Assembly (NCBI RefSeq): GCF_014654725.1
Contig: NZ_JACVZV010000017.1
Location: forward strand, 1-54,430
Source: Vulcanococcus sp. Clear-D1
GTDB lineage: Bacteria; Cyanobacteriota; Cyanobacteriia; PCC-6307; Cyanobiaceae
Direction: 5' to 3'
Length of the DNA: 54,430 nt
In this document: one piece after another, positions 1-54,430 of the stretch
Layout: each line of letters opens with the position of its first letter
Position numbering within the stretch: position 1 is the stretch's first letter
Notes under the pieces: generated by a model
The model's input: the letters and a program-made list of their open reading frames with translations, nothing else
Told to the model about the DNA's origin: nothing
The model's database searches: none
Program-made: the position numbers and the translations under genes

Positions 1-62
1 GCAACGTTCGCCTCTCGGCTCCCGCGCAGTCCAAAACCATAACACCCCTTGCCGGCGGCTTG

Positions 63-872
63 TCAAGTGGGCGACACCAGCGCGTCAGCCCAGGGCTTGA
101 ACGTGGCCAGTGTTTGGGCGTCACGGGCCGCCAGAACTGGGAAGTTGGCCTGCGACAAATCCTCACCGGCCTGAAGCTGAGCGGGATCACGCTCCAACCA
201 GCGGATCGGACAGTTCAGCTCATGCAGCACCAGCCAAGCCGCCGCCAGATCCCAGATCTTGGGTGTGGCCTCGAGGGCTGAGATGGTCTGCCCCATCCCC
301 ACACTCACCAGGTTGAGGCTGGCCACCCCAAGCAAGCGGATCTTTCCGGGAAAGCGCTGATGAGGCAGCTTCTGCAGCACCCCGATCGAGCGGCTGCACA
401 GGGAGGCGCAACCGGCAACCTGATTGCGGGCCGCTGGTGGCTGCAATTTGTTGTGCTTCCGCCAGGCACCGCCACCGCGAATCGCCACGATCCGCTGGCG
501 TAGGGGTGGTACATCCAGTACCGCCAGCACAGGAACGCCATTCTCGAAGCGCGCCAAGGAGATGGCCCAATAAGGGATGCCCGCAGCGAAGTTGGTGGTG
601 CCATCCAGCGGATCCACCACCCAAAAGGCTGGCGAGCTCGGCACGCACTGGCTGCCTTCCTCGCTCAGCACGCCTTCGCCTGGATAAAGCTGGGCCAGAC
701 CGTCCACCAAGGCGGCATCACTCCAGCGATCGCAAGCTGTGATCAGGCTGCCGTCGGCCTTGGCCTCAGAATCCAGCTGGCCAAAATCTGCACGTTGGCG
801 CTCGGCCACCCGATCGAGCAGGAGACCCAGGGCATCCAGCCCCTCTGGCATGCGAATGGGCGAAGCGGTCAT
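63..872 (-). CDS. Inositol monophosphatase family protein
   Basis: This 269-residue protein belongs to the Mg2+-dependent inositol-phosphatase/FBPase superfamily, which removes phosphate from sugar or inositol phosphates and, in some members, from PAP. The metal-binding signature DPLDGTTNF lies near residue 100 and the C-terminal WDLAAAW motif is present. Both are diagnostic of the family, so an active enzyme is expected; the substrate cannot be read from sequence. The ATG overlaps the stop of the upstream PucC-like gene as ATGA, so the two are probably translationally coupled. A longer open frame continues upstream but only shadows the PucC-like gene in another frame. Confidence 0.9.
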   Translation of the reverse strand: MTASPIRMPEGLDALGLLLDRVAERQRADFGQLDSEAKADGSLITACDRWSDAALVDGLAQLYPGEGVLSEEGSQCVPSSPAFWVVDPLDGTTNFAAGIPYWAISLARFENGVPVLAVLDVPPLRQRIVAIRGGGAWRKHNKLQPPAARNQVAGCASLCSRSIGVLQKLPHQRFPGKIRLLGVASLNLVSVGMGQTISALEATPKIWDLAAAWLVLHELNCPIRWLERDPAQLQAGEDLSQANFPVLAARDAQTLATFKPWADALVSPT

Positions 873-2224
873 CCGAGCTCCATGGCAAGAACGCGATCGA
901 GGCTGCGGCCGGTGTCGTCGCGGAACTGGCGCAGGTTGACGCGGCTGAGCAACACCAAGGCCAGAACTGCGATGGCTGCTTCCACCACAAACACAGCCGC
1001 GTAGGGGGGGAAGGCGCTGCCGGCAGGACTGAACGTGCGGGCCAGATCCAGCAAGCCACCACCCAGCACTTTCCCTGCGGCGCGGGAATAAGCCTGGGCC
1101 AAGCCCCAGACCCCCACAAAAGTGCCCGCCACTTCTGGCAAGGTGAGATCCAGCATCAACACCAGCGTGGCATTGGTGCCGATCCCGGTCGCCAAGCCAA
1201 ACAGGAAAAGAACCAACTTCAGCCACTGCGGCTCAGCGGTGAGGCCCACCAGGGTGAGCAGCACGAGCGAAGCCAGAATCAACTGACAACCCAGGCGGGC
1301 GCAGACAAATTTGCCCAGCCGCGGCACCAACCACAGGCCGGCCAGCAGCAGACCCACCAAGGTGCCGATCCCCCAGACCGCGCTGAGTGAAGCGGTGGCT
1401 GCGATGGGCAGGTTGAACACTTCGGCGCCGTAGCTCTCCAGGATCGGATCCTGCAGAAACACCGCCAGGGTGAACGCCAGCAGGAAGCAGAAGAACACCA
1501 ACACCTGGCGACTGGAGGTGATCAGGCGCCAGGCCACCGCCAGGGTGATCGCGTCATCACGATCTTCGGCGCGGCTGAGCTGCTGACGGCGACCAGGCGT
1601 TTCAATTCCCCAGGTGGCAATCAGGGTGAGGGCAAACACCACCAGAGCCACCCTGCCCATGAAGGTGAAGAGGGCCGTTTCCAACAGCCCTGAATCGGTC
1701 ACGCCATCGAGGCCCTTCAGACAGATCGAGCTCGCGATGGCACCCACCACAATCCCCACGGTGAGCAGACACCAGATCAGCCCCACCGCCCGAGGGCGCT
1801 CCTGCTCGGTGGTGCTGTCGATCACCAAAGCCAGATAGGGGGTGGTGGCCAGTGACACGGCCAGTCCGTAGCAGGCGGTGAGACCGCACAACGCGGCAAC
1901 GCCCAGAGCGATGCCCCATCCAGCGCCGGTTTCGAGGGCGTTGTGCAGCCGGAAGATCAAAGGAATCAACAGCACCGCAAGGCTGCAGAACAGCGCAGCA
2001 CCGATCCAGATGTAAGGCGTTCGGTGCCGGCCCGCCACAGGATGTGCATCCGACATCTGGCCGAACAGGATGCGGGAGGGTGCCACCAGCTGCTCAAACG
2101 CCAGAGCGCCGCCCACTAGCAAACCAGGGAAACCCAGCTCCGTGAGCATCACCCGGTTGAGGAGCCCCACAAAGATCACGGCCAGGCATCCGACGCAGCC
2201 CTGAAACAGGCCCAGCCGCAGCAA
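869..2224 (-). CDS. PucC/BCD-family MFS transporter
   Basis: This 451-residue protein has about twelve hydrophobic segments and starts MLRLGLFQGC, the amphipathic opening of the bacteriochlorophyll-delivery (PucC) branch of the major facilitator superfamily. Family marks include the GQMSD stretch and RTPYIWIG in the first cytoplasmic loop. In purple bacteria PucC helps assemble light-harvesting complexes. Cyanobacterial relatives are thought to handle chlorophyll or pigment-protein assembly, but no substrate can be assigned here. The gene is coupled through ATGA to the downstream inositol-phosphatase gene. Confidence 0.88.
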   Translation of the reverse strand: MLRLGLFQGCVGCLAVIFVGLLNRVMLTELGFPGLLVGGALAFEQLVAPSRILFGQMSDAHPVAGRHRTPYIWIGAALFCSLAVLLIPLIFRLHNALETGAGWGIALGVAALCGLTACYGLAVSLATTPYLALVIDSTTEQERPRAVGLIWCLLTVGIVVGAIASSICLKGLDGVTDSGLLETALFTFMGRVALVVFALTLIATWGIETPGRRQQLSRAEDRDDAITLAVAWRLITSSRQVLVFFCFLLAFTLAVFLQDPILESYGAEVFNLPIAATASLSAVWGIGTLVGLLLAGLWLVPRLGKFVCARLGCQLILASLVLLTLVGLTAEPQWLKLVLFLFGLATGIGTNATLVLMLDLTLPEVAGTFVGVWGLAQAYSRAAGKVLGGGLLDLARTFSPAGSAFPPYAAVFVVEAAIAVLALVLLSRVNLRQFRDDTGRSLDRVLAMELG

Positions 2225-2291
2225 ACGGGGAAGAGGTAGTGACAGCTGTCAGCCTTCAGCTGACTACTGACGTTAGGACGGTTTGACCGTC

Positions 2292-3974
2292 TCAGGATGC
2301 AGGCTGGGCGGAAACCGCGGCCTGGCAGGCTGGCTGCAGAGGCTCGGGCGGGACCGGGACGCTGTTGCTCTCATCGTCGATCGACTTGCTGGCAGGCAGG
2401 GACGCGGCCTGACACACGGCAATCTGATCGAGACCCGTCCGACGGCGAAGTGTGGCCAATCGGTCGTTGTAGTCAGCCAGGGCCTGGGCATAGGCAAGAT
2501 CTGCCTGGGTGAGGTCGCGCTGGTTATCCACCACTTCGCGCTGGGTGCTGACACCCGCCTGGAAGCGCAAACGAGCCAGGCGCAAGGCTTCCCGAGACGA
2601 AATCACCTGACGGGATGTTGTCTGAATATTGCGGTTGGCCTGACGAAGCTGATAGAAGCTTTGCTCGACCTCAAAGCGCAGACGATCTCGCGTATCGGCA
2701 AAGCGGAAGGTGTTTTCCTGCGCCCTCTGCTTGGCTTGCCTGTATTGAGCACGGGCAGCACCACCATCAAAGATATTCCAGCTGGCTTGCAGGCCTACGG
2801 CATTTTCAACAGCCCAGCCGCTTCTTCCCTTGAGATCAACAAGTACATTTTCAATACCTTGATAGCGGAAGCCACTGAGATTATTAAAGATCGACAAGAA
2901 TGGTTGAACAGAACCCAGAGCGCTATTGGCCTGGCTGTTAGCAGCAGAAATATCGAGCAGGGCGTTATCAAGTTCCTCGCGGAATGCATAAGCAGCGATC
3001 ACGCTCTCTTGAAGCGACGCCGTCCAGACACCGAGAGGCTTGAGCGGTTGACTGGCTGTTGGGCTTACATTTTGGGGAAGATCCAACAAGCGCGCGAGAT
3101 CTCGGCGTGAAACCGACTGTTGCGCCAGCGCATTGGTGAGCAGCTGCTGGTCACGGGCAAGCTGGGTTTCGGCTTCTAAAACTTCGAGCTTCGTAGCGAC
3201 GCCGGCTTGGAAACGTGCGGTTGCGTCACGCAAGCTCACAATGGAAGCCCGAACGGAATCCTGGCCGATCCTAACCGCCTCATCGCTGAACTGGAGCTCA
3301 AAGTAGGCTTGAGCGGCCTGCAAGCGGAGCTCCCGCAGAGCGATTAAATATTGATTTTTTGCCTGCTCAAACTGGTCTCTGGCAGCAGCAATCTGAGGAA
3401 CCCGCTGCGGATTGATCAGATCCCACTGTGCGGAGAGCTGGGCACCCATATCCCAACGACTGGTATAGGTGTAACTCTTCTGTGTTGTGGTCTGACCAGT
3501 GAGCTGATTGGTTGATGGCGAGATGATGCGCTGGTTGCCACCGGTGTAGCCGGGCAAGTTCTGGGCATTCACGCTGAGGGTTGGATACCAGGCAGCGATC
3601 TGGGAGCGGAGCTGGCTCTGAGCCTGATCCACCTGGCTGGCGATCGCCTTCAGGTTGGGGTTATTAACCTCAGCCAGATTTTCAACGTCTTTGAGCGAGA
3701 GCGGGCGCAACTCAGCAATGCGCACCTGCTCCGGCTTGTTCGGGAGCGCCAGGGTGGCGGGAGCCGCCAGGTTCTGCAGACTTGGATCAAGCTTGGTGGC
3801 AGCCGGCGCCAACACGCTGGCATCGGACTTGGGCCGCAACCCTTTCACCTGCGGCGCCAGAGGCAAGGGAGCCTGAACACTGGCAGCAGGCTGCTCTTGG
3901 GCAAAGCCGGTGCCGGTGATGGCCAGCAGACCGGTGCCAGCTGCAGCAAGCCAGGTCTTGAAGGGTCGCGTCAC
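2292..3974 (-). CDS. TolC family outer membrane efflux protein
   Basis: This 560-residue protein begins with a signal peptide (basic MTRPFK, then an Ala/Gly-rich core ending near FAQ). A long proline/alanine linker follows, then two outer-membrane-efflux repeats rich in Gln/Ala heptads, as in TolC trimers. The repeats carry typical stretches such as RLRFQAGVSTQREVVD near residue 470. It should form the outer-membrane channel of tripartite efflux or type I secretion. No membrane fusion protein or ABC partner lies next to it, so it may serve several inner-membrane pumps. The C-terminal tail of about 50 residues holds two or three cysteines and looks strain-variable. Confidence 0.92.
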   Translation of the reverse strand: MTRPFKTWLAAAGTGLLAITGTGFAQEQPAASVQAPLPLAPQVKGLRPKSDASVLAPAATKLDPSLQNLAAPATLALPNKPEQVRIAELRPLSLKDVENLAEVNNPNLKAIASQVDQAQSQLRSQIAAWYPTLSVNAQNLPGYTGGNQRIISPSTNQLTGQTTTQKSYTYTSRWDMGAQLSAQWDLINPQRVPQIAAARDQFEQAKNQYLIALRELRLQAAQAYFELQFSDEAVRIGQDSVRASIVSLRDATARFQAGVATKLEVLEAETQLARDQQLLTNALAQQSVSRRDLARLLDLPQNVSPTASQPLKPLGVWTASLQESVIAAYAFREELDNALLDISAANSQANSALGSVQPFLSIFNNLSGFRYQGIENVLVDLKGRSGWAVENAVGLQASWNIFDGGAARAQYRQAKQRAQENTFRFADTRDRLRFEVEQSFYQLRQANRNIQTTSRQVISSREALRLARLRFQAGVSTQREVVDNQRDLTQADLAYAQALADYNDRLATLRRRTGLDQIAVCQAASLPASKSIDDESNSVPVPPEPLQPACQAAVSAQPAS

Positions 3975-4021
3975 CGAAAAACTCTGCCCAGATAAAAGTT
4001 GTCTCGGCGAGCTTAGTCAGT

Positions 4022-5401
4022 TCAGGAGTCGGTGCCCAGGCAGGCGGCCACGATCTCAGCTGCCCCTCCCACCAGCTGCACCGGCACGGGCAACTGGGCC
4101 GCAACCTCCTCGAGGCGCTGGTCGTCAAGAAACACCGGTTCGCCCTGCCGCAGCATCACAGCAGGCAGCAGCAGTTCCTCACCAAGATCGCGGCCTTGGA
4201 GCCCCTCCAGCAGATCGGAACCCGTGAGCAGGCCTGTGACCACCTGATCCTGACCCCAGTAGGGGCTCGGCAGGCCATGCAGCAACAGCTCCAATCCCTC
4301 CACAGCATTCAGGCGATCCACCGCAGGCTGCAGCGCTTCCGCCACCAGCAAACCCACCACCCAGCTCACCCGCCGGGGCTGAGGCAAGGCAGCGGGTAGG
4401 GAGTCGGTGGCCGCATCCATCGCCTCGAGGAAGGCCCGGATGCTGCCCACGCCATTGCCCTCCTGCGGCAGATCCTCGTAATCGTCGCGGGGCGGCAGCG
4501 AATAGCCCGCCATCAAGTACCACTCATCGGAGAGCCAGGCAAAGCGGCTGCCCAGCTCCGCCTGGAAGCGCTGCTGGAGGGGTTCCACCTGGGCAATCAC
4601 CTGTTGCGCGCAGGCGCGGTCCACCGGTACCAGCCCGTCACCGTCTGGCCGGTAGCGGGTGAGCCCCACCGGCACCACAGCCGCCGAGAGCACCGCGGGC
4701 CACTCACCGCCAGCAAAGCGCGCCAGATCGGTGAGGGTGCGCTCCAAGGCGGGGCCATCGTTCAGGCCAGGGCACACCACCACCTGGGCGTGAATCTGCA
4801 GGTCGCGCTGCTGAAACCAGGCCAGTTGCTCCATCAGCAGGCCGGCCCTGGGATTCACCAGCAACCTGGAGCGCAAGTCGGCATCCGTGGCGTGCACGGA
4901 CACGAACAGGGGCGAAAGCCGCTGTTCTTCAATGCGCTGCCAGTCAGCCGCGGTGAGGTTGGTGAGGGTGAGGTATGAGCCGTAGAGAAAGCTGAGGCGG
5001 TAGTCGTCGTCTTTGAGATAGAGGCTGCGGCGGTGGCCTGGCGGCTGCTGATCGATGAAGCAGAACGGGCAGTGGTTGTTGCACTGCTTGAGGCCATCGA
5101 ACAAGGCCTCGCTGAAGGCCAGACCCAAACCTTCGTCGGCATCCTTCTCCAGCTCCACCACGTGCACGCTGCCGTCAGGGTCCTGCACCTCGAGGGTGAG
5201 CTCCTCCGCGCAGACCAGGAACTGCAGATCGATCAGATCGCGGGGTCGCACGCCATTGATGCTCAGCAGCCGATCACCCGGCTGGATCCCCAGCTCATCC
5301 CCGATCGACTCCGGCTCCACCGCATCCACCAAAGCCGGCTGAGGCAGACGCACCTCACTGGCATCCACCAGGGGAACACCGGCCGAGGGTTCCTTCCACA
5401 C
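4022..5401 (-). CDS. DUF512/PDZ radical SAM protein (cyanobacterial TIGR03279 type)
   Basis: This cyanobacterial FeS protein of about 459 residues opens with a PDZ-like domain (LGIQPGDRLLSINGVRPRD). A radical-SAM-type cysteine motif CNNHCPFC (CxxxCxxC) follows near residue 115, then the DUF512 region. The family is conserved in nearly all cyanobacteria and is thought to be an S-adenosylmethionine radical enzyme; its reaction is unknown. No in-frame ATG exists near the N-terminus. I chose the GTG 42 bp after the uppP stop because it precedes the conserved region, but another GTG about 13 codons later is possible. It probably shares a transcript with uppP. Confidence 0.82.
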   Translation of the reverse strand: MWKEPSAGVPLVDASEVRLPQPALVDAVEPESIGDELGIQPGDRLLSINGVRPRDLIDLQFLVCAEELTLEVQDPDGSVHVVELEKDADEGLGLAFSEALFDGLKQCNNHCPFCFIDQQPPGHRRSLYLKDDDYRLSFLYGSYLTLTNLTAADWQRIEEQRLSPLFVSVHATDADLRSRLLVNPRAGLLMEQLAWFQQRDLQIHAQVVVCPGLNDGPALERTLTDLARFAGGEWPAVLSAAVVPVGLTRYRPDGDGLVPVDRACAQQVIAQVEPLQQRFQAELGSRFAWLSDEWYLMAGYSLPPRDDYEDLPQEGNGVGSIRAFLEAMDAATDSLPAALPQPRRVSWVVGLLVAEALQPAVDRLNAVEGLELLLHGLPSPYWGQDQVVTGLLTGSDLLEGLQGRDLGEELLLPAVMLRQGEPVFLDDQRLEEVAAQLPVPVQLVGGAAEIVAACLGTDS

Positions 5402-5442
5402 AGGCGCTGCCCGTTCGTTCTTGCTCTCTCCAGTGTGAGTGC

Positions 5443-6309
5443 TCAGCCCGCCAGGCGACCAACCCAGAGCAGCAGACCAAAGCCGAAAAAGAGCCGATAG
5501 CCGACGAACCACCACGTGCTGTGGTGCTGCAGAAAGCGCAACAACCAGGCGATCGCCAACCACGACACCAGAGCCGAGGTAGCGATCCCCACCAAGAGCG
5601 GCAGCACGCCACCAGCCACGGGCTGTGCGAATGCCTCCTTCAGCTCCACCAGACCAGCGATCGCAATCGCAGGGATCCCAAGCAAAAAGGAGAAGCGGGC
5701 TGCATCCGCGCGCTTCCACCCATCGAAGAGCGAGGCGGTAAGCGTGCTGCCAGAGCGTGAGACCCCCGGAATCAAAGCCAGGGCCTGAGCCAGCCCCACC
5801 CAGAGGCCATCGCGAACGCTGACCTGCTGCAGCAGGCGGCGACGGGTGCCGATGCGTTCGGCCAGGGCCAACAGGAGCGCCATCACGATCGACACCAGCG
5901 CGATCGAGGTGAGGCTGCGCAGGGGGGATTGATCGAAGTTGGGCACGCAGAGCTTGATGGCCAGCCCGCCGATCAGGATCGGAATCGTGCCGAGCCCAAT
6001 CGCCAGGCCCAGGCGGGCCTGAGGGTCGTCCCAGCGGCGATGGCGCAGGCCCTGACTGATCCCCGCCAGCACCTGGCGCAGGTCATCACGGAAAAATCCC
6101 ACCACAGCCAGGATGCTGCCCAGCTGAATCACAGCGGTGACGGCCACTCCTGGGTCACCCCAGCCCAGCAGCACAGGCACCACCTTCAAATGGGCTGTGC
6201 TGCTGATGGGCAGAAATTCCGTCAGCCCCTGCACCACGCCCAGCACGAAAAAACGCCAGCAGGCTTGGAGCACCCCGAGCTGATCAATCGGGGGCAGGGC
6301 AGCGAACAC
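5443..6309 (-). CDS. uppP: Undecaprenyl-diphosphatase
   Basis: UppP (BacA) dephosphorylates undecaprenyl diphosphate at the plasma membrane to recycle the lipid carrier for peptidoglycan and other envelope glycans. The 288-residue protein shows the two signatures of the family: the glutamate-rich QGLTEFLPISSTAHL near residue 28 and PGVSRSGST near residue 180, which together form the active site. About eight hydrophobic helices are present and the length is normal. It reads away from the DUF3120 gene, with about 84 bp between them that must hold both promoters. Confidence 0.96.
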   Translation of the reverse strand: MFAALPPIDQLGVLQACWRFFVLGVVQGLTEFLPISSTAHLKVVPVLLGWGDPGVAVTAVIQLGSILAVVGFFRDDLRQVLAGISQGLRHRRWDDPQARLGLAIGLGTIPILIGGLAIKLCVPNFDQSPLRSLTSIALVSIVMALLLALAERIGTRRRLLQQVSVRDGLWVGLAQALALIPGVSRSGSTLTASLFDGWKRADAARFSFLLGIPAIAIAGLVELKEAFAQPVAGGVLPLLVGIATSALVSWLAIAWLLRFLQHHSTWWFVGYRLFFGFGLLLWVGRLAG

Positions 6310-6393
6310 CGCAGAAGAGGCAGCACGGGATCGACCCTATGCGGCGAAGCCGGCGCTGGCCAGAAACGGCAACACTGAAGGCATCCTCTAAGG

Positions 6394-7146
6394 TTGCACA
6401 ACTTTCTTCACACAGTGGTGATCGGGGTTCCGCCCAGCCTCACGGTGGCCGCGATGCCCCCCAGCGCCATCCGGGCGAACCACCGCGCCAGCGTGGGTGT
6501 GGGAATCGGCCTGGCCGGGGCCCTGCTGGTGGCTCTGCCGGTGTTTCTGCAGGCGCCATGGGTTCGGCTGGCCCCCTTCAGCGCCGCCCTGTTTACGGCC
6601 CCCCTGCTGCTACTCGGTGTTCTGCTGGCTGAGAGCCCCAACCCCAACCTGAGCCGAGCCGGCACCTTGCTGGTGGGATTCAGCGGTAGCTGGCTGGGGG
6701 GGTGCTTGTTCTGGGGCTGGTGCCGGCTGCACCCGCTCTGGCATCTCCCGATCGAAGCCTTTGCCCTGCCCCTGGCCCTAGGCGGGCTCAACAGCCGCTG
6801 GCGCCTGGCCGCCAGCTTCTATCTGGCCTCTCTGCTGGGCACGGCGTGCACCGATGGAGTGATGGCGATCACGGGCGTGATGCGTCACTGGACCGAGGTC
6901 TTGCTCGCCCCTGCCGATCAGGCCGCTCTGCAGCTCCAAGCCGCAGCGTTGGAAGTGCTGCAACCCCTTCCACTGGCGGTGACACTCCTGGCCGGTGCAC
7001 TGCTGCTGGTGCTGTGCAGACGCTTGTGGCTCCATCCAGATCCCGCCTGGCGCCTGGCCGCTTCCGCCATCGCCACCACGCTGGCCGTCGATGGCGTGTT
7101 TCTCGCAGCAGCGCTGTGGGCCCCACAGCTCAGCGGCCTGATCTGA
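6394..7146 (+). CDS. DUF3120 family membrane protein
   Basis: A 250-residue membrane protein with about six hydrophobic segments, recognised as the cyanobacteria-restricted DUF3120 family. It includes a glycine/tryptophan-rich turn (GSWLGGCLFWGWC) and a conserved block around GTACTDGVMA. No function is known; a role in the thylakoid or plasma membrane is inferred only from its phylogenetic range. The first in-frame start is TTG at 6394; an ATG twenty codons later (6454) is a credible alternative and leaves all membrane helices intact. It sits directly upstream of psbU on the same strand. Confidence 0.75.
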   Translation: MHNFLHTVVIGVPPSLTVAAMPPSAIRANHRASVGVGIGLAGALLVALPVFLQAPWVRLAPFSAALFTAPLLLLGVLLAESPNPNLSRAGTLLVGFSGSWLGGCLFWGWCRLHPLWHLPIEAFALPLALGGLNSRWRLAASFYLASLLGTACTDGVMAITGVMRHWTEVLLAPADQAALQLQAAALEVLQPLPLAVTLLAGALLLVLCRRLWLHPDPAWRLAASAIATTLAVDGVFLAAALWAPQLSGLI

Positions 7147-7253
7147 AGAACTGCAAAAGCCTGCCGGCCTGGGCTCAAGGCCAAGGCATCACACCTGTAG
7201 CTTTGCAACGCTGCTTGGCAGTCCCTGTGATTCCCGTTCAGACGGAGACTTCG

Positions 7254-7631
7254 ATGAAACGGCTGGTTTCGTGGCTCATGAGTGGCGTGCTGCTGGCCAG
7301 CCTGCTCTTCGGCCTGGTGATGGCACCCGCGGCCCAAGCGGCCGATCTGAGCAACGTGGCAGACGAGAAAATCGCCGAGCGCGGCGACAAAGTCGACCTG
7401 AACAACTGCTCGGTGCGCCGCTTCCAGGCGTTCCCCGGCATGTATCCCACCCTGGCCGGCAAGATCGTTCTGGGTGGCCCTTACAACACCGTTGACGACC
7501 TGTTCAATCTCGATCTCACCGATCGCCAGAAAGAGCTGGTGGAGAAGTACAAGAGCAACTTCACCGTGACCCCCGCCTCGATCGCTCTGAACGAAGGATT
7601 CGACCGCATCAACGACGGCCAGTACCGCTGA
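7254..7631 (+). CDS. psbU: Photosystem II 12 kDa extrinsic protein
   Basis: PsbU binds the lumenal face of photosystem II next to PsbO and PsbV and stabilises the oxygen-evolving Mn cluster. The 125-residue precursor has a signal peptide (MKRLVSWLM, hydrophobic core, cleavage near AQAAD) for export into the thylakoid lumen. The mature part carries the helix-hairpin-helix-like segments VDLNNCSVRRFQAFPGMYPT and a repeated NTVDDLFNL block typical of PsbU. The start ATG follows a purine-rich GACGGAGA ribosome site at the right spacing. The gene ends in a strong intrinsic terminator, so it is probably a monocistronic or final gene. Confidence 0.96.
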   Translation: MKRLVSWLMSGVLLASLLFGLVMAPAAQAADLSNVADEKIAERGDKVDLNNCSVRRFQAFPGMYPTLAGKIVLGGPYNTVDDLFNLDLTDRQKELVEKYKSNFTVTPASIALNEGFDRINDGQYR

Positions 7632-7681
7632 ACGCCAGCGCTGGTGTGATCACCGAGTTTTAAATTCGCTCACCGGTTCCA

Positions 7682-7709
7682 GCCGTCGGGCCCTCCCGGC
7701 GGCTTTTTT
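7682..7709 (+). terminator. Rho-independent terminator after psbU
   Basis: A nine-pair G+C stem (GCCGTCGGG with CCCGGCGGC, one G-U wobble) around a four-base loop is followed at once by six T residues. It lies about 50 bp after the psbU stop and 24 bp before the nadB start, so it insulates the abundant psbU message from nadB. Confidence 0.85.
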
Positions 7710-7733
7710 GTTGCCCTTCACGCCTCGGGCTCC

Positions 7734-9380
7734 GTGGTTCAGCTGCCCTCCAACTGGGATGTGATCGTGGTGGGCGGTGGGGCCGCAGGGCTGATGGCGG
7801 CCCTCGAGCTGCCCGCAGAGCTCCGGGTGCTGCTGCTGAGCAAAGACCACGCCCCCCGCTCCTCGAGCCGCTGGGCCCAGGGCGGCATTGCCGCGGTGAC
7901 CAACGCCGACGACAGCTTCGCCAGCCATCGCGACGACACCCTCAGGGCCGGTGGCGGCCTCTGCGACCCGCCGGCCGTGGAGCTGCTGGTGCGGGAAGCG
8001 CCGGCCTGCGTGGAGCGGCTGCTGGAACTGGGGATGGACTTCGATCGCCACAACGGCAGCCTGAGCACCACGCTCGAGGCCGCTCACAGCCACCGGCGCG
8101 TGTTGCATGCCCAAGACCGGACGGGCGGCGCCCTGGTGGATGCGCTCGAGCGGCGGGTGCTGCAACGACCGGGATTGGTGCGCCTGCAGGGGGCCCTGGC
8201 CCTGCAGCTCTGGATCGAGGCCGGCCGCTGTTGCGGTCTGCAGATGCTCCATGCGGGAACCCTGCGCTGGCTGCAGGCCGGGGCGGTGGTTCTGGCCACC
8301 GGCGGTGGCGGCCATCTCTATGCCAACACCACCAACCCATCGCAGGCCAGCGGCGACGGCATCGCCATGGCCTGGCAAGCCGGTGCCGAGATCCGCGATC
8401 TGGAATTCGTTCAATTTCACCCCACGGCGCTGATGCTGCCGGGGGCGCCCCACTTTCTGATCTCAGAAGCGGTGCGAGGGGAAGGAGCTCGGCTGCTGGA
8501 TGGCCGCGGGGGCAGCCCGGTGAGCCAGCTGCCCGGCGCCGACCTGGCCCCGCGGGATGCCGTGAGCCGCGCCCTAGTGCAGTGCATGCGCGAGCAGCAG
8601 CTGGAGCACGTGTGGCTGGATCTGCGCCCGGTGGGCCGGGAGCGGCTCGAGCAGCAATTCCCCACGATCCTGGGGCGCTGCCGGGAGCTGGGGCTGGAGC
8701 CCACGAGCACACCGATCCCCGTGGCGCCGGCGGCCCACTACTGGATGGGTGGCGTGCACACCAACGCGATGGCCGCCACCACCATTCCCGGCCTGTATGC
8801 CGTCGGTGAGGTGGCCAGCACTGGCGTGCATGGCGCCAATCGCCTAGCCAGCAATTCGCTGATGGAATGCCTGGTGTTCGCCCGCCAGCTGCGCCAGATC
8901 GAGCAGCCGCCAGCGCTCACGCCACTCAACGCCTCACACCAGCCGATCTCGGGCTTGCCGGTTCCCACCGGTGAGCAGTTCCGCCAGCTGGAGCGCACCC
9001 TGCAGGACCTGCGCAGCCTCTGCTGGCAGGTGGCGGGGGTCGAACGCCAGGGCAGCCAGCTGCGGCAAGGCTTGAAGCAGCTGCAGCGTCTGCGGCAGCA
9101 GATCCAACAGGACCGCTGGCTCGAAGCCACGGCGGCGATGGCCCCGTGGCACTCCACCAGCCTCGACGCCACCGAGTGCGCCTGGATCAGCCATGCCCAC
9201 GACCTACGCCAGCGCCTTGTGGTCACCCAGCTCCTGCTGGAAGCAGCCCTCTTCCGGCAGGAGAGCCGCGGTGGTCATTTCCGGGTGGATGCCCCTGCAG
9301 CCCAGCCCTTCTGGCGGCGCCACTCCGTGCAACGCCGCCACCAGCCCATCAGCACCGAGGCGGTGGCCCCGCTCAGTTGA
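7734..9380 (+). CDS. nadB: L-aspartate oxidase
   Basis: NadB oxidises L-aspartate to iminoaspartate, the first step of de novo NAD biosynthesis; NadA then makes quinolinate. The 548-residue flavoprotein has the N-terminal FAD dinucleotide fold VVGGGAAGL and the [12 protein letters not shown] block. The succinate-dehydrogenase/fumarate-reductase-type histidine-arginine motifs [14 protein letters not shown] and FVQFHPTAL and the late [19 protein letters not shown] are also present. The start is GTG at 7734, immediately before the conserved flavin fold. Its last eight bases overlap the stop of the convergent VKOR gene, so no terminator separates them. Confidence 0.96.
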
Positions 9381-10314
9381 GCGCGGGGCCCTTGTAGCCA
9401 ATCAGCTCAGCCAGCTTGAGCAGGGGCTTCACGCCGGAATCGAGTGTTCCATTGATTTCCCAGGTGGGATAGCCCTCGATCTTCTTGGCCTCGCAGAGCT
9501 CCTTCTGGCTGTTGCGGCCATCAGGAGCACACTCGATCACGGTGAGCTTCTCGGTGGCTTGCCGCCCAAACAACTCCTTCTGCTCGTGGCAGTGGGGGCA
9601 CCAGTAGGCGGTGTACATGCGCGCACCCTTGGCGGTGAGCTGTTCCGCAAGAGCGATGGTGGCGGCGGTGCTCTCCGCGCGCACCGGCGGCGGCACCCCC
9701 TTGCCGGTTTCCACGGCGGGCTGCCCCACCGATGCTGCCCAACCCAGCCCAATCACCCCCACCACCAAGGCGGTGATCAAGCCACGGAACAACAGCTGGC
9801 CGCGATCCTCCCAGTCACCCCCGAACAGGCTGAGCAGCAGCAGGCCCGTGCTGAGGGCCGCCGAAAGGATGCAGAACGGGCAGCAATCGCGGATGGCAAA
9901 GGCCATCACCCCGATCAACACAGCGCTGAACACGGTCATACCGGTGCCGAGCAGGGCCATGCCCCACCAGCTGGGCTGCGCCAGGGTCTGGCGAGCCTCC
10001 CCCTGCAGCACCAGGGGCACCACGGCCATCAGCAACATGGCGGCGTAGGCCAGAAAGCCAAACAGCGAGAGGGGCTGGCCCAGCAGGCTGCCCCAATCGC
10101 TGGAGAGCACTTTTTCGCAACCGTTGCAGCCGAAAAAGCCCTGGCTGCTGCAGCTCAGCGACGGCAGCACCCCCCACGCTTTCAAGGTGATCGAACCGGT
10201 ATCGATCACACCGATGGTGGCCAGCACGGCCATCGCCACGCGGATCCATTTGCTGCCGGAATCGCCGCGACGGCGTTGGCCGGCGAGGCGCTCGCTGAGG
10301 CGAGAGGAGGTCAC
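9373..10314 (-). CDS. VKOR-thioredoxin fusion (disulfide-bond oxidoreductase)
   Basis: This 313-residue protein fuses a vitamin K epoxide reductase domain (about residues 20-170, several membrane helices) to a C-terminal thioredoxin-like domain. It keeps the VKOR loop cysteines (FFGCNGCEK), the active-site CPFC in a membrane helix, and the CPHC motif of the thioredoxin domain near residue 235. In cyanobacteria such fusions re-oxidise their own thioredoxin partner and pass electrons to plastoquinone, making disulfides in lumen or periplasm. That matters for assembly of photosystem II lumenal proteins. It is divergent from rimO with 108 bp between. Confidence 0.94.
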
Positions 10315-10422
10315 TCAGGAGATCTCACTGCTGGGCTGATTGTGGCAGGCACAATCCGCTTCAGGCGATGCCGATCGGTAGGGTTGGGGATTGGCCAGCG
10401 CGCGGCCCCTATCCCCAATCCG

Positions 10423-11835
10423 ATGAGCCAAAGCACCGCGGCATCCACGGCGGCCCCATCCACCAAACCCACCGTGGCCTTTGCCCACCTGGGCTGCGAA
10501 AAGAACCGGGTGGACACCGAGCACATGCTCGGTCTGCTGGCCCAGGCCGGCTACGGCGTGAGCGCAGACGAAAGCGACGCCAACGTGGTGGTGGTGAACA
10601 CCTGCAGCTTCATCCAGGACGCCCGTGAGGAATCCGTGCGCACCCTGGTGGAGCTGGCCGAACAGGGCAAGGAGCTGATCATTGCGGGTTGCCTGGCCCA
10701 GCACTTCCAAGACGAACTGCTGGAGAGCCTGCCCGAGGCCAAGGCGATCGTGGGCACCGGCGACTACCAGCACATCGTGAGCGTGCTGGAGCGGGTGGAG
10801 GCGGGCGAGCGCGTAAAGCAGGTGAGCGCCAACCCCACCTTCGTGGCGGATGAACACCTGCCCCGCTACCGCACCACCAGCGAAGCGGTGGCTTATCTGA
10901 AGGTGGCCGAGGGCTGCGACTACCGCTGCGCCTTCTGCATCATTCCCCACCTGCGCGGCGATCAGCGCTCCCGCACGATCGAGGGCATCGTGGCCGAAGC
11001 GCAGCAGCTGGCGGCCCAGGGGGTGAAGGAGCTGGTGCTGATCAGCCAGATCACCACCAACTACGGCCTTGATCTGGCGGGCAAACCGCAGCTGGCCGAG
11101 CTGCTGCGGGCCCTGGGGGAAGTGGAGATCCCCTGGATCCGCGTGCACTACGCCTACCCCACCGGTCTCACCGAAGCGGTGCTGGCGGCCTACCGGGAGG
11201 TGCCCAATGTGCTGCCCTACCTGGATCTGCCGTTGCAGCACAGCCACCCTGAGGTGCTGCGGGCGATGAACCGCCCCTGGCAGGCGGATGTGACCGGTGG
11301 CGTCCTGCGCCGCATCCGTGAGCAGCTGCCCGATGCAGTGCTGCGCACCACCTTCATCGTGGGCTTCCCGGGAGAAACCGAGGAGCACTTCCAGCATCTG
11401 CTCGATTTCGTGGCCGAGCAGCGATTCGATCACGTGGGCGTGTTCACCTTCTCAGCAGAAGAAGGCACTCCCGCCGCTGATCTACCCGATCAGGTGCCCG
11501 CCGAGGTGGCCCAGGAGCGGAAGGATCGCCTCATGGCCCTGCAGCAACCGATCGCCGCCGAGCGCAACGCCGCCTGGGTCGGCCGCATTGTGGATGTGCT
11601 GATCGAGCAGGAGAACCCAAGCACGGGCGAGATGCTTGGCCGCTGCGCACGCTTCGCTCCCGAGGTGGATGGCGAGGTGCGGGTGCATCCTGGTGTTGGC
11701 GGCATCTGCGCCTCTCCAGGCACACTTGTGCCGGTGCGCATCACCGCCGCCGACACCTACGACCTGGTGGGTGAAGTGGTGGGAGCGAAGGCGATGGTGA
11801 GCGACGCGCTCGCCGCCCGCCAGGCAGGGGTTTGA
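10423..11835 (+). CDS. rimO: Ribosomal protein S12 methylthiotransferase
   Basis: RimO adds a methylthio group to an aspartate of ribosomal protein S12 (Asp89 in E. coli) using two [4Fe-4S] clusters. The 470-residue protein has the N-terminal UPF0004 domain with [11 protein letters not shown] and NTCSFI. The radical SAM signature CDYRCAFC (Cys165, Cys169, Cys172) and a C-terminal TRAM domain follow. The ATG at 10423 directly precedes the conserved sequence; the much longer open frame upstream is antisense to the VKOR gene and is not coding. The stop overlaps the TTG start of the next permease gene. Confidence 0.96.
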
Positions 11836-13097
11836 GCCTGATCGCACAAGCCGTCCGAATCCCGCGCCGAGCCCTCGGGCGGATCCGCAGACAGCTCACC
11901 CAGTACCAGCGCACCACCTTTCTGCTGGCTTCCGGGCTGAGCACCGCCGGCTCCTTCGCCGGGCTTACCGCCAAGGGCTGGCTGCTGATGGAGGGATCGG
12001 GAAATCCCTTTCTGCTGGCTGCGAATTTCGCCCTGCTAACCCTGCCCACGCTGCTGGTGAGCGGGCCGGCCGGGGTGCTCACCGATCGGCTCGGCAGCGA
12101 GCGTGTGCTGATCCGCGCCCAGTGGGCGCTGCTGGCAGCAGCGGTGCTCGGCGCCATCGCCATCCCCATCAGCAGCGGCGGCCAACAAGATGCGCTGCTG
12201 CTGCTGAGCACGCTGGGGGTGGGGGTGGCCAGCACCTACGAACTCACCGCCCGCAATAAATATGTGGCCCTGCTGGTGGATGAGCCGGAACAGCTGGGGC
12301 CCTATCTGGCCAGCTTCTCGGTGATCTTCAACGTGGGCAAGCTGGTGGGCCCGCCGATCGGCGGCCTGCTGCTGGCGGCCACCGGCCCCACCCTCGCGCT
12401 GAGCCTGGATGCCGCCACCTACCTGCTGCCGATCCTCACGCTGCTCTGGTTGATGACCCCCTACCGCGAGCGCGAGCGGCGCAGCGCGAGCGGCAGCGGC
12501 GCCAGCCTGGCCACCGCCTGGCGCGATTGCGGGCCGGCACTGCGCCACGTGCTGGTGTTCTGCGGACTGGCCTGCCTGGTGGGCTTCTTCCATCCCGGCC
12601 TGGCACCGCTGATGGCCCTGAACCTGTTGGGCCCAAGCCCGCTGGCCCTGGGGTTGTTCACCAGCGTGATTGCCTGCGGCAGCATCAGCGCCGGGGTCGT
12701 ACTGCAACGCAACGCGCAGCTGTGGAGTCGCCGCCCGGGCCTACTGCTGGGCGGCAGCACCGTGATCACAGCCCTGGGCCAGCTGGGGCTGTCGCTGCAG
12801 GCCCCCCAGCAGTGGGGGCTAGCGATGGCGTTTCTGATCGGCGGGGGCACCGCCTCACTGCTGGCGGGCACCAACCTGATCATCCAGGTGCATGCACCCC
12901 AGGTGATCCGCGGCCGCATGGCGGGACTGGGGCAGATCGCCTTCCTGGGGGGCGGAGGCATCAGCGGGCTGATGGCCGCTGGGCTCACGGCCTGGCTCCC
13001 CGGAGGATTGTGGAGCTGCTTCGCGCTGCTGGGGAGCTTCGGCGCAGCTCTGGGAGTGGTGGAGCTGCTGCGTCAGGGGCGCACGCGCCTGGCCTGA
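11832..13097 (+). CDS. MFS transporter (MFS_3/EntS-like)
   Basis: A 421-residue permease with about twelve membrane helices of the MFS_3 branch, whose best-known members export siderophores or drugs. The intracellular loop between helices 2 and 3 has the typical [14 protein letters not shown] conserved helix-5 stretch [12 protein letters not shown] is also present. Its substrate is unknown. It starts with TTG overlapping the rimO stop (TTGA), so expression is probably coupled to rimO even though no functional link is obvious. Alternative later starts would remove the amphipathic N-terminus only. Confidence 0.85.
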
Positions 13098-13119
13098 CGC
13101 AGCCAGCGGCTGATCCGCC

Positions 13120-13212
13120 TCAGATCAGCTTGATGCCACGCAGCACAAAGGAGATCGCCGCCGCGGCCACCAAACCGCCGCCCACGAGGGCGAGATAAAT
13201 CACAGGACCCAT
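13120..13212 (-). CDS. petL: Probable cytochrome b6-f subunit PetL (30 aa)
   Basis: This very small gene encodes 30 residues: MGPVIYLALVGG, a single membrane helix rich in Ala/Gly/Val, and the C-terminus LRGIKLI. The size, single helix and ending in Lys-Leu-Ile match PetL, the small cytochrome b6-f subunit, whose chloroplast form ends in a similar K-I-R-L-I. It has ATG and TGA, sits alone between the MFS permease (convergent) and the B12 radical SAM gene (divergent), and would be missed by ordinary gene finders. The identity is inferred from this pattern; another small thylakoid peptide is possible. Confidence 0.6.
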   Translation of the reverse strand: MGPVIYLALVGGGLVAAAAISFVLRGIKLI

Positions 13213-13355
13213 CGCTGGATGTGTTGGGAAAGTCACAGCCATTACAGCAGAACCCCACTGCAACCCAGCACCCCACCTAGGGTTGAGCAACCACCACCGG
13301 TGAAGCCCACCAGGGCAAGCCGTTGCTCTGATTCAACGGATCGCTCTACTGCGGC

Positions 13356-14966
13356 ATGCGCACACTCCTGATCTACCCGGAGTTCCCCAAGACCTTCTGG
13401 AGCTACGAGAAGATCCTCGAGCTGGTGAACCGCAAGGTGCTGCTGCCCCCGCTCGGGATGGTGACCGTGGCGGCGTTGCTCCCGCAGCACTGGGAGATGA
13501 AGCTGGTGGACCGCAATGTGCGGGAGGTGAGCGAAGCCGAATGGGACTGGGCCGAGCTGGTGGTGATCTCCGGAATGATCGTGCAGAAGGCCGATATGGC
13601 CGTGCAGATCGCCCGCGCCAAAGAACGCGGCCTGCCCGTGGCCGTAGGCGGCCCCTTCGCCAGCTCCACCCCGGATGCACCGGAGCTGGAGCTGGCCGAT
13701 TTCAAGGTGCTCGACGAGGGTGAGATCACCCTGCCGATGTTCATCGAAGCGATCGAACGGGGCGAATCAGGCGGGCGCTTCTCCGCCAACGGCGACAAAC
13801 CGGACGTGACCGGCACGCCCATCCCACGCTTCGATCTACTCGAGCTCGACGCCTACGACTCGATGAGCGTTCAGTTCTCGCGGGGCTGCCCGTTCCAGTG
13901 CGAGTTCTGCGACATCATCGTGCTCTACGGCCGCAAGCCGCGCACCAAAACACCTGAGCAGCTCGTCGCCGAACTGCAGCGCCTCTACGAGCTGGGTTGG
14001 CGCCGCGCCATCTTCCTGGTGGATGACAACTTCATCGGCAACAAGCGCAATGCCAAGTTGCTGTTGCCGGCGATCAAGGAATGGCAGATCGAACGGGGCT
14101 ATCCCTTCAGCTTCACCACCGAAGCCTCCGTGGATCTCGCTTCCGACGACGAGATGATGCGGATGATGGCGGAAGCCCGCTTTGAAGCGGTGTTTCTCGG
14201 CATCGAAACGCCGGATGAGGCGAGCCTCTCGGTGGCCGGCAAGCATCAGAACACCCGCAGCTCGCTGGAGGAATCCGTGGATCGGATCACCAGCTATGGC
14301 ATCCGCGTGATGGCGGGATTCATCATCGGCTTCGACGGAGAACAACGCGGCGCTGGCGATCGGATCGTGCGCTTCGTGAGCCGCACGGGGATCCCCGCCG
14401 CAATGATGGGCATGCTGCAGGCCCTGCCCAACACTGGCCTCTGGCATCGCCTCGAGAAGGAAGGCCGCCTCATTCAGGAAAAGGCTGATGCCAAGGGCGT
14501 GAATCAGACCAACCTGCTCAACTTCGTGCCCACCCGGCCGATCCGCGACATTGCCAACGAATACGTTGATGCCTTCTGCCGGCTCTACGAACCGAACGCC
14601 TATATCGATCGCGTCACGCACTACTACGGCAAGGTGGGTGCCCCCCGCTGGAAAGCGTTCTACAAGCCTGAAAACTCGGATAAGCCGGCTCTTCCGCCCC
14701 TCAACGATGTGAAGGCGCTGGCCACGGTGATCTGGCGGCAGGGCTTCAAGCGCAACACCCGTTTCCGCTTCTGGCGCTCCCTGGCGCGCATCGCCCGACG
14801 CAATCCAGCCAACTTCGAGCAGTACGTGGTGACCCTGGCTCACAACGAGCACTTCCAGGAGTACCGGGCTGTGGTGACGCGGGAGATTCAGGAACAGCTA
14901 GCCTGCCTGCCCCCCGAGCCACCATCCACGTCGGAATCACCCGCACGGGAACTGCAACCGGCCTGA
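13356..14966 (+). CDS. B12-binding radical SAM protein (HpnP/DUF4070-like)
   Basis: A 536-residue class-B-type radical SAM enzyme. Residues 1-150 form a cobalamin-binding-like Rossmann domain (RTLLIYPEFPKTFWSYEK, then LPPLGMVTVAALL). The radical SAM core has Cys178-Cys182-Cys185 in GCPFQCEFCD, and a DUF4070-type C-terminus follows. The nearest characterised relatives by architecture are HpnP, the hopanoid C-2 methylase, and related cobalamin-dependent methylases. Because no hopanoid genes are nearby and picocyanobacteria usually keep this gene without known hopanoids, I do not assign a substrate. It stands alone, divergent from petL and convergent with the DUF4346 gene. Confidence 0.87.
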   Translation: MRTLLIYPEFPKTFWSYEKILELVNRKVLLPPLGMVTVAALLPQHWEMKLVDRNVREVSEAEWDWAELVVISGMIVQKADMAVQIARAKERGLPVAVGGPFASSTPDAPELELADFKVLDEGEITLPMFIEAIERGESGGRFSANGDKPDVTGTPIPRFDLLELDAYDSMSVQFSRGCPFQCEFCDIIVLYGRKPRTKTPEQLVAELQRLYELGWRRAIFLVDDNFIGNKRNAKLLLPAIKEWQIERGYPFSFTTEASVDLASDDEMMRMMAEARFEAVFLGIETPDEASLSVAGKHQNTRSSLEESVDRITSYGIRVMAGFIIGFDGEQRGAGDRIVRFVSRTGIPAAMMGMLQALPNTGLWHRLEKEGRLIQEKADAKGVNQTNLLNFVPTRPIRDIANEYVDAFCRLYEPNAYIDRVTHYYGKVGAPRWKAFYKPENSDKPALPPLNDVKALATVIWRQGFKRNTRFRFWRSLARIARRNPANFEQYVVTLAHNEHFQEYRAVVTREIQEQLACLPPEPPSTSESPARELQPA

Positions 14967-14982
14967 TCCGGCCTGGGCCTCG

Positions 14983-15369
14983 TCAGTCCTGGATGTAGGT
15001 GCTGCCGTCCTCGAGGCAATGCTCGGCTTTCTGCAGTTCCCTGCCCAGATACAGGGCGTGGTCGAGGCAGCTGATCGGATGGGGGCCCTCGCCCTCGGTG
15101 AGCGCCATGCCCAACTCCTTGGCCGAACGGCCGCGGTAGATCTTCAACGGTGAGCGCGGCCCGCCGCCGCGGCAACTGATCACCTCACCGGTGTCGGGGT
15201 CGGTGGCCAGGCCACGCTCATCGATGGCATTGCCGTAGTGCTCGGCAATCAACTCACCGGCCTCGGGGTCAAGCTTGATCAGGAAATAACCAGCCGGATC
15301 CAGGGCAATGAAGCGCTGGGAGAGCCGCTCATCGAGGCTGCGGCGCTGCTCCGCTGAAAAGCTCGTCAT
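14983..15369 (-). CDS. DUF4346 family protein
   Basis: A 128-residue soluble protein recognised as DUF4346, a cyanobacterial family sometimes fused to pterin-binding (dihydropteroate-synthase-like) domains. Visible conserved blocks are DPAGYFLIKLD, HYGNAIDERG and the C-terminal SCLDHALYLGRELQKAE, which contains paired hydrophobic helices. The sequence shows no catalytic motif. It lies 23 bp downstream of the FemAB-like gene on the same strand, so the two may share a transcript. Function unknown. Confidence 0.75.
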   Translation of the reverse strand: MTSFSAEQRRSLDERLSQRFIALDPAGYFLIKLDPEAGELIAEHYGNAIDERGLATDPDTGEVISCRGGGPRSPLKIYRGRSAKELGMALTEGEGPHPISCLDHALYLGRELQKAEHCLEDGSTYIQD

Positions 15370-15392
15370 CGAAGGCTCGCCATCTGCGGATG

Positions 15393-16580
15393 CTACGCAG
15401 CCGAGCTGAGCAGATCCGCTGCGCTGGCCTTGAAGGGCAGTTCGGCATTGATCGCCTCAATCTGTTCGAGCTGCTCGGCATTGGCCTCCGGCAGCCAGCG
15501 GCGCACGATCGCCTCAAACCGTGGGTGATACCAGCGGTGCAGCGAGGCATGGGGGCGGGCCAGAAAGCCGCGGCGGCGCTTGTGGCTGCCGCCGGCACCG
15601 GGATCGAACTGCTGAATGCCGCGGCCGATCGCCCACTCAATCGGGGCGTAGTAGCAAACCTCGAAATGGAGATTGTCGATCTCCTCATCGCTGCCCCAGT
15701 AGCGGCCCCAGAGCTGCTGCTGGCTGTGCACACACAGCGACATCGCCACCGGCTGCTCGGGATCACCGCGGTGAGCGCTAAACAGCACCAGGTGCTGCCG
15801 CAGCGCTGCTGCGGCGTGATCAAAGAAGGCTTCTGTGAGGTATTTGCTGCCCCAGGGGCCCCAACGGGCGCAATGCTGCTCGTAGAAACCATGCATGCGG
15901 CTGAGCAAGGCCGGGGTGATTGCTTCCCCCACCACCGGTGTCACCTGTAGGCCAGCGGCTTGCACGGCCTTGCGCTCGCGTTTGATGTTGCGGCGCTGGT
16001 TGGCGTTGAAGCTGCTGAGGTAGGCCTCGAAATCGGCGTAGCCCTGGTTGCTCCACAGGCTCTGCTGATTCAGCCAGGTGGCGCACCCCGCCGCTTCCGC
16101 CAGCGGCTGCCAGGCCGGATCCACATACAGGAAGTTGCAGCTGAAAATCTGATGCTCGCGGCAGAAGGCATCGATCAGCTCCAGCATCAGCGCCGTGAGC
16201 GCTGCAGCGTCTTCGCCAGGAGCCGTGAAGAAGCGATAGCCCAGCACCGGGCTAACCGGGCTCATGCCCAGCAGCTTGGGGTAGTAGCGCTGGCCCAGCT
16301 GCGCCGCCAGCTGGGCGAACGACTGATCAAACACAAACTCGCCGTAGCTGTGGCCCTTGAGATACAGAGGAGCCGCCGCAATCAGGCGTTCGCCTTCCCA
16401 CAGGCCGAGATGGCACGGCTGCCAACCCTGCCTTGGAACCACACTTCCACTGCGCTCCAGCCCCACCAGCCACGACCAGGAGTAAAAGGGGAGGGATTCC
16501 GCCGAAACCAAGGCATGCCATTGCGCCTCGGGGATCTCCGCCAGGGCGCGGTGCCAACGGGCCGTGAGCTCTGCCATCAA
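15393..16580 (-). CDS. GNAT/FemAB-like acyltransferase (DUF482)
   Basis: This 395-residue protein belongs to the peptidogalycan biosynthesis/DUF482 branch of the GNAT-FemAB superfamily. It has the internal block FNANQRRNIKRERKAVQ near residue 190 and the C-terminal FDPGAGGSHKRRRGF, both hallmarks of the family. It probably transfers an acyl or aminoacyl group, but donor and acceptor are unknown. The ATG at 16580 lies inside the 5' end of the divergent small secreted gene, so the two 5' ends overlap by about 30 bp and each promoter must lie within the other gene. Confidence 0.85.
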   Translation of the reverse strand: MMAELTARWHRALAEIPEAQWHALVSAESLPFYSWSWLVGLERSGSVVPRQGWQPCHLGLWEGERLIAAAPLYLKGHSYGEFVFDQSFAQLAAQLGQRYYPKLLGMSPVSPVLGYRFFTAPGEDAAALTALMLELIDAFCREHQIFSCNFLYVDPAWQPLAEAAGCATWLNQQSLWSNQGYADFEAYLSSFNANQRRNIKRERKAVQAAGLQVTPVVGEAITPALLSRMHGFYEQHCARWGPWGSKYLTEAFFDHAAAALRQHLVLFSAHRGDPEQPVAMSLCVHSQQQLWGRYWGSDEEIDNLHFEVCYYAPIEWAIGRGIQQFDPGAGGSHKRRRGFLARPHASLHRWYHPRFEAIVRRWLPEANAEQLEQIEAINAELPFKASAADLLSSAA

Positions 16581-17048
16581 CGCTGGGCGGCACTGCGCGG
16601 TGGGCTGGCCAAGCTAGGCACCGCGCGGCTGGCGGCGTCGCTCGCCGGGTTGAGCCTGATCAGCGGACATGGGGCCATCGCCCAGGCCGGGCTGCTGGAG
16701 CCGCTGCTGAACCTGATGCGGCCCCAGCTGGAATCGCGCATCACGGCGGCCTGTCAGCAGTGGGCCAGCGGCGGTGATCGCAGCCTGGAGGAGCGCATGG
16801 CGCCGCCCTGCCGGGCCCTGGCCGGCCCCACCAGCCGCTGCCTGATCGAGGAAACCGAGCGCAGCGGCCGCAGCTTCGGCGTGATGACGGAGCTGTTGGC
16901 AGGGCGCTTCGGCGACGACAGCGAAGTGGTGGTGAAACGTTGCGCAGGGCGACTGCTGGGTCTACCGGCCGAGAGCTTCATGGATGTGCCGATCCGCGAT
17001 CTCGCGCGCCGCTTCAAAGCAGTAGCTGCGCCGGCCCTCAACCCCTGA
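16551..17048 (+). CDS. Small secreted protein, unknown
   Basis: I do not recognise this protein of about 165 residues. The N-terminus has Arg/Lys, then a hydrophobic stretch (LAASLAGLSLISG) and an Ala-X-Ala-like site (AIAQA), so it is probably exported. The mature part has four cysteines spaced through RITAACQQW, PPCRAL, SRCLIE and KRCAGR, suggesting two disulfides. No in-frame ATG exists: GTG at 16551 keeps the export signal, TTG at 16650 would remove most of it. The 3' end overlaps the RibD-like gene by 11 bp, tail to tail. Confidence 0.6.
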   Translation: MPTGRELCHQRWAALRGGLAKLGTARLAASLAGLSLISGHGAIAQAGLLEPLLNLMRPQLESRITAACQQWASGGDRSLEERMAPPCRALAGPTSRCLIEETERSGRSFGVMTELLAGRFGDDSEVVVKRCAGRLLGLPAESFMDVPIRDLARRFKAVAAPALNP

Positions 17049-17688
17049 GGCAGCGGTAGCGCAGCAGTAGTTCATCGCCTTCCAGCGGGCGTTGCTCCTG
17101 CAAGATCCAGCGGTTGGGATCGAGGCGCACCCCGTTGGGCAGCCAGCTGTGGGGGCCGCCCAAGAGCAGCGGGCACAGGGTGAGCTGCAGCTCATCCACC
17201 AACTGCTCCTGCAGCAGCGCACTGGCCAGCTCAGCGCCGCCCAGCAGCACCAAACGGTGCAGGCCCGCAGCAGCCAGAGCAATCAGGGCTTCGGGCCAGG
17301 CCACCAGCGGTATCGCGGCGTGAAAACCCGTGGGGGGAGGCATCTGGCCAGGCACCAGCAGCCAGCGCTGCAGCGGCTGGCTGAAAAACCGCAGCTGGGG
17401 ATCGAATCCACCGCCGCGGCTCACCACCACAGCTGCCGGCTGATCAGGCCGCCCCTGGCGGCGGCGCTGCTCCAGCAGCGGGGACGCATGGATCAAACAG
17501 GTGCTGCCATGCAGGCGCAGTGTGCGGCCGCCGATCAGGCAAGCATCGGCCCAGGCGAGGGCCTCCTCCAGCACCTGGCGATCACCGCGGCCACCGATCT
17601 GGGCGGCACCACCGTCAGGCGGTGCCAGGCGGCCATCCAAGCTGACCGCCAGCACCAGGCGCAGTTCAGGCCGAGGCAAGGGCCTCAA
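17038..17688 (-). CDS. RibD C-terminal/dihydrofolate-reductase-fold protein
   Basis: A 216-residue NADPH-dependent reductase fold of the RibD-C family, which reduces pyrimidine or pterin intermediates. Visible marks are the N-terminal RLVLAVSLDGRLAPPDGG, the IGGRTLRLH segment and the GGAELASALL turn near residue 150, matching the nucleotide-binding fold. Its start lies inside the end of the tandem PTPS gene (23-bp overlap), which makes a role in pterin or deazapurine metabolism plausible. A part in riboflavin synthesis is the alternative, but the deaminase half of RibD is absent. Confidence 0.85.
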   Translation of the reverse strand: MRPLPRPELRLVLAVSLDGRLAPPDGGAAQIGGRGDRQVLEEALAWADACLIGGRTLRLHGSTCLIHASPLLEQRRRQGRPDQPAAVVVSRGGGFDPQLRFFSQPLQRWLLVPGQMPPPTGFHAAIPLVAWPEALIALAAAGLHRLVLLGGAELASALLQEQLVDELQLTLCPLLLGGPHSWLPNGVRLDPNRWILQEQRPLEGDELLLRYRCLRG

Positions 17689-18643
17689 GGGCCTGGGGTT
17701 GCATGCCGAGGGCCGGCACCTCAGCGAACACCTCAGCGGCGTTGTTGGGGCTCTCCTGCAGGCGCACCTTGTGGAGGCTGGCGCCGAGGCCAGCGATCGG
17801 AGCGCTGAGCAGATCGGCGATGTGCAGGGCGATGTTCTCCGCCGTAGGCACGGTGGTGGCGAAATGGGCTACGTCCTTGTTGAGGAAGGTGTGATCGAAG
17901 GGCTCCACCACCAGGTCGTCCACCAGGCCCTGCAAGGCGGTGAGGTCGCAGACCATGCCGGTGCGGGGATCGATAGCGCCGCGCACCGTCACCTCGAGCA
18001 TGTAGTTGTGGCCGTGGCCGTGGGGCCGGGCGCACTTGCCGTAGATGGCGTCGTTCTCTTCGGGGCTCAGCTCGGGCCGTGCCAGGCGGTGGGCCGCCGC
18101 GAAATGGGTCTTGATGGTGAGGAACGCTTCCATGGAATCGCCGAGCACATCGGCCCAGAGCTTGTCGGTTTCGTAAAGGCGCAGCCCCATCAGGGGCAGG
18201 TGGGGCTGGAGGCGGCGCCAGATCGCCAGGGTGAGGGCTTCGGTGGTGGGCAGCATGCCGCCGCTCTGCTGCAGATCGAACTCCGGCCAGGCCTCGTTGA
18301 GGAAGCGGAAATCGAGCTGAGCGGTGACCTGCTCGCGGATGGCGTGCTTCACATCCGAGAGGTTGAGCACCATGCCGTCGGCATCGAGCGGGCCACCCAT
18401 GGCCACGATCAGCTCGTAGTTGTGGCCGTGGCCGGGTGCCTGGCTGCAGGGGCCGAAGCGGGCTTGGTTCTCCTCAGCGCTGAGCTCGGGCAGCCAGTAG
18501 CGGTGGCTGGCACTGAAACAGGCGCGGCGGGTGATCACACACCCACGGCCTTGGCCATGGGCGGCATGGCTGCGCGGGGGAGCTGCTGCAGGAACGGCGG
18601 GCACCGGGCTCGCCGGAGGCGCCGCCACGGGGGGCGGAGTCAT
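17666..18643 (-). CDS. Tandem 6-pyruvoyl/6-carboxy-tetrahydropterin synthase
   Basis: PTPS/QueD enzymes convert dihydroneopterin triphosphate to 6-pyruvoyl- or 6-carboxy-tetrahydropterin. This 325-residue protein has two such domains in a row, after a proline/alanine-rich leader of about 40 residues. Each domain keeps a zinc-site FSASHRY or FAAAHRL histidine, a cysteine (FGPCSQ and YGKCAR), and a GHGHNY motif, so both could be active. Each also ends in a glutamate-containing strand (RLYETDK and VRLQESP). The ATG at 18643 was preferred over TTG at 18658. Neighbouring RibD-like reductase supports pterin chemistry; queuosine or biopterin-glucoside synthesis are both possible. Confidence 0.9.
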   Translation of the reverse strand: MTPPPVAAPPASPVPAVPAAAPPRSHAAHGQGRGCVITRRACFSASHRYWLPELSAEENQARFGPCSQAPGHGHNYELIVAMGGPLDADGMVLNLSDVKHAIREQVTAQLDFRFLNEAWPEFDLQQSGGMLPTTEALTLAIWRRLQPHLPLMGLRLYETDKLWADVLGDSMEAFLTIKTHFAAAHRLARPELSPEENDAIYGKCARPHGHGHNYMLEVTVRGAIDPRTGMVCDLTALQGLVDDLVVEPFDHTFLNKDVAHFATTVPTAENIALHIADLLSAPIAGLGASLHKVRLQESPNNAAEVFAEVPALGMQPQALEALASA

Positions 18644-18675
18644 AGCTGCATCAAGCAAGGCCGCATCCTAGGAAT

Positions 18676-19326
18676 GTGAACCGCTGCGCTGCCTCAGCAC
18701 CGATGGCCCACCCGCATGCCGCCCTGCGCCAGCGCCTGGAGGGACTCAACCTCTATCTGGTGGGGATGATGGGCAGCGGCAAAAGCACCGCCGGCCGGCA
18801 CCTGGCCGAACTGCTGGGGTACCGCTTTCTCGATGCCGACACCAGCATCGAGCAGGTTGCCGGCCGCAGCATCCCGGAGTTGTTCGCCAGCGAAGGCGAG
18901 GCGGGCTTTCGTGCACTGGAAGCCGCTGTGCTCAATCAGATCGCCAGCTGGCATTCGCTGGTGGTGGCCACCGGCGGCGGCGTGGTGACGAGGCCGGAGA
19001 ACTGGGGCCAGCTGCACCAGGGTGTGGTGATCTGGCTGGATGCCCCCGATGCCCTGCTGCTGGAGCGGCTGAGCAGCGATCCCACCCCACGGCCCTTGCT
19101 TCAGGCCGATGATCCAGCGGCACGCCTGGCGACCCTGCTGGCCGAGCGCAAACCGCTCTATGCCCAGGCCGATCTGCACATCGCTCAAGACGGCCGCCCC
19201 GCGGATCAGGTGGCTGCCCAGATCCTCGAAGCACTTCCTGGCGTGTTGAAAGAACGCACGGCAGCCCCGCAGCACCGGCTGCAGGTGGTGAACGAAGCCG
19301 GTGACGTGAGCAGCTCGATCAACTAG
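18676..19326 (+). CDS. aroK: Shikimate kinase
   Basis: AroK phosphorylates shikimate with ATP in aromatic amino acid, quinone and folate precursor synthesis. The protein has the P-loop GMMGSGKST near residue 31, the shikimate-binding FLDADTSIE and ATGGGVV motifs, and the lid region TPRPLL. It starts with GTG at 18676; an ATG at 18703 lies nine codons later and is equally likely, since the conserved sequence begins after both. The tail beyond about residue 180 is longer than in E. coli AroK. Its last four bases overlap the CRR7 gene, tail to tail. Confidence 0.95.
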   Translation: MNRCAASAPMAHPHAALRQRLEGLNLYLVGMMGSGKSTAGRHLAELLGYRFLDADTSIEQVAGRSIPELFASEGEAGFRALEAAVLNQIASWHSLVVATGGGVVTRPENWGQLHQGVVIWLDAPDALLLERLSSDPTPRPLLQADDPAARLATLLAERKPLYAQADLHIAQDGRPADQVAAQILEALPGVLKERTAAPQHRLQVVNEAGDVSSSIN

Positions 19327-19586
19327 CGGCCCGGCGGTTCCAACCGGATCGCAAACCACTGCACCACAACCCCTGGCTCGAGCTCGAGCTCACAAGCGGT
19401 TTCCAGCAGGCGCTGGGCCCGGGCCCCCGCATCCGGCAGAGAGAGCAGATCGGCTGGCAACGGATCCAGATGCTGCAGCTGTTGCGTGAGCCAGGCGAGA
19501 GTTTCTTCAGCGGTGAGCAGCTGCTGGGGGCGGCCAGGCTCCAGCACCACGTAATGATCCAGTTCTCGGATCAGCGGATCAGACAT
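19323..19586 (-). CDS. CRR7-family protein (chlororespiratory reduction 7)
   Basis: This 87-residue acidic protein fits the CRR7 family found in cyanobacteria and plants, where CRR7 is needed for assembly of the chloroplast NDH-1 complex. The central ELDHYVVLEPG, the ALPADLLSLPD-like turn and the C-terminal ELEPGVVVQWFAIRLE match the family core. The chosen ATG (MSDPLIREL) follows a longer open frame that is antisense to the next gene. With ndhO elsewhere in this window it points to an intact NDH-1 system. Its role in cyanobacteria is not established. Confidence 0.8.
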   Translation of the reverse strand: MSDPLIRELDHYVVLEPGRPQQLLTAEETLAWLTQQLQHLDPLPADLLSLPDAGARAQRLLETACELELEPGVVVQWFAIRLEPPGR

Positions 19587-19638
19587 GGAGCCGGGGCGTA
19601 GCGCCAGGATCAGCGCAGCCTGCCACGCCTGTTCAGCC

Positions 19639-20325
19639 ATGGAGATTGCACTGCTGCGTGGCTGCTGCCTGGCAGCGCTACTGCTGCTGCTGCAAACGCC
19701 GATGGCCCTGGCCGCCTCCGCTGCCGAGCCCTTAGAGCAGCGCCTGGCGAGCTGGCCAAGCTGGAGCCTGCCGGCACCGCTGCCGCGGCCCGGTCAGCGC
19801 GATTTGCTGTACCCGGAGTGGTTTGCGGGGCGCTGGCAGGCCACCAATCACGACCCCAGCGGCGCGGAACCCGATCTCCACTACGAGGTGCGCTTCAGCG
19901 CCAATCCCCAAGGCCAAGTGGTGGGCGATCGGGCCTTCAACGCCGCGGCCATCGGAGCCGCCCTGCTGGGGGATCAGCTGCTGCAGGTGCGCAACGATCC
20001 GCTGAACCCCAACCGTCAGCTGGCCTTGCTCGCCGGTGACCAGCGGCTGGAATCCACGGTGGTGGGGCGGCGCAGCGCTCAAACCAGCGAGCGCTGCTTC
20101 CTGGCCGACGAACTGGCTCTGCAGGTGGTGCATGGCCCTGGCGATCCGCGGGTGAGCCGCGTAGAAACCCTCAGCCGCTACCAGCTGGTGGGACCAGATC
20201 GCATCGAAGCCGAGCAATGGCAGGCCAGCTATGGCTCGCCGGCCGATGGGCTAGCCGGCGCGGCCCGGCGCAGCTGGCGGGGCCAGTTGGTGCTGGAACG
20301 CCTCGATCAGGGGCGCCCCACCTGA
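19639..20325 (+). CDS. DUF6816-type exported protein
   Basis: A 228-residue protein with a signal peptide (MEIALLRGCC, a leucine run, cleavage near ALAAS). The mature part has the block LLYPEWFAGRWQATNHD around residue 60, typical of a cyanobacteria-specific lumenal or periplasmic family that I recall as DUF6816. A beta-rich middle and the ending RRSWRGQLVLERL follow. No catalytic residues stand out. The family name is from memory and should be checked. It begins beside the divergent CRR7 gene, 52 bp apart, and overlaps the GST gene by 19 bp tail to tail. Confidence 0.7.
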   Translation: MEIALLRGCCLAALLLLLQTPMALAASAAEPLEQRLASWPSWSLPAPLPRPGQRDLLYPEWFAGRWQATNHDPSGAEPDLHYEVRFSANPQGQVVGDRAFNAAAIGAALLGDQLLQVRNDPLNPNRQLALLAGDQRLESTVVGRRSAQTSERCFLADELALQVVHGPGDPRVSRVETLSRYQLVGPDRIEAEQWQASYGSPADGLAGAARRSWRGQLVLERLDQGRPT

Positions 20326-21017
20326 GTGCCGATCGCATCGCGCCACTGCCAGAGGGGCGCCAGTAGGGGGTCATCTGCCAGCCCTGGCACGCCGCGGCCT
20401 GCCAGGGGTGCTCCGGCACTGGCTGGAAACAGCAGCAGCGAGAGCTGAGCGACGACGGCCAGATCCGCCAGGCTGAGCTGATCGCCCACCAGATAGGGCT
20501 GCTGCTGCACCAGCACCGCCAGCTGCTCGAGGTTGGCGCGCAGCTGCTCAAGGCCGCCGTGATCGATCACCTGCCCCAGGCCACTGAGCACGCTGGAGGG
20601 CAGCGCCCCAACCAGGCTGCGCAGAGGGGCGGGGGTGGCATCAGGGAGCAGTCCGCCCCGCAGCACAGGATCGGCGGCCGCTGCCTGCACGAGGGCCAGC
20701 CGCACGCCGGCGGCCAGGGCGGTGTCGGCCCAGTCTTCAAGCAGCAGCACCTGAGCGCGTTGGATCGGATCCACGGGCAACAGGGCCGGCTGCGGCGTGT
20801 GGCGCTCCAGGTGTTGGGCGATGGCGCTGGAATCAGCAACCACGTTGGAGCCATCCACCAGCACCGGCACCTGCCGCTGCCCCGACAGGCGATAGAGCTC
20901 CAGTTGCCCCACCCCAGGGGTGACCTCAACCACGCTGTAGGGCAGGCCCTTGGCTGCCAGCACCAAACGCACCTTCTCGCAGAAGGCGGAGTGGCGGAAC
21001 TGATGGAGCTCCAGCAT
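20307..21017 (-). CDS. Glutathione S-transferase family protein
   Basis: This 236-residue protein has an N-terminal thioredoxin-fold GST domain: MLELHQFRHSAFCEKVRLVL with a cysteine that may form the active site, then QVPVLVDG and the glutathione-binding DSSAIAQHLE. An alpha-helical C-terminal domain with the N-capping box YLVGDQLSLADLAV follows. Such proteins conjugate or reduce substrates with glutathione; the target is unknown. The ATG at 21017 was chosen because it begins the fold exactly, although the frame stays open further upstream. Confidence 0.9.
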   Translation of the reverse strand: MLELHQFRHSAFCEKVRLVLAAKGLPYSVVEVTPGVGQLELYRLSGQRQVPVLVDGSNVVADSSAIAQHLERHTPQPALLPVDPIQRAQVLLLEDWADTALAAGVRLALVQAAAADPVLRGGLLPDATPAPLRSLVGALPSSVLSGLGQVIDHGGLEQLRANLEQLAVLVQQQPYLVGDQLSLADLAVVAQLSLLLFPASAGAPLAGRGVPGLADDPLLAPLWQWRDAIGTQVGRP

Positions 21018-21072
21018 CGGACCCTTTTCGCGGCAGAGTAGCCAGCACTCAACGGCCAGCGCCCGAGCCCCG

Positions 21073-21279
21073 ATGCGGGATTTCTTCCTCAATGTGACGC
21101 GCTACCCGCGCTACCTGATCGCCTTTGGCCTGGGCGTGGCCAACTCGGTGCTCGAGCCCCTGGCCCAACGGCGCAGCAATCCGGTCACGGCCGTTGCCCT
21201 GGTGGGAGCGCTGGTGAGCGGTCTGCTGAGCCTGGGGCTGATCCTGCGTGCCATGGTGAGCACAGATGTGATCGCCTAG
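21073..21279 (+). CDS. ycf33: Ycf33/DUF751 family membrane protein
   Basis: A 68-residue protein with one or two membrane helices, recognised as DUF751, the family of algal chloroplast Ycf33. The opening [18 protein letters not shown] is the family signature. It is conserved in cyanobacteria and plastids and has been linked to cyclic electron flow in some work, but its biochemical role is not settled. It sits two bases upstream of rbfA, so both are probably one transcript. Confidence 0.9.
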
Positions 21280-21281
21280 GC

Positions 21282-21692
21282 ATGGCGCAGGGCAGGCGGG
21301 TGGAACGGGTGGCGGCCTCAATCCGCCGTGAGATCAGCGAGCTGTTGGTGAACGGGATCAAGGACGATCGCGTCAGCCTGGGCATGGTGAGCGTCACCAA
21401 TGTGGAGGTGGCAGGCGATCTGCAGCACTGCAAGATCTTTGTGAGCGTCTATGGCGCCCCGGAGGTGCAGGATCAGGCTCTGGCCGGGCTGCGCTCAGCG
21501 GCGGGCTTTGTGAAAGGCGAATTGAGCCGCCGCCTCAACATGCGCCGCACACCGGAAGTGATCTTCCACCTGGATCGGGGCATCGAAAAAGGAACGTCGG
21601 TGCTGGGGCTGCTCAACCAACTGGAGCAGAAGCGTCAGGAACGGGGCGAGATCCCGGAGGGCACCGGCCAGATCGACGATGACCTCAGCTGA
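21282..21692 (+). CDS. rbfA: 30S ribosome-binding factor RbfA
   Basis: RbfA helps mature the 5' end of 16S rRNA and is needed for growth in the cold. The 136-residue protein shows the KH-like fold of the family: [17 protein letters not shown] at the start, then [36 protein letters not shown] and the strand [12 protein letters not shown]. The C-terminal tail is long and polar. It starts two bases after ycf33 and overlaps the GH3 gene by 14 bp. Confidence 0.96.
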
Positions 21693-23292
21693 ACTGCGCC
21701 GCCACTTGGCGCAGCTGCTGGTGGTGCGCGGCAGCGGCTTCAGCCGCGACAGCCAGCGCCGCTATCCCCGCTGGGAGCTCACCAATGCCGAGCTGAAGCA
21801 GCTGCTCGAGGTGGGCGTGGGCGGTGTGATCCTGCTGGGGGGCAGCGCCGAAGATCTGCGGCTGCGCTGCGCTCAACTGCAGCTCTGGGCTCAGCAGCCC
21901 CTGCTGCTCTGCGCCGACGTAGAGGAGGGCGTGGGCCAGCGCTTTGAAGGAGCCAGCTGGCTGGTGCCGCCCCTCGCTCTGGGGCGGCTGCATGGCCGAG
22001 ATCCGGCGCGCGCTGTGGAGCTGGCGGAACGCTATGGCCGCTGCTGCGGCCGCCAGGCGCGGCTGCTGGGGCTCAACTGGGTGCTGGGGCCCGTGTGCGA
22101 TGTGAACAACAACCCCGCCAACCCCGTGATCAACGTGCGGGCCTGGGGTGAAACCCCCGAGAGCGCGGGCGCGCTGGCGGCTGCGTTTGTGCGCGGCTGC
22201 CAGAGGGAGGGGGTGCTGGCCTGCGCCAAGCACTTCCCCGGCCATGGCGACACCAGCGCTGACTCCCACCTGGAGCTACCGCTGATCCCCCACAACCGTG
22301 AGCGCTTGGACACGGTGGAGCTGCCGCCTTTCCGCGCCGCTATCGCGGCGGATGTGGCCTCGGTAATGACAGCCCATCTGCAGCTACCAGCCCTCGACAC
22401 CACCCATCCGGCCACCCTCTCGCCGGCCGTGCTCACCACCCTGCTGCGGCAGGACCTTGGCTTTACGGGCCTGGTGGTCACCGATGCGCTGGTGATGGAC
22501 GCCATCACCAAGGCCTACGGCGCGGCTGAAGCGGCTGTGCTGGCCTTTGAAGCAGGCGCCGATCTGATCTTGATGCCCGCCGATGCCAGCGCCGCCCTGG
22601 ATGGCTTGGCAGCAGCTGTGGAGAGCGGGCGCATCAGCCAGGCCCGCGTGCAGGCCAGCCTGGAGCGGCGCAGGGCTGCCCTGCAGCGCTGCCGTCCTCC
22701 GGGTTCAGCGAGCCTGAACGTGGTGGTGCAGGAGCTCAACACACTCGTGGCAGACGAGGAGCGCGCGCTCGCCCATGTGCTGCTGGAGCTAAGCCTGGAG
22801 CGGCAAGGCGGCTCGGTGCCAGCCGCGGAGGTTGGCGTGAACCTGATCCGGCTTGACAGCCAAGTGAATGCCCCGCAGCTGCCGGCCATGGCACCGGCGC
22901 TGCTGCGGCCGGCAGCCCAGGGCTATCAGCCCGTGCTGCTCGATGGCCGCAGCCCGAGCCCCTGGAGCGGCAACGCAGACGCACCGCTGGCACTGGATCG
23001 CCTAGGGAGCGGCCCGGTGCTGCTGCAGCTGCTGGTGCGCGGCAATCCCTTCCGCGGCAGTGCGGGCGGCGATGAACCCTGGCCGCAGGTGGTGCTGCAG
23101 CTGCTGGCGGCAGGACGGCTGGCGGGGCTGGCGGTGTATGGCAGCCCCTACCTCTGGGAGCAGCTGCGCACGCTGCTGCCGCCGGAGCTGCCGGCGGCCT
23201 ACAGCCCAGGCCAGATGCCGCAGGCCCAGGCCGTGGTGCTCGAGGCTCTGGGGCTGACGGCGGCCGCCCTGGAGGGAGGCTTCACCGACTGA
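21679..23292 (+). CDS. Glycoside hydrolase family 3, NagZ-like
   Basis: A 537-residue GH3 enzyme. The N-terminal barrel (residues 1-340) keeps the family motif [10 protein letters not shown] near residue 178, with the general-acid histidine, and the nucleophile aspartate in [10 protein letters not shown] near residue 272. These are characteristic of beta-N-acetylhexosaminidases that trim peptidoglycan muropeptides (NagZ). The C-terminal 200 residues are less conserved and resemble the alpha/beta sandwich domain of longer GH3 proteins. No signal peptide is seen, which fits a cytosolic recycling enzyme. It follows rbfA with a 14-bp overlap. Confidence 0.9.
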
Positions 23293-23342
23293 GCAAGCAA
23301 GCCGCGCCCTGCCACTAGCCTCAGGCCGCCTGCTCCGCCGCC

Positions 23343-24536
23343 ATGCTCAGCCTCTCCATGATCGTGCGCGATGAAGCGGCGCAGATCGAAGACTGCCTGC
23401 GCTCGGTGCAGGGCTTCGTGGACGAGATGGTGGTGGTGGACACCGGCTCCACCGACAACACCGTGGCCCTGGCGCAAGCGATGGGGGCGCGGGTGGAGCG
23501 GATCGAGTGGCCGGGCGACTTCGCCCCGGCCCGCAACCAGGCCCTTCAATGGGTGAGCGGCGACTGGGTGCTGGTGCTCGATGCCGATGAGCGCCTGCGA
23601 CCAGAAGCCATGGCGCCGCTGCGGGCCCTGATGGCGCAACCGGATGTGCTGCTGATCAACCTGCTGCGCCACGAGCGCGGGGCGGTGCAATCGCCTTACT
23701 CGAATGTGAGCCGCCTGTTCCGCCGCCACCCGGCGATCCGCTGGAGCCGCGCTTACCACTCGATGGTGGACGACAGCGTGGCTGAACTGCTCCAGCAGGA
23801 CAGCCACTGGCGCATCGCCGACTGCCCCGAACCCGCCCTGCTGCACGACGGCTACCGGCCGGAGCTGCTGGCCCAGGGCAACAAGCCCCAGCGGCTGCGC
23901 GAGGCGATGGAAGCCGAGCTGCTGGAGCGGCCGGGTGATCCCTACGCCTGCGCCAAGCTCGGCAGCCTGGAGGTGGCGGAAGGCAACCTGGAGCGCGGCA
24001 CGGCGCTGCTGCGCCAAGGGCTGGCGCAGTGCACGGCCGAAGCGCACCCCGAGCGCTATGAGCTCCTGCTGCATCTGGCCCTGGCCGAAGCAGCGCGCGA
24101 TCCCGCCGCTGCGGTGGCCCTCTATCGAGAAGCCCTGGCGCTGCCGCTGGCACCGCGCCTGAACCTCGCCGCCCGGCTCAACCTGGCGGCCCTGCTGCTC
24201 CAGCAGGGTCAACCGCAAGAGGCCGAAGCGCTCTGCCAACGAGCCACTGCCGCGGCCCCTGAGATCAGCCTGGGCTGGTACAACCTTGGCCTGATTCGCC
24301 GCCGCCTCGGCGACATCGCCGGTGCCCTGGAGGCCTACCGCGAAGCACGGCGGCTCCAGCCCGAGCACGCGGAAACCCATCAGAACCTGGCGGTAGCGCT
24401 GCTGCTCGGCGGCGACATCGATGGCGCCCGCAGCAGCTTCCGCCAGGCGATCGCGCTGCTCAACCAGCAGGGCCGCAACGGCGAAGCCGCTCAACTGCGC
24501 CAGCAGGCCGGGGCGATGGTGAAGCTGGAGGGCTGA
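23343..24536 (+). CDS. Glycosyltransferase family 2 with TPR repeats
   Basis: A 397-residue protein with an N-terminal GT2 domain: LSLSMIVRDEAAQIEDCL, then VVVDTGSTDNT and the DxD-like VLVLDADERL that binds the nucleotide sugar. About five tetratricopeptide repeats rich in Ala/Leu follow from residue 200 on (for example WYNLGLIRRRLGDIAGALEAY). GT2-TPR proteins of this type transfer sugars to surface glycans or proteins; the acceptor is unknown. It lies five bases upstream of hemD on the same strand, an unusual pairing that suggests only shared transcription. Confidence 0.88.
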   Translation: MLSLSMIVRDEAAQIEDCLRSVQGFVDEMVVVDTGSTDNTVALAQAMGARVERIEWPGDFAPARNQALQWVSGDWVLVLDADERLRPEAMAPLRALMAQPDVLLINLLRHERGAVQSPYSNVSRLFRRHPAIRWSRAYHSMVDDSVAELLQQDSHWRIADCPEPALLHDGYRPELLAQGNKPQRLREAMEAELLERPGDPYACAKLGSLEVAEGNLERGTALLRQGLAQCTAEAHPERYELLLHLALAEAARDPAAAVALYREALALPLAPRLNLAARLNLAALLLQQGQPQEAEALCQRATAAAPEISLGWYNLGLIRRRLGDIAGALEAYREARRLQPEHAETHQNLAVALLLGGDIDGARSSFRQAIALLNQQGRNGEAAQLRQQAGAMVKLEG

Positions 24537-24541
24537 GCCAG

Positions 24542-25354
24542 ATGCCAACCACCACGCCCCTGCAGGGACGCACCATCGCCGTCACCCGGGCGGAGCAGCA
24601 GCTGGGCGAGGCACGGCGCCTGTTTGAGCAGGCCGGGGCCACGGTGCTGGATCTGCCGGCGCTGGTGATCGGTCCACCGGATGAATGGGGCCCGCTCGAT
24701 GACGCCCTGGCCGAGCTGGATGAATTCCACTGGCTGGTGGTGTCCAGCAGCAACGGCGTGGATGCGGTGGAGCAGCGGCTCCAACGGCTGGGGGGCAGCC
24801 TCGCCCGCCGCCCCCAGAGCCTGAAAATCGCCGCCGTGGGCCGCAAAACAGCGGCGCGGCTTGAAGCGCTTGGGGCACCGGCGGATTTCGTGCCGCCCCA
24901 ATTTGTGGCCGACAGCCTGATCGATCACTTCCCGGTGTCGGGCTGGGGCCTACGGCTGCTGCTGCCGCGGGTGCAGAGCGGCGGCCGCACGGTGCTGGCC
25001 GAAGCCTTCGGTGAAGCGGGTGCTCGGGTGGTGGAGGTGGCCGCCTATGAATCGCGCTGCCCTGCAGCGCTGCCACCAGCAACCGCCGCGGCCCTGGCCG
25101 CCGGTGCCGTGGATGCGATCACCTTCAGCAGCGGCAAAACTGTGCAGCACACCGCCCAGTTGCTGGAGCAGCACTTTGGTGCGCCATGGCCGGAGCAGTT
25201 GAGCGGGGTGGCCTTGGTGTCGATCGGGCCGCAAACAAGCCACACCTGCCGCGCCCAGCTGGGCCGCGTGGACAGCGAAGCCAATCCCCACGACCTCGAC
25301 GGCCTGGTGGCGGCCTGCGCTCAAGCGTTGGAGGGGCGGCCGCTCAGAGGTTGA
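24542..25354 (+). CDS. hemD: Uroporphyrinogen-III synthase
   Basis: HemD closes hydroxymethylbilane with inversion of ring D to make uroporphyrinogen III, the branch point to heme, chlorophyll and B12. The family is poorly conserved, but this 270-residue protein shows the recognisable bilobed pattern: GRTIAVTRAEQQ at the start, HWLVVSSSNGVDAV near residue 60, the VGRKTA loop and the C-terminal ITFSSGKTVQH and LVSIGPQTS. The reaction makes it essential for photosynthetic growth. Its end overlaps the PilP-like gene by 11 bp in convergent orientation. Confidence 0.92.
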   Translation: MPTTTPLQGRTIAVTRAEQQLGEARRLFEQAGATVLDLPALVIGPPDEWGPLDDALAELDEFHWLVVSSSNGVDAVEQRLQRLGGSLARRPQSLKIAAVGRKTAARLEALGAPADFVPPQFVADSLIDHFPVSGWGLRLLLPRVQSGGRTVLAEAFGEAGARVVEVAAYESRCPAALPPATAAALAAGAVDAITFSSGKTVQHTAQLLEQHFGAPWPEQLSGVALVSIGPQTSHTCRAQLGRVDSEANPHDLDGLVAACAQALEGRPLRG

Positions 25355-25895
25355 ACACCCGGCGCTGACCGGCCTGGTTGAGCACCAAACGACCACTGGC
25401 CACATCAATGCTGGTGACCGACCAATCAGCCGGGAGCAACGCCGGCAGCCCGGAACCAACGCAAACACCGCGGCGCCCCACACACACCGCCCCGCTCTGG
25501 TCCCCCACCTGCACCAAGGCCTGGGCCTGACCGGCACTGCGGATCACGCCGGTGAAGCGCAGGTCGCCAGCCGAAGCACCGCCTGGAGCGGCTGCTTTCG
25601 CCTGGGGCAAAGGGGCAAAGGGATCGAGGCGGCCGGTGGGTAGCGCTGCCACCACCTGCTGCGGTGTGGGCAACGGCGTGAACCCAGCCGCCGGCGTGGG
25701 CTCGGCTGCAGCAGGTTGTTCAGCGGCTGCAGGCTTGGGGTTCGGGGGCGGCAGGCTGATGGTTTCAGGCCCCGAACTGGAAGCGCAGGCGGTGAGGGCA
25801 GGCAGCACAGCAAGCCCGCTGAGCCAGCTGCAACACGCGCGGCGGCCGCTCAGAACGCGGCGGTGATCGGTGGCGTCATCCCTGCTGCTGGCCAT
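25344..25895 (-). CDS. Putative lipoprotein, PilP-like C-terminus
   Basis: A 183-residue protein whose N-terminal hydrophobic segment ends in the lipobox LTAC, so it is probably a lipoprotein. A proline/alanine-rich linker follows, then a beta-rich region with GRLDPFAPL, LRFTGVIRSAGQAQALVQVGD and SGRLVLNQAGQRRVF. That pattern resembles the C-terminal domain of PilP, a type IV pilus alignment protein, but the similarity is weak and no pil genes are nearby. It overlaps the start of the SRPBCC gene by 20 bp and the end of hemD by 11 bp. Confidence 0.6.
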   Translation of the reverse strand: MASSRDDATDHRRVLSGRRACCSWLSGLAVLPALTACASSSGPETISLPPPNPKPAAAEQPAAAEPTPAAGFTPLPTPQQVVAALPTGRLDPFAPLPQAKAAAPGGASAGDLRFTGVIRSAGQAQALVQVGDQSGAVCVGRRGVCVGSGLPALLPADWSVTSIDVASGRLVLNQAGQRRVFNL

Positions 25896-26340
25896 ACCCG
25901 CTCTGCACGAGATCGCGGAAGCGGTCCAGGTTGGCCTGGAGCTCCTTGGTCACGATCCCCCCCAGGATGGAGGGTTCCATCAAGGGTGCCAACACCCCCG
26001 GCAGCTCGTAGCTCACGGTGAGCTTCACAGCCGTGAGATCAGGCCCTTGGGGATAGAAGCGAACAGCGCCTTTCGTGGGCAGCCCACCGACAGATTCCCA
26101 ATGCAGCTGCTGTGCCTCCACCCGCTGGGTGATGCGGGCCTTCCAGTGGAAGCGAAAGCCCTGGGCGGCGAGGGTCCAATCGGTGAGGTCGGGATCGCCG
26201 GGTTCGGTCACCACCGATTCGATCCAGTTCATCCAGCGGGGCATAGCCTCGAGATCACTCCACACCTCCCACACCCGCTGGGCTGAGGCCTGCACCTCCG
26301 TGGTGACGCTGTGTTCAAGCCAACGGCCCATGGGAATCAA
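25876..26340 (-). CDS. SRPBCC family (START-like) protein
   Basis: A 154-residue protein of the START/polyketide-cyclase superfamily: a signature VQASAQRVWEVWSDLEAMPRWMNWIESV near residues 15-42, then alternating strands, and a C-terminal helix ending LDRFRDLVQ. Such proteins bind hydrophobic ligands such as carotenoids, chlorophyll intermediates or lipids. It lies 26 bp downstream of zds in the same direction, a pairing that suggests a role in carotenoid handling, but the ligand is unknown. Confidence 0.85.
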   Translation of the reverse strand: MIPMGRWLEHSVTTEVQASAQRVWEVWSDLEAMPRWMNWIESVVTEPGDPDLTDWTLAAQGFRFHWKARITQRVEAQQLHWESVGGLPTKGAVRFYPQGPDLTAVKLTVSYELPGVLAPLMEPSILGGIVTKELQANLDRFRDLVQSGYGQQQG

Positions 26341-26366
26341 GCGAGGGGGTGATCAGGCTGAGGTGA

Positions 26367-27860
26367 TCAAGCCACAGCCGCATTGGTGGCCAGCTCGGCC
26401 TTCCTGCCCAGGATGGCGGCAGCGGCCAGGCGTCCGCTCATGGTGGCGCCTTCCATCGAATCGATGTAGTCCTGTTTGGTGTAGCTACCGGCCAGGAAGA
26501 AGTTGCCCACAGGCGTGGCCTGATCGGGGCGATAGGGCTCCATACCCGGCGCCTCGCGATACAGCGACTGGGCCAGCTTCACCACGTTGCTCCACACCAA
26601 CTTGAGGTTGCGGGCTGAGGGGAAGAGGCGGCGCACCTGCTCATCGGTGGCGGCCACGATCTCCTCGGTTTTCTTAGGGATCCAGGGATCGCCGGGGGTG
26701 AGCACGCACTGCAGCAGGGAGCCCACGCCCTCTTTGCGGTAATCCACCGGGCTGGCCAGAGCCAGATCGGCGAAGCAGCTGAAATCGGCGTCGGCGGTGT
26801 AGAGCAGGTTGTCGAGGCCGGCGGGGCGCTCCACATCGCGGCGGGCAGCCTCCTCGAGGGCACCATCGCCGAGTTCGGTGACCCAGCCGTCGTAGCGGAG
26901 CTGCACCGTGGCCACCGGCACCGCTTCGAGTTTGTAGAGGTTGTCGAACAGGGGCCAGCGGCGCCAGGTTTCCGGGATCATCCGCTGGATGCCGGGCACA
27001 TCGCAGGCAGCGAGGTAGGCATCGGCCTTCACCTCAATGTCGCCATCGGGAGTGCCGAGCTTGAGGCCACTCACCTGGGTGCTGGGCTGGCCATCGGTGC
27101 CGGCGGCACCCTCTTCAAACATCACCTCGGTGACGCGGTGGCGCAGGTGCAGCTGGCCGCCGCGCTGCTGGATGTAGTCGAAGATCGGGCCGGTGAGCCA
27201 GCGGTGCGGCGAACCCTTGAGCAGGTTGAGCTTGGAAGCCTCGGTTTTGGCCGCGAACATCATGAAGATGGTGAGCATGCAGCGGGCCGAGATCGCCTTG
27301 CAATCGATGAAGCCGAGGGCGTAAGCGATCGGATTCCACATCCGCTTGATGCTCTGCTCGCTGCCGCCGTGGCCGAGGAACCACTGCTGGAAGCTGATGC
27401 GATCGAGATCGCGGATCACCTTCATCGCCCCCTCGTAATCCACCAGACCACGCACGATCGGGCTGGTGCCCAGGGCCAGGGCATTGCGGAGCTTGTCGAG
27501 CCAGTCGAGCTGGGGGGTGGTGAAGAACGCTTTGAGGCCGTTGAAGGGGGCACCGAGAGCGAAGCGGAAATCCAGCTCCCGCAGATCGCCACCGGTGTTC
27601 ACAAACAGGTGGGTGTGATCTTTGGGCAGCAGGTTGTCGATCGCGCCCACCTTGCGCAGCAGGGCAAAAAGGTTGGCGTAGTTAAAGAAGAAGACATGCA
27701 GCCCCATCTCGATGTGGTTGCCGCCTTCATCCACCCAGCTGCCCACCTTGCCGCCCATGAACGGCCGGGCTTCGTAGAGGTCCACCTGATGGCCGGCATC
27801 CACCAGATCCACCGCCGCCGCCAACCCGGCCAGACCCGAACCCACGATGGCGACGCGCAC
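26367..27860 (-). CDS. zds: 9,9'-di-cis-zeta-carotene desaturase
   Basis: This flavin-dependent desaturase (CrtQ type) converts 9,9'-di-cis-zeta-carotene through neurosporene to 7,9,9',7'-tetra-cis-lycopene in the thylakoid and plasma membrane. The N-terminal FAD-binding sequence [19 protein letters not shown] is directly followed by [16 protein letters not shown]-terminal block [21 protein letters not shown] carries the second flavin contact. I chose GTG at 27860 because a GGGAG ribosome site (27868-27872) sits seven bases ahead; a start 15 codons earlier (27905) would add an unrelated leader. It is divergent from the IscA-type gene and upstream of the SRPBCC gene. Confidence 0.95.
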
Positions 27861-27867
27861 CCTGCTG

Positions 27868-27872
27868 CTCCC
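27868..27872 (-). promoter_or_regulatory. Ribosome binding site deciding the zds start
   Basis: On the minus strand the bases read GGGAG with seven bases to the GTG at 27860. This is the best Shine-Dalgarno match near the zds 5' end and supports the shorter start over the one at 27905. Confidence 0.6.
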
Positions 27873-27964
27873 ACGGAATGGGCACGACTCTATGGAGACG
27901 CCCACCGGAGCGGCAGGTGTGGGTTGTGCTCCATACGATGGGGTGATCAGGCCAGGGCCTTCCG

Positions 27965-28384
27965 ATGACCAGCGATACCGCTACAGCCACCACAGCCGAC
28001 GCCCCCGTCGCCCAGGCCACCCACACCGGCCGCGACGGCAAAGGCATTCAGATCACTGAAAGCGCCATGAAGCAGCTGGCCACACTGCTGCCCGCCCAGG
28101 GCGAGGGCAAGGTGCTGCGGGTGGGCGTGCGCTCCGGCGGCTGCAGCGGCATGAGCTACACGATGGATTTCATCGATGCCGCTGAGATCGAGGCCGACGA
28201 CGAGCGCTACATCTACGAGCCCGCCGGTGCCCCCAGCTTCACGGTGGTGAGCGATCCCAAGAGCCTCCTTTACATCTATGGAATGCAGCTGGATTTCTCC
28301 AACGCCCTGATCGGCGGCGGCTTCAACTTCACCAACCCCAACGCCACCCAAACCTGCGGCTGCGGCAGCTCGTTTGCGGTGTGA
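27965..28384 (+). CDS. Iron-sulfur cluster assembly protein (IscA/SufA family)
   Basis: A-type Fe-S carriers bind nascent clusters through three cysteines and pass them to target proteins. This 139-residue protein has the conserved [10 protein letters not shown] near residue 61 and the terminal CGCG pair near residue 133, which are the three ligand cysteines. A polar leader of about 30 residues precedes the fold, unusual for bacterial IscA but common in picocyanobacteria. It may serve photosystem I or radical SAM enzymes; which branch is not determined. It is divergent from zds with 104 bp between. Confidence 0.93.
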
Positions 28385-28441
28385 GTGGCCTTGGCCGCCC
28401 GGGTGCGAATCTGAGGGCACGACCAGGCCTGCTGCCAGCCC

Positions 28442-28870
28442 ATGACCGACGCCGTCGCCGAAGCCCCTTCTCTGTTTGAGCAGGCCCTGCAGCGCTACCA
28501 GGAAGGTGCGCCGCTGCCCGAGGTGATCGACAGCTTCCTCACGATCACCCAACAGGAGCCGCGACTCTCAGCGGGTTGGACCTGCCTGGCCTGGCTGCAG
28601 CTGCTCGACAACCAGCCCCAAGCCGCCCTGCGCTCGGCCCGCAACGCCGTGAAGCTCAACCCCCAGGACCCCCAGGCCCGCATCAATCTCAGCCTGGCGA
28701 TGCTGGAAACCAACGCCAAAGGCGTGCGCGAGCACATCGAATGGGTGCTGCGCGTGCGTGCGATGGCACCGGAGCTGGCTGAAGAGCTGGATGGCTCGAT
28801 GGCCGATGGCCTGGCCCGCCGCCCCGACTGGCAGGCCCTGCAGAAGGTGCAGGCTTGGCTCAAGGGTTGA
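28442..28870 (+). CDS. TPR-repeat protein
   Basis: A 142-residue all-helical protein with tetratricopeptide-like repeats, for example AGWTCLAWLQLLDNQPQAALRSA and QARINLSLAMLETNAKG. It probably acts as a protein-protein adaptor; no specific partner can be named. Picocyanobacteria keep this gene next to the LpxB-like gene, whose TTG start overlaps its stop (TTGA), so the two should be co-translated. Confidence 0.8.
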   Translation: MTDAVAEAPSLFEQALQRYQEGAPLPEVIDSFLTITQQEPRLSAGWTCLAWLQLLDNQPQAALRSARNAVKLNPQDPQARINLSLAMLETNAKGVREHIEWVLRVRAMAPELAEELDGSMADGLARRPDWQALQKVQAWLKG

Positions 28871-30087
28871 CCCCGCACGCGCGTGATGCCCGGCCGATCC
28901 TGCTGTTGAGCAACGGCCATGGCGAAGACCTCAGCGGGGCCCTGATCGGCCAGGCCCTGCAGCAACGCGGACTAGCAGTGGAAGCCCTGCCCCTGGTGGG
29001 CCACGGCCGCGCCTACAGCCAGGCGGGAATCTTGGTGCGCGGGCGCACCCGTGAATACAGCACCGGTGGGCTGGGCTACACCAGCTTCCTGGGCCGCCTC
29101 ACCGAAGTGGTGCAGGGGCAGATCCTTTATCTGATCAGCCGGCTACTGCTGCTGCTGCGCATCGCCCGCCGCTACCGGCTGATCCTGGTGGTGGGCGATG
29201 TGATCCCCGTGCTGGCGGCCTGGCTGAGCGGCCGGCCCACAGCCACCTACCTGGTGGCCTACTCCAGCCACTACGAAGGCAAGCTGCGGCTGCCCTGGCC
29301 CTGCACACCCTGTTTGCGCCAGCGCCGCACCGTGGCGATTTACAGCCGTGATGCGCTCACCGCCGCCGACCTCACCGGCCAGCTGCAGCGGCCGGTGCAT
29401 TTCCTCGGCAATCCCTTCTTCGATGGTGCCCTCAGCCCCAGCGAACCGCTGCAAGGCGCACCTCAGCAGCGGCTTGGGCTGCTGCCGGGCAGCCGTCTGC
29501 CGGAGGCGCTCCATAACCTCGAGCTGATGCTGCGGGTGCTGGAGCGGCTGCCAGAACCGCTGCGGCCAGCCCAACGGCTGGGGCTGCACGCGGCCCTGGT
29601 GGGCAAGCTGACGCCGCAGGAAGTCGCGCCGCTAGCCAGCCGTTTGGGTTGGAAGCTGCAGCTGGAAGGCGAAGAACGCTGCTGCCTGCAGCGGGGGCCG
29701 CTCCTGCTGCAGCTGGAGTGGGGGCGCTTTGCCGCGGTGGTGCAGCAGTGCGACCTGCTGCTCTCGATGACCGGCACGGCCGCCGAGCAGTGCGTGGGGC
29801 TGGGCAAACCCGTGCTGCAGCTGGTGGGTGATGGCCCCCAATTCACCGAGAACTTCGCGGAAGCCCAGCGCCGGCTGTTGGGGCCAGGGGTGTTCTGCGC
29901 CGATGCTCAGCCAGGCAGTGATGCACAACTCGATGCCACGGCTGCTCTGCTGGAGCAACTGCTGGAGCGGCTGCTCCACGATTCAGCCTGGCGCGCCGCG
30001 CTGCAACAACTCGGCAGCGAACGCATCGGCAGCGGGGGTGGGGCCGCCAGGATGGCCGCCGATCTGAACTCCCACCTGGATGGCTGA
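28867..30087 (+). CDS. Lipid-A-disaccharide synthase-related protein (TIGR03492 type)
   Basis: A glycosyltransferase-fold protein of about 406 residues, recognised as the cyanobacterial LpxB-related family. The N-terminal LLLSNGHGEDLSGALIG replaces the usual LpxB opening and the C-terminal SMTGTAAEQCVGLGKPVLQL is the nucleotide-sugar binding lobe. True LpxB makes lipid A disaccharide; this family differs and its acceptor is unproven, so I do not call it lpxB. The TTG at 28867 gives TTGA overlap with the TPR gene; TTG at 28855 is an alternative. Confidence 0.85.
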   Translation: MTPHARDARPILLLSNGHGEDLSGALIGQALQQRGLAVEALPLVGHGRAYSQAGILVRGRTREYSTGGLGYTSFLGRLTEVVQGQILYLISRLLLLLRIARRYRLILVVGDVIPVLAAWLSGRPTATYLVAYSSHYEGKLRLPWPCTPCLRQRRTVAIYSRDALTAADLTGQLQRPVHFLGNPFFDGALSPSEPLQGAPQQRLGLLPGSRLPEALHNLELMLRVLERLPEPLRPAQRLGLHAALVGKLTPQEVAPLASRLGWKLQLEGEERCCLQRGPLLLQLEWGRFAAVVQQCDLLLSMTGTAAEQCVGLGKPVLQLVGDGPQFTENFAEAQRRLLGPGVFCADAQPGSDAQLDATAALLEQLLERLLHDSAWRAALQQLGSERIGSGGGAARMAADLNSHLDG

Positions 30088-30361
30088 ACCCAGCGCCAGC
30101 AGCATCTCCCTCGGCCAGCGGCTCAAGGGCTGGATCGACACGCTGCTGGTGGTGGATGTGTTCGTGGTGATCGCCGGGGCGATCTGGTTTGGCGTGGCGG
30201 TGCTGTGCCACAGCCGCGGCATCGAAACACCGCTGGATTGGTTTCAGCGGCTGTGGGAGCCGCTGTTCACCCCGGCGATCGGCCTGCTGATGGGGGCCGC
30301 CATCTTGAGCGGTGTGCTGGGCTGGGCGATCAACTGGTGGCAGAAGCGAGTGCAGCGCTGA
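30080..30361 (+). CDS. Small two-helix membrane protein
   Basis: A 93-residue hydrophobic protein with two predicted membrane segments (LLVVDVFVVIAGAIWFGVAVLC and PAIGLLMGAAILSGVLGWAI). No known family recognised, though picocyanobacteria carry similar genes next to LpxB-like ones. It overlaps the previous gene by eight bases, implying one transcript, and overlaps the convergent TIGR01777 gene by 32 bp. Confidence 0.7.
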   Translation: MAEPSASSISLGQRLKGWIDTLLVVDVFVVIAGAIWFGVAVLCHSRGIETPLDWFQRLWEPLFTPAIGLLMGAAILSGVLGWAINWWQKRVQR

Positions 30362-31259
30362 GCTCGCCGTAGCGGAACGCAAACCCCTGCTCTTGCAGGC
30401 GCTTGGGCAGCACCTTCTGGCCTTCCAGCACCACCTTGGCGCCATCGCCGAGCAGCAGCTGCAGCAGGGGCCCCGGCACCGGCAACAGGCTGGGGCGCCC
30501 AAGGCAACGGCCCAGAGCGGCGGCGAAGGCGGCCATGTTGCAGGGCTGCGGCGCCACAGCGTTGTACACACCGCTGTAAGCGGGATCCACGAGCGCGGTG
30601 CTGATCAGCTGGCAGAGATCCGAGCGGGAGATCCAGCTCATCCACTGCTGACCGTCGCCGATCGGGCCACCGAAGCCCATGCGGAACACCGGTAGCATCT
30701 TGCCGAGGGCACCGCCATCGCCGCCCAGCACGATGCCAATGCGCAGGATCACCACGCGGCAGAGCGCTTCAGCGGCATGGGCTTCCTGCTCCCATGCCAC
30801 ACACAGCCGGCCGAGCACATCCGTGCCGGCTGGGCTGGTTTCGATGAACTCCTGGCTGGCGCTGGTGCCGTAGTAGCCGATGGCGGAGCCATTGATCAGA
30901 ACACCGGGGCGCTGCCCCTCCGGCAGAGCGGCCATGGCAGCCACCAGGGCGCGGGTGGTGTCGATCCGGCTGCTGTTGAGCAACTGCAGATGCTGGGGCG
31001 TCCAACGCTTCTCGGCAATCGGCTCGCCGGCGAGATTCACCACCGCCTCGGCCTGGGCGAGGGCCTGCTGCAGGGCGGGCTGCTGCCAGCTGGCGGGGTT
31101 GGCAGGATCGGCCTGGAGCCGCTGCAGCTGCGGGTGCTGCAGGCCCAGCAATGGCTGTGGCGCACGGCTCACCAGCGTGAGGCTGTGGCCGGCCTCCAGC
31201 AATCCAGGCACCAGGGCGCGGCCCACAAAGCCGCTGCAGCCCACCAACACAATCCGCAC
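30330..31259 (-). CDS. TIGR01777 NAD(P)-binding epimerase-like protein
   Basis: A 309-residue short-chain dehydrogenase/epimerase-fold protein with the N-terminal GCSGFVGRALVPGLL nucleotide-binding motif and the conserved VVNLAGEPIAEKRW near residue 95. The active region GSAIGYYG (tyrosine of the family) and a C-terminal DUF1731-like part follow. Relatives such as E. coli YfcH and plant GC1 have no firm substrate; GC1 influences chloroplast division. Its end overlaps the small membrane protein gene, tail to tail. Confidence 0.92.
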   Translation of the reverse strand: MRIVLVGCSGFVGRALVPGLLEAGHSLTLVSRAPQPLLGLQHPQLQRLQADPANPASWQQPALQQALAQAEAVVNLAGEPIAEKRWTPQHLQLLNSSRIDTTRALVAAMAALPEGQRPGVLINGSAIGYYGTSASQEFIETSPAGTDVLGRLCVAWEQEAHAAEALCRVVILRIGIVLGGDGGALGKMLPVFRMGFGGPIGDGQQWMSWISRSDLCQLISTALVDPAYSGVYNAVAPQPCNMAAFAAALGRCLGRPSLLPVPGPLLQLLLGDGAKVVLEGQKVLPKRLQEQGFAFRYGELSAALASATS

Positions 31260-31287
31260 GCGCTCAACTCCAGCTCACCGGCCAACG

Positions 31288-32517
31288 CTAGGGATGGCTG
31301 CTGCCCACCAGGCCGAGGCGCCGCGCCACAGGATTGAGCAGCGAGCCCTGCAGCACCAGCCCGAGCAGCACCACCGCCAGCGCAAAAGCAGGCATGGCGT
31401 CCCCCCAGGGCACATCGGAGGCGGCGGCCTGGAGAGCGATGGCCACCGGCACCGCACCGCGCAAGCCCGCCAGCGCCGTGAACTGGCAATCGGCCCGACT
31501 GAAGCCCGAACGCAGCAGCAGCAGGGTTACCACCAACCAGCGCACCAGCAACAGCACCATCAGCAAAAACAGCGCCGTGGGCAGCAGCTCCACCACATCG
31601 GTGGGTTGCACCACCAGGCCGAGGCAGAGAAACAGCATCAGTTCCGCCAACTTGGCGAAGCCGGCCTGGCTGGCCTCAAGCTGCTCCTGATCCACCTCAT
31701 CGCTATTCCCGAGCACCAGGCCCATCACATAGGCGGCCAGTAGAGGGCTGGCTCCCACCAGGCTGCTGCCGCCCGCCACCAGCATCAGGGCCGCCAGGGC
31801 CATCACCGTCACCTGGCTGAGGTTGAGGGGATGGCGGCGGCGGCCCAGCAGCAGCTCGGCCGCTTTGCCCCCGAGAAACCCCACAAAAGCACCCAACAGA
31901 AACTGCCGCACCACCTCCACGAGCAGGGGAGCAATGGCGGTGTCTTGGCTGTGGGGCAGCGCAATGGCCAGACCGGCCAGCACCACCGCGATGGGGTCGT
32001 TAAAGCCCGATTCGCACTCCAGCAGATCGAGCAGCCGCTGAGGCAGGCGCTGCCGCAACGGCCTGAGCAGGCTGAGCACGGCGGAGGCATCGGTGCTGCA
32101 GAACATGGCCCCCACGAAGAGGGCACCAGCCACCCCCAGGGCGTGATGCCGCCAGGGGAGGTGCTGCGTCACCACCACAACAACCGCCAGGGCAGCGGCG
32201 GTGAGCAGGGAACCGAGGGTGGCCAAGCGCATCGATGGCACCAGCACCTGGCGCATCTGCTGCCAGTTGGCCGCCAGCCCCCCAAAGAACAGCACCAACA
32301 CCAACGCCACCTGGGCCAGCTGATCGGCTTGAGCCAGGTTGAGCAGCGCCGCCGGCTGATCGGGCCCGGCATTGATGTTGTTGTCGATCAGCAAACCGAG
32401 CACCAACACCAGCAGGATGCCGGGCATGCGGATCTGGGAGGCGATGTCGTCGAGAAACAACGCCAGCAGCAGCAGGCCACCGAAGAGCACCAGCAGCAGA
32501 GCCAGGCTGGGGGGCAC
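31288..32517 (-). CDS. Cation/proton antiporter (CPA1 family)
   Basis: A 409-residue membrane protein with about twelve helices of the Na+/H+ exchanger superfamily. The motif FCSTDASAVLSLLRPL and the following ESGFNDPIAVVLAGL near residue 170 are the ion-binding core; the FND segment includes the transport aspartate. Such antiporters trade Na+ or K+ for protons to hold cytoplasmic pH, important in brackish or marine water. No C-terminal RCK or CNB domain is present. It lies 28 bp downstream... of no other gene on its strand except the TIGR01777 gene that follows it. Confidence 0.9.
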   Translation of the reverse strand: MPPSLALLLVLFGGLLLLALFLDDIASQIRMPGILLVLVLGLLIDNNINAGPDQPAALLNLAQADQLAQVALVLVLFFGGLAANWQQMRQVLVPSMRLATLGSLLTAAALAVVVVVTQHLPWRHHALGVAGALFVGAMFCSTDASAVLSLLRPLRQRLPQRLLDLLECESGFNDPIAVVLAGLAIALPHSQDTAIAPLLVEVVRQFLLGAFVGFLGGKAAELLLGRRRHPLNLSQVTVMALAALMLVAGGSSLVGASPLLAAYVMGLVLGNSDEVDQEQLEASQAGFAKLAELMLFLCLGLVVQPTDVVELLPTALFLLMVLLLVRWLVVTLLLLRSGFSRADCQFTALAGLRGAVPVAIALQAAASDVPWGDAMPAFALAVVLLGLVLQGSLLNPVARRLGLVGSSHP

Positions 32518-32571
32518 AAAACCAGGAGCGAGGAGCGGGCTCTAGCCTGCCTGGCAGCACGCAACAGCGCC

Positions 32572-32823
32572 ATGGCTGAAACGCCCGCGGCCACACCCGA
32601 GGCCGCCGCCAAGAGCACCATCAAAAAGGGCAGCCTGGTGCGGGTGAACCGCAGCGCCTACGCCAACAGCCTTGAGGCCCAAGCCAGCGACACCGTGGCG
32701 CCCGATTACATCTTTGAAGGTCCTGCCGAAGTGCTGGTGATCAAGGGCGATTACGCCCAACTGCGCTTCCGGCGCCCTGTGCCCGATGTGTGGCTACGGG
32801 CTGATCAACTGGAGAGCTTCTAA
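32572..32823 (+). CDS. ndhO: NAD(P)H-quinone oxidoreductase subunit O
   Basis: NdhO is a small peripheral subunit of the cyanobacterial NDH-1 complex that carries cyclic electron flow and respiration. The 83-residue protein has an alanine-rich leader, then KKGSLVRVNRSAYANSLEA and YIFEGPAEVLVIKGDYAQLRF, the compact SH3-like fold, with WLRADQLESF at the end, all typical of NdhO. The ATG at 32572 begins it; a long open frame upstream is antisense to the antiporter. Its end overlaps the J-domain gene by four bases. Confidence 0.95.
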   Translation: MAETPAATPEAAAKSTIKKGSLVRVNRSAYANSLEAQASDTVAPDYIFEGPAEVLVIKGDYAQLRFRRPVPDVWLRADQLESF

Positions 32824-33515
32824 ATCTCCAAGCGCCGCCGCTCCTCGTGCAGACGGGTTCGGCGCTGTTTGGCTTCCCGCAGCATCTCGCGGCCATCGCG
32901 CAGGTAGCTGTCCACATAGCCCATGGTGTAGCGCTCGAGTTCAGTAAGCGCGTCCTGCACTTGGGAGAGGCAGTGATACACGCTGAGGCTGAAGCCCATG
33001 GCTGACGCGGGAGCCGCCATGGAGCGATACAGCACGTCCACCTTCTCCATGCGGGCCTGGCTCTGCTCGAGGAACGAGCAGAAGGCTTCCATTAACTGAT
33101 CGTCATAGGGATCAGCGGAGAGGGCGCGCAGCTGCGCCGGGAAGGGGTTGATCACCTGGGCCAGCAGCCGATCGATCGGGCCATACACCTGCTGCAACCA
33201 GGCGAGCAGCTCGGCATCGCCGCGGGCGGCCTGGGCCGTGGCCTTGCGAGCAGCGCGCCCAACGGCAGCCGAACGAGCTGACCCTGCAGCCGAAGGGGGA
33301 TGCGCCCGATCGTGAGCCGCGCGCCGCTCGGCGTCGCCGAGCACTTCCCACGCTGCATTGAGCTCCAGGATCCGATGCTCATCGCCACCGGCATCAGGGT
33401 GGTGCTGCTTCACCAGGGCGCGATAGGCGGCCTTGATCTCCGCCGCCGAGGCGGAGGGAGCCACGCCAAGAACCTGGTACGGGTCGCGAGCAGGGGAGGA
33501 CCTGGGCAAAGGCAA
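32820..33515 (-). CDS. J-domain protein
   Basis: A protein of about 231 residues whose N-terminal J domain (DPYQVLGVAPSASAAEIK, then the HPD motif in KQHHPDAGGDEH) should stimulate an Hsp70/DnaK partner. The C-terminal 150 residues are helical, with alternating charge near the end, and do not contain DnaJ zinc-finger or client-binding domains, so it is a specialised co-chaperone. The start is uncertain: no in-frame ATG lies close, TTG at 33515 or 33509 would begin just before the domain, and the frame stays open to 33710 across an apparently non-coding leader. Confidence 0.8.
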   Translation of the reverse strand: MPLPRSSPARDPYQVLGVAPSASAAEIKAAYRALVKQHHPDAGGDEHRILELNAAWEVLGDAERRAAHDRAHPPSAAGSARSAAVGRAARKATAQAARGDAELLAWLQQVYGPIDRLLAQVINPFPAQLRALSADPYDDQLMEAFCSFLEQSQARMEKVDVLYRSMAAPASAMGFSLSVYHCLSQVQDALTELERYTMGYVDSYLRDGREMLREAKQRRTRLHEERRRLEI

Positions 33516-33613
33516 ACAGGAAGGGGTCCCATCCTCTCCTTGCGAGCGGCCGGCACAAGAACCCAGCAGCAGCGAGGGCCATGCGCACAAGCTGCGCAAA
33601 GCCGATGCCTGCC

Positions 33614-34432
33614 TTACATCATGAACGGCTTCGTAGATGGGGAAATCCAGATCCACACCATGGAGGCAAGCTCCAAAAGCAAAGCAAGAATCAACAAGCG
33701 ATAAATCCATTGCCGAGCCGAAGGCCCAAGCGCGACCGCAGCGCCAAATCGACCACCAACAGCGCTCCCAAGCATCAAGGGAAAGGCCGAAGGCCAGTCA
33801 ATCTCGCCACCCACAATAAAAACAGCAAGGGAAATCAGCGTGGCTCCACCAACGAGAACCACCTTGACCGCATTCGCCTGCTTGAGTGAAAGCCCGCCAA
33901 TCAGAACGAGGCTGATCAGCAAATAAGTGCCGGCATCCAAGACAATTAGCCCGGTCCAGAGGCCAACTCCCGCCATAGCAACCTGCAACCGTGCGGAAGG
34001 GAAGATTAGATCCGTAAGATCGGCACCATCGTGCAACCAACGCTGAGGCTTGAACAACAGCAGCAACAAAGCAAGCGCGACGGCAACGTGAACAAGAAGC
34101 CGGATCTGGCCCATCGGCAATGCCGACGCGAGCCCAGCACCTAACAAGGCAGACAGCAAAAAGGCCGGCAATAAGCGCAGGACAAATGACCAGGGAATGG
34201 CGCGACGACGCTGAAAACTCCAAAAAGCCGTTGCCATACCCACCAAGACAGGAAGGCGATTAGTGCCGTTCGCAAGAGCTGGAGGCAAACCCAAAGCCAA
34301 CAAAACCGGCAGCGTGATGGCTGAACCGCTGGAAGCAGCTGCATTGAGAAATCCACAACAAACACCAGCAATCAGCAGATACATCCAGTGGTACATAACG
34401 CTGGCCAAGAGCACACAGCTTGCCATGAACAC
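33614..34432 (-). CDS. TauE/SafE family (TSUP) permease
   Basis: A 272-residue membrane protein with about eight helices of the TSUP family, whose members export sulfite, sulfoacetate or other organic anions. The family repeats are visible as ALGLPPALANGTNRLPVL near residue 55 and a second one around GGLSLKQANAVKVVLVGG near residue 185. It starts the less G+C-rich part of the window and is divergent from the deformylase gene. The nearby sulfite-oxidase-fold molybdoprotein makes sulfur-oxoanion transport an attractive but unproven guess. Confidence 0.88.
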   Translation of the reverse strand: MFMASCVLLASVMYHWMYLLIAGVCCGFLNAAASSGSAITLPVLLALGLPPALANGTNRLPVLVGMATAFWSFQRRRAIPWSFVLRLLPAFLLSALLGAGLASALPMGQIRLLVHVAVALALLLLLFKPQRWLHDGADLTDLIFPSARLQVAMAGVGLWTGLIVLDAGTYLLISLVLIGGLSLKQANAVKVVLVGGATLISLAVFIVGGEIDWPSAFPLMLGSAVGGRFGAAVALGPSARQWIYRLLILALLLELASMVWIWISPSTKPFMM

Positions 34433-34501
34433 CGATCAACCGCAATCTCAGCTAAGTTGGCAAATACCAAAGCACATCAGACCTGAAGCACAAGCGAAAA
34501 C

Positions 34502-35044
34502 ATGAGCATTCAAAATGTCTTGCGTATGGGGCATCCCATCCTTCAACAGCTCGCTCGCCCCGTCAGAGACGCCAGCGCACCCGAGATCCAGCAACTGATC
34601 CACGATCTCCGCGACACCATGCGCGCGCACCATGGCGCAGGACTAGCAGCACCACAGATTGGGCAGTCCGTGCAGGTGGTGATCTACGGAACAGGTGCTC
34701 CCAACCCTCGCTATCCCGAGGCGCCGACTATCGCCGAAACGATCCTGATGAATCCAAGTCTTGAACCCATCGGAACGGAGACAGAAAGCGGCTGGGAAGG
34801 ATGCCTCAGCGTTCCAGGATTGAGGGGCGAAGTGAGGCGCTGGAAGCGGCTACGCATTCAGGCACTGGATAGCAGGGGCCAAGAGCTTGAGCGGGTTCTG
34901 GAGGGATTTGAAGCTCGAGTGGTTCAACATGAATGCGATCACCTCAACGGGATTCTCTTTCCCCAGAAACTGACGTCTAACCAACGCTTTGGCTACATTG
35001 AAGAACTGATCACATCAGGCCAGATCCCAGCGGTACCCGGGTGA
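34502..35044 (+). CDS. def: Peptide deformylase
   Basis: Peptide deformylase removes the N-formyl group from new proteins with an active-site metal. The 180-residue protein has all three motifs: GAGLAAPQ near residue 46, EGCLSVP near residue 100 and HECDH near residue 142, so it should be active. Its ATG follows a 69-bp divergent region shared with the TSUP gene. The stop codon overlaps the GTG start of the KirBac gene (GTGA). Because cyanobacteria often have two deformylases, this may be a second, accessory copy. Confidence 0.95.
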   Translation: MSIQNVLRMGHPILQQLARPVRDASAPEIQQLIHDLRDTMRAHHGAGLAAPQIGQSVQVVIYGTGAPNPRYPEAPTIAETILMNPSLEPIGTETESGWEGCLSVPGLRGEVRRWKRLRIQALDSRGQELERVLEGFEARVVQHECDHLNGILFPQKLTSNQRFGYIEELITSGQIPAVPG

Positions 35045-35904
35045 GAATGTTCGACTTCAGCAAACGCCGCATCCACACCGATCACCAGCACACACCGTGG
35101 TACGAGCTGTGGCGACAACCCTTGGCCGCGATGATCCGCATGCCGTGGTGGCTGTTCTTCGCCACGATGGTGGGAATCTACTTAAGCGAAATCGCAATTT
35201 TCGGACTGATTTTGGGACTCGATTCCAAACACATCATCGGCGATCCACCAATGGGAATCCCAAAACCATTCGCGTTTGCCGTCGAAGCCTTCTTAGCCAA
35301 TGGGTTTAACGGACTCGCACCAGACTCACAATTCACCTATGTGGTTGCCGTGCTTGACCTCATCAGTGGGCTCATCACACTATCAACCCTAACGGCCGTC
35401 GTTTTCTCAAGACTGAGCAGCAACGAAACGCCGCTCATCTTCAGCCGACATATTTGCATCAGCAGCCTTGACAGCGGTCATTTATTCTGCCGATTTGCCA
35501 CAACAGACAGAAGTCAGTGGCTGAACGTGACCTATACACTATCGCTGATTTTTGACGATGAGCCAGAGCCAGGCCTGTGGCAACGACGCATTGTTCCACT
35601 GACAACTCTCAACACCGGCACACCTCAACTGAGCCAAACAGCCACACTCACCCACAACCTGGACGAGAGCAGCCCAATTAAGCGAATGGGGATCGACGGA
35701 CTCTTGCAACGCAACGCCGTCATCATGCCACTCGTGGAAGGCGTTGATGAGACGACAGGCTCGGGACTAGTGCAGACACATCTTTATTCAGCGAAGGACA
35801 TCATGCTCGGCTACCGCTATGGCGACCTAGTGAGCACCGACAAAAAGGGACAGCGGCGGGTCAACATACAGAAGCTCAATAATATCGTTCCCTACGCTAC
35901 ATAA
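35041..35904 (+). CDS. KirBac-type inward-rectifier channel with atypical filter
   Basis: A 287-residue channel protein of the bacterial inward-rectifier K+ family. It has an N-terminal slide helix (WYELWRQPLAAMIRMPWW), two membrane helices around a pore loop, then the cytoplasmic immunoglobulin-like gating domain. The domain is recognised by VVFSRLSSNETPLIFSRHICIS and the C-terminal pattern YSAKDIMLGYRYGDLV. The usual filter T-x-G-Y/F-G is replaced by A86-N-G-F-N-G91, which should change or abolish K+ selectivity. It starts with GTG overlapping the deformylase stop; ATG at 35047 is the alternative. Confidence 0.85.
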   Translation: MRMFDFSKRRIHTDHQHTPWYELWRQPLAAMIRMPWWLFFATMVGIYLSEIAIFGLILGLDSKHIIGDPPMGIPKPFAFAVEAFLANGFNGLAPDSQFTYVVAVLDLISGLITLSTLTAVVFSRLSSNETPLIFSRHICISSLDSGHLFCRFATTDRSQWLNVTYTLSLIFDDEPEPGLWQRRIVPLTTLNTGTPQLSQTATLTHNLDESSPIKRMGIDGLLQRNAVIMPLVEGVDETTGSGLVQTHLYSAKDIMLGYRYGDLVSTDKKGQRRVNIQKLNNIVPYAT

Positions 35905-36081
35905 TCACGATAGCCGTCACGCGGCCCTCAAGAACGAGAAGCGCACAAAGGAACAACTAACCCGCCTTGAAGAGCGATGGCCTGATCCTCGTCCATCCAA
36001 ATGGAGGTCGTGAACCAAGTCCGCATCTCGGGCACTCATAGGCCGTGACAACGGCTAGTGTGAAACCAAAGACTGCAGGCG
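35905..36081. other. 177-bp intergenic region
   Basis: The gap between the KirBac gene and the cytochrome b gene has no credible ORF, tRNA or strong hairpin with a T-run by eye. It probably contains the promoter of the redox gene run that starts at 36082, but I cannot place -35 and -10 boxes with confidence. Confidence 0.5.
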
Positions 36082-36651
36082 ATGGAATCCCAACATCACC
36101 ATCCGCTTTGGACGCGGACACTCCATGCCTGCAATGGAGCCCTGCTGATTGGCATGGCGAGCAGTGGTTTGCAGATCTACAACGCCAATCCCGTTTTCGG
36201 CGGTCGCGCAGGAGAACCCATACCCAGTCTGTTCACCCTCGGGGGATGGCTGGCGGGCGGTCGTTGGTGGCACTTCGGGTTAATGGGCGTGTTTGCGTTC
36301 GTTCTGGGCAGCTGGCTGCTGCTGCTCATGCAGTGGCGCAGACAGAGACTGGGTCGTGGTGGAGATCTAGAAACACTCAGCGCTAGCGCCAATGCCAAAA
36401 AGCGAAACTATGCGATTCACAAGATCCTCTACACGTTGATGTTGGTGGTCCTGTCGTTGGCACTGCTCACCGGGCTGGCGATGTATAAACCCGCCACGCT
36501 GTGGTGGCTGTCGGGTTGGTTTGGGAGCTGGCAGCAGCTACGCGTTCTGCACTTTGCGACCGTTCCGGTTATGGGAGTGCTCGTGTTGGGTCACGTGCTG
36601 CTGTCGTTGAAACTCGGCGGCCTGCGCCTGTTGAGAACAATCAGCTGGTAA
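36082..36651 (+). CDS. Cytochrome b561-type membrane protein
   Basis: A 189-residue protein with four membrane helices of the cytochrome b/b6 (Ni,Fe-hydrogenase-type) group. Candidate heme ligands are His15 in RTLHACNGALLIG, the histidine of RWWHFGLM, that of YAIHKILYT, and two in VLHFATVPVMGVLVLGH. It is six bases upstream of a sulfite-oxidase-fold molybdoprotein, so it probably passes electrons between that enzyme and the quinone pool, as in other cytochrome b/YedY-like pairs. The direction of electron flow cannot be told from sequence. Confidence 0.85.
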   Translation: MESQHHHPLWTRTLHACNGALLIGMASSGLQIYNANPVFGGRAGEPIPSLFTLGGWLAGGRWWHFGLMGVFAFVLGSWLLLLMQWRRQRLGRGGDLETLSASANAKKRNYAIHKILYTLMLVVLSLALLTGLAMYKPATLWWLSGWFGSWQQLRVLHFATVPVMGVLVLGHVLLSLKLGGLRLLRTISW

Positions 36652-36657
36652 ACACTG

Positions 36658-37350
36658 ATGAAACGGCGAAGCTTGCTGCAATCAGCCCTTGGGACGGGTG
36701 GGCTTTTAAGCCTCGGCGGTTGTGCCCTCAATCCGCTGGGCCAAGAGGTGGCTCAACTCACCCGGCCCCTGAACGAGCGCATCGAAGCGTGGATGCAGGC
36801 AACGACTCCTGTTCCTGAATTCAAACGGAACCAGGTGGAGCCTGCGGCCCTGCTGGTGAATAGCTTCAACGGTATCCCAGAGATCAATCTAGACAACTTT
36901 TCACTCACCGTGGATGGATTGGTGCAACAACCGCAGCAATTGGGTCTGAGCACACTCGGCCAGCTCCCCCAGCAGGAGATCGTGATCCGGCACGTGTGCG
37001 TGGAAGGCTGGGCAGCCATCGTGGCCTGGGGAGGTGTGCGACTAGCGGATGTACTCAGGCTGGCAGAAGTCTCACCGCTGGCGGGATATGTGGCCTTCGA
37101 ATCAGCCGATGGATACTTCGAAACATGGGATCTGCGTACGGCGCTCCACCCCCAGACGTTGCTAGCGACTCAGATGAATGGTGCACCCTTACCTGTGGCC
37201 AATGGTGCACCACTACGGCTGACCTCCCCGCTGAAACTCGGCTACAAACTGAGCAAGTGGATCACCGCCATCCACGTGCTTGACACCCTGAATCCTCACC
37301 GGCTCGGCACATGGGAAGATCAAGGGTATGAGTGGTATGCAGGATTATGA
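36658..37350 (+). CDS. Molybdopterin-dependent oxidoreductase (sulfite oxidase fold)
   Basis: A 230-residue exported enzyme of the sulfite oxidase/YedY-MsrP superfamily. The N-terminus has a twin-arginine signal (MKRRSLLQS) and a lipobox-like LGGC22, so it may be a folded Tat-exported lipoprotein. Cys114 in IRHVCVEGW is the molybdenum ligand. The substrate-side residues around GYKLSKWITAI are kept. It is shorter than E. coli MsrP and lacks the dimerisation domain of eukaryotic sulfite oxidase. Family members reduce methionine sulfoxide or oxidise sulfite; the partner cytochrome b lies just upstream. Confidence 0.9.
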   Translation: MKRRSLLQSALGTGGLLSLGGCALNPLGQEVAQLTRPLNERIEAWMQATTPVPEFKRNQVEPAALLVNSFNGIPEINLDNFSLTVDGLVQQPQQLGLSTLGQLPQQEIVIRHVCVEGWAAIVAWGGVRLADVLRLAEVSPLAGYVAFESADGYFETWDLRTALHPQTLLATQMNGAPLPVANGAPLRLTSPLKLGYKLSKWITAIHVLDTLNPHRLGTWEDQGYEWYAGL

Positions 37351-37394
37351 AAGACTTGACTACTTCAGACCAGTAAATTCAAACAGAATCAAGA

Positions 37395-38441
37395 GTGAAC
37401 TACAACCAGGCTCGAGCCAAAATAAGCCAAGCCCCCGGCAGCACTGGGATCGCACTCGCTTTAGCCACGACCGGTCTCGAGGCTCTCCAGCCCCTAGCCC
37501 TGGTGCTCGCCTATCAACTGGGCTCCACGCGATTAGTGAATGGGCACAACCCAATTAACTTCTGCAATGGCCTACTGTTCGGCAACGCTTTCAGCTTGGC
37601 AGCACTATTGCTGGCAAGGCGCTGCCAGAGGCAGCAAAACAAACCACACAGAGAGCAGAATACTGCGTGGAACTGGACACTGGCAGCCAGATCCCTGCTC
37701 CCAATTGGATTTAACGCGCTGCTAGAAGTAGCGCTAGTGATCGCCTTTTCTCGGATTAATGCCATCCAGGTGACCCTCACCGTGGCCTGCACGGCTATCG
37801 CATTAATGGCCTGGGACTGCCTTGATCAACGCAAAGCACCGAAGATTGTCCCAACGATAGGAGCAGTTCTTGTAGCACTGTCCGCATGGATTGCGCTGGG
37901 GCCAGAAAAAGACACCTCCGCAGGCATAGGACTCAGCTCGATGGGAGCCAATCTGATACCCAATACAACAGTTGGCAATGGCTTACTCCTGGCCCTCATC
38001 CTTGGCCTGAGCGTGCTCTATTTCAAATGTTCAGAGCCCGTGACACGGGAAGCCGACATTTTTTCCTACGCCATCTGGCAGACCGGCGTACAAACAGTTG
38101 TTTTCTTGATTTGGGCGACGACGACGTTTGGCTTTGCCCATCTCTATGATCTACGATCTTCTCTCCTGTGGCAAGCAATGCTGGTCTACGGAGGCGTGAT
38201 CTCCACAGCGTACACATTAGTGGAGGCGGCTGCACTAGCCAAAGCAGGCGGAACACTCGTGGCCCTCTGCGAGGGCTTTCTACCCTTTGCGAGCGGATTG
38301 CTCGCGTGGCTTTTGTTAAGAGAGCAACTAACCCTGAATCTTGTCGTCAGCTGCCTGATTGCGGCGGCCGGCATTGGCCTGATTGAGGCCCAAAAGCTAA
38401 GTAGCCGAGATCAGGCCGTAATCAGCACTCCACCAAACTAA
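37395..38441 (+). CDS. DMT/EamA-type permease (copy 1)
   Basis: A 348-residue protein with about ten membrane helices in two halves, as in the drug/metabolite transporter superfamily. The first half has NPINFCNGLLFGNAFSLA, the second TAYTLVEAAALAKAGG and LLLREQLTLNLVVSC, which are typical EamA spacing and turn motifs. It is a distant relative of the permease at 40594, with a shared F-C-N motif early in each. The start is GTG at 37395, 44 bp after the molybdoenzyme. Substrate unknown. Confidence 0.82.
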   Translation: MNYNQARAKISQAPGSTGIALALATTGLEALQPLALVLAYQLGSTRLVNGHNPINFCNGLLFGNAFSLAALLLARRCQRQQNKPHREQNTAWNWTLAARSLLPIGFNALLEVALVIAFSRINAIQVTLTVACTAIALMAWDCLDQRKAPKIVPTIGAVLVALSAWIALGPEKDTSAGIGLSSMGANLIPNTTVGNGLLLALILGLSVLYFKCSEPVTREADIFSYAIWQTGVQTVVFLIWATTTFGFAHLYDLRSSLLWQAMLVYGGVISTAYTLVEAAALAKAGGTLVALCEGFLPFASGLLAWLLLREQLTLNLVVSCLIAAAGIGLIEAQKLSSRDQAVISTPPN

Positions 38442-38563
38442 CCATTTTTCTGAATGAACCAGGTCAGTTGCCACGCCGAAATACGTTCCCACTGATCAAC
38501 CAACACAACCGAAGACAACCAGCGGAAACAGCTGTAGCTTCCAGGACATCTAGAGACCGATCC

Positions 38564-39844
38564 ATGGGCCTGCTGCTGTTGAAAGGGCTGGTGGCCGGGC
38601 TCGCCGCTGGCACCGTTGCCACCTTTGGGATCCTCACCCTCCTACCTGCCTCACCCCAAGCGAATGCCTTGGAGCGCGCACAAGCCGGCCTGCGCCAGAC
38701 CACATCCGGAGCAGGCCTTGGAGGGCTGGCAGGCCTGCTGTGGGGCGCAGCCGAACAGCGCCGTCGCCGCCGCAACCCCTGGCAGGGATGGCGACGCTTT
38801 GTAGTGCAGCGCAAGCACCGAGAGAGCGCCGAGATCACATCGTTTGAGCTGCGCCCCGTGGACGGGGGGCCTTTACCTCGCTTTCTGGCAGGCCAATTTC
38901 TCACGCTTGAACTGCAGATCCCCGGACAGGCCAAGCCAGTACTCCGCACCTACTCGCTGTCCGACTATCCCGGTAGCGATGCCCCCCCCGATCACTACCG
39001 CATCTCAGTGAAGCGCGAACCGGCTCCAAAGGGGCTCGACGTACCTCCCGGCCTTGCCTCCACATACCTGCATGATCAGGTGGAGGAAGGCACAAACCTC
39101 AACATTCGCCCGCCGGCGGGCAACTTCGTGCTCGACAGCGACAGCACCGAGGCCATCGTGCTGGTGAGCAATGGCGTGGGGATTACCCCGATGCTCGCGA
39201 TGCTCAAAGCCGCCCTGAAGCTCTGCCCGCAACGGCCCATCTGGTTTGTGCATGGCTGCCGGAACAGTGACTATCACGCCTTTCAGAGCGATGTGGAAGC
39301 GCTGGCGGGTGCACACCCCAGCCTGCACCTACACGTGGCCTATAGCCGGCCAAGGCCAGACGATGAAGGGCATTACCAAAGCCAGGGCTATGTGGATGGC
39401 GCGCTGCTGCAACAGCTGATCCAGGGGCCAGCCGCCTACTACCTCTGCGGTTCACCTGCCTTTATGGACAGCCTGGTGATGGCGCTGCAACAAGCCGGAA
39501 TAGAGCCGGAGGCGATTCGGTTCGAACGATTCAGCCAGGCTCCCCGTGCGACGCCAACGACAACAGCTACGCCTGTGAACTCCTGTGAAGTGCAGTTCTG
39601 CCGCAGCGACCGCAGGGTCACCTGGGATGGGAGCAATCCGGAACAGAGCCTGCTGGAGCTGGCCGAGGCGAACGGTGTAAGGCCTCCATCGGCCTGCAGA
39701 GCCGGCGTGTGCGGCACCTGCACCACTCGCGTGCGAAGCGGCAAGGTCGACTACCTAGCGGATCCAACTGCGGTGGTGCCACCAGGATCAGCTTTGATCT
39801 GCATCGCCCGCCCGGCCAGCGACACGCTGGAATTAGATCAGTGA
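38564..39844 (+). CDS. Membrane-anchored FAD/NAD(P)H 2Fe-2S oxidoreductase
   Basis: A 426-residue reductase with an N-terminal hydrophobic anchor (MGLLLLKGLVAGLAAG), an FNR-type FAD domain (RTYSLSDYP), a NAD(P)H-binding domain (LVSNGVGITPML) and a C-terminal plant-type ferredoxin domain with Cys ligands in CRAGVCGTC plus a later ALICIA cysteine. The order matches flavohemoglobin-like or HCP-type NADH oxidoreductases that feed electrons from NAD(P)H to an acceptor. The DUF4079 membrane protein right after it is a candidate acceptor. TTG at 38468 would add a polar 32-residue leader and is less likely than the ATG used. Confidence 0.88.
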   Translation: MGLLLLKGLVAGLAAGTVATFGILTLLPASPQANALERAQAGLRQTTSGAGLGGLAGLLWGAAEQRRRRRNPWQGWRRFVVQRKHRESAEITSFELRPVDGGPLPRFLAGQFLTLELQIPGQAKPVLRTYSLSDYPGSDAPPDHYRISVKREPAPKGLDVPPGLASTYLHDQVEEGTNLNIRPPAGNFVLDSDSTEAIVLVSNGVGITPMLAMLKAALKLCPQRPIWFVHGCRNSDYHAFQSDVEALAGAHPSLHLHVAYSRPRPDDEGHYQSQGYVDGALLQQLIQGPAAYYLCGSPAFMDSLVMALQQAGIEPEAIRFERFSQAPRATPTTTATPVNSCEVQFCRSDRRVTWDGSNPEQSLLELAEANGVRPPSACRAGVCGTCTTRVRSGKVDYLADPTAVVPPGSALICIARPASDTLELDQ

Positions 39845-39916
39845 CGAATGGAGCAGAACACGTTGACCCCGTGTTCTGCATCGCCAATCCTGGGTGCATG
39901 CCTCCCGACGGTCGCA

Positions 39917-40627
39917 ATGCAAGGCGTTGATTGGTTAACAATCGTGCATCCCGCGTTAGCGGTGGTGTTGATCTATCCATTAATTGGCATGGTGGTGCGG
40001 CTGGGTGTCCTGGCACGCCAACGACGTCTCGGCGATCACAAAATCGCTGTCACCAGCGGGAGTGAACACACCGATCTGGGCCGTTGGCTCTCTGCGGGTG
40101 TGGTGATCATCGTGCTGATCGCACTGGTGGCGGCAATCGTGACCCATCAACCGCTGAGTGCCTTCACTGGTGGTGTGCCCAGAGGTCTGCTTTTGCTGTT
40201 GGTGCTGCTGGGCACCATCGTTTCCCTGGCAGCTCTGTGGCACGCCACCAGCAAAGCCATGCGTTTGCTATTTGCTTTGCTGACATGGGTAGGTGTGATC
40301 AGCCTGGGAGCTCAGCCGGAGGTATGGAGGCTGAGTGACAACCCCCTCGATCCACAGTTCTGGCAGTCGCACTACTGGGCAGGAGTAGCGGTCACTGGCC
40401 TAATGCTGTTTTCACTGGGGGCACGGCCAGAGATTCTGCGGCAGTTGCGCTGGCGCCGAGTCCATGTGGCCGCAAATCTGCTCGCTGCAGTGTTATTCAC
40501 CATTCAAGGCATCACCGGCACCCGTGATCTGCTGGAGATCCCGCTTGGCTGGCAGAAACCCACGCTCTATCAATGTGATTGGTCAGCCATGACATGCCCG
40601 CCGCTAGCCACAAAGGCGGCGCCTTGA
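39917..40627 (+). CDS. DUF4079 membrane protein, possible b-type cytochrome
   Basis: A 236-residue membrane protein of DUF4079, found in cyanobacteria and plants. About six helices are seen. Histidines sit within or near helices at IVHPALAVV, ALWHATSKAMR, WQSHYWAGVAV and RRVHVAANL, the paired arrangement used by b561-like cytochromes to hold two hemes; this is my inference, not a known property. The ending IQGITGTRDLLEIP is a family signature. ATG at 39917 was preferred; ATG at 39848 would add 23 residues without helix. It sits just after the 2Fe-2S reductase. Confidence 0.78.
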   Translation: MQGVDWLTIVHPALAVVLIYPLIGMVVRLGVLARQRRLGDHKIAVTSGSEHTDLGRWLSAGVVIIVLIALVAAIVTHQPLSAFTGGVPRGLLLLLVLLGTIVSLAALWHATSKAMRLLFALLTWVGVISLGAQPEVWRLSDNPLDPQFWQSHYWAGVAVTGLMLFSLGARPEILRQLRWRRVHVAANLLAAVLFTIQGITGTRDLLEIPLGWQKPTLYQCDWSAMTCPPLATKAAP

Positions 40628-41583
40628 GAAGCGGAGTCGGCTACCTTGCGCTGTTCATCCTGTTGCGCGGCAGTGACACCACGTTGCTCAAACTGCTACA
40701 GCGTGCCGGAGAAGCCACTCATGCGGCCGGTGGGCCTGAAGCGATCAGCTTCTGCAACGTCTTTTTCTTCTCAAGCTTGATCACAGGGCTAGCGCTTCTG
40801 CTGATTGATCGGGAGGGGGTGCAACGTCAGCTACCGTCGCTTAATCCAGAGGATCGCTGGTTACTCGCGCTGCAGAGCTTCAGCGGCTTTTTTCTGGGCC
40901 CCATGTGTTTTTATTTGGCGCTGGATCGGCTCAGCGTGGTGGAACAGACCCTGTTGTTCAGCCTCACGGTACCCACCACATCTTTATTAGCTCGTGCACT
41001 CATTAGGGAAGCATTGCCCCGCAGCTTTGCCCTGACCTGCGCCATGATCTCCTGCGGGTTGCTGCTAGCCAACCACACAAAGTTGGGAATGAAGATGGTT
41101 GTTCCTGTCGACTTTCGCGGTGTGCTGTGGGCGCTATTGGGTGTGATGGCGTTCGGTATCAGCGCCGTGATCAATCGTCTTGCAGTCAGGCGAGGGTTAG
41201 GGATTGGTTTCACGGTAGGGATCAACAGCCTGGCGGCCGCCGCCGCATTCGCTGTGATTGCACTTGTGCTGTTTGGCCCCAGCCATTTTTTATATCTCAA
41301 AAGCTGGTGGGTACTGGGAGTGATCGGCGGCTATGCGCTGATCATCACTCTGGGTAGCCAATGGAGCCTGATGAAGAGCTACGTGCAGCTACCTGTGGCC
41401 AGGGTGAGCGTTTGGGCATCGCTCACCATCGTGATCGCTCTAGTGGAAGCCCGTCTGCTGCTGGAAGAGAAGCTCAGTGGGTTATCGCTGGTGGGAGCTG
41501 CGCTGATCCTGGTCGCGGTCGGACTGAATACATTGGCGTCAACCTCAGACAACCAGGCTGACAGGCTCCAAAGGGCCATCTAG
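40594..41583 (+). CDS. DMT/EamA-type permease (copy 2)
   Basis: A 329-residue, ten-helix permease of the EamA/DMT superfamily: AISFCNVFFFSSLITGLALLL near the start, LDRLSVVEQTLLFSLTVPT in the first half, and SLTIVIALVEARLLLEEKLSG at the end, as in exporters such as RhaT and YdcZ relatives. It overlaps the 3' end of the DUF4079 gene by 34 bp, so it is in the same transcript. The ATG at 40594 lies five codons after a TTG. Paralogous to the permease at 37395. Confidence 0.82.
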   Translation: MPAASHKGGALRSGVGYLALFILLRGSDTTLLKLLQRAGEATHAAGGPEAISFCNVFFFSSLITGLALLLIDREGVQRQLPSLNPEDRWLLALQSFSGFFLGPMCFYLALDRLSVVEQTLLFSLTVPTTSLLARALIREALPRSFALTCAMISCGLLLANHTKLGMKMVVPVDFRGVLWALLGVMAFGISAVINRLAVRRGLGIGFTVGINSLAAAAAFAVIALVLFGPSHFLYLKSWWVLGVIGGYALIITLGSQWSLMKSYVQLPVARVSVWASLTIVIALVEARLLLEEKLSGLSLVGAALILVAVGLNTLASTSDNQADRLQRAI

Positions 41584-41618
41584 GGTTCTGAGGTCAAGTT
41601 TGACGAGCCGAACGATCC

Positions 41619-42074
41619 ATGTTCAAGGCAACCGCGATTCTCGCTCTGAGCCTCGGAGCTGTCGCCACTGTGCCAAGCGTCAGCGCTGTGACGCCACCGA
41701 CGCAACAACTCATCGCTGCGGCCCAGAGCAAATCCATCGCCTTTCAGAAGGCTGAAGCACCGGTTACCGGAAGCTTCACAGTGAAGCAACAGGATGGCAA
41801 AACCAATCTGGTGTTCAGCAAAGACTTCAGCACGAATCCTCAGGCACCTGCCTTGCAGGTCGTGCTGCTGAAGTCGGCTACACCGCTGAAGAGCCTGAAG
41901 GCTCCCCACTACCCTCTCGGCGCCGGCACCTACACGCAAGTTGCGCCGCTGAAGAGCGCCAAAGGCGCACAGACATACACACTCCCCGCTGGAGTTGACT
42001 TGAAAGCCTTCGGGTCGGTGCTGATCTGGTGCAAGGTGGCGAACGCCACGATGGCCTGGGCACCGTTGAAGTGA
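41619..42074 (+). CDS. Exported DM13-domain protein
   Basis: A 151-residue secreted protein: signal peptide MFKATAILALSLGAVATVPSVSA, then a DM13 domain from about residue 45 (TGSFTVKQQDGKTNLVFSKDF, LPAGVDLKAFGSVLIWCKVANATMAWA). DM13 domains are often next to DOMON or cytochrome-like domains and were proposed to take part in redox reactions through the conserved cysteine of the IWC motif. It lies among redox genes here, which fits that proposal. Confidence 0.85.
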   Translation: MFKATAILALSLGAVATVPSVSAVTPPTQQLIAAAQSKSIAFQKAEAPVTGSFTVKQQDGKTNLVFSKDFSTNPQAPALQVVLLKSATPLKSLKAPHYPLGAGTYTQVAPLKSAKGAQTYTLPAGVDLKAFGSVLIWCKVANATMAWAPLK

Positions 42075-42113
42075 GCTGGAATGGGGCCCTCTGGGCCTCA
42101 CCCTCTCTAAACC

Positions 42114-42644
42114 ATGAAGATCTCATCACGAGTCGCTCTGACAATCCTGATCACGCTCTGCAGTGCGTGGAACCAGTGCGCTCAGGCTTCAACGCCATTT
42201 GACGCGATTACCACACCACTGGAACCGGCAGCTTTGCCTGTTCCCAGCGAACCGCCGGCTGATCGGAGGTTGTTGATCAATGGAGCGCCTCTCACCGCTC
42301 CATTGGGTGGGGCCGTGAGCCGAACACTATACAAACAGCAAGTGGGAACGGAGGAGCGAGTGGTGGAAATCACCACCCGCCAAGCTGGCTATCGGGGGCC
42401 TATCCATTACCATCCGCGTTCAGTAACAAGCTGCCTTCTGGAAGGGTCAGTCACGCGCTACATCGATGGGCAACAACCGCAACGGCTTGTAGCAGGTAAC
42501 TGTTTCACTATGCCTGCCAACACCCGTGTAGCGGTGGTGGCAGGACCCAATGGATACAGCATGCTCGACGTGTTTGTGAAGGATCCATCAGCTCCGATCT
42601 GGTTACCACTGGAGTCGTCGAGTCAATTTGACCACGTCCATTGA
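42114..42644 (+). CDS. Exported cupin-domain protein
   Basis: A 176-residue protein with a signal peptide (MKISSRVALTILITLCSAW, cleavage near CAQAS) and one small beta-barrel cupin (residues 85-165). The metal-binding histidines are in IHYHPRSV; the usual second motif is reduced to GNCFTMPANTRVAV. It may bind a metal or small molecule in the periplasm. The stop overlaps the TTG start of the frameshifted MFS gene (TTGA), tying the two together. Confidence 0.8.
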   Translation: MKISSRVALTILITLCSAWNQCAQASTPFDAITTPLEPAALPVPSEPPADRRLLINGAPLTAPLGGAVSRTLYKQQVGTEERVVEITTRQAGYRGPIHYHPRSVTSCLLEGSVTRYIDGQQPQRLVAGNCFTMPANTRVAVVAGPNGYSMLDVFVKDPSAPIWLPLESSSQFDHVH

Positions 42645-43832
42645 CACGCTTCGGTGAGGCTAAGCAGATTCTGCCGGGCTCGCTTCTGGTGCTCTGGCAA
42701 ATCAGCTTTCAACTCCTTTACGGGCTGCTGGACGATGCGATCGCAGCAGATCTACACCTGCCACTTATGGAGCAGGCGTGGCTTGGCCTCACATTCTTGG
42801 TGCCTTATGCCGCGATGCAATGGCGAGCTGGTCAACTGATCGATCGCTGGAGTGCACAACGGGTACTTGGCTTGGCGGCCCTGGGGTGTGCTGTAGGCGC
42901 AGGGCTCTTTGCATCTGCCACCACGCACGAAATGGTATTCGCTGGGCGATTGCTCACGGGTGCTTCAGCTGCCTTTGCGTTTCCATCAGTAGCGCAACTG
43001 CTGAGGTTTAGTTGTAGCGGCCGTCAATTCGGTTTGGCTATGGCCATACTGGAAAGCTGCATCGGCTTTGGTTCAGCGGCCGCCGCGATGTTTCTGCTCT
43101 GGGCACCCGACTTGTCGTGGCGCACCGTCAGCATGGTGGAAGCTCTGCTGGCGCTGATCTTGGCGACTTGGATGGCAAGGGGTTGTTATCAGGCTTGGCG
43201 TAAAGACGTGTCGATGGTGCACCTAGAAACAGAAGGACAACAGAAGCAGAAACTACTGGTGCAGTGGTCGGTGGTGTGGGCTGCATCGGGTGTGTATGCG
43301 TGGGAGGCAGGCATGGTGTTTGCATTCGGAGGGTTCTGGAGCCTCTGGCTGGAGCGTCAGCAACTGTTGACGATGCGGGAGGTGACGCAGAGCAGCCTGT
43401 TGCTGTTCCTAGCCGTCGGTGCAGGAACAGTCTTCTTCGGGATACTATCGAGAGGCCGACATTTTCGCTGTTGGTTGATGCTGATTGGCACAACAACAGG
43501 CGGAATGGTCTTGCTGAGCCTTCTGCGGTTGCCTGTGGCTGAACAAGGCCAGTTTCATCTCCCTGCGTTGGTGATCTTCGGCTTGAGCACAGCAGTGGGT
43601 GGCCTTGCCTTCGGAGAAGCTGGGCTAGCAGTTGCTCCAGGAAGAGTTGCTCAGGTGGTTGGGCTGGTCAACGGGATTGGTTGTTTAACGGGGGGGCATC
43701 TTTCAAGTGCTGCCGACAAGCCTGATGCTTCGATCTGGAATCGAAGCGAACGTCATGATGTGGTTTGGGCTGCTGGCGTTGATTGGGTGGCTATCAGCCA
43801 TCGTCTTATGGAATCAGCGCTTAGGTTCATAG
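42641..43832 (+). pseudogene. MFS transporter with a one-base frameshift
   Basis: A permease gene whose protein would be 396 residues with about twelve helices. The frame is correct to GLVNGIGCLTGG; then a run of seven G (43690-43696) shifts it. Removing one G restores GGIFQVLPTSLMLRSG and a last helix FGLLALIGWLSAIVLWNQR ending at the TAG at 43830-43832. As given, the frame instead reads on to 43990 through a non-membrane tail. It is either truncated by mutation, a homopolymer sequencing error, or a site of slippage. It starts with TTG overlapping the cupin stop. Confidence 0.8.
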
Positions 43833-44317
43833 ACTTGACAATTTGGCCATACACTTACCACTCAAACACCAACACAAACTGGACTCAGAGTGGTGACAAC
43901 CTGGAGCCAGCTCGAGGAAATGGAACGACCATCAGGATGAGAATCACACGGTCTGTCGGACATCGAGAGGTGGATTACTGGAACTCGTGATACCTGCGCC
44001 GTCGAAGGGTGCTGGGCTACATCAAAGGGACGCTATTACTCATCCTTCCCAAACTGGCAAAGGGATCAACGGCAGGGGCAGCATCACGACGCAAGCCAAA
44101 AGGCTGTGCAGAGCAACCTTGCGGACGGCGCGCCATTTAAACCTGGCCGGAGCCTTCCCATTGATACCGAACAACTTCATGCTTAGCCAGATACTGTTAG
44201 CGAGATTGCAGTTAACAAGATGAGCAAGCAAGAGAGCGGCTGGCCATCGATCGAGCGCCGCCGCGAGATGGCGAATATAGTTGGCATCTCGCAAATCATT
44301 CCCGGAGCCAACTAGAT
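43833..44317. other. 485-bp region without a convincing gene
   Basis: This gap after the broken MFS gene has no recognisable protein or tRNA. Reading both strands, only weak frames remain, for instance a 94-codon minus-strand frame (44040-44324) with no family match. A hairpin with eight-pair arms (44263-44270 and 44285-44292, loop 14) lies just before the VOC gene and has no T-run, so it is not a standard terminator. Decayed mobile DNA is possible but not shown. Confidence 0.5.
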
Positions 44318-44845
44318 ATGACAATTGACCATCTCAGTTTCGGAACACTCGATTTGAGTGCCACACGCCGCTTCTACGAAGACCAGCTGGGGTTCCCCGT
44401 GCTGATCCATGAGTACCTAAAAATGGAGGAAGGCGGCTGGGTTGATCACATCTTCTTTGATTGTGGCGGTGGATGCGCCTTGGCATTCATGCAGTGGCAT
44501 GATGTTCCTGGCGTTCCAGATCTATTTGATCCCAGCATTAATCGAGGACTCGGTGTGCCCAACGGCACTTATCATTTCGCCTTACGTTGCGCGAATCAGG
44601 TAGAGCTGGCAGAACGCCGTCAGGAACTGATGGAGAGAGGTGTCGTTGTAGGCCCGCTTATCAGCCTCAATCCGTATCAGTCCTTTTTCCTTGAAGATCC
44701 AGTCAATGGTCTGCGGATGGAATACACCACGCGGTTACGCGTTCCCAATGCGACAGATCGCGATCCCGGCAAGCGTCAGTTCCCAGCTAACTTGGCACTG
44801 TTCGAGCTAGCAGCTCAGCCGAACGAGGGAGAGCAAATGAAATGA
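44318..44845 (+). CDS. VOC/glyoxalase-family protein
   Basis: A 175-residue protein with the vicinal-oxygen-chelate fold: IDHLSFGTLDLSATRRFYEDQLGFPV at the start (first metal-binding histidine) and a second half with NGTYHFALRC and FLEDPVNGLRMEY (second histidine and glutamate). Such proteins are dioxygenases, glyoxalases or resistance proteins; which one is not clear. It stands alone, convergent with the Gfo/Idh/MocA gene. Confidence 0.88.
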   Translation: MTIDHLSFGTLDLSATRRFYEDQLGFPVLIHEYLKMEEGGWVDHIFFDCGGGCALAFMQWHDVPGVPDLFDPSINRGLGVPNGTYHFALRCANQVELAERRQELMERGVVVGPLISLNPYQSFFLEDPVNGLRMEYTTRLRVPNATDRDPGKRQFPANLALFELAAQPNEGEQMK

Positions 44846-44992
44846 GGGTATTTCGAATTCTGGCCTCGATGGAGGCAACTAGATGTGATTGGATTTCCGG
44901 TACAAAAAGTCTGTAATCGCAAGGATTCTAACAAGACCATCCAGGCAGATCGGCACAGCGATCCTGAGTGAATCAAACCAGATGTCTTGATC

Positions 44993-46044
44993 TTATGAGT
45001 TGAGGCTAACCACTGTGTTGGTCCGGCATGCTTCGACGACTGCCTGTGCAATCCTCAATGCTTCGACGGCACTCTTCACGTCAGCAACTTTAGACGACTG
45101 ACCGCTGGCGACACATCCCAGAAAATCTGCCAGTTGCTCACGCAGAGCACCAAACACACGTCCGTTGATGGATGGCCACAAGCTGAGATCTGGGCTCTGA
45201 AGCTGCTGATTCGTCCAAACTTGAAGTGGGGACTGCAACCCGTTGATTCGAGCACTTCGTTGTGTCCCAACAACGGCAAGTTCAGCATCAATGCAACCAG
45301 ACCAATGGTCACTTATCACATTGACAGGGGAGTGATCCGGGACATACCAGCTGCTCTCCAGTTGCGCCACACATCCATTGGCGAGCTTGAGCATCGCAAG
45401 ACAACCGTTAGGAGAAAGATGGCTGCCCTGGCGATAATCCATAGCCATGACTGAAATCACCTGACTCCCGCTAAACCAAAGCAACAAGTCAATGTCATGA
45501 ATCAGGGTACGGTGGACGGTATGAATTCGGTCAGCTATACCCTGGAACGACCGACGGCTGCAATTACGTTGACCACGAAATGACACCAGGTCTCCAAATA
45601 GACCGGCTTCAATTTGGCTGTACAGCCAACGGTGAGAAGCTTCATAACGAAGAATCATGCCCACTTGCAGGAGCACACCATGACTCACTGCCAACTGTTG
45701 CAGTTCACGCCCTTCTTCCCACGTGGACGCCAAGGGCTTCTCCACAAATAAATGCCTGCCGCGCTCCAGGGCAGCCATGGCTTGGGAGACATGTTGTTCA
45801 TCTGGCGTGGCCAGAATGATGGCATCCAGACTGTCGTCATCAATCAGTGCCAATGCATCTCGATAACACGACTCGATGCCGTGGCATGTGGCGATGCGAT
45901 CCAGCAGCTCACGATCTGGATCCGCCACTGCGGCTAACTCAACACCGGGAAGTCGGCCAACACCGCTGCGTGAAGTTGGCCGAACTTGCCAACACCGGCC
46001 AGTCCCACTCGAAGTGATTCAGTTTTGGTTGAAGACGTATTCAT
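44993..46044 (-). pseudogene. Gfo/Idh/MocA oxidoreductase with a one-base frameshift
   Basis: A sugar/inositol-type NAD(P)-dependent dehydrogenase of 350 residues if one base is restored. From ATG at 46044 the frame gives the Rossmann motif GLAGVGKFGQLHAAVLADFP, then hits TAG. Adding one G in the run at about 45946-45949 joins it to GVELAAVADPDRELLDR and the rest, including EKPLAS near residue 105. As given, only the part from 45928 leftward is open, lacking the coenzyme-binding start. Either a mutation or a sequencing error; same kind as in the MFS gene. Confidence 0.8.
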
Positions 46045-46230
46045 ACAAGGGTCGAACGAACAGGCATCACAGACTGACCCAACTGCTCGACGGACGGTAG
46101 TTCACCAGATAGCTGGAGCTGCTGTCGCCCCCGAACAGAATGTGCAATTCTCCATCAGCAGGCCGTGAACCAAGGCTGATGCGGGCGGCCCGCCCTCCAA
46201 CTCTCTATGCCCGAGGAGGTGAGCGCGGAA

Positions 46231-46965
46231 TCACTGCATTCTCAAACCAAATAGCATCACAGAGCCCATGCCAGCCATCAGCAGATTCTCAGCAAAACTC
46301 ACCACACCGAGTGGGGTTTTGGAATTGCCGCCCACACAAGCGCAGTTCAGCGCCAGGTGATCGATGAACACCGCCTTGCCCACAGACACCATGCCCATGA
46401 CGCCGAGCAGCAGGGCAACACCTCCCACCAGCTGCGACGCGGCGGCCACCTGTGGTTGGACCAAGATGCCCAGCCCGACAAGCAGCTCGATGCCGGGATA
46501 CAACAGACCCCAGGCACCCCAGCGCTGGCTAAGCAAGTCGTATTTGCGGAAGCTGGCAGCGAATGCATCCACATCCATCAGCTTGAGCATGGCGAGCAGG
46601 CAGATGGCGATTCCCATGAAGCCACCAACACCTACCTCCAGAGTCAGCGCCATCAGCGCGGCCGTGAGAAACACGGCTACCACAGGCCCATACGACACAT
46701 CGGCAGACTCAGGCTTCACCCCAAGCCGGAACGCTAGATCGCTATAGCCGCCAATCCGCTCATCCCCAGCAAACACCTGTGGAGTGGTGGCTACGCCATG
46801 GTCGGCCTTGAAAGCTTCCACGGCTTGCTCGCTGGTGAGACGGTGGTCTTCGTAGGGGATCTGGCGCTCCTGCAACAGCCGTACAGCACGTAAACCCCAT
46901 GGACATGGGTGATCCGGTAGATCCATGCGGTAAAGGCGGACGCCTTTAAGAATCGGAGCAGCCAT
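46231..46965 (-). CDS. Glutaredoxin-MauE/DoxX fusion protein
   Basis: A 244-residue fusion. Residues 1-80 are a glutaredoxin-like domain with a single active-site cysteine in HPCPWGLRA and TTPQVFAGDERIGGYSDL, the glutathione-binding loop. Four membrane helices of the MauE/DoxX type follow, ending in LNCACVGG, a possible redox cysteine pair. MauE-type proteins help form disulfides or supply reducing power to periplasmic enzymes. The start is the ATG that begins the glutaredoxin fold; the open frame upstream has no homology. Confidence 0.85.
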   Translation of the reverse strand: MAAPILKGVRLYRMDLPDHPCPWGLRAVRLLQERQIPYEDHRLTSEQAVEAFKADHGVATTPQVFAGDERIGGYSDLAFRLGVKPESADVSYGPVVAVFLTAALMALTLEVGVGGFMGIAICLLAMLKLMDVDAFAASFRKYDLLSQRWGAWGLLYPGIELLVGLGILVQPQVAAASQLVGGVALLLGVMGMVSVGKAVFIDHLALNCACVGGNSKTPLGVVSFAENLLMAGMGSVMLFGLRMQ

Positions 46966-47278
46966 GAAGAACACCGAAGCGGACGATGGGTTCAGTGTGC
47001 CGAGTCCAATCAACTGGAGGCTCACGCAGAGGGAGTGGTGTAATGCCGCGGAGCCCCACGCGTAGCTGGGGTTGTGCGCAGGTAAGGCAGCCCACTTTGC
47101 GAGTGGCGTCGCTCGCGGATGTGAGCACAACCGGGAAGGTGATCCCTGGGCTGAAACACAAAGACATAAAGCTGCTGTTTCGACATCGCGGGTGCACTCA
47201 TTCAACAGGCCGTAACCGCAGCAAGCATTAATTCTTTCTGTGCCTACAAGCTCTGTGCTGAAGCATAGATATCGTGCA
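46966..47278. other. 313-bp intergenic region
   Basis: Between the divergent glutaredoxin-MauE gene and the unknown gene at 47279. It contains a possible stem CCCCA-TGGGG at about 47054-47071 and a GCGAG-CTCGC stem near 47100-47116, but no T-run, tRNA or ORF that I trust. It must hold the promoters of both flanking genes. Confidence 0.45.
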
Positions 47279-47755
47279 ATGAGAAACGCCATCATGAACA
47301 TGTCCGCCAAGCCCTGGTCAAAAGCTCAAGCCGCTAACAACAAGAAATTCAAGGCAAAGCTTGACAGGCTGACCAACTACTTAGTGGAGGGCGATTGGCA
47401 TAGCAGTTACAACTCCGCAACCTATGCCGACGGCGATACTGTTACAAGCTTTTTCAAAGGCAAAGACATCCTGCCATTGGAGACGCTTAGCTTCTCCCTC
47501 CTCCAAGATGGCTCCGTCGAGTTGCGACGCCAGTATGTGGATGGAGACGGCAGCATCGATACCGAAAACTACGTTGTTGGTATCCAGCCTTTTCAGAACT
47601 CTTTTTATGTTCTCGGTCTTGACGACAACGATGTTGGATTTGGGCATATTAGCAGGCGATCCGGAGTCATAAACCTAACCATCACTGAGCAAGCCGAAGC
47701 TAGCGACGAAGGGTTCATTGGGGTCACTCAGTACACGAATCTTTCGGGCTTCTAG
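47279..47755 (+). CDS. Unrecognised small soluble protein
   Basis: I do not recognise this 158-residue protein. It begins with a basic helical segment (AKPWSKAQAANNKKFKAK), then a beta-rich acidic part with repeated aspartate-glycine turns (YADGDTV, YVDGDGSID, LDDNDVGFGH), which could bind calcium but lacks a full EF-hand. No signal peptide. Base composition is lower in G+C than in the core genes, suggesting transfer. The frame is open from a GTG at 47240; the ATG at 47279 was chosen. Confidence 0.6.
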   Translation: MRNAIMNMSAKPWSKAQAANNKKFKAKLDRLTNYLVEGDWHSSYNSATYADGDTVTSFFKGKDILPLETLSFSLLQDGSVELRRQYVDGDGSIDTENYVVGIQPFQNSFYVLGLDDNDVGFGHISRRSGVINLTITEQAEASDEGFIGVTQYTNLSGF

Positions 47756-47945
47756 GATTCAGTGCAATCTTGGATTTTGAATCAGATATTGAACTGATCT
47801 GTCGGCAGACTCCATTTGCAAGAAGTTGCCATGTCCATCGCGTAAGAATTCGCGGCGACTGCTACCCAGATCTCCAGTCAAACCAAGCAGTGGTCAGGTA
47901 CGACTCTGTGATGAATCAAAGAACACGCTTGTATCCCAAACACCC

Positions 47946-48284
47946 ATGACTAATACACAGGCCTGGTTGACACTACTCCTCGCCATTACAGCAGAAGTGA
48001 CAGGCACTGCGCTGCTGAAGCTTTCAGATGGGTTGTCGCGCCCCGGGCCAACGGCCCTTCTACTGGCAGCCTATGCCTGCGCCATCGCGCTGGTCGCTCG
48101 GGTGGTCACCGTGATCCCACTTGGAATCACCTACGCGCTATGGAGTGGAATCGGCACGCTTGCCGTTGTGGCGATTGGCACGCTGGCTTATCGACAAGTC
48201 TTAAACATGAACCAACTGATCGGCGTAGCGCTCATTGTCGTAGGCGTTGTTATCGTAAACCTAGGGGGCGAGCATCTGAACTGA
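47946..48284 (+). CDS. Small multidrug resistance (SMR) transporter
   Basis: A 112-residue, four-helix protein of the SMR family, which exports cationic drugs or guanidinium in exchange for protons as a dual-topology dimer. The essential membrane glutamate is Glu17 in ITAEVTGTALLK, and the central PLGITYALWSGIGT and VVGVVIVNLGG motifs are intact. The ATG at 47946 is preferred over the longer frame upstream. It is convergent with the cupin gene four bases away, so the two share little termination space. Confidence 0.94.
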   Translation: MTNTQAWLTLLLAITAEVTGTALLKLSDGLSRPGPTALLLAAYACAIALVARVVTVIPLGITYALWSGIGTLAVVAIGTLAYRQVLNMNQLIGVALIVVGVVIVNLGGEHLN

Positions 48285-48288
48285 ACAC

Positions 48289-48738
48289 TCAAGCCTGCCT
48301 CAGGCTGCCATAGTCAACACCATCGAACACAAAATAGTCTGCATCCATATGCCCGGCTGGAGAGACGTTTAGAAAGGCCAGATCAGCAACACCATCGTTG
48401 AGTAAGCAATGAACCTGACCGGGCTTAACTCCATAGGAATCACCAGCCTTAAGACGCTGATGCCGCCAGCCCTCAGCGCAGATCAGCCCATCCGCGAGGT
48501 CAGCCGTGTGAAGTAGCCCCTGCCCCTCAAGAACCACAAAGAAGTCAAATCCGTTCTTGTGATAATGAGGAAGCTGCAACCCATTCTGGCCGCCAGCAAT
48601 GACGACCAGGTTCATTCGGGTATCCAGATGGGATTGAATCGTCTTGAAAGACACCTCGGCATGAATCTCCACGGTGTCTCGTTGAAAACCCTGCCTAGCC
48701 TTGATCTCGTGCTCGATGTTGAGGATCTTCACATCCAT
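48289..48738 (-). CDS. Cupin-domain protein
   Basis: A 149-residue single-domain cupin. The first metal motif appears as LQLPHYHKNGFDFFVVLEGQG and the second as VKPGQVHCLLND. It could be a dioxygenase, an isomerase or a sensor; no substrate is visible. The ATG at 48738 follows an AAGG-type ribosome site; a start 11 codons upstream (48771) is open but less likely. No signal peptide, unlike the cupin at 42114. Confidence 0.82.
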   Translation of the reverse strand: MDVKILNIEHEIKARQGFQRDTVEIHAEVSFKTIQSHLDTRMNLVVIAGGQNGLQLPHYHKNGFDFFVVLEGQGLLHTADLADGLICAEGWRHQRLKAGDSYGVKPGQVHCLLNDGVADLAFLNVSPAGHMDADYFVFDGVDYGSLRQA

Positions 48739-48816
48739 AACGCACCTTGCAAGCTGTAAATAGTGGTTCACGCCCTAGCATAGGTAAAGACAAGAGCACG
48801 GCAGGTCATTGATCCG

Positions 48817-49722
48817 ATGCAAATGCATGAGCAGTGGGTCGAGGTGGGTGGCTACAAGGTTTGGAGCAAACGGATTGGGCAAGCGAGTGCATCCGGTCGA
48901 TGGCCTGTTGTGTTGCTCCATGGAGGGCCAGGCGTTCCGAGTGATTATCTGGAACCCCTCGAGCGCCTGGCAGAGAGTGGGCGTGAAGTGATTCTGTACG
49001 ACCAACTTGGCTGTGGTCGATCTGATCATCCAGATGATCCCGCTCTGCTGCAAGTGAATCGTTTTGTGGAGGAGCTAGCCTCACTGCGCAAGGCGCTGAG
49101 CCTGGAAACGATTCACCTCTATGGCCAATCCTGGGGCGGAATGCTGGCACTGGAGGTGGCGTTATCAGATGCTCAGGGCGTGAACAGCCTGATCCTGTCC
49201 AACGCTCCGAGCAGCATGCCGCTATGGGTCGAAGAAACAGCCCGTCTACGCCAGGAGTTACCGGTGGAGGTGCGCATACGTCTGGATCAACACGAGAACG
49301 CCAACACAACCGACAGCGAGGAATACCAAGAAGCCATGATGGTGTTCTATCGACGTCATGTCTGCCGCCTGGATCAATGGCCAGACTGCCTGATGCGCTC
49401 CTTCAGCTCCATGGAAGCTGATCCAAGGGTGTATCGCGCCATGTGCGGCAAGAGTGAATTCAATGTGACAGGCTCGCTGCGAGACTGGGATCGATCTGAT
49501 CGCTTACATCTGATCCAGCAGCCAACGCTGGTGATCAGCGGGCAATACGATGAAGCCACTCCCAAAGTGGCTGGCGCCCTGCATCAGGGGATTGCCCACT
49601 CAGAATGGGAGCTCATGGCAGATTGCTCGCATCTCTGCCATCTCGAGCAAACTGAGCGCTATCTCGAGCGAGTGAACACCTTTCTGGACAAGGTTGAATC
49701 AAACCAGCCAGCACCCTGTTGA
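48817..49722 (+). CDS. Proline iminopeptidase-like alpha/beta hydrolase
   Basis: A 301-residue hydrolase that removes N-terminal proline or related groups. It has the family motif LLHGGPGVPSDYL near residue 33, the nucleophile elbow GQSWGG (Ser near residue 105), an aspartate in ISGQYDEATP and the catalytic histidine in ADCSHLCHLEQ. All triad parts are present, so activity is expected. It is alone, between the divergent cupin gene and the CorA gene. Confidence 0.92.
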   Translation: MQMHEQWVEVGGYKVWSKRIGQASASGRWPVVLLHGGPGVPSDYLEPLERLAESGREVILYDQLGCGRSDHPDDPALLQVNRFVEELASLRKALSLETIHLYGQSWGGMLALEVALSDAQGVNSLILSNAPSSMPLWVEETARLRQELPVEVRIRLDQHENANTTDSEEYQEAMMVFYRRHVCRLDQWPDCLMRSFSSMEADPRVYRAMCGKSEFNVTGSLRDWDRSDRLHLIQQPTLVISGQYDEATPKVAGALHQGIAHSEWELMADCSHLCHLEQTERYLERVNTFLDKVESNQPAPC

Positions 49723-49903
49723 AACATCCAGTGGTAGGCCCCTGGCAATTGGGAGCTCGGCTACCTCGATCGACGCTCAAAGAATCAATATGCACATCGA
49801 AGCCTGTCACTCGAGCCATGTAGTGGGTATGCATGGGGCGTGAGCTCAGTGGAAGCGATACCAGGCTGACCTTGAACAGCTCACTCCTCCGTGTCAACCA
49901 GCG

Positions 49904-51025
49904 TTGAGGCCGATCGTGCCCCAGTTTCGCCCCACACCTGGAAGCCTGACCTCAAGGCGCCTAGAAGAGCGACCTGGGTGCATTCCGAGTCGATTAGCCG
50001 TCTCGGGGGATATCGCCAACACACAGCTTTCGGCCGTGATCCTGGATCCGCAAGGGGCTCAGGAACGTCGGATACGACACGTGCAGGAGCTGGATCCACT
50101 CATTCAGTCAGGCCGACCACTATGGGTGCGCGTGAATGGCCTCGGGCAGCCACGGTTAATCAGAGAACTGTTTGAGTTGTGCAACATCCCCGGCATCTTT
50201 CTTGATCTCGTACTGGAGACGCCCCAGGCTCCACGGCTGGATTCTTTCGCCGATGTCGTTGCCCTCGTGATGCACCGGCTGCACTTCGAGAATAACAATC
50301 TGCGTCTCGCCAGTGATCAGGTGAGCATGCTGCTCATCAACGGGATCCTGATCACCATTGAGGAAGTTGAGACACCAGAAGGATTTAGCGCCCTGACGGA
50401 CTGGCTCGTGCATGAACACCCGAACACAGCAGACGAGGATCTGGATGATCTGCTGCATTACATGGTGGATACCTTGCTAGATGGTATTTTCCCGATGCTG
50501 GAGCAGGTCGCTAATCGCCTTGACAGCCTTGAGGAAGCCGCTCTCAGAGCACCCACTCCACGGGTGATCGGGAAAACCTATGCCTTGCGCGGAACCCTGC
50601 GCAGGATTCGCCAGCAATTATGGCCACTGAAACACCAGACGCTGCTCTTCCTCAGACAGAATCAGCCACTCATAGGCCCCAAAAGCTTAAATGGGTTCCA
50701 TGAAATCGCCCAGACTATTGAGCAGGTCTTTGAAAGCTGTGAATTACTACGACACCAATGCGACGCGGTGACAGCTGCTCACATGGCCAGCACAGGCAAT
50801 CGCATGAATCAAATCATGAAGACACTAACAATCATTTCAGCGATATTTGCGCCATTGACATTCATTGCAGGCATTTACGGAATGAATTTCAACGACATGC
50901 CGGAACTTCAATGGCACTACGGATATTTCGCCTGCTTGATTGTGATGACGCTCGTTGCTTCAGTGCAAAGCTGGTTCCTATGGAAGCGTGGGTGGTTCGA
51001 AGACTGGACGACGTCTCGGAGCTAA
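49904..51025 (+). CDS. CorA-like divalent cation transporter
   Basis: A 373-residue protein of the CorA/ZntB family: a long cytoplasmic alpha/beta domain, an extended stalk helix, then two C-terminal membrane helices with the pore signature YGMNFNDMPELQW. The GMN motif is intact, typical for Mg2+ or other divalent metal channels. The start is TTG at 49904; GTG at 49916 is the alternative. No regulator is next to it. Confidence 0.93.
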   Translation: MRPIVPQFRPTPGSLTSRRLEERPGCIPSRLAVSGDIANTQLSAVILDPQGAQERRIRHVQELDPLIQSGRPLWVRVNGLGQPRLIRELFELCNIPGIFLDLVLETPQAPRLDSFADVVALVMHRLHFENNNLRLASDQVSMLLINGILITIEEVETPEGFSALTDWLVHEHPNTADEDLDDLLHYMVDTLLDGIFPMLEQVANRLDSLEEAALRAPTPRVIGKTYALRGTLRRIRQQLWPLKHQTLLFLRQNQPLIGPKSLNGFHEIAQTIEQVFESCELLRHQCDAVTAAHMASTGNRMNQIMKTLTIISAIFAPLTFIAGIYGMNFNDMPELQWHYGYFACLIVMTLVASVQSWFLWKRGWFEDWTTSRS

Positions 51026-51051
51026 GCACACCTCACAATCACGAGCCACCC

Positions 51052-51432
51052 TTATTCAGGGCACGCAAGCTGCGCTTGGCCCTGAGCGTTCAACCTGGCA
51101 AGAGCTGCCGCGATCGCGTCCTCCAGCATCTCGCCACGCAACATTGCGACTGCCAATGAGGTGGCAATTTGGCCAGCCATGCCACGGACCGCAGCGGTAT
51201 TGAGCTCTGCGCTGGCACCATGGACTTGCAGGAGGGCGCGGGCCGTAAGTTCTCCGATGTCTTTCAGAAAATCCTGATGCGTCATCAGGACGTCGACCAC
51301 AACATTATCAATCTCAATGTGATCTTTCAGAGATTCTGGAAGTGTAGGCAGTTTGTGCACCACACGGTAGGGCCCTGGACACTCTTCAGGATTCTCGTAG
51401 AGCAACTCCAGGCTGGCCTCGTGAAGGCTCAT
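51052..51432 (-). CDS. Unrecognised helical protein
   Basis: I do not recognise this 126-residue acidic protein. It has a beta-like start (SLELLYENPEECPGPYRVVH) and a helical C-terminal half rich in alanine and leucine (LTARALLQVHGASAELNTAAVR, LEDAIAAALARLNAQG). No signal peptide or membrane segment. It is divergent from the type III PKS gene with 50 bp between and could be a partner or regulator of that operon, but nothing in the sequence proves it. Confidence 0.55.
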   Translation of the reverse strand: MSLHEASLELLYENPEECPGPYRVVHKLPTLPESLKDHIEIDNVVVDVLMTHQDFLKDIGELTARALLQVHGASAELNTAAVRGMAGQIATSLAVAMLRGEMLEDAIAAALARLNAQGQAQLACPE

Positions 51433-51441
51433 TGAACTGTA

Positions 51442-51451
51442 ACAGCGCTGT
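51442..51451. promoter_or_regulatory. Ten-base palindrome in a divergent region
   Basis: The perfect palindrome ACAGCGCTGT lies in the 50-bp space between the divergent unknown gene (start 51432) and the type III PKS gene (start 51483). Its place fits an operator for a dimeric regulator, but ten-base palindromes also arise by chance. Confidence 0.3.
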
Positions 51452-51482
51452 GCGATCGTAGAGCAGCTCAGATATCGCTGGC

Positions 51483-52631
51483 ATGCAAGACACTCAGGTG
51501 TTTATCCAGGGGATTGCCAGCGGTGCTCCAGCAGCGCGCTTGTCCCAGAAAGAGGCAGCTGCCTTCATGGCTCATCTCGACGGCCTGGAGAAAACCCATG
51601 ACCGCATCGAAACCATCTTTGAGCACACCCGGATTCAAGAGCGACATCTGGCCTACTCGCTGCTGGAACCTGGAGCAGCATCGTTTCTACGGAAGCACGG
51701 AACGCTAGAAACGCGCATGGCGATGTATGAGAGCCATGCCCTTCCACTGGCCGAACGGGTTAGCCAAGCAGCCTTAGAGAATGCAGGCTGCACAACGGAC
51801 GAGATTGATCTGGTTGTGTTTGTATCCAGCACGGGTTTCCTGGCCCCGGGCATTGATGCTCACTTAATCAAACAGCTAGGGCTGAAGCTTGATACGGCAC
51901 GACATCCTGTGCTGTTCATGGGATGTGCTGCCGCACTGGTTGGCCTGCGGATCGCCAGTGATCACGTGAAGGCCCATCCTGGCCACGGAGCTTTAGTGGT
52001 ATGCCTCGAGCTGAGCTCGCTGAATGCCTCATTGGAGGATGATCTCAATGATGTCATTATCCACAGCATATTCGGTGATGGTTGTGCGGCGGTCGTGTTG
52101 AGATCCGTCAACGAACCCAGTAGTATTCCAAGTGGACGAGCCATTCTCCGAGAACAGAGAAGTGTGCTCACACCAGGAACAGAGGATGGCATTGTGCTCG
52201 GCCTCCGAGACAACGGCATTACCTGCACACTCTCTAGGCACCTACCTGAAATGATCAGTACGGCCCTTCCAGACATCACCGATCAACATCTAGCAAAAGC
52301 CAATCTGGAGCGGAGCGATATTGCGATCTGGGCAGTGCATCCTGGTGGCACGCGAATCCTGAACTCAGTACAGGAGTGCTTATCCCTATCTGAAGCCCAG
52401 CTCAAGCACTCGTGGGACGTGCTTTCGGAGTACGGCAACATGCTGAGCTGCGCCGTCTTGTTCGTTCTTGAGCGCCATCTTTATGCATGCCGCCACAACA
52501 ACAGCCATGACACTATTGAGCTAACAGAGCACACTGACAAGCTGAAAGCCAGCCGAGGAAAAAATGGACTGGCATTTTCGTTCTCACCTGGCATTGGCGT
52601 GGAGATGCTGCATTTTGAAATCAGCGCCTGA
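51483..52631 (+). CDS. Type III polyketide synthase
   Basis: A chalcone/stilbene-synthase-type enzyme of 382 residues that extends acyl-CoA starters with malonyl-CoA and cyclises the product on one active site. The catalytic triad is intact: Cys148 in FMGCAAALVGL, His286 in AVHPGGTRIL, and Asn319 in SEYGNMLSCAV. The motif after Asn is NMLSC rather than the common NMSSA. Bacterial relatives make alkylresorcinols, alkylpyrones or phloroglucinols; alkylresorcinols are known from Cyanobium. It leads a co-directional group with a membrane protein and a KAS-like gene. Confidence 0.94.
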   Translation: MQDTQVFIQGIASGAPAARLSQKEAAAFMAHLDGLEKTHDRIETIFEHTRIQERHLAYSLLEPGAASFLRKHGTLETRMAMYESHALPLAERVSQAALENAGCTTDEIDLVVFVSSTGFLAPGIDAHLIKQLGLKLDTARHPVLFMGCAAALVGLRIASDHVKAHPGHGALVVCLELSSLNASLEDDLNDVIIHSIFGDGCAAVVLRSVNEPSSIPSGRAILREQRSVLTPGTEDGIVLGLRDNGITCTLSRHLPEMISTALPDITDQHLAKANLERSDIAIWAVHPGGTRILNSVQECLSLSEAQLKHSWDVLSEYGNMLSCAVLFVLERHLYACRHNNSHDTIELTEHTDKLKASRGKNGLAFSFSPGIGVEMLHFEISA

Positions 52632-52647
52632 AGCTCATTTAGAGACT

Positions 52648-53142
52648 GTGCAGACGCGTGAGCCTGGTGTCAGGCTCACGCGATGGCCCGCAGCCACCGC
52701 TTACCTGAGCGGCGTGGTGGTTGTGAATGTGGGCTTCAGTCACCATCCTGAATTGGACTGGCTGTGGTCGGTGCTGGTGGGGGGAGTGCTTGCACTGCGG
52801 GATGGAGCTCAGCGCAGCTGGGGCCATGCGGTGTTGCTCTGGATGATGGCTGGAGCTGGGCTCTCCTTCTGGCTCGGGAACCCAGCTGTGGCCCTTGCCA
52901 GCGTGTGCGCCTTCCTGATCAGCGAATCGGTGGACTGGCTTGTATACACCACCACCCAGCGCCCCTTCGCCGAGCGCGTGTGGCGCTCAGTCCTACTCAG
53001 CTCACCGGTTGATACCGCTGTATTTCTACATCTGGCTCACCTCTGGAGCTGGGATCTGTTTGCCATCGGTAGCGGCAGCAAGATCCTGGCTGGCGCCCTG
53101 ATCAGTCTGTCGTTACGGAAGCAATCGCTGTCTCAACAATGA
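52648..53142 (+). CDS. VUT-like membrane protein in the PKS operon
   Basis: A membrane protein of about 164 residues with five to six helices and the family pattern ISESVDWLVYTTTQRPF followed by SVLLSSPVDTAVFLHL, matching VUT/YhhQ-type proteins proposed to import queuosine precursors or vitamins. The role next to a polyketide synthase is unclear. Start codon: GTG at 52648 is used; TTG at 52615 would overlap the PKS gene. A perfect hairpin lies in the first codons. Its last four bases overlap the KAS gene. Confidence 0.72.
   Translation: MQTREPGVRLTRWPAATAYLSGVVVVNVGFSHHPELDWLWSVLVGGVLALRDGAQRSWGHAVLLWMMAGAGLSFWLGNPAVALASVCAFLISESVDWLVYTTTQRPFAERVWRSVLLSSPVDTAVFLHLAHLWSWDLFAIGSGSKILAGALISLSLRKQSLSQQ
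52655..52682 (+). repeat. Perfect 12-bp inverted repeat (hairpin) after the PKS gene
   Basis: Arms CGCGTGAGCCTG (52655-52666) and CAGGCTCACGCG (52671-52682) pair completely around the loop GTGT, 24 bp after the type III PKS stop. There is no T-run, so it is not a classic terminator; it overlaps the first codons of the VUT-like gene and may limit its translation, stabilise the PKS message, or bind a protein. Confidence 0.85.
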
Positions 53143-54326
53143 ACATCGCGATCACAGGCGCTTCGGTGATCACTGCAGGCATGCACAGGCGCCGGGAGGT
53201 CTGGCAGCAGATGTGCATCGATGAACTGCTTCCTGCGCTCACCATTGAGGCAGACGTGGTCTGCCAGCTGGCATTACTCAGCCGTGGGGAAACGGCCATT
53301 CTCAGCCGGCAACAGCAACTGGGGCTCGCAGCTGCTGAGCTCGCATGGCAAGAAGCGGGGCTGCCGCCGGAACGGCAAGCGCTGCGCGGTGAGCAACATG
53401 CCCCCCTGAACCAGCCGTGGCGGCGTGAGGCTGGCGTGGTGAGTGCCAGTGCTCTCGGTGATTTGAGCAGCCTGCTGGTTGAACAGCAAACACCAGGATC
53501 ACGGCCACGCCCCACCAGCCTGAGTCGGTGGCGGGGCAATGCGTTAGGCGCCGCGTTGGCCGTGCGTTTTGGGCTTCAAGGGGATCAATTCAATCTCAAT
53601 GCAGCCAGCAGTAGTGGTGCTCAGGCCATTGCTTTGGCCGCAAGGTTGATCGAGGCCCGCATTCTCCAGGTAGCCGTGGTGGTGGGTGCAGAACCTGCTC
53701 TGCCCTCGTTATTGCTCGAAGCCAACCGACGATCCGGTGCCATGGCAACCAACGGCTCGTCTCAGCCACTTCGGGCTGATCGCAGCGGAATGGTGCCACG
53801 GGAAGCGGCCGCTGCACTGGTGTTGGAGCATCCCGAACACGCCAGCAGGAGGGGAGCCACACCACTCGCCGAACTGCATGGGTGTACGTCAGGCTGCGAG
53901 GCTCATCACCTGGTGGCCCCCCTTCCTGGCCAGGCTTTGAGCCATGCCTTATTGGAACAGCTCCTGTCAGGAGCCGATCGAAAGCAAACACCGATTGATT
54001 GGCTGTGTCTGCATGCGACCGGGACGCCCAGGTTTGACCAGGAAGAAATCGCGTTCGTGAACCAAGCCTTTCCAACGCTGCCCTGGATCAGCGCCTTCAA
54101 GCGGAGCCTGGGTCACAGCCTTGGGGCGGCGGGGGTCGTGGAGGCTGCTCTGATCGTGGAGGGCCTGCATCGAGGCGAAGTGCCTCCGTGGCCGAAGGTG
54201 ATCGATCCCACCTTCGGCCTCAACCAACCGGAGAATTATCCAGCTCTGGCACCTCAGAATGCTTTGCAATTGGCATCAGGCATGGGAGGCGTCGTGGTGA
54301 TGAACCACTTCAGAGCAGTCCCGTAA
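53139..54326 (+). CDS. Beta-ketoacyl synthase with Ser in place of the catalytic Cys
   Basis: A 395-residue protein of the FabF/KAS II fold. The N-terminal NIAITGASVITAG and the two active-site histidines in LCLHATGTPRFDQEE and FKRSLGHSLGAAG, with the KAS lysine, are all present. At the nucleophile position of the A-C-x-T/S-G motif, however, it reads A156-S157-S158-S159-G160, so the usual cysteine is serine. It may decarboxylate or bind acyl chains rather than condense. It overlaps the VUT-like gene by four bases and the operon may run beyond the window. Confidence 0.88.
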   Translation: MNIAITGASVITAGMHRRREVWQQMCIDELLPALTIEADVVCQLALLSRGETAILSRQQQLGLAAAELAWQEAGLPPERQALRGEQHAPLNQPWRREAGVVSASALGDLSSLLVEQQTPGSRPRPTSLSRWRGNALGAALAVRFGLQGDQFNLNAASSSGAQAIALAARLIEARILQVAVVVGAEPALPSLLLEANRRSGAMATNGSSQPLRADRSGMVPREAAAALVLEHPEHASRRGATPLAELHGCTSGCEAHHLVAPLPGQALSHALLEQLLSGADRKQTPIDWLCLHATGTPRFDQEEIAFVNQAFPTLPWISAFKRSLGHSLGAAGVVEAALIVEGLHRGEVPPWPKVIDPTFGLNQPENYPALAPQNALQLASGMGGVVVMNHFRAVP

Positions 54327-54430
54327 TCTCAACAAAAGACTGATACGGAGCCGCTTGCTCACGGCTTCTACGGAACTAGGGAGGCTCTGGAAAACCGAAG
54401 CGATTCACGGGACAATTACCCTCTGTGATC
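54327..54430. other. Right-end intergenic sequence
   Basis: No gene is visible in the last 104 bases. A weak five-pair stem AGCCG/CGGCT (about 54350-54367) has no T-run, so I do not call a terminator. The next gene of the polyketide group may start just outside the window. Confidence 0.4.

Follow-up and report, generated by a model that had tools for sequence, protein, structure and literature searches.

A branch of KirBac-architecture channels with replaced selectivity filters, usually encoded among membrane redox genes, in one cyanobacterial family

The TxGYG selectivity filter is among the most conserved motifs of channel biology, and to our knowledge few natural Kir proteins have abandoned it. 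One gene that departs from it lies in a 54,430-nucleotide stretch of Vulcanococcus sp. Clear-D1 DNA (contig NZ_JACVZV010000017.1; the whole stretch is hereafter the window), where a KirBac-type protein carries the filter ANGFNG. What kind of protein results from such a replacement, and what might it do for the cell? The window protein belongs to a long-kept branch of KirBac-architecture channels found in one cyanobacterial family, and the gene of this branch usually lies among membrane redox genes.

The channel frame (35041-35904, forward strand) is open throughout, and the same stretch read as its reverse complement is filled with stops. Because relatives start at ATG, the ATG at 35047, two bases past the deformylase stop codon, is a likelier start than the GTG at 35041. 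Counted from this ATG the filter spans A84-G89; counted from the GTG it spans A86-G91. On the same strand 3′ of the channel come the b561, MsrP-like, EamA, reductase, DUF4079, EamA and DM13 genes, and then a cupin (Table 1). The genome holds one match each to the MsrP-like enzyme and to DM13, and two to DUF4079. A promoter and terminator scan of 34300-36300 gave no signal above shuffles.

Table 1. Features of the window at and around the channel gene
Feature	Coordinates	Strand	Basis
Non-canonical KirBac-type channel gene	35047..35904	+	285 aa, alternative start GTG 35041; phmmer KirBac1.1, Pfam IRK_C
Selectivity-filter codons, ANGFNG (A84-G89)	35296..35313	+	Ungapped alignment to KirBac1.1 TVGYGD; clade alignment
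Cys137 codon	35455..35457	+	Invariant 26/26 clade, 0/84 canonical
Cys148 codon	35488..35490	+	Invariant 26/26 clade, 0/84 canonical
Peptide deformylase, directly upstream of channel	34502..35044	+	Pfam PF01327 6.4e-48
Cytochrome b561-type membrane protein (linked module)	36082..36651	+	Pfam PF01292 4.1e-11
MsrP-like molybdopterin oxidoreductase (linked module)	36658..37350	+	Pfam PF00174 1.1e-34; NCBIfam MsrP 2.4e-27, under its cut-off
EamA-type transporter	37395..38441	+	Pfam PF00892 2e-09
FAD/NAD(P) oxidoreductase with 2Fe-2S ferredoxin domain (linked module)	38468..39844	+	Pfam PF00175, PF00111, PF00970
DUF4079 membrane protein (linked module)	39848..40627	+	Pfam PF13301 1.6e-31
EamA-type transporter, second (linked module)	40579..41583	+	Pfam PF00892 1e-17
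DM13 electron-transfer domain protein (linked module)	41619..42074	+	Pfam PF10517 1.5e-17

The window protein matches KirBac1.1 over nearly its full length (phmmer E 1.6e-23, query residues 23-284), from the slide helix through TM1, the P-loop and TM2 to the Kir cytoplasmic domain, and a profile of its relatives finds KirBac1.1 at E 5.5e-35. Pfam IRK_C is matched at 8.3e-09; at the thresholds applied it is the sole Pfam hit, and NCBIfam gives none. The P-loops of the window protein (VEAFLANGFNGLAPDS) and KirBac1.1 (VETLATVGYGDMHPQT) align without a gap. Compared residue by residue with KirBac1.1, the filter has Ala for Thr at position 1 and Asn at position 2, retains the first Gly, and then has Phe for Tyr and Asn for the second Gly. 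The initial annotation had read the filter as A86-N87-G88-F89-N90-G91 (GTG numbering), with the Thr and the second Gly lost from a protein of otherwise KirBac pattern (slide helix, pore and C-terminal domain); reading frame, alignment and IRK_C match agree with it on each of these points. Its description of the two Asn as placed in an insertion-like manner does not survive the ungapped alignment, by which an insertion within the filter is ruled out. The window's own genome also encodes a canonical paralog with the filter SIGYG.

Close relatives share the departure. Of the intact homologues in 99 genomes (the window's own and its relatives) and one contig, the five closest are 42-77% identical and all without TxGYG; the nearest (L003, a MAG contig bearing the same copy as genome G147) is 77% identical and reads NNGFNG. 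When 400 genomes of the window's family were searched with a profile, 26 of them each carried one intact member, scoring 349-540 bits; G058 had an interrupted copy at 263 bits, and the best canonical KirBac reached 136 bits. In a class-wide sample of 388 genomes (193 with matches; filters read for L136-L139 and the loci of the relatives' search), no member was found outside the window's family, the best outside match scoring at most 154 bits and reading SIGYG. None of the 26 has the TxGYG or TxGFG filter of KirBac K+ channels. The initial annotation had suggested a Kir-like branch with an altered filter, passing a different ion or acting as a non-conducting sensor, and proposed a search of picocyanobacterial KirBac homologues, to be counted against it if close homologues were TxGYG-type and the window's copy an error. 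The 26 intact members from the 400 family genomes instead form a single clade under purifying selection, none of them TxGYG-type. A sequencing error or lone oddity is thus ruled out. A further KirBac subgroup of the family (L064, L066, L067, L068 and L069; 61-71 bits against the clade profile) has the P-loop VETxATIGYG, with a canonical filter.

Two P-loop types occur in the clade, ANxF (ANGF, n=11) and SASF (n=15). For column and tree counts a row had to align over at least 231 residues and each locus was counted once, which gave 26 clade and 84 canonical rows; shorter canonical matches served for filter reading only. ANGF members have Ala at position 1 (10/11), Asn at position 2 and Phe at position 4 (both 11/11), keep the first Gly in 8/11 and have Asn or Asp at the second Gly position in 8/11. 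Fourteen SASF members read Ser-Ala-Ser-Phe and one Val-Ala-Ser-Leu, with zero Gly across the six filter positions. In all 84 canonical rows positions 3 and 5 are Gly, and position 4 is Tyr in 83 and Phe in one. The pore-helix Thr, found in 83 of the 84, is gone in the clade. At the end of TM2, T116 (26/26), F120 (26/26) and R122 (25/26) are shared with all 84 canonical rows. Outside the filter the clade has a signature of its own: R31, T111, P129, C137, C148, D154, W158, Y163, Q179, N189, A199 and Q243 are among the residues invariant in the 26 and found in none of the 84.

With P-loop columns removed, the 26 members still form one side of a branch with SH-aLRT support of 100 (ANGF 94, SASF 91). 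For the trees and the identity table, canonical rows were thinned to 31 at <72% identity. KirBac1.1 is on average 42% identical to these 31 canonical cyanobacterial KirBacs and 23% identical to the window protein, so that fast divergence of the clade appears likely; the window protein itself averages 25% identity to the 31. The clade stem is long, at about 3 changes per column. When KirBac1.1 is added, the clade joins the canonical KirBacs of its own family with a support of 73, which is not significant, and an alternative tree that keeps the 31 canonical cyanobacterial rows together is not rejected (p-AU 0.48).

In seven independent close pairs (six of them SASF), dN/dS is 0.17 for the whole gene; it falls to 0.057 over the 17 P-loop codons (21 synonymous against 5 nonsynonymous differences) and to 0.028 over the six codons of the filter (7 against 1). 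Mean pairwise identity of the P-loop against that of the C-terminal domain is 0.58 versus 0.68 in ANGF, about equal in SASF (0.77 versus 0.74) and 0.78 versus 0.46 in the canonical set, where thinning lowers identity outside the filter. The ANGF P-loop is thus less conserved over long times than the rest of the protein, a pattern that relaxed constraint would give. Together, the low dN/dS of close pairs and the modest long-term identity suggest that the new P-loop is under selection without the exceptional constraint of a K+ filter. That the lineage is real and functional we regard as virtually certain.

The channel gene has also been lost. Broken copies occur in G058 (L059/L165, with a deletion and a frame break), G377 (L074/L166), G327 (L080/L167) and G251 (L081/L168), with a weak fragment in G322 (L077) and a short trace in G225 (L193 3287-3349). 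The decayed copies in G058, G327, G251 and G225 still adjoin genes of the redox module described below; there the channel was lost repeatedly and the module stays.

Neighbouring genes offer a lead to the role of the channel. Contexts spanned 6.5-14 kb, some of them truncated where a contig ended, and were compared with 20 canonical contexts hand-picked from the match list before any canonical context had been looked at. At least one family of a recurrent module lies within about 5 kb in 21/26 clade contexts versus 0/20 canonical ones, and in 19/26 when EamA, a broad transporter family, is left out of the count. By family, the 26 contexts include EamA in 19, DM13 in 17, RskA and DUF4079 in 14 each, ECF sigma and MsrP-like in 13 each, cytochrome b561 in 12, CcdA-redoxin in 11 and the reductase in 4. 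In most SASF loci a divergent RskA-ECF sigma-EamA block stands on one side, and the channel with DM13, often also with DUF4079 and CcdA-redoxin, on the other; ECF sigma is near 13/15 and RskA near 14/15 of these loci. The gene order of ANGF loci differs. In the contexts scanned with the module models, sigma/anti-sigma genes are near 0/11 ANGF loci, and the ECF sigma model (A4) has no match in the window's own genome. Five of the 11 ANGF contexts are without any module gene, and at two loci (G020, G317) EamA is the sole one. A deformylase directly upstream, which had been offered as a functional hint, recurs only in G141, which with the window makes 2/26 contexts, some of the 26 being truncated at a contig end. 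What does recur beside the channel is redox and ECF-sigma genes, and the deformylase link is rejected as incidental.

Since the module families were drawn from clade contexts, the comparison is circular, and the models were therefore retrained on one subclade only. Models trained on SASF match 6/11 ANGF contexts versus 0/20 canonical ones (Fisher p = 0.0006), with two or more families in 5/11 versus 0/20 (p = 0.003). Those trained on ANGF match 15/15 SASF contexts, one via EamA alone, and 0/20 canonical ones. DM13 lies within 7 kb of 18/26 clade genes (the DM13 neighbour of the G281 channel being a broken fragment) versus 5/77 canonical genes, the 77 being the matches listed from the family profile search; the five are not among the hand-picked 20. 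In raw counts that ignore kinship, DM13 is present in 21/26 clade genomes versus 58/374 others.

The five canonical KirBac genes near DM13 are L206 (G115:C1, 5035-7096), L196, L205, L207 and L208. At L206 the canonical gene comes after DM13 and DUF4079 and has sigma and anti-sigma genes nearby; its slot is the one that the odd channel occupies in L161-L163. This suggests that channel types were exchanged in one operon slot, and that the slot calls for a Kir-type channel.

The module also exists on its own. Eleven module loci outside the clade-channel contexts were hand-picked from the DM13 list (L204, which lies downstream in G020 and contains no module gene, was left out); nine are without a channel, one has a short trace (L193) and one a canonical KirBac (L196). 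The genomes of L197 and L198 encode a clade channel elsewhere. The nine loci with no adjoining channel (L194, L195 and L197-L203) carry DM13 and the ECF sigma-RskA block, often with EamA, MsrP-like and b561 genes. The sigma factor, anti-sigma factor and CcdA-redoxin of this block are reminiscent of the mycobacterial SigK-RskA-DipZ set. Because the module often occurs without a clade channel alongside, the channel looks like an accessory of it.

Kir channels with non-canonical filters are already known, among them the NirBac channels and TbIRK. A non-canonical P-loop in a KirBac-homologous protein is what marks a NirBac by sequence, and the clade has it. NirBac1.1, 1.2 and 2.1, from Anaeromyxobacter and Gemmatimonas, are described in PMC4607889: NirBac2.1 has the P-loop TTGTD, and those of NirBac1.1 and 1.2 are unlike any known filter and unlike each other, with >66% identity elsewhere. 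According to the same account, NirBac1.1 and 1.2 form tetramers and pass Na+, K+ and Rb+ in liposomes, their flux depends strongly on POPG, and the cellular role of bacterial Kir-domain channels is called unclear (PMC4607889). The clade shares with them, as there described, the KirBac architecture, a non-canonical P-loop, the lack of TxGYG and an intact Kir C-terminal domain. It differs in phylum and in P-loops, so that the likeness, drawn from the NirBac descriptions, is one of kind and not of sequence, and each of its two P-loop types is kept by many members (11 and 15). The portion of PMC4607889 drawn on here describes neither the clade's Cys pair nor its redox neighbourhood for NirBac.

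Clade proteins can be aligned with KirBac1.1 and KirBac3.1 over most of their length and keep the IRK_C domain and the TM2 residues; the TVGYGD of KirBac1.1 is replaced, and the window protein is 23% identical to KirBac1.1. Canonical cyanobacterial KirBacs have the same phylum and fold, but all 84 rows keep both filter Gly and lack both clade Cys, and the clade differs in both respects. One cyanobacterial channel, KirBac6.1 of Synechocystis, is reported to complement a K+-uptake mutant (PMC13099474). For picocyanobacteria of fresh and brackish water, though not for marine ones, a putative inward rectifier (CK_00046459) is on record (PMC9361551); it is set beside the clade here by description only. 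The literature searched, with subscription papers and preprints outside its scope, yielded no report of the cyanobacterial clade, its P-loops, its Cys pair or its redox linkage.

By analogy with NirBac1.1 and 1.2, the reading that best explains the whole is that clade members are NirBac-like cation pores, probably not selective for K+, that are tied to a redox module of the envelope; we give it even chances. Its parts fare differently. The channel probably conducts ions, and if it does, its K+ selectivity has very probably been altered or lost; that it serves the redox module is an evenly balanced proposition. The pore would be built of four identical subunits and would pass cations without discriminating K+, as NirBac channels are reported to do, and the cytoplasmic domain would open and close it. 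A homomer is favoured since 10/26 clade genomes lack a second KirBac among the matches listed. Electron flow across a membrane leaves charge that needs balance. Flux through the channel might serve the adjoining module during transmembrane electron transfer, for instance through such charge balance or through a shift in membrane potential.

A somewhat unlikely alternative is that the protein is a Kir relative that no longer conducts and instead acts in the membrane as a sensor or scaffold, its gating fold retained. In its favour are filter residues that differ between subgroups without the extra constraint of canonical channels, Gly-free SASF filters, a C-terminal signature specific to the clade (the invariant Cys pair with W158, Y163, Q179 and N189) and repeated decay of the gene. 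In close pairs, however, P-loop dN/dS is below the whole-gene value, T116, F120 and R122 of TM2 are kept, and in G115 the same slot is filled by a canonical channel. Together these three points weaken a purely non-conducting reading.

It is quite unlikely that the protein has remained a K+ channel despite its unusual filter, as the trypanosome TbIRK has. ANGF filters do keep the first Gly (8/11) and an aromatic residue (11/11), and their second Gly gives way in 8/11 to Asn or Asp, residues that tolerate a left-handed backbone. However, Thr/Ser at filter position 1 is Ala in 10/11 ANGF members, the SASF type reads Ser-Ala-Ser (one Val-Ala-Ser) with no Gly, and the pore-helix Thr of 83/84 canonical rows is gone. 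TbIRK of Trypanosoma brucei, a Kir protein of the acidocalcisome without TxGYG, is reported to be K+-selective with the filter GGYVG and a pK/pNa of about 7 (PMC5429665), an example of K+ selectivity that outlasts the signature. The clade resembles it, as so described, in being Kir proteins without the signature sequence; TbIRK differs in being eukaryotic, in its GGYVG filter and in its preference for K+ over Na+.

That the protein is a modifier subunit, able to assemble only together with the canonical KirBac of its own cell, is very unlikely. Another KirBac match is present in the window's genome and in 15 other clade genomes, but the 10/26 clade genomes without one among the matches listed include 8 that are at least 94% complete (for some genomes the first 6 candidates were scored), so that a canonical partner looks dispensable; the window protein's average identity of 25% to the 31 canonical rows also speaks against it. 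A relaxed or dying gene, or a sequencing or assembly error, is barely credible despite the broken or fragmentary copies in G058, G377, G327, G251, G322 and G225, and is taken as refuted for intact copies by 26 intact frames in 26 genomes and a dN/dS of 0.17 over seven close pairs.

Within the reading of a NirBac-like cation pore, the two clade-specific cysteines invite attention. C137 and C148 are the sole cysteines of the window protein. The alignment puts them on either side of a turn where the cytoplasmic domain begins, and this turn has one residue fewer than in the canonical rows. An AlphaFold2 model with the window protein and the L003 sequence as only input, of low confidence (pLDDT 33.4), places a strand on each side of the turn, at 135-140 and 145-151. 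The pair might act as a redox switch tying channel opening to the redox state, although gating through it is somewhat unlikely. In the fullest version of this reading, which as a whole we consider unlikely, a redox-gated, non-selective Kir-type channel would be the electrical partner of an envelope redox-repair system controlled by the ECF sigma/anti-sigma pair, with the Cys pair setting the gating. Electrons would cross via the ferredoxin-type reductase, cytochrome b561/DUF4079, the MsrP-like enzyme, DM13 and CcdA-redoxin, and the channel would return the charge.

With 26 intact members of two P-loop types, 16 clade genomes that also encode a canonical relative, and decayed copies besides, the replacement of a filter becomes traceable by evolution and by point mutation, and the redox linkage and clade-specific Cys pair provide a first lead to the cellular role of such channels.

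Two further genes recur near these loci. A glyoxalase-family gene lies near the module in the window (44318-44845), and a visibly similar relative adjoins the odd channel of L003 (4150-4665), a locus where no module gene was detected. In three SASF contexts (L152, L154 and L156), the neighbourhood of the sigma/anti-sigma genes includes a ChrR-type double cupin (L152 1893-2486; Cupin_7 3.9e-58), which may point to a singlet-oxygen response.
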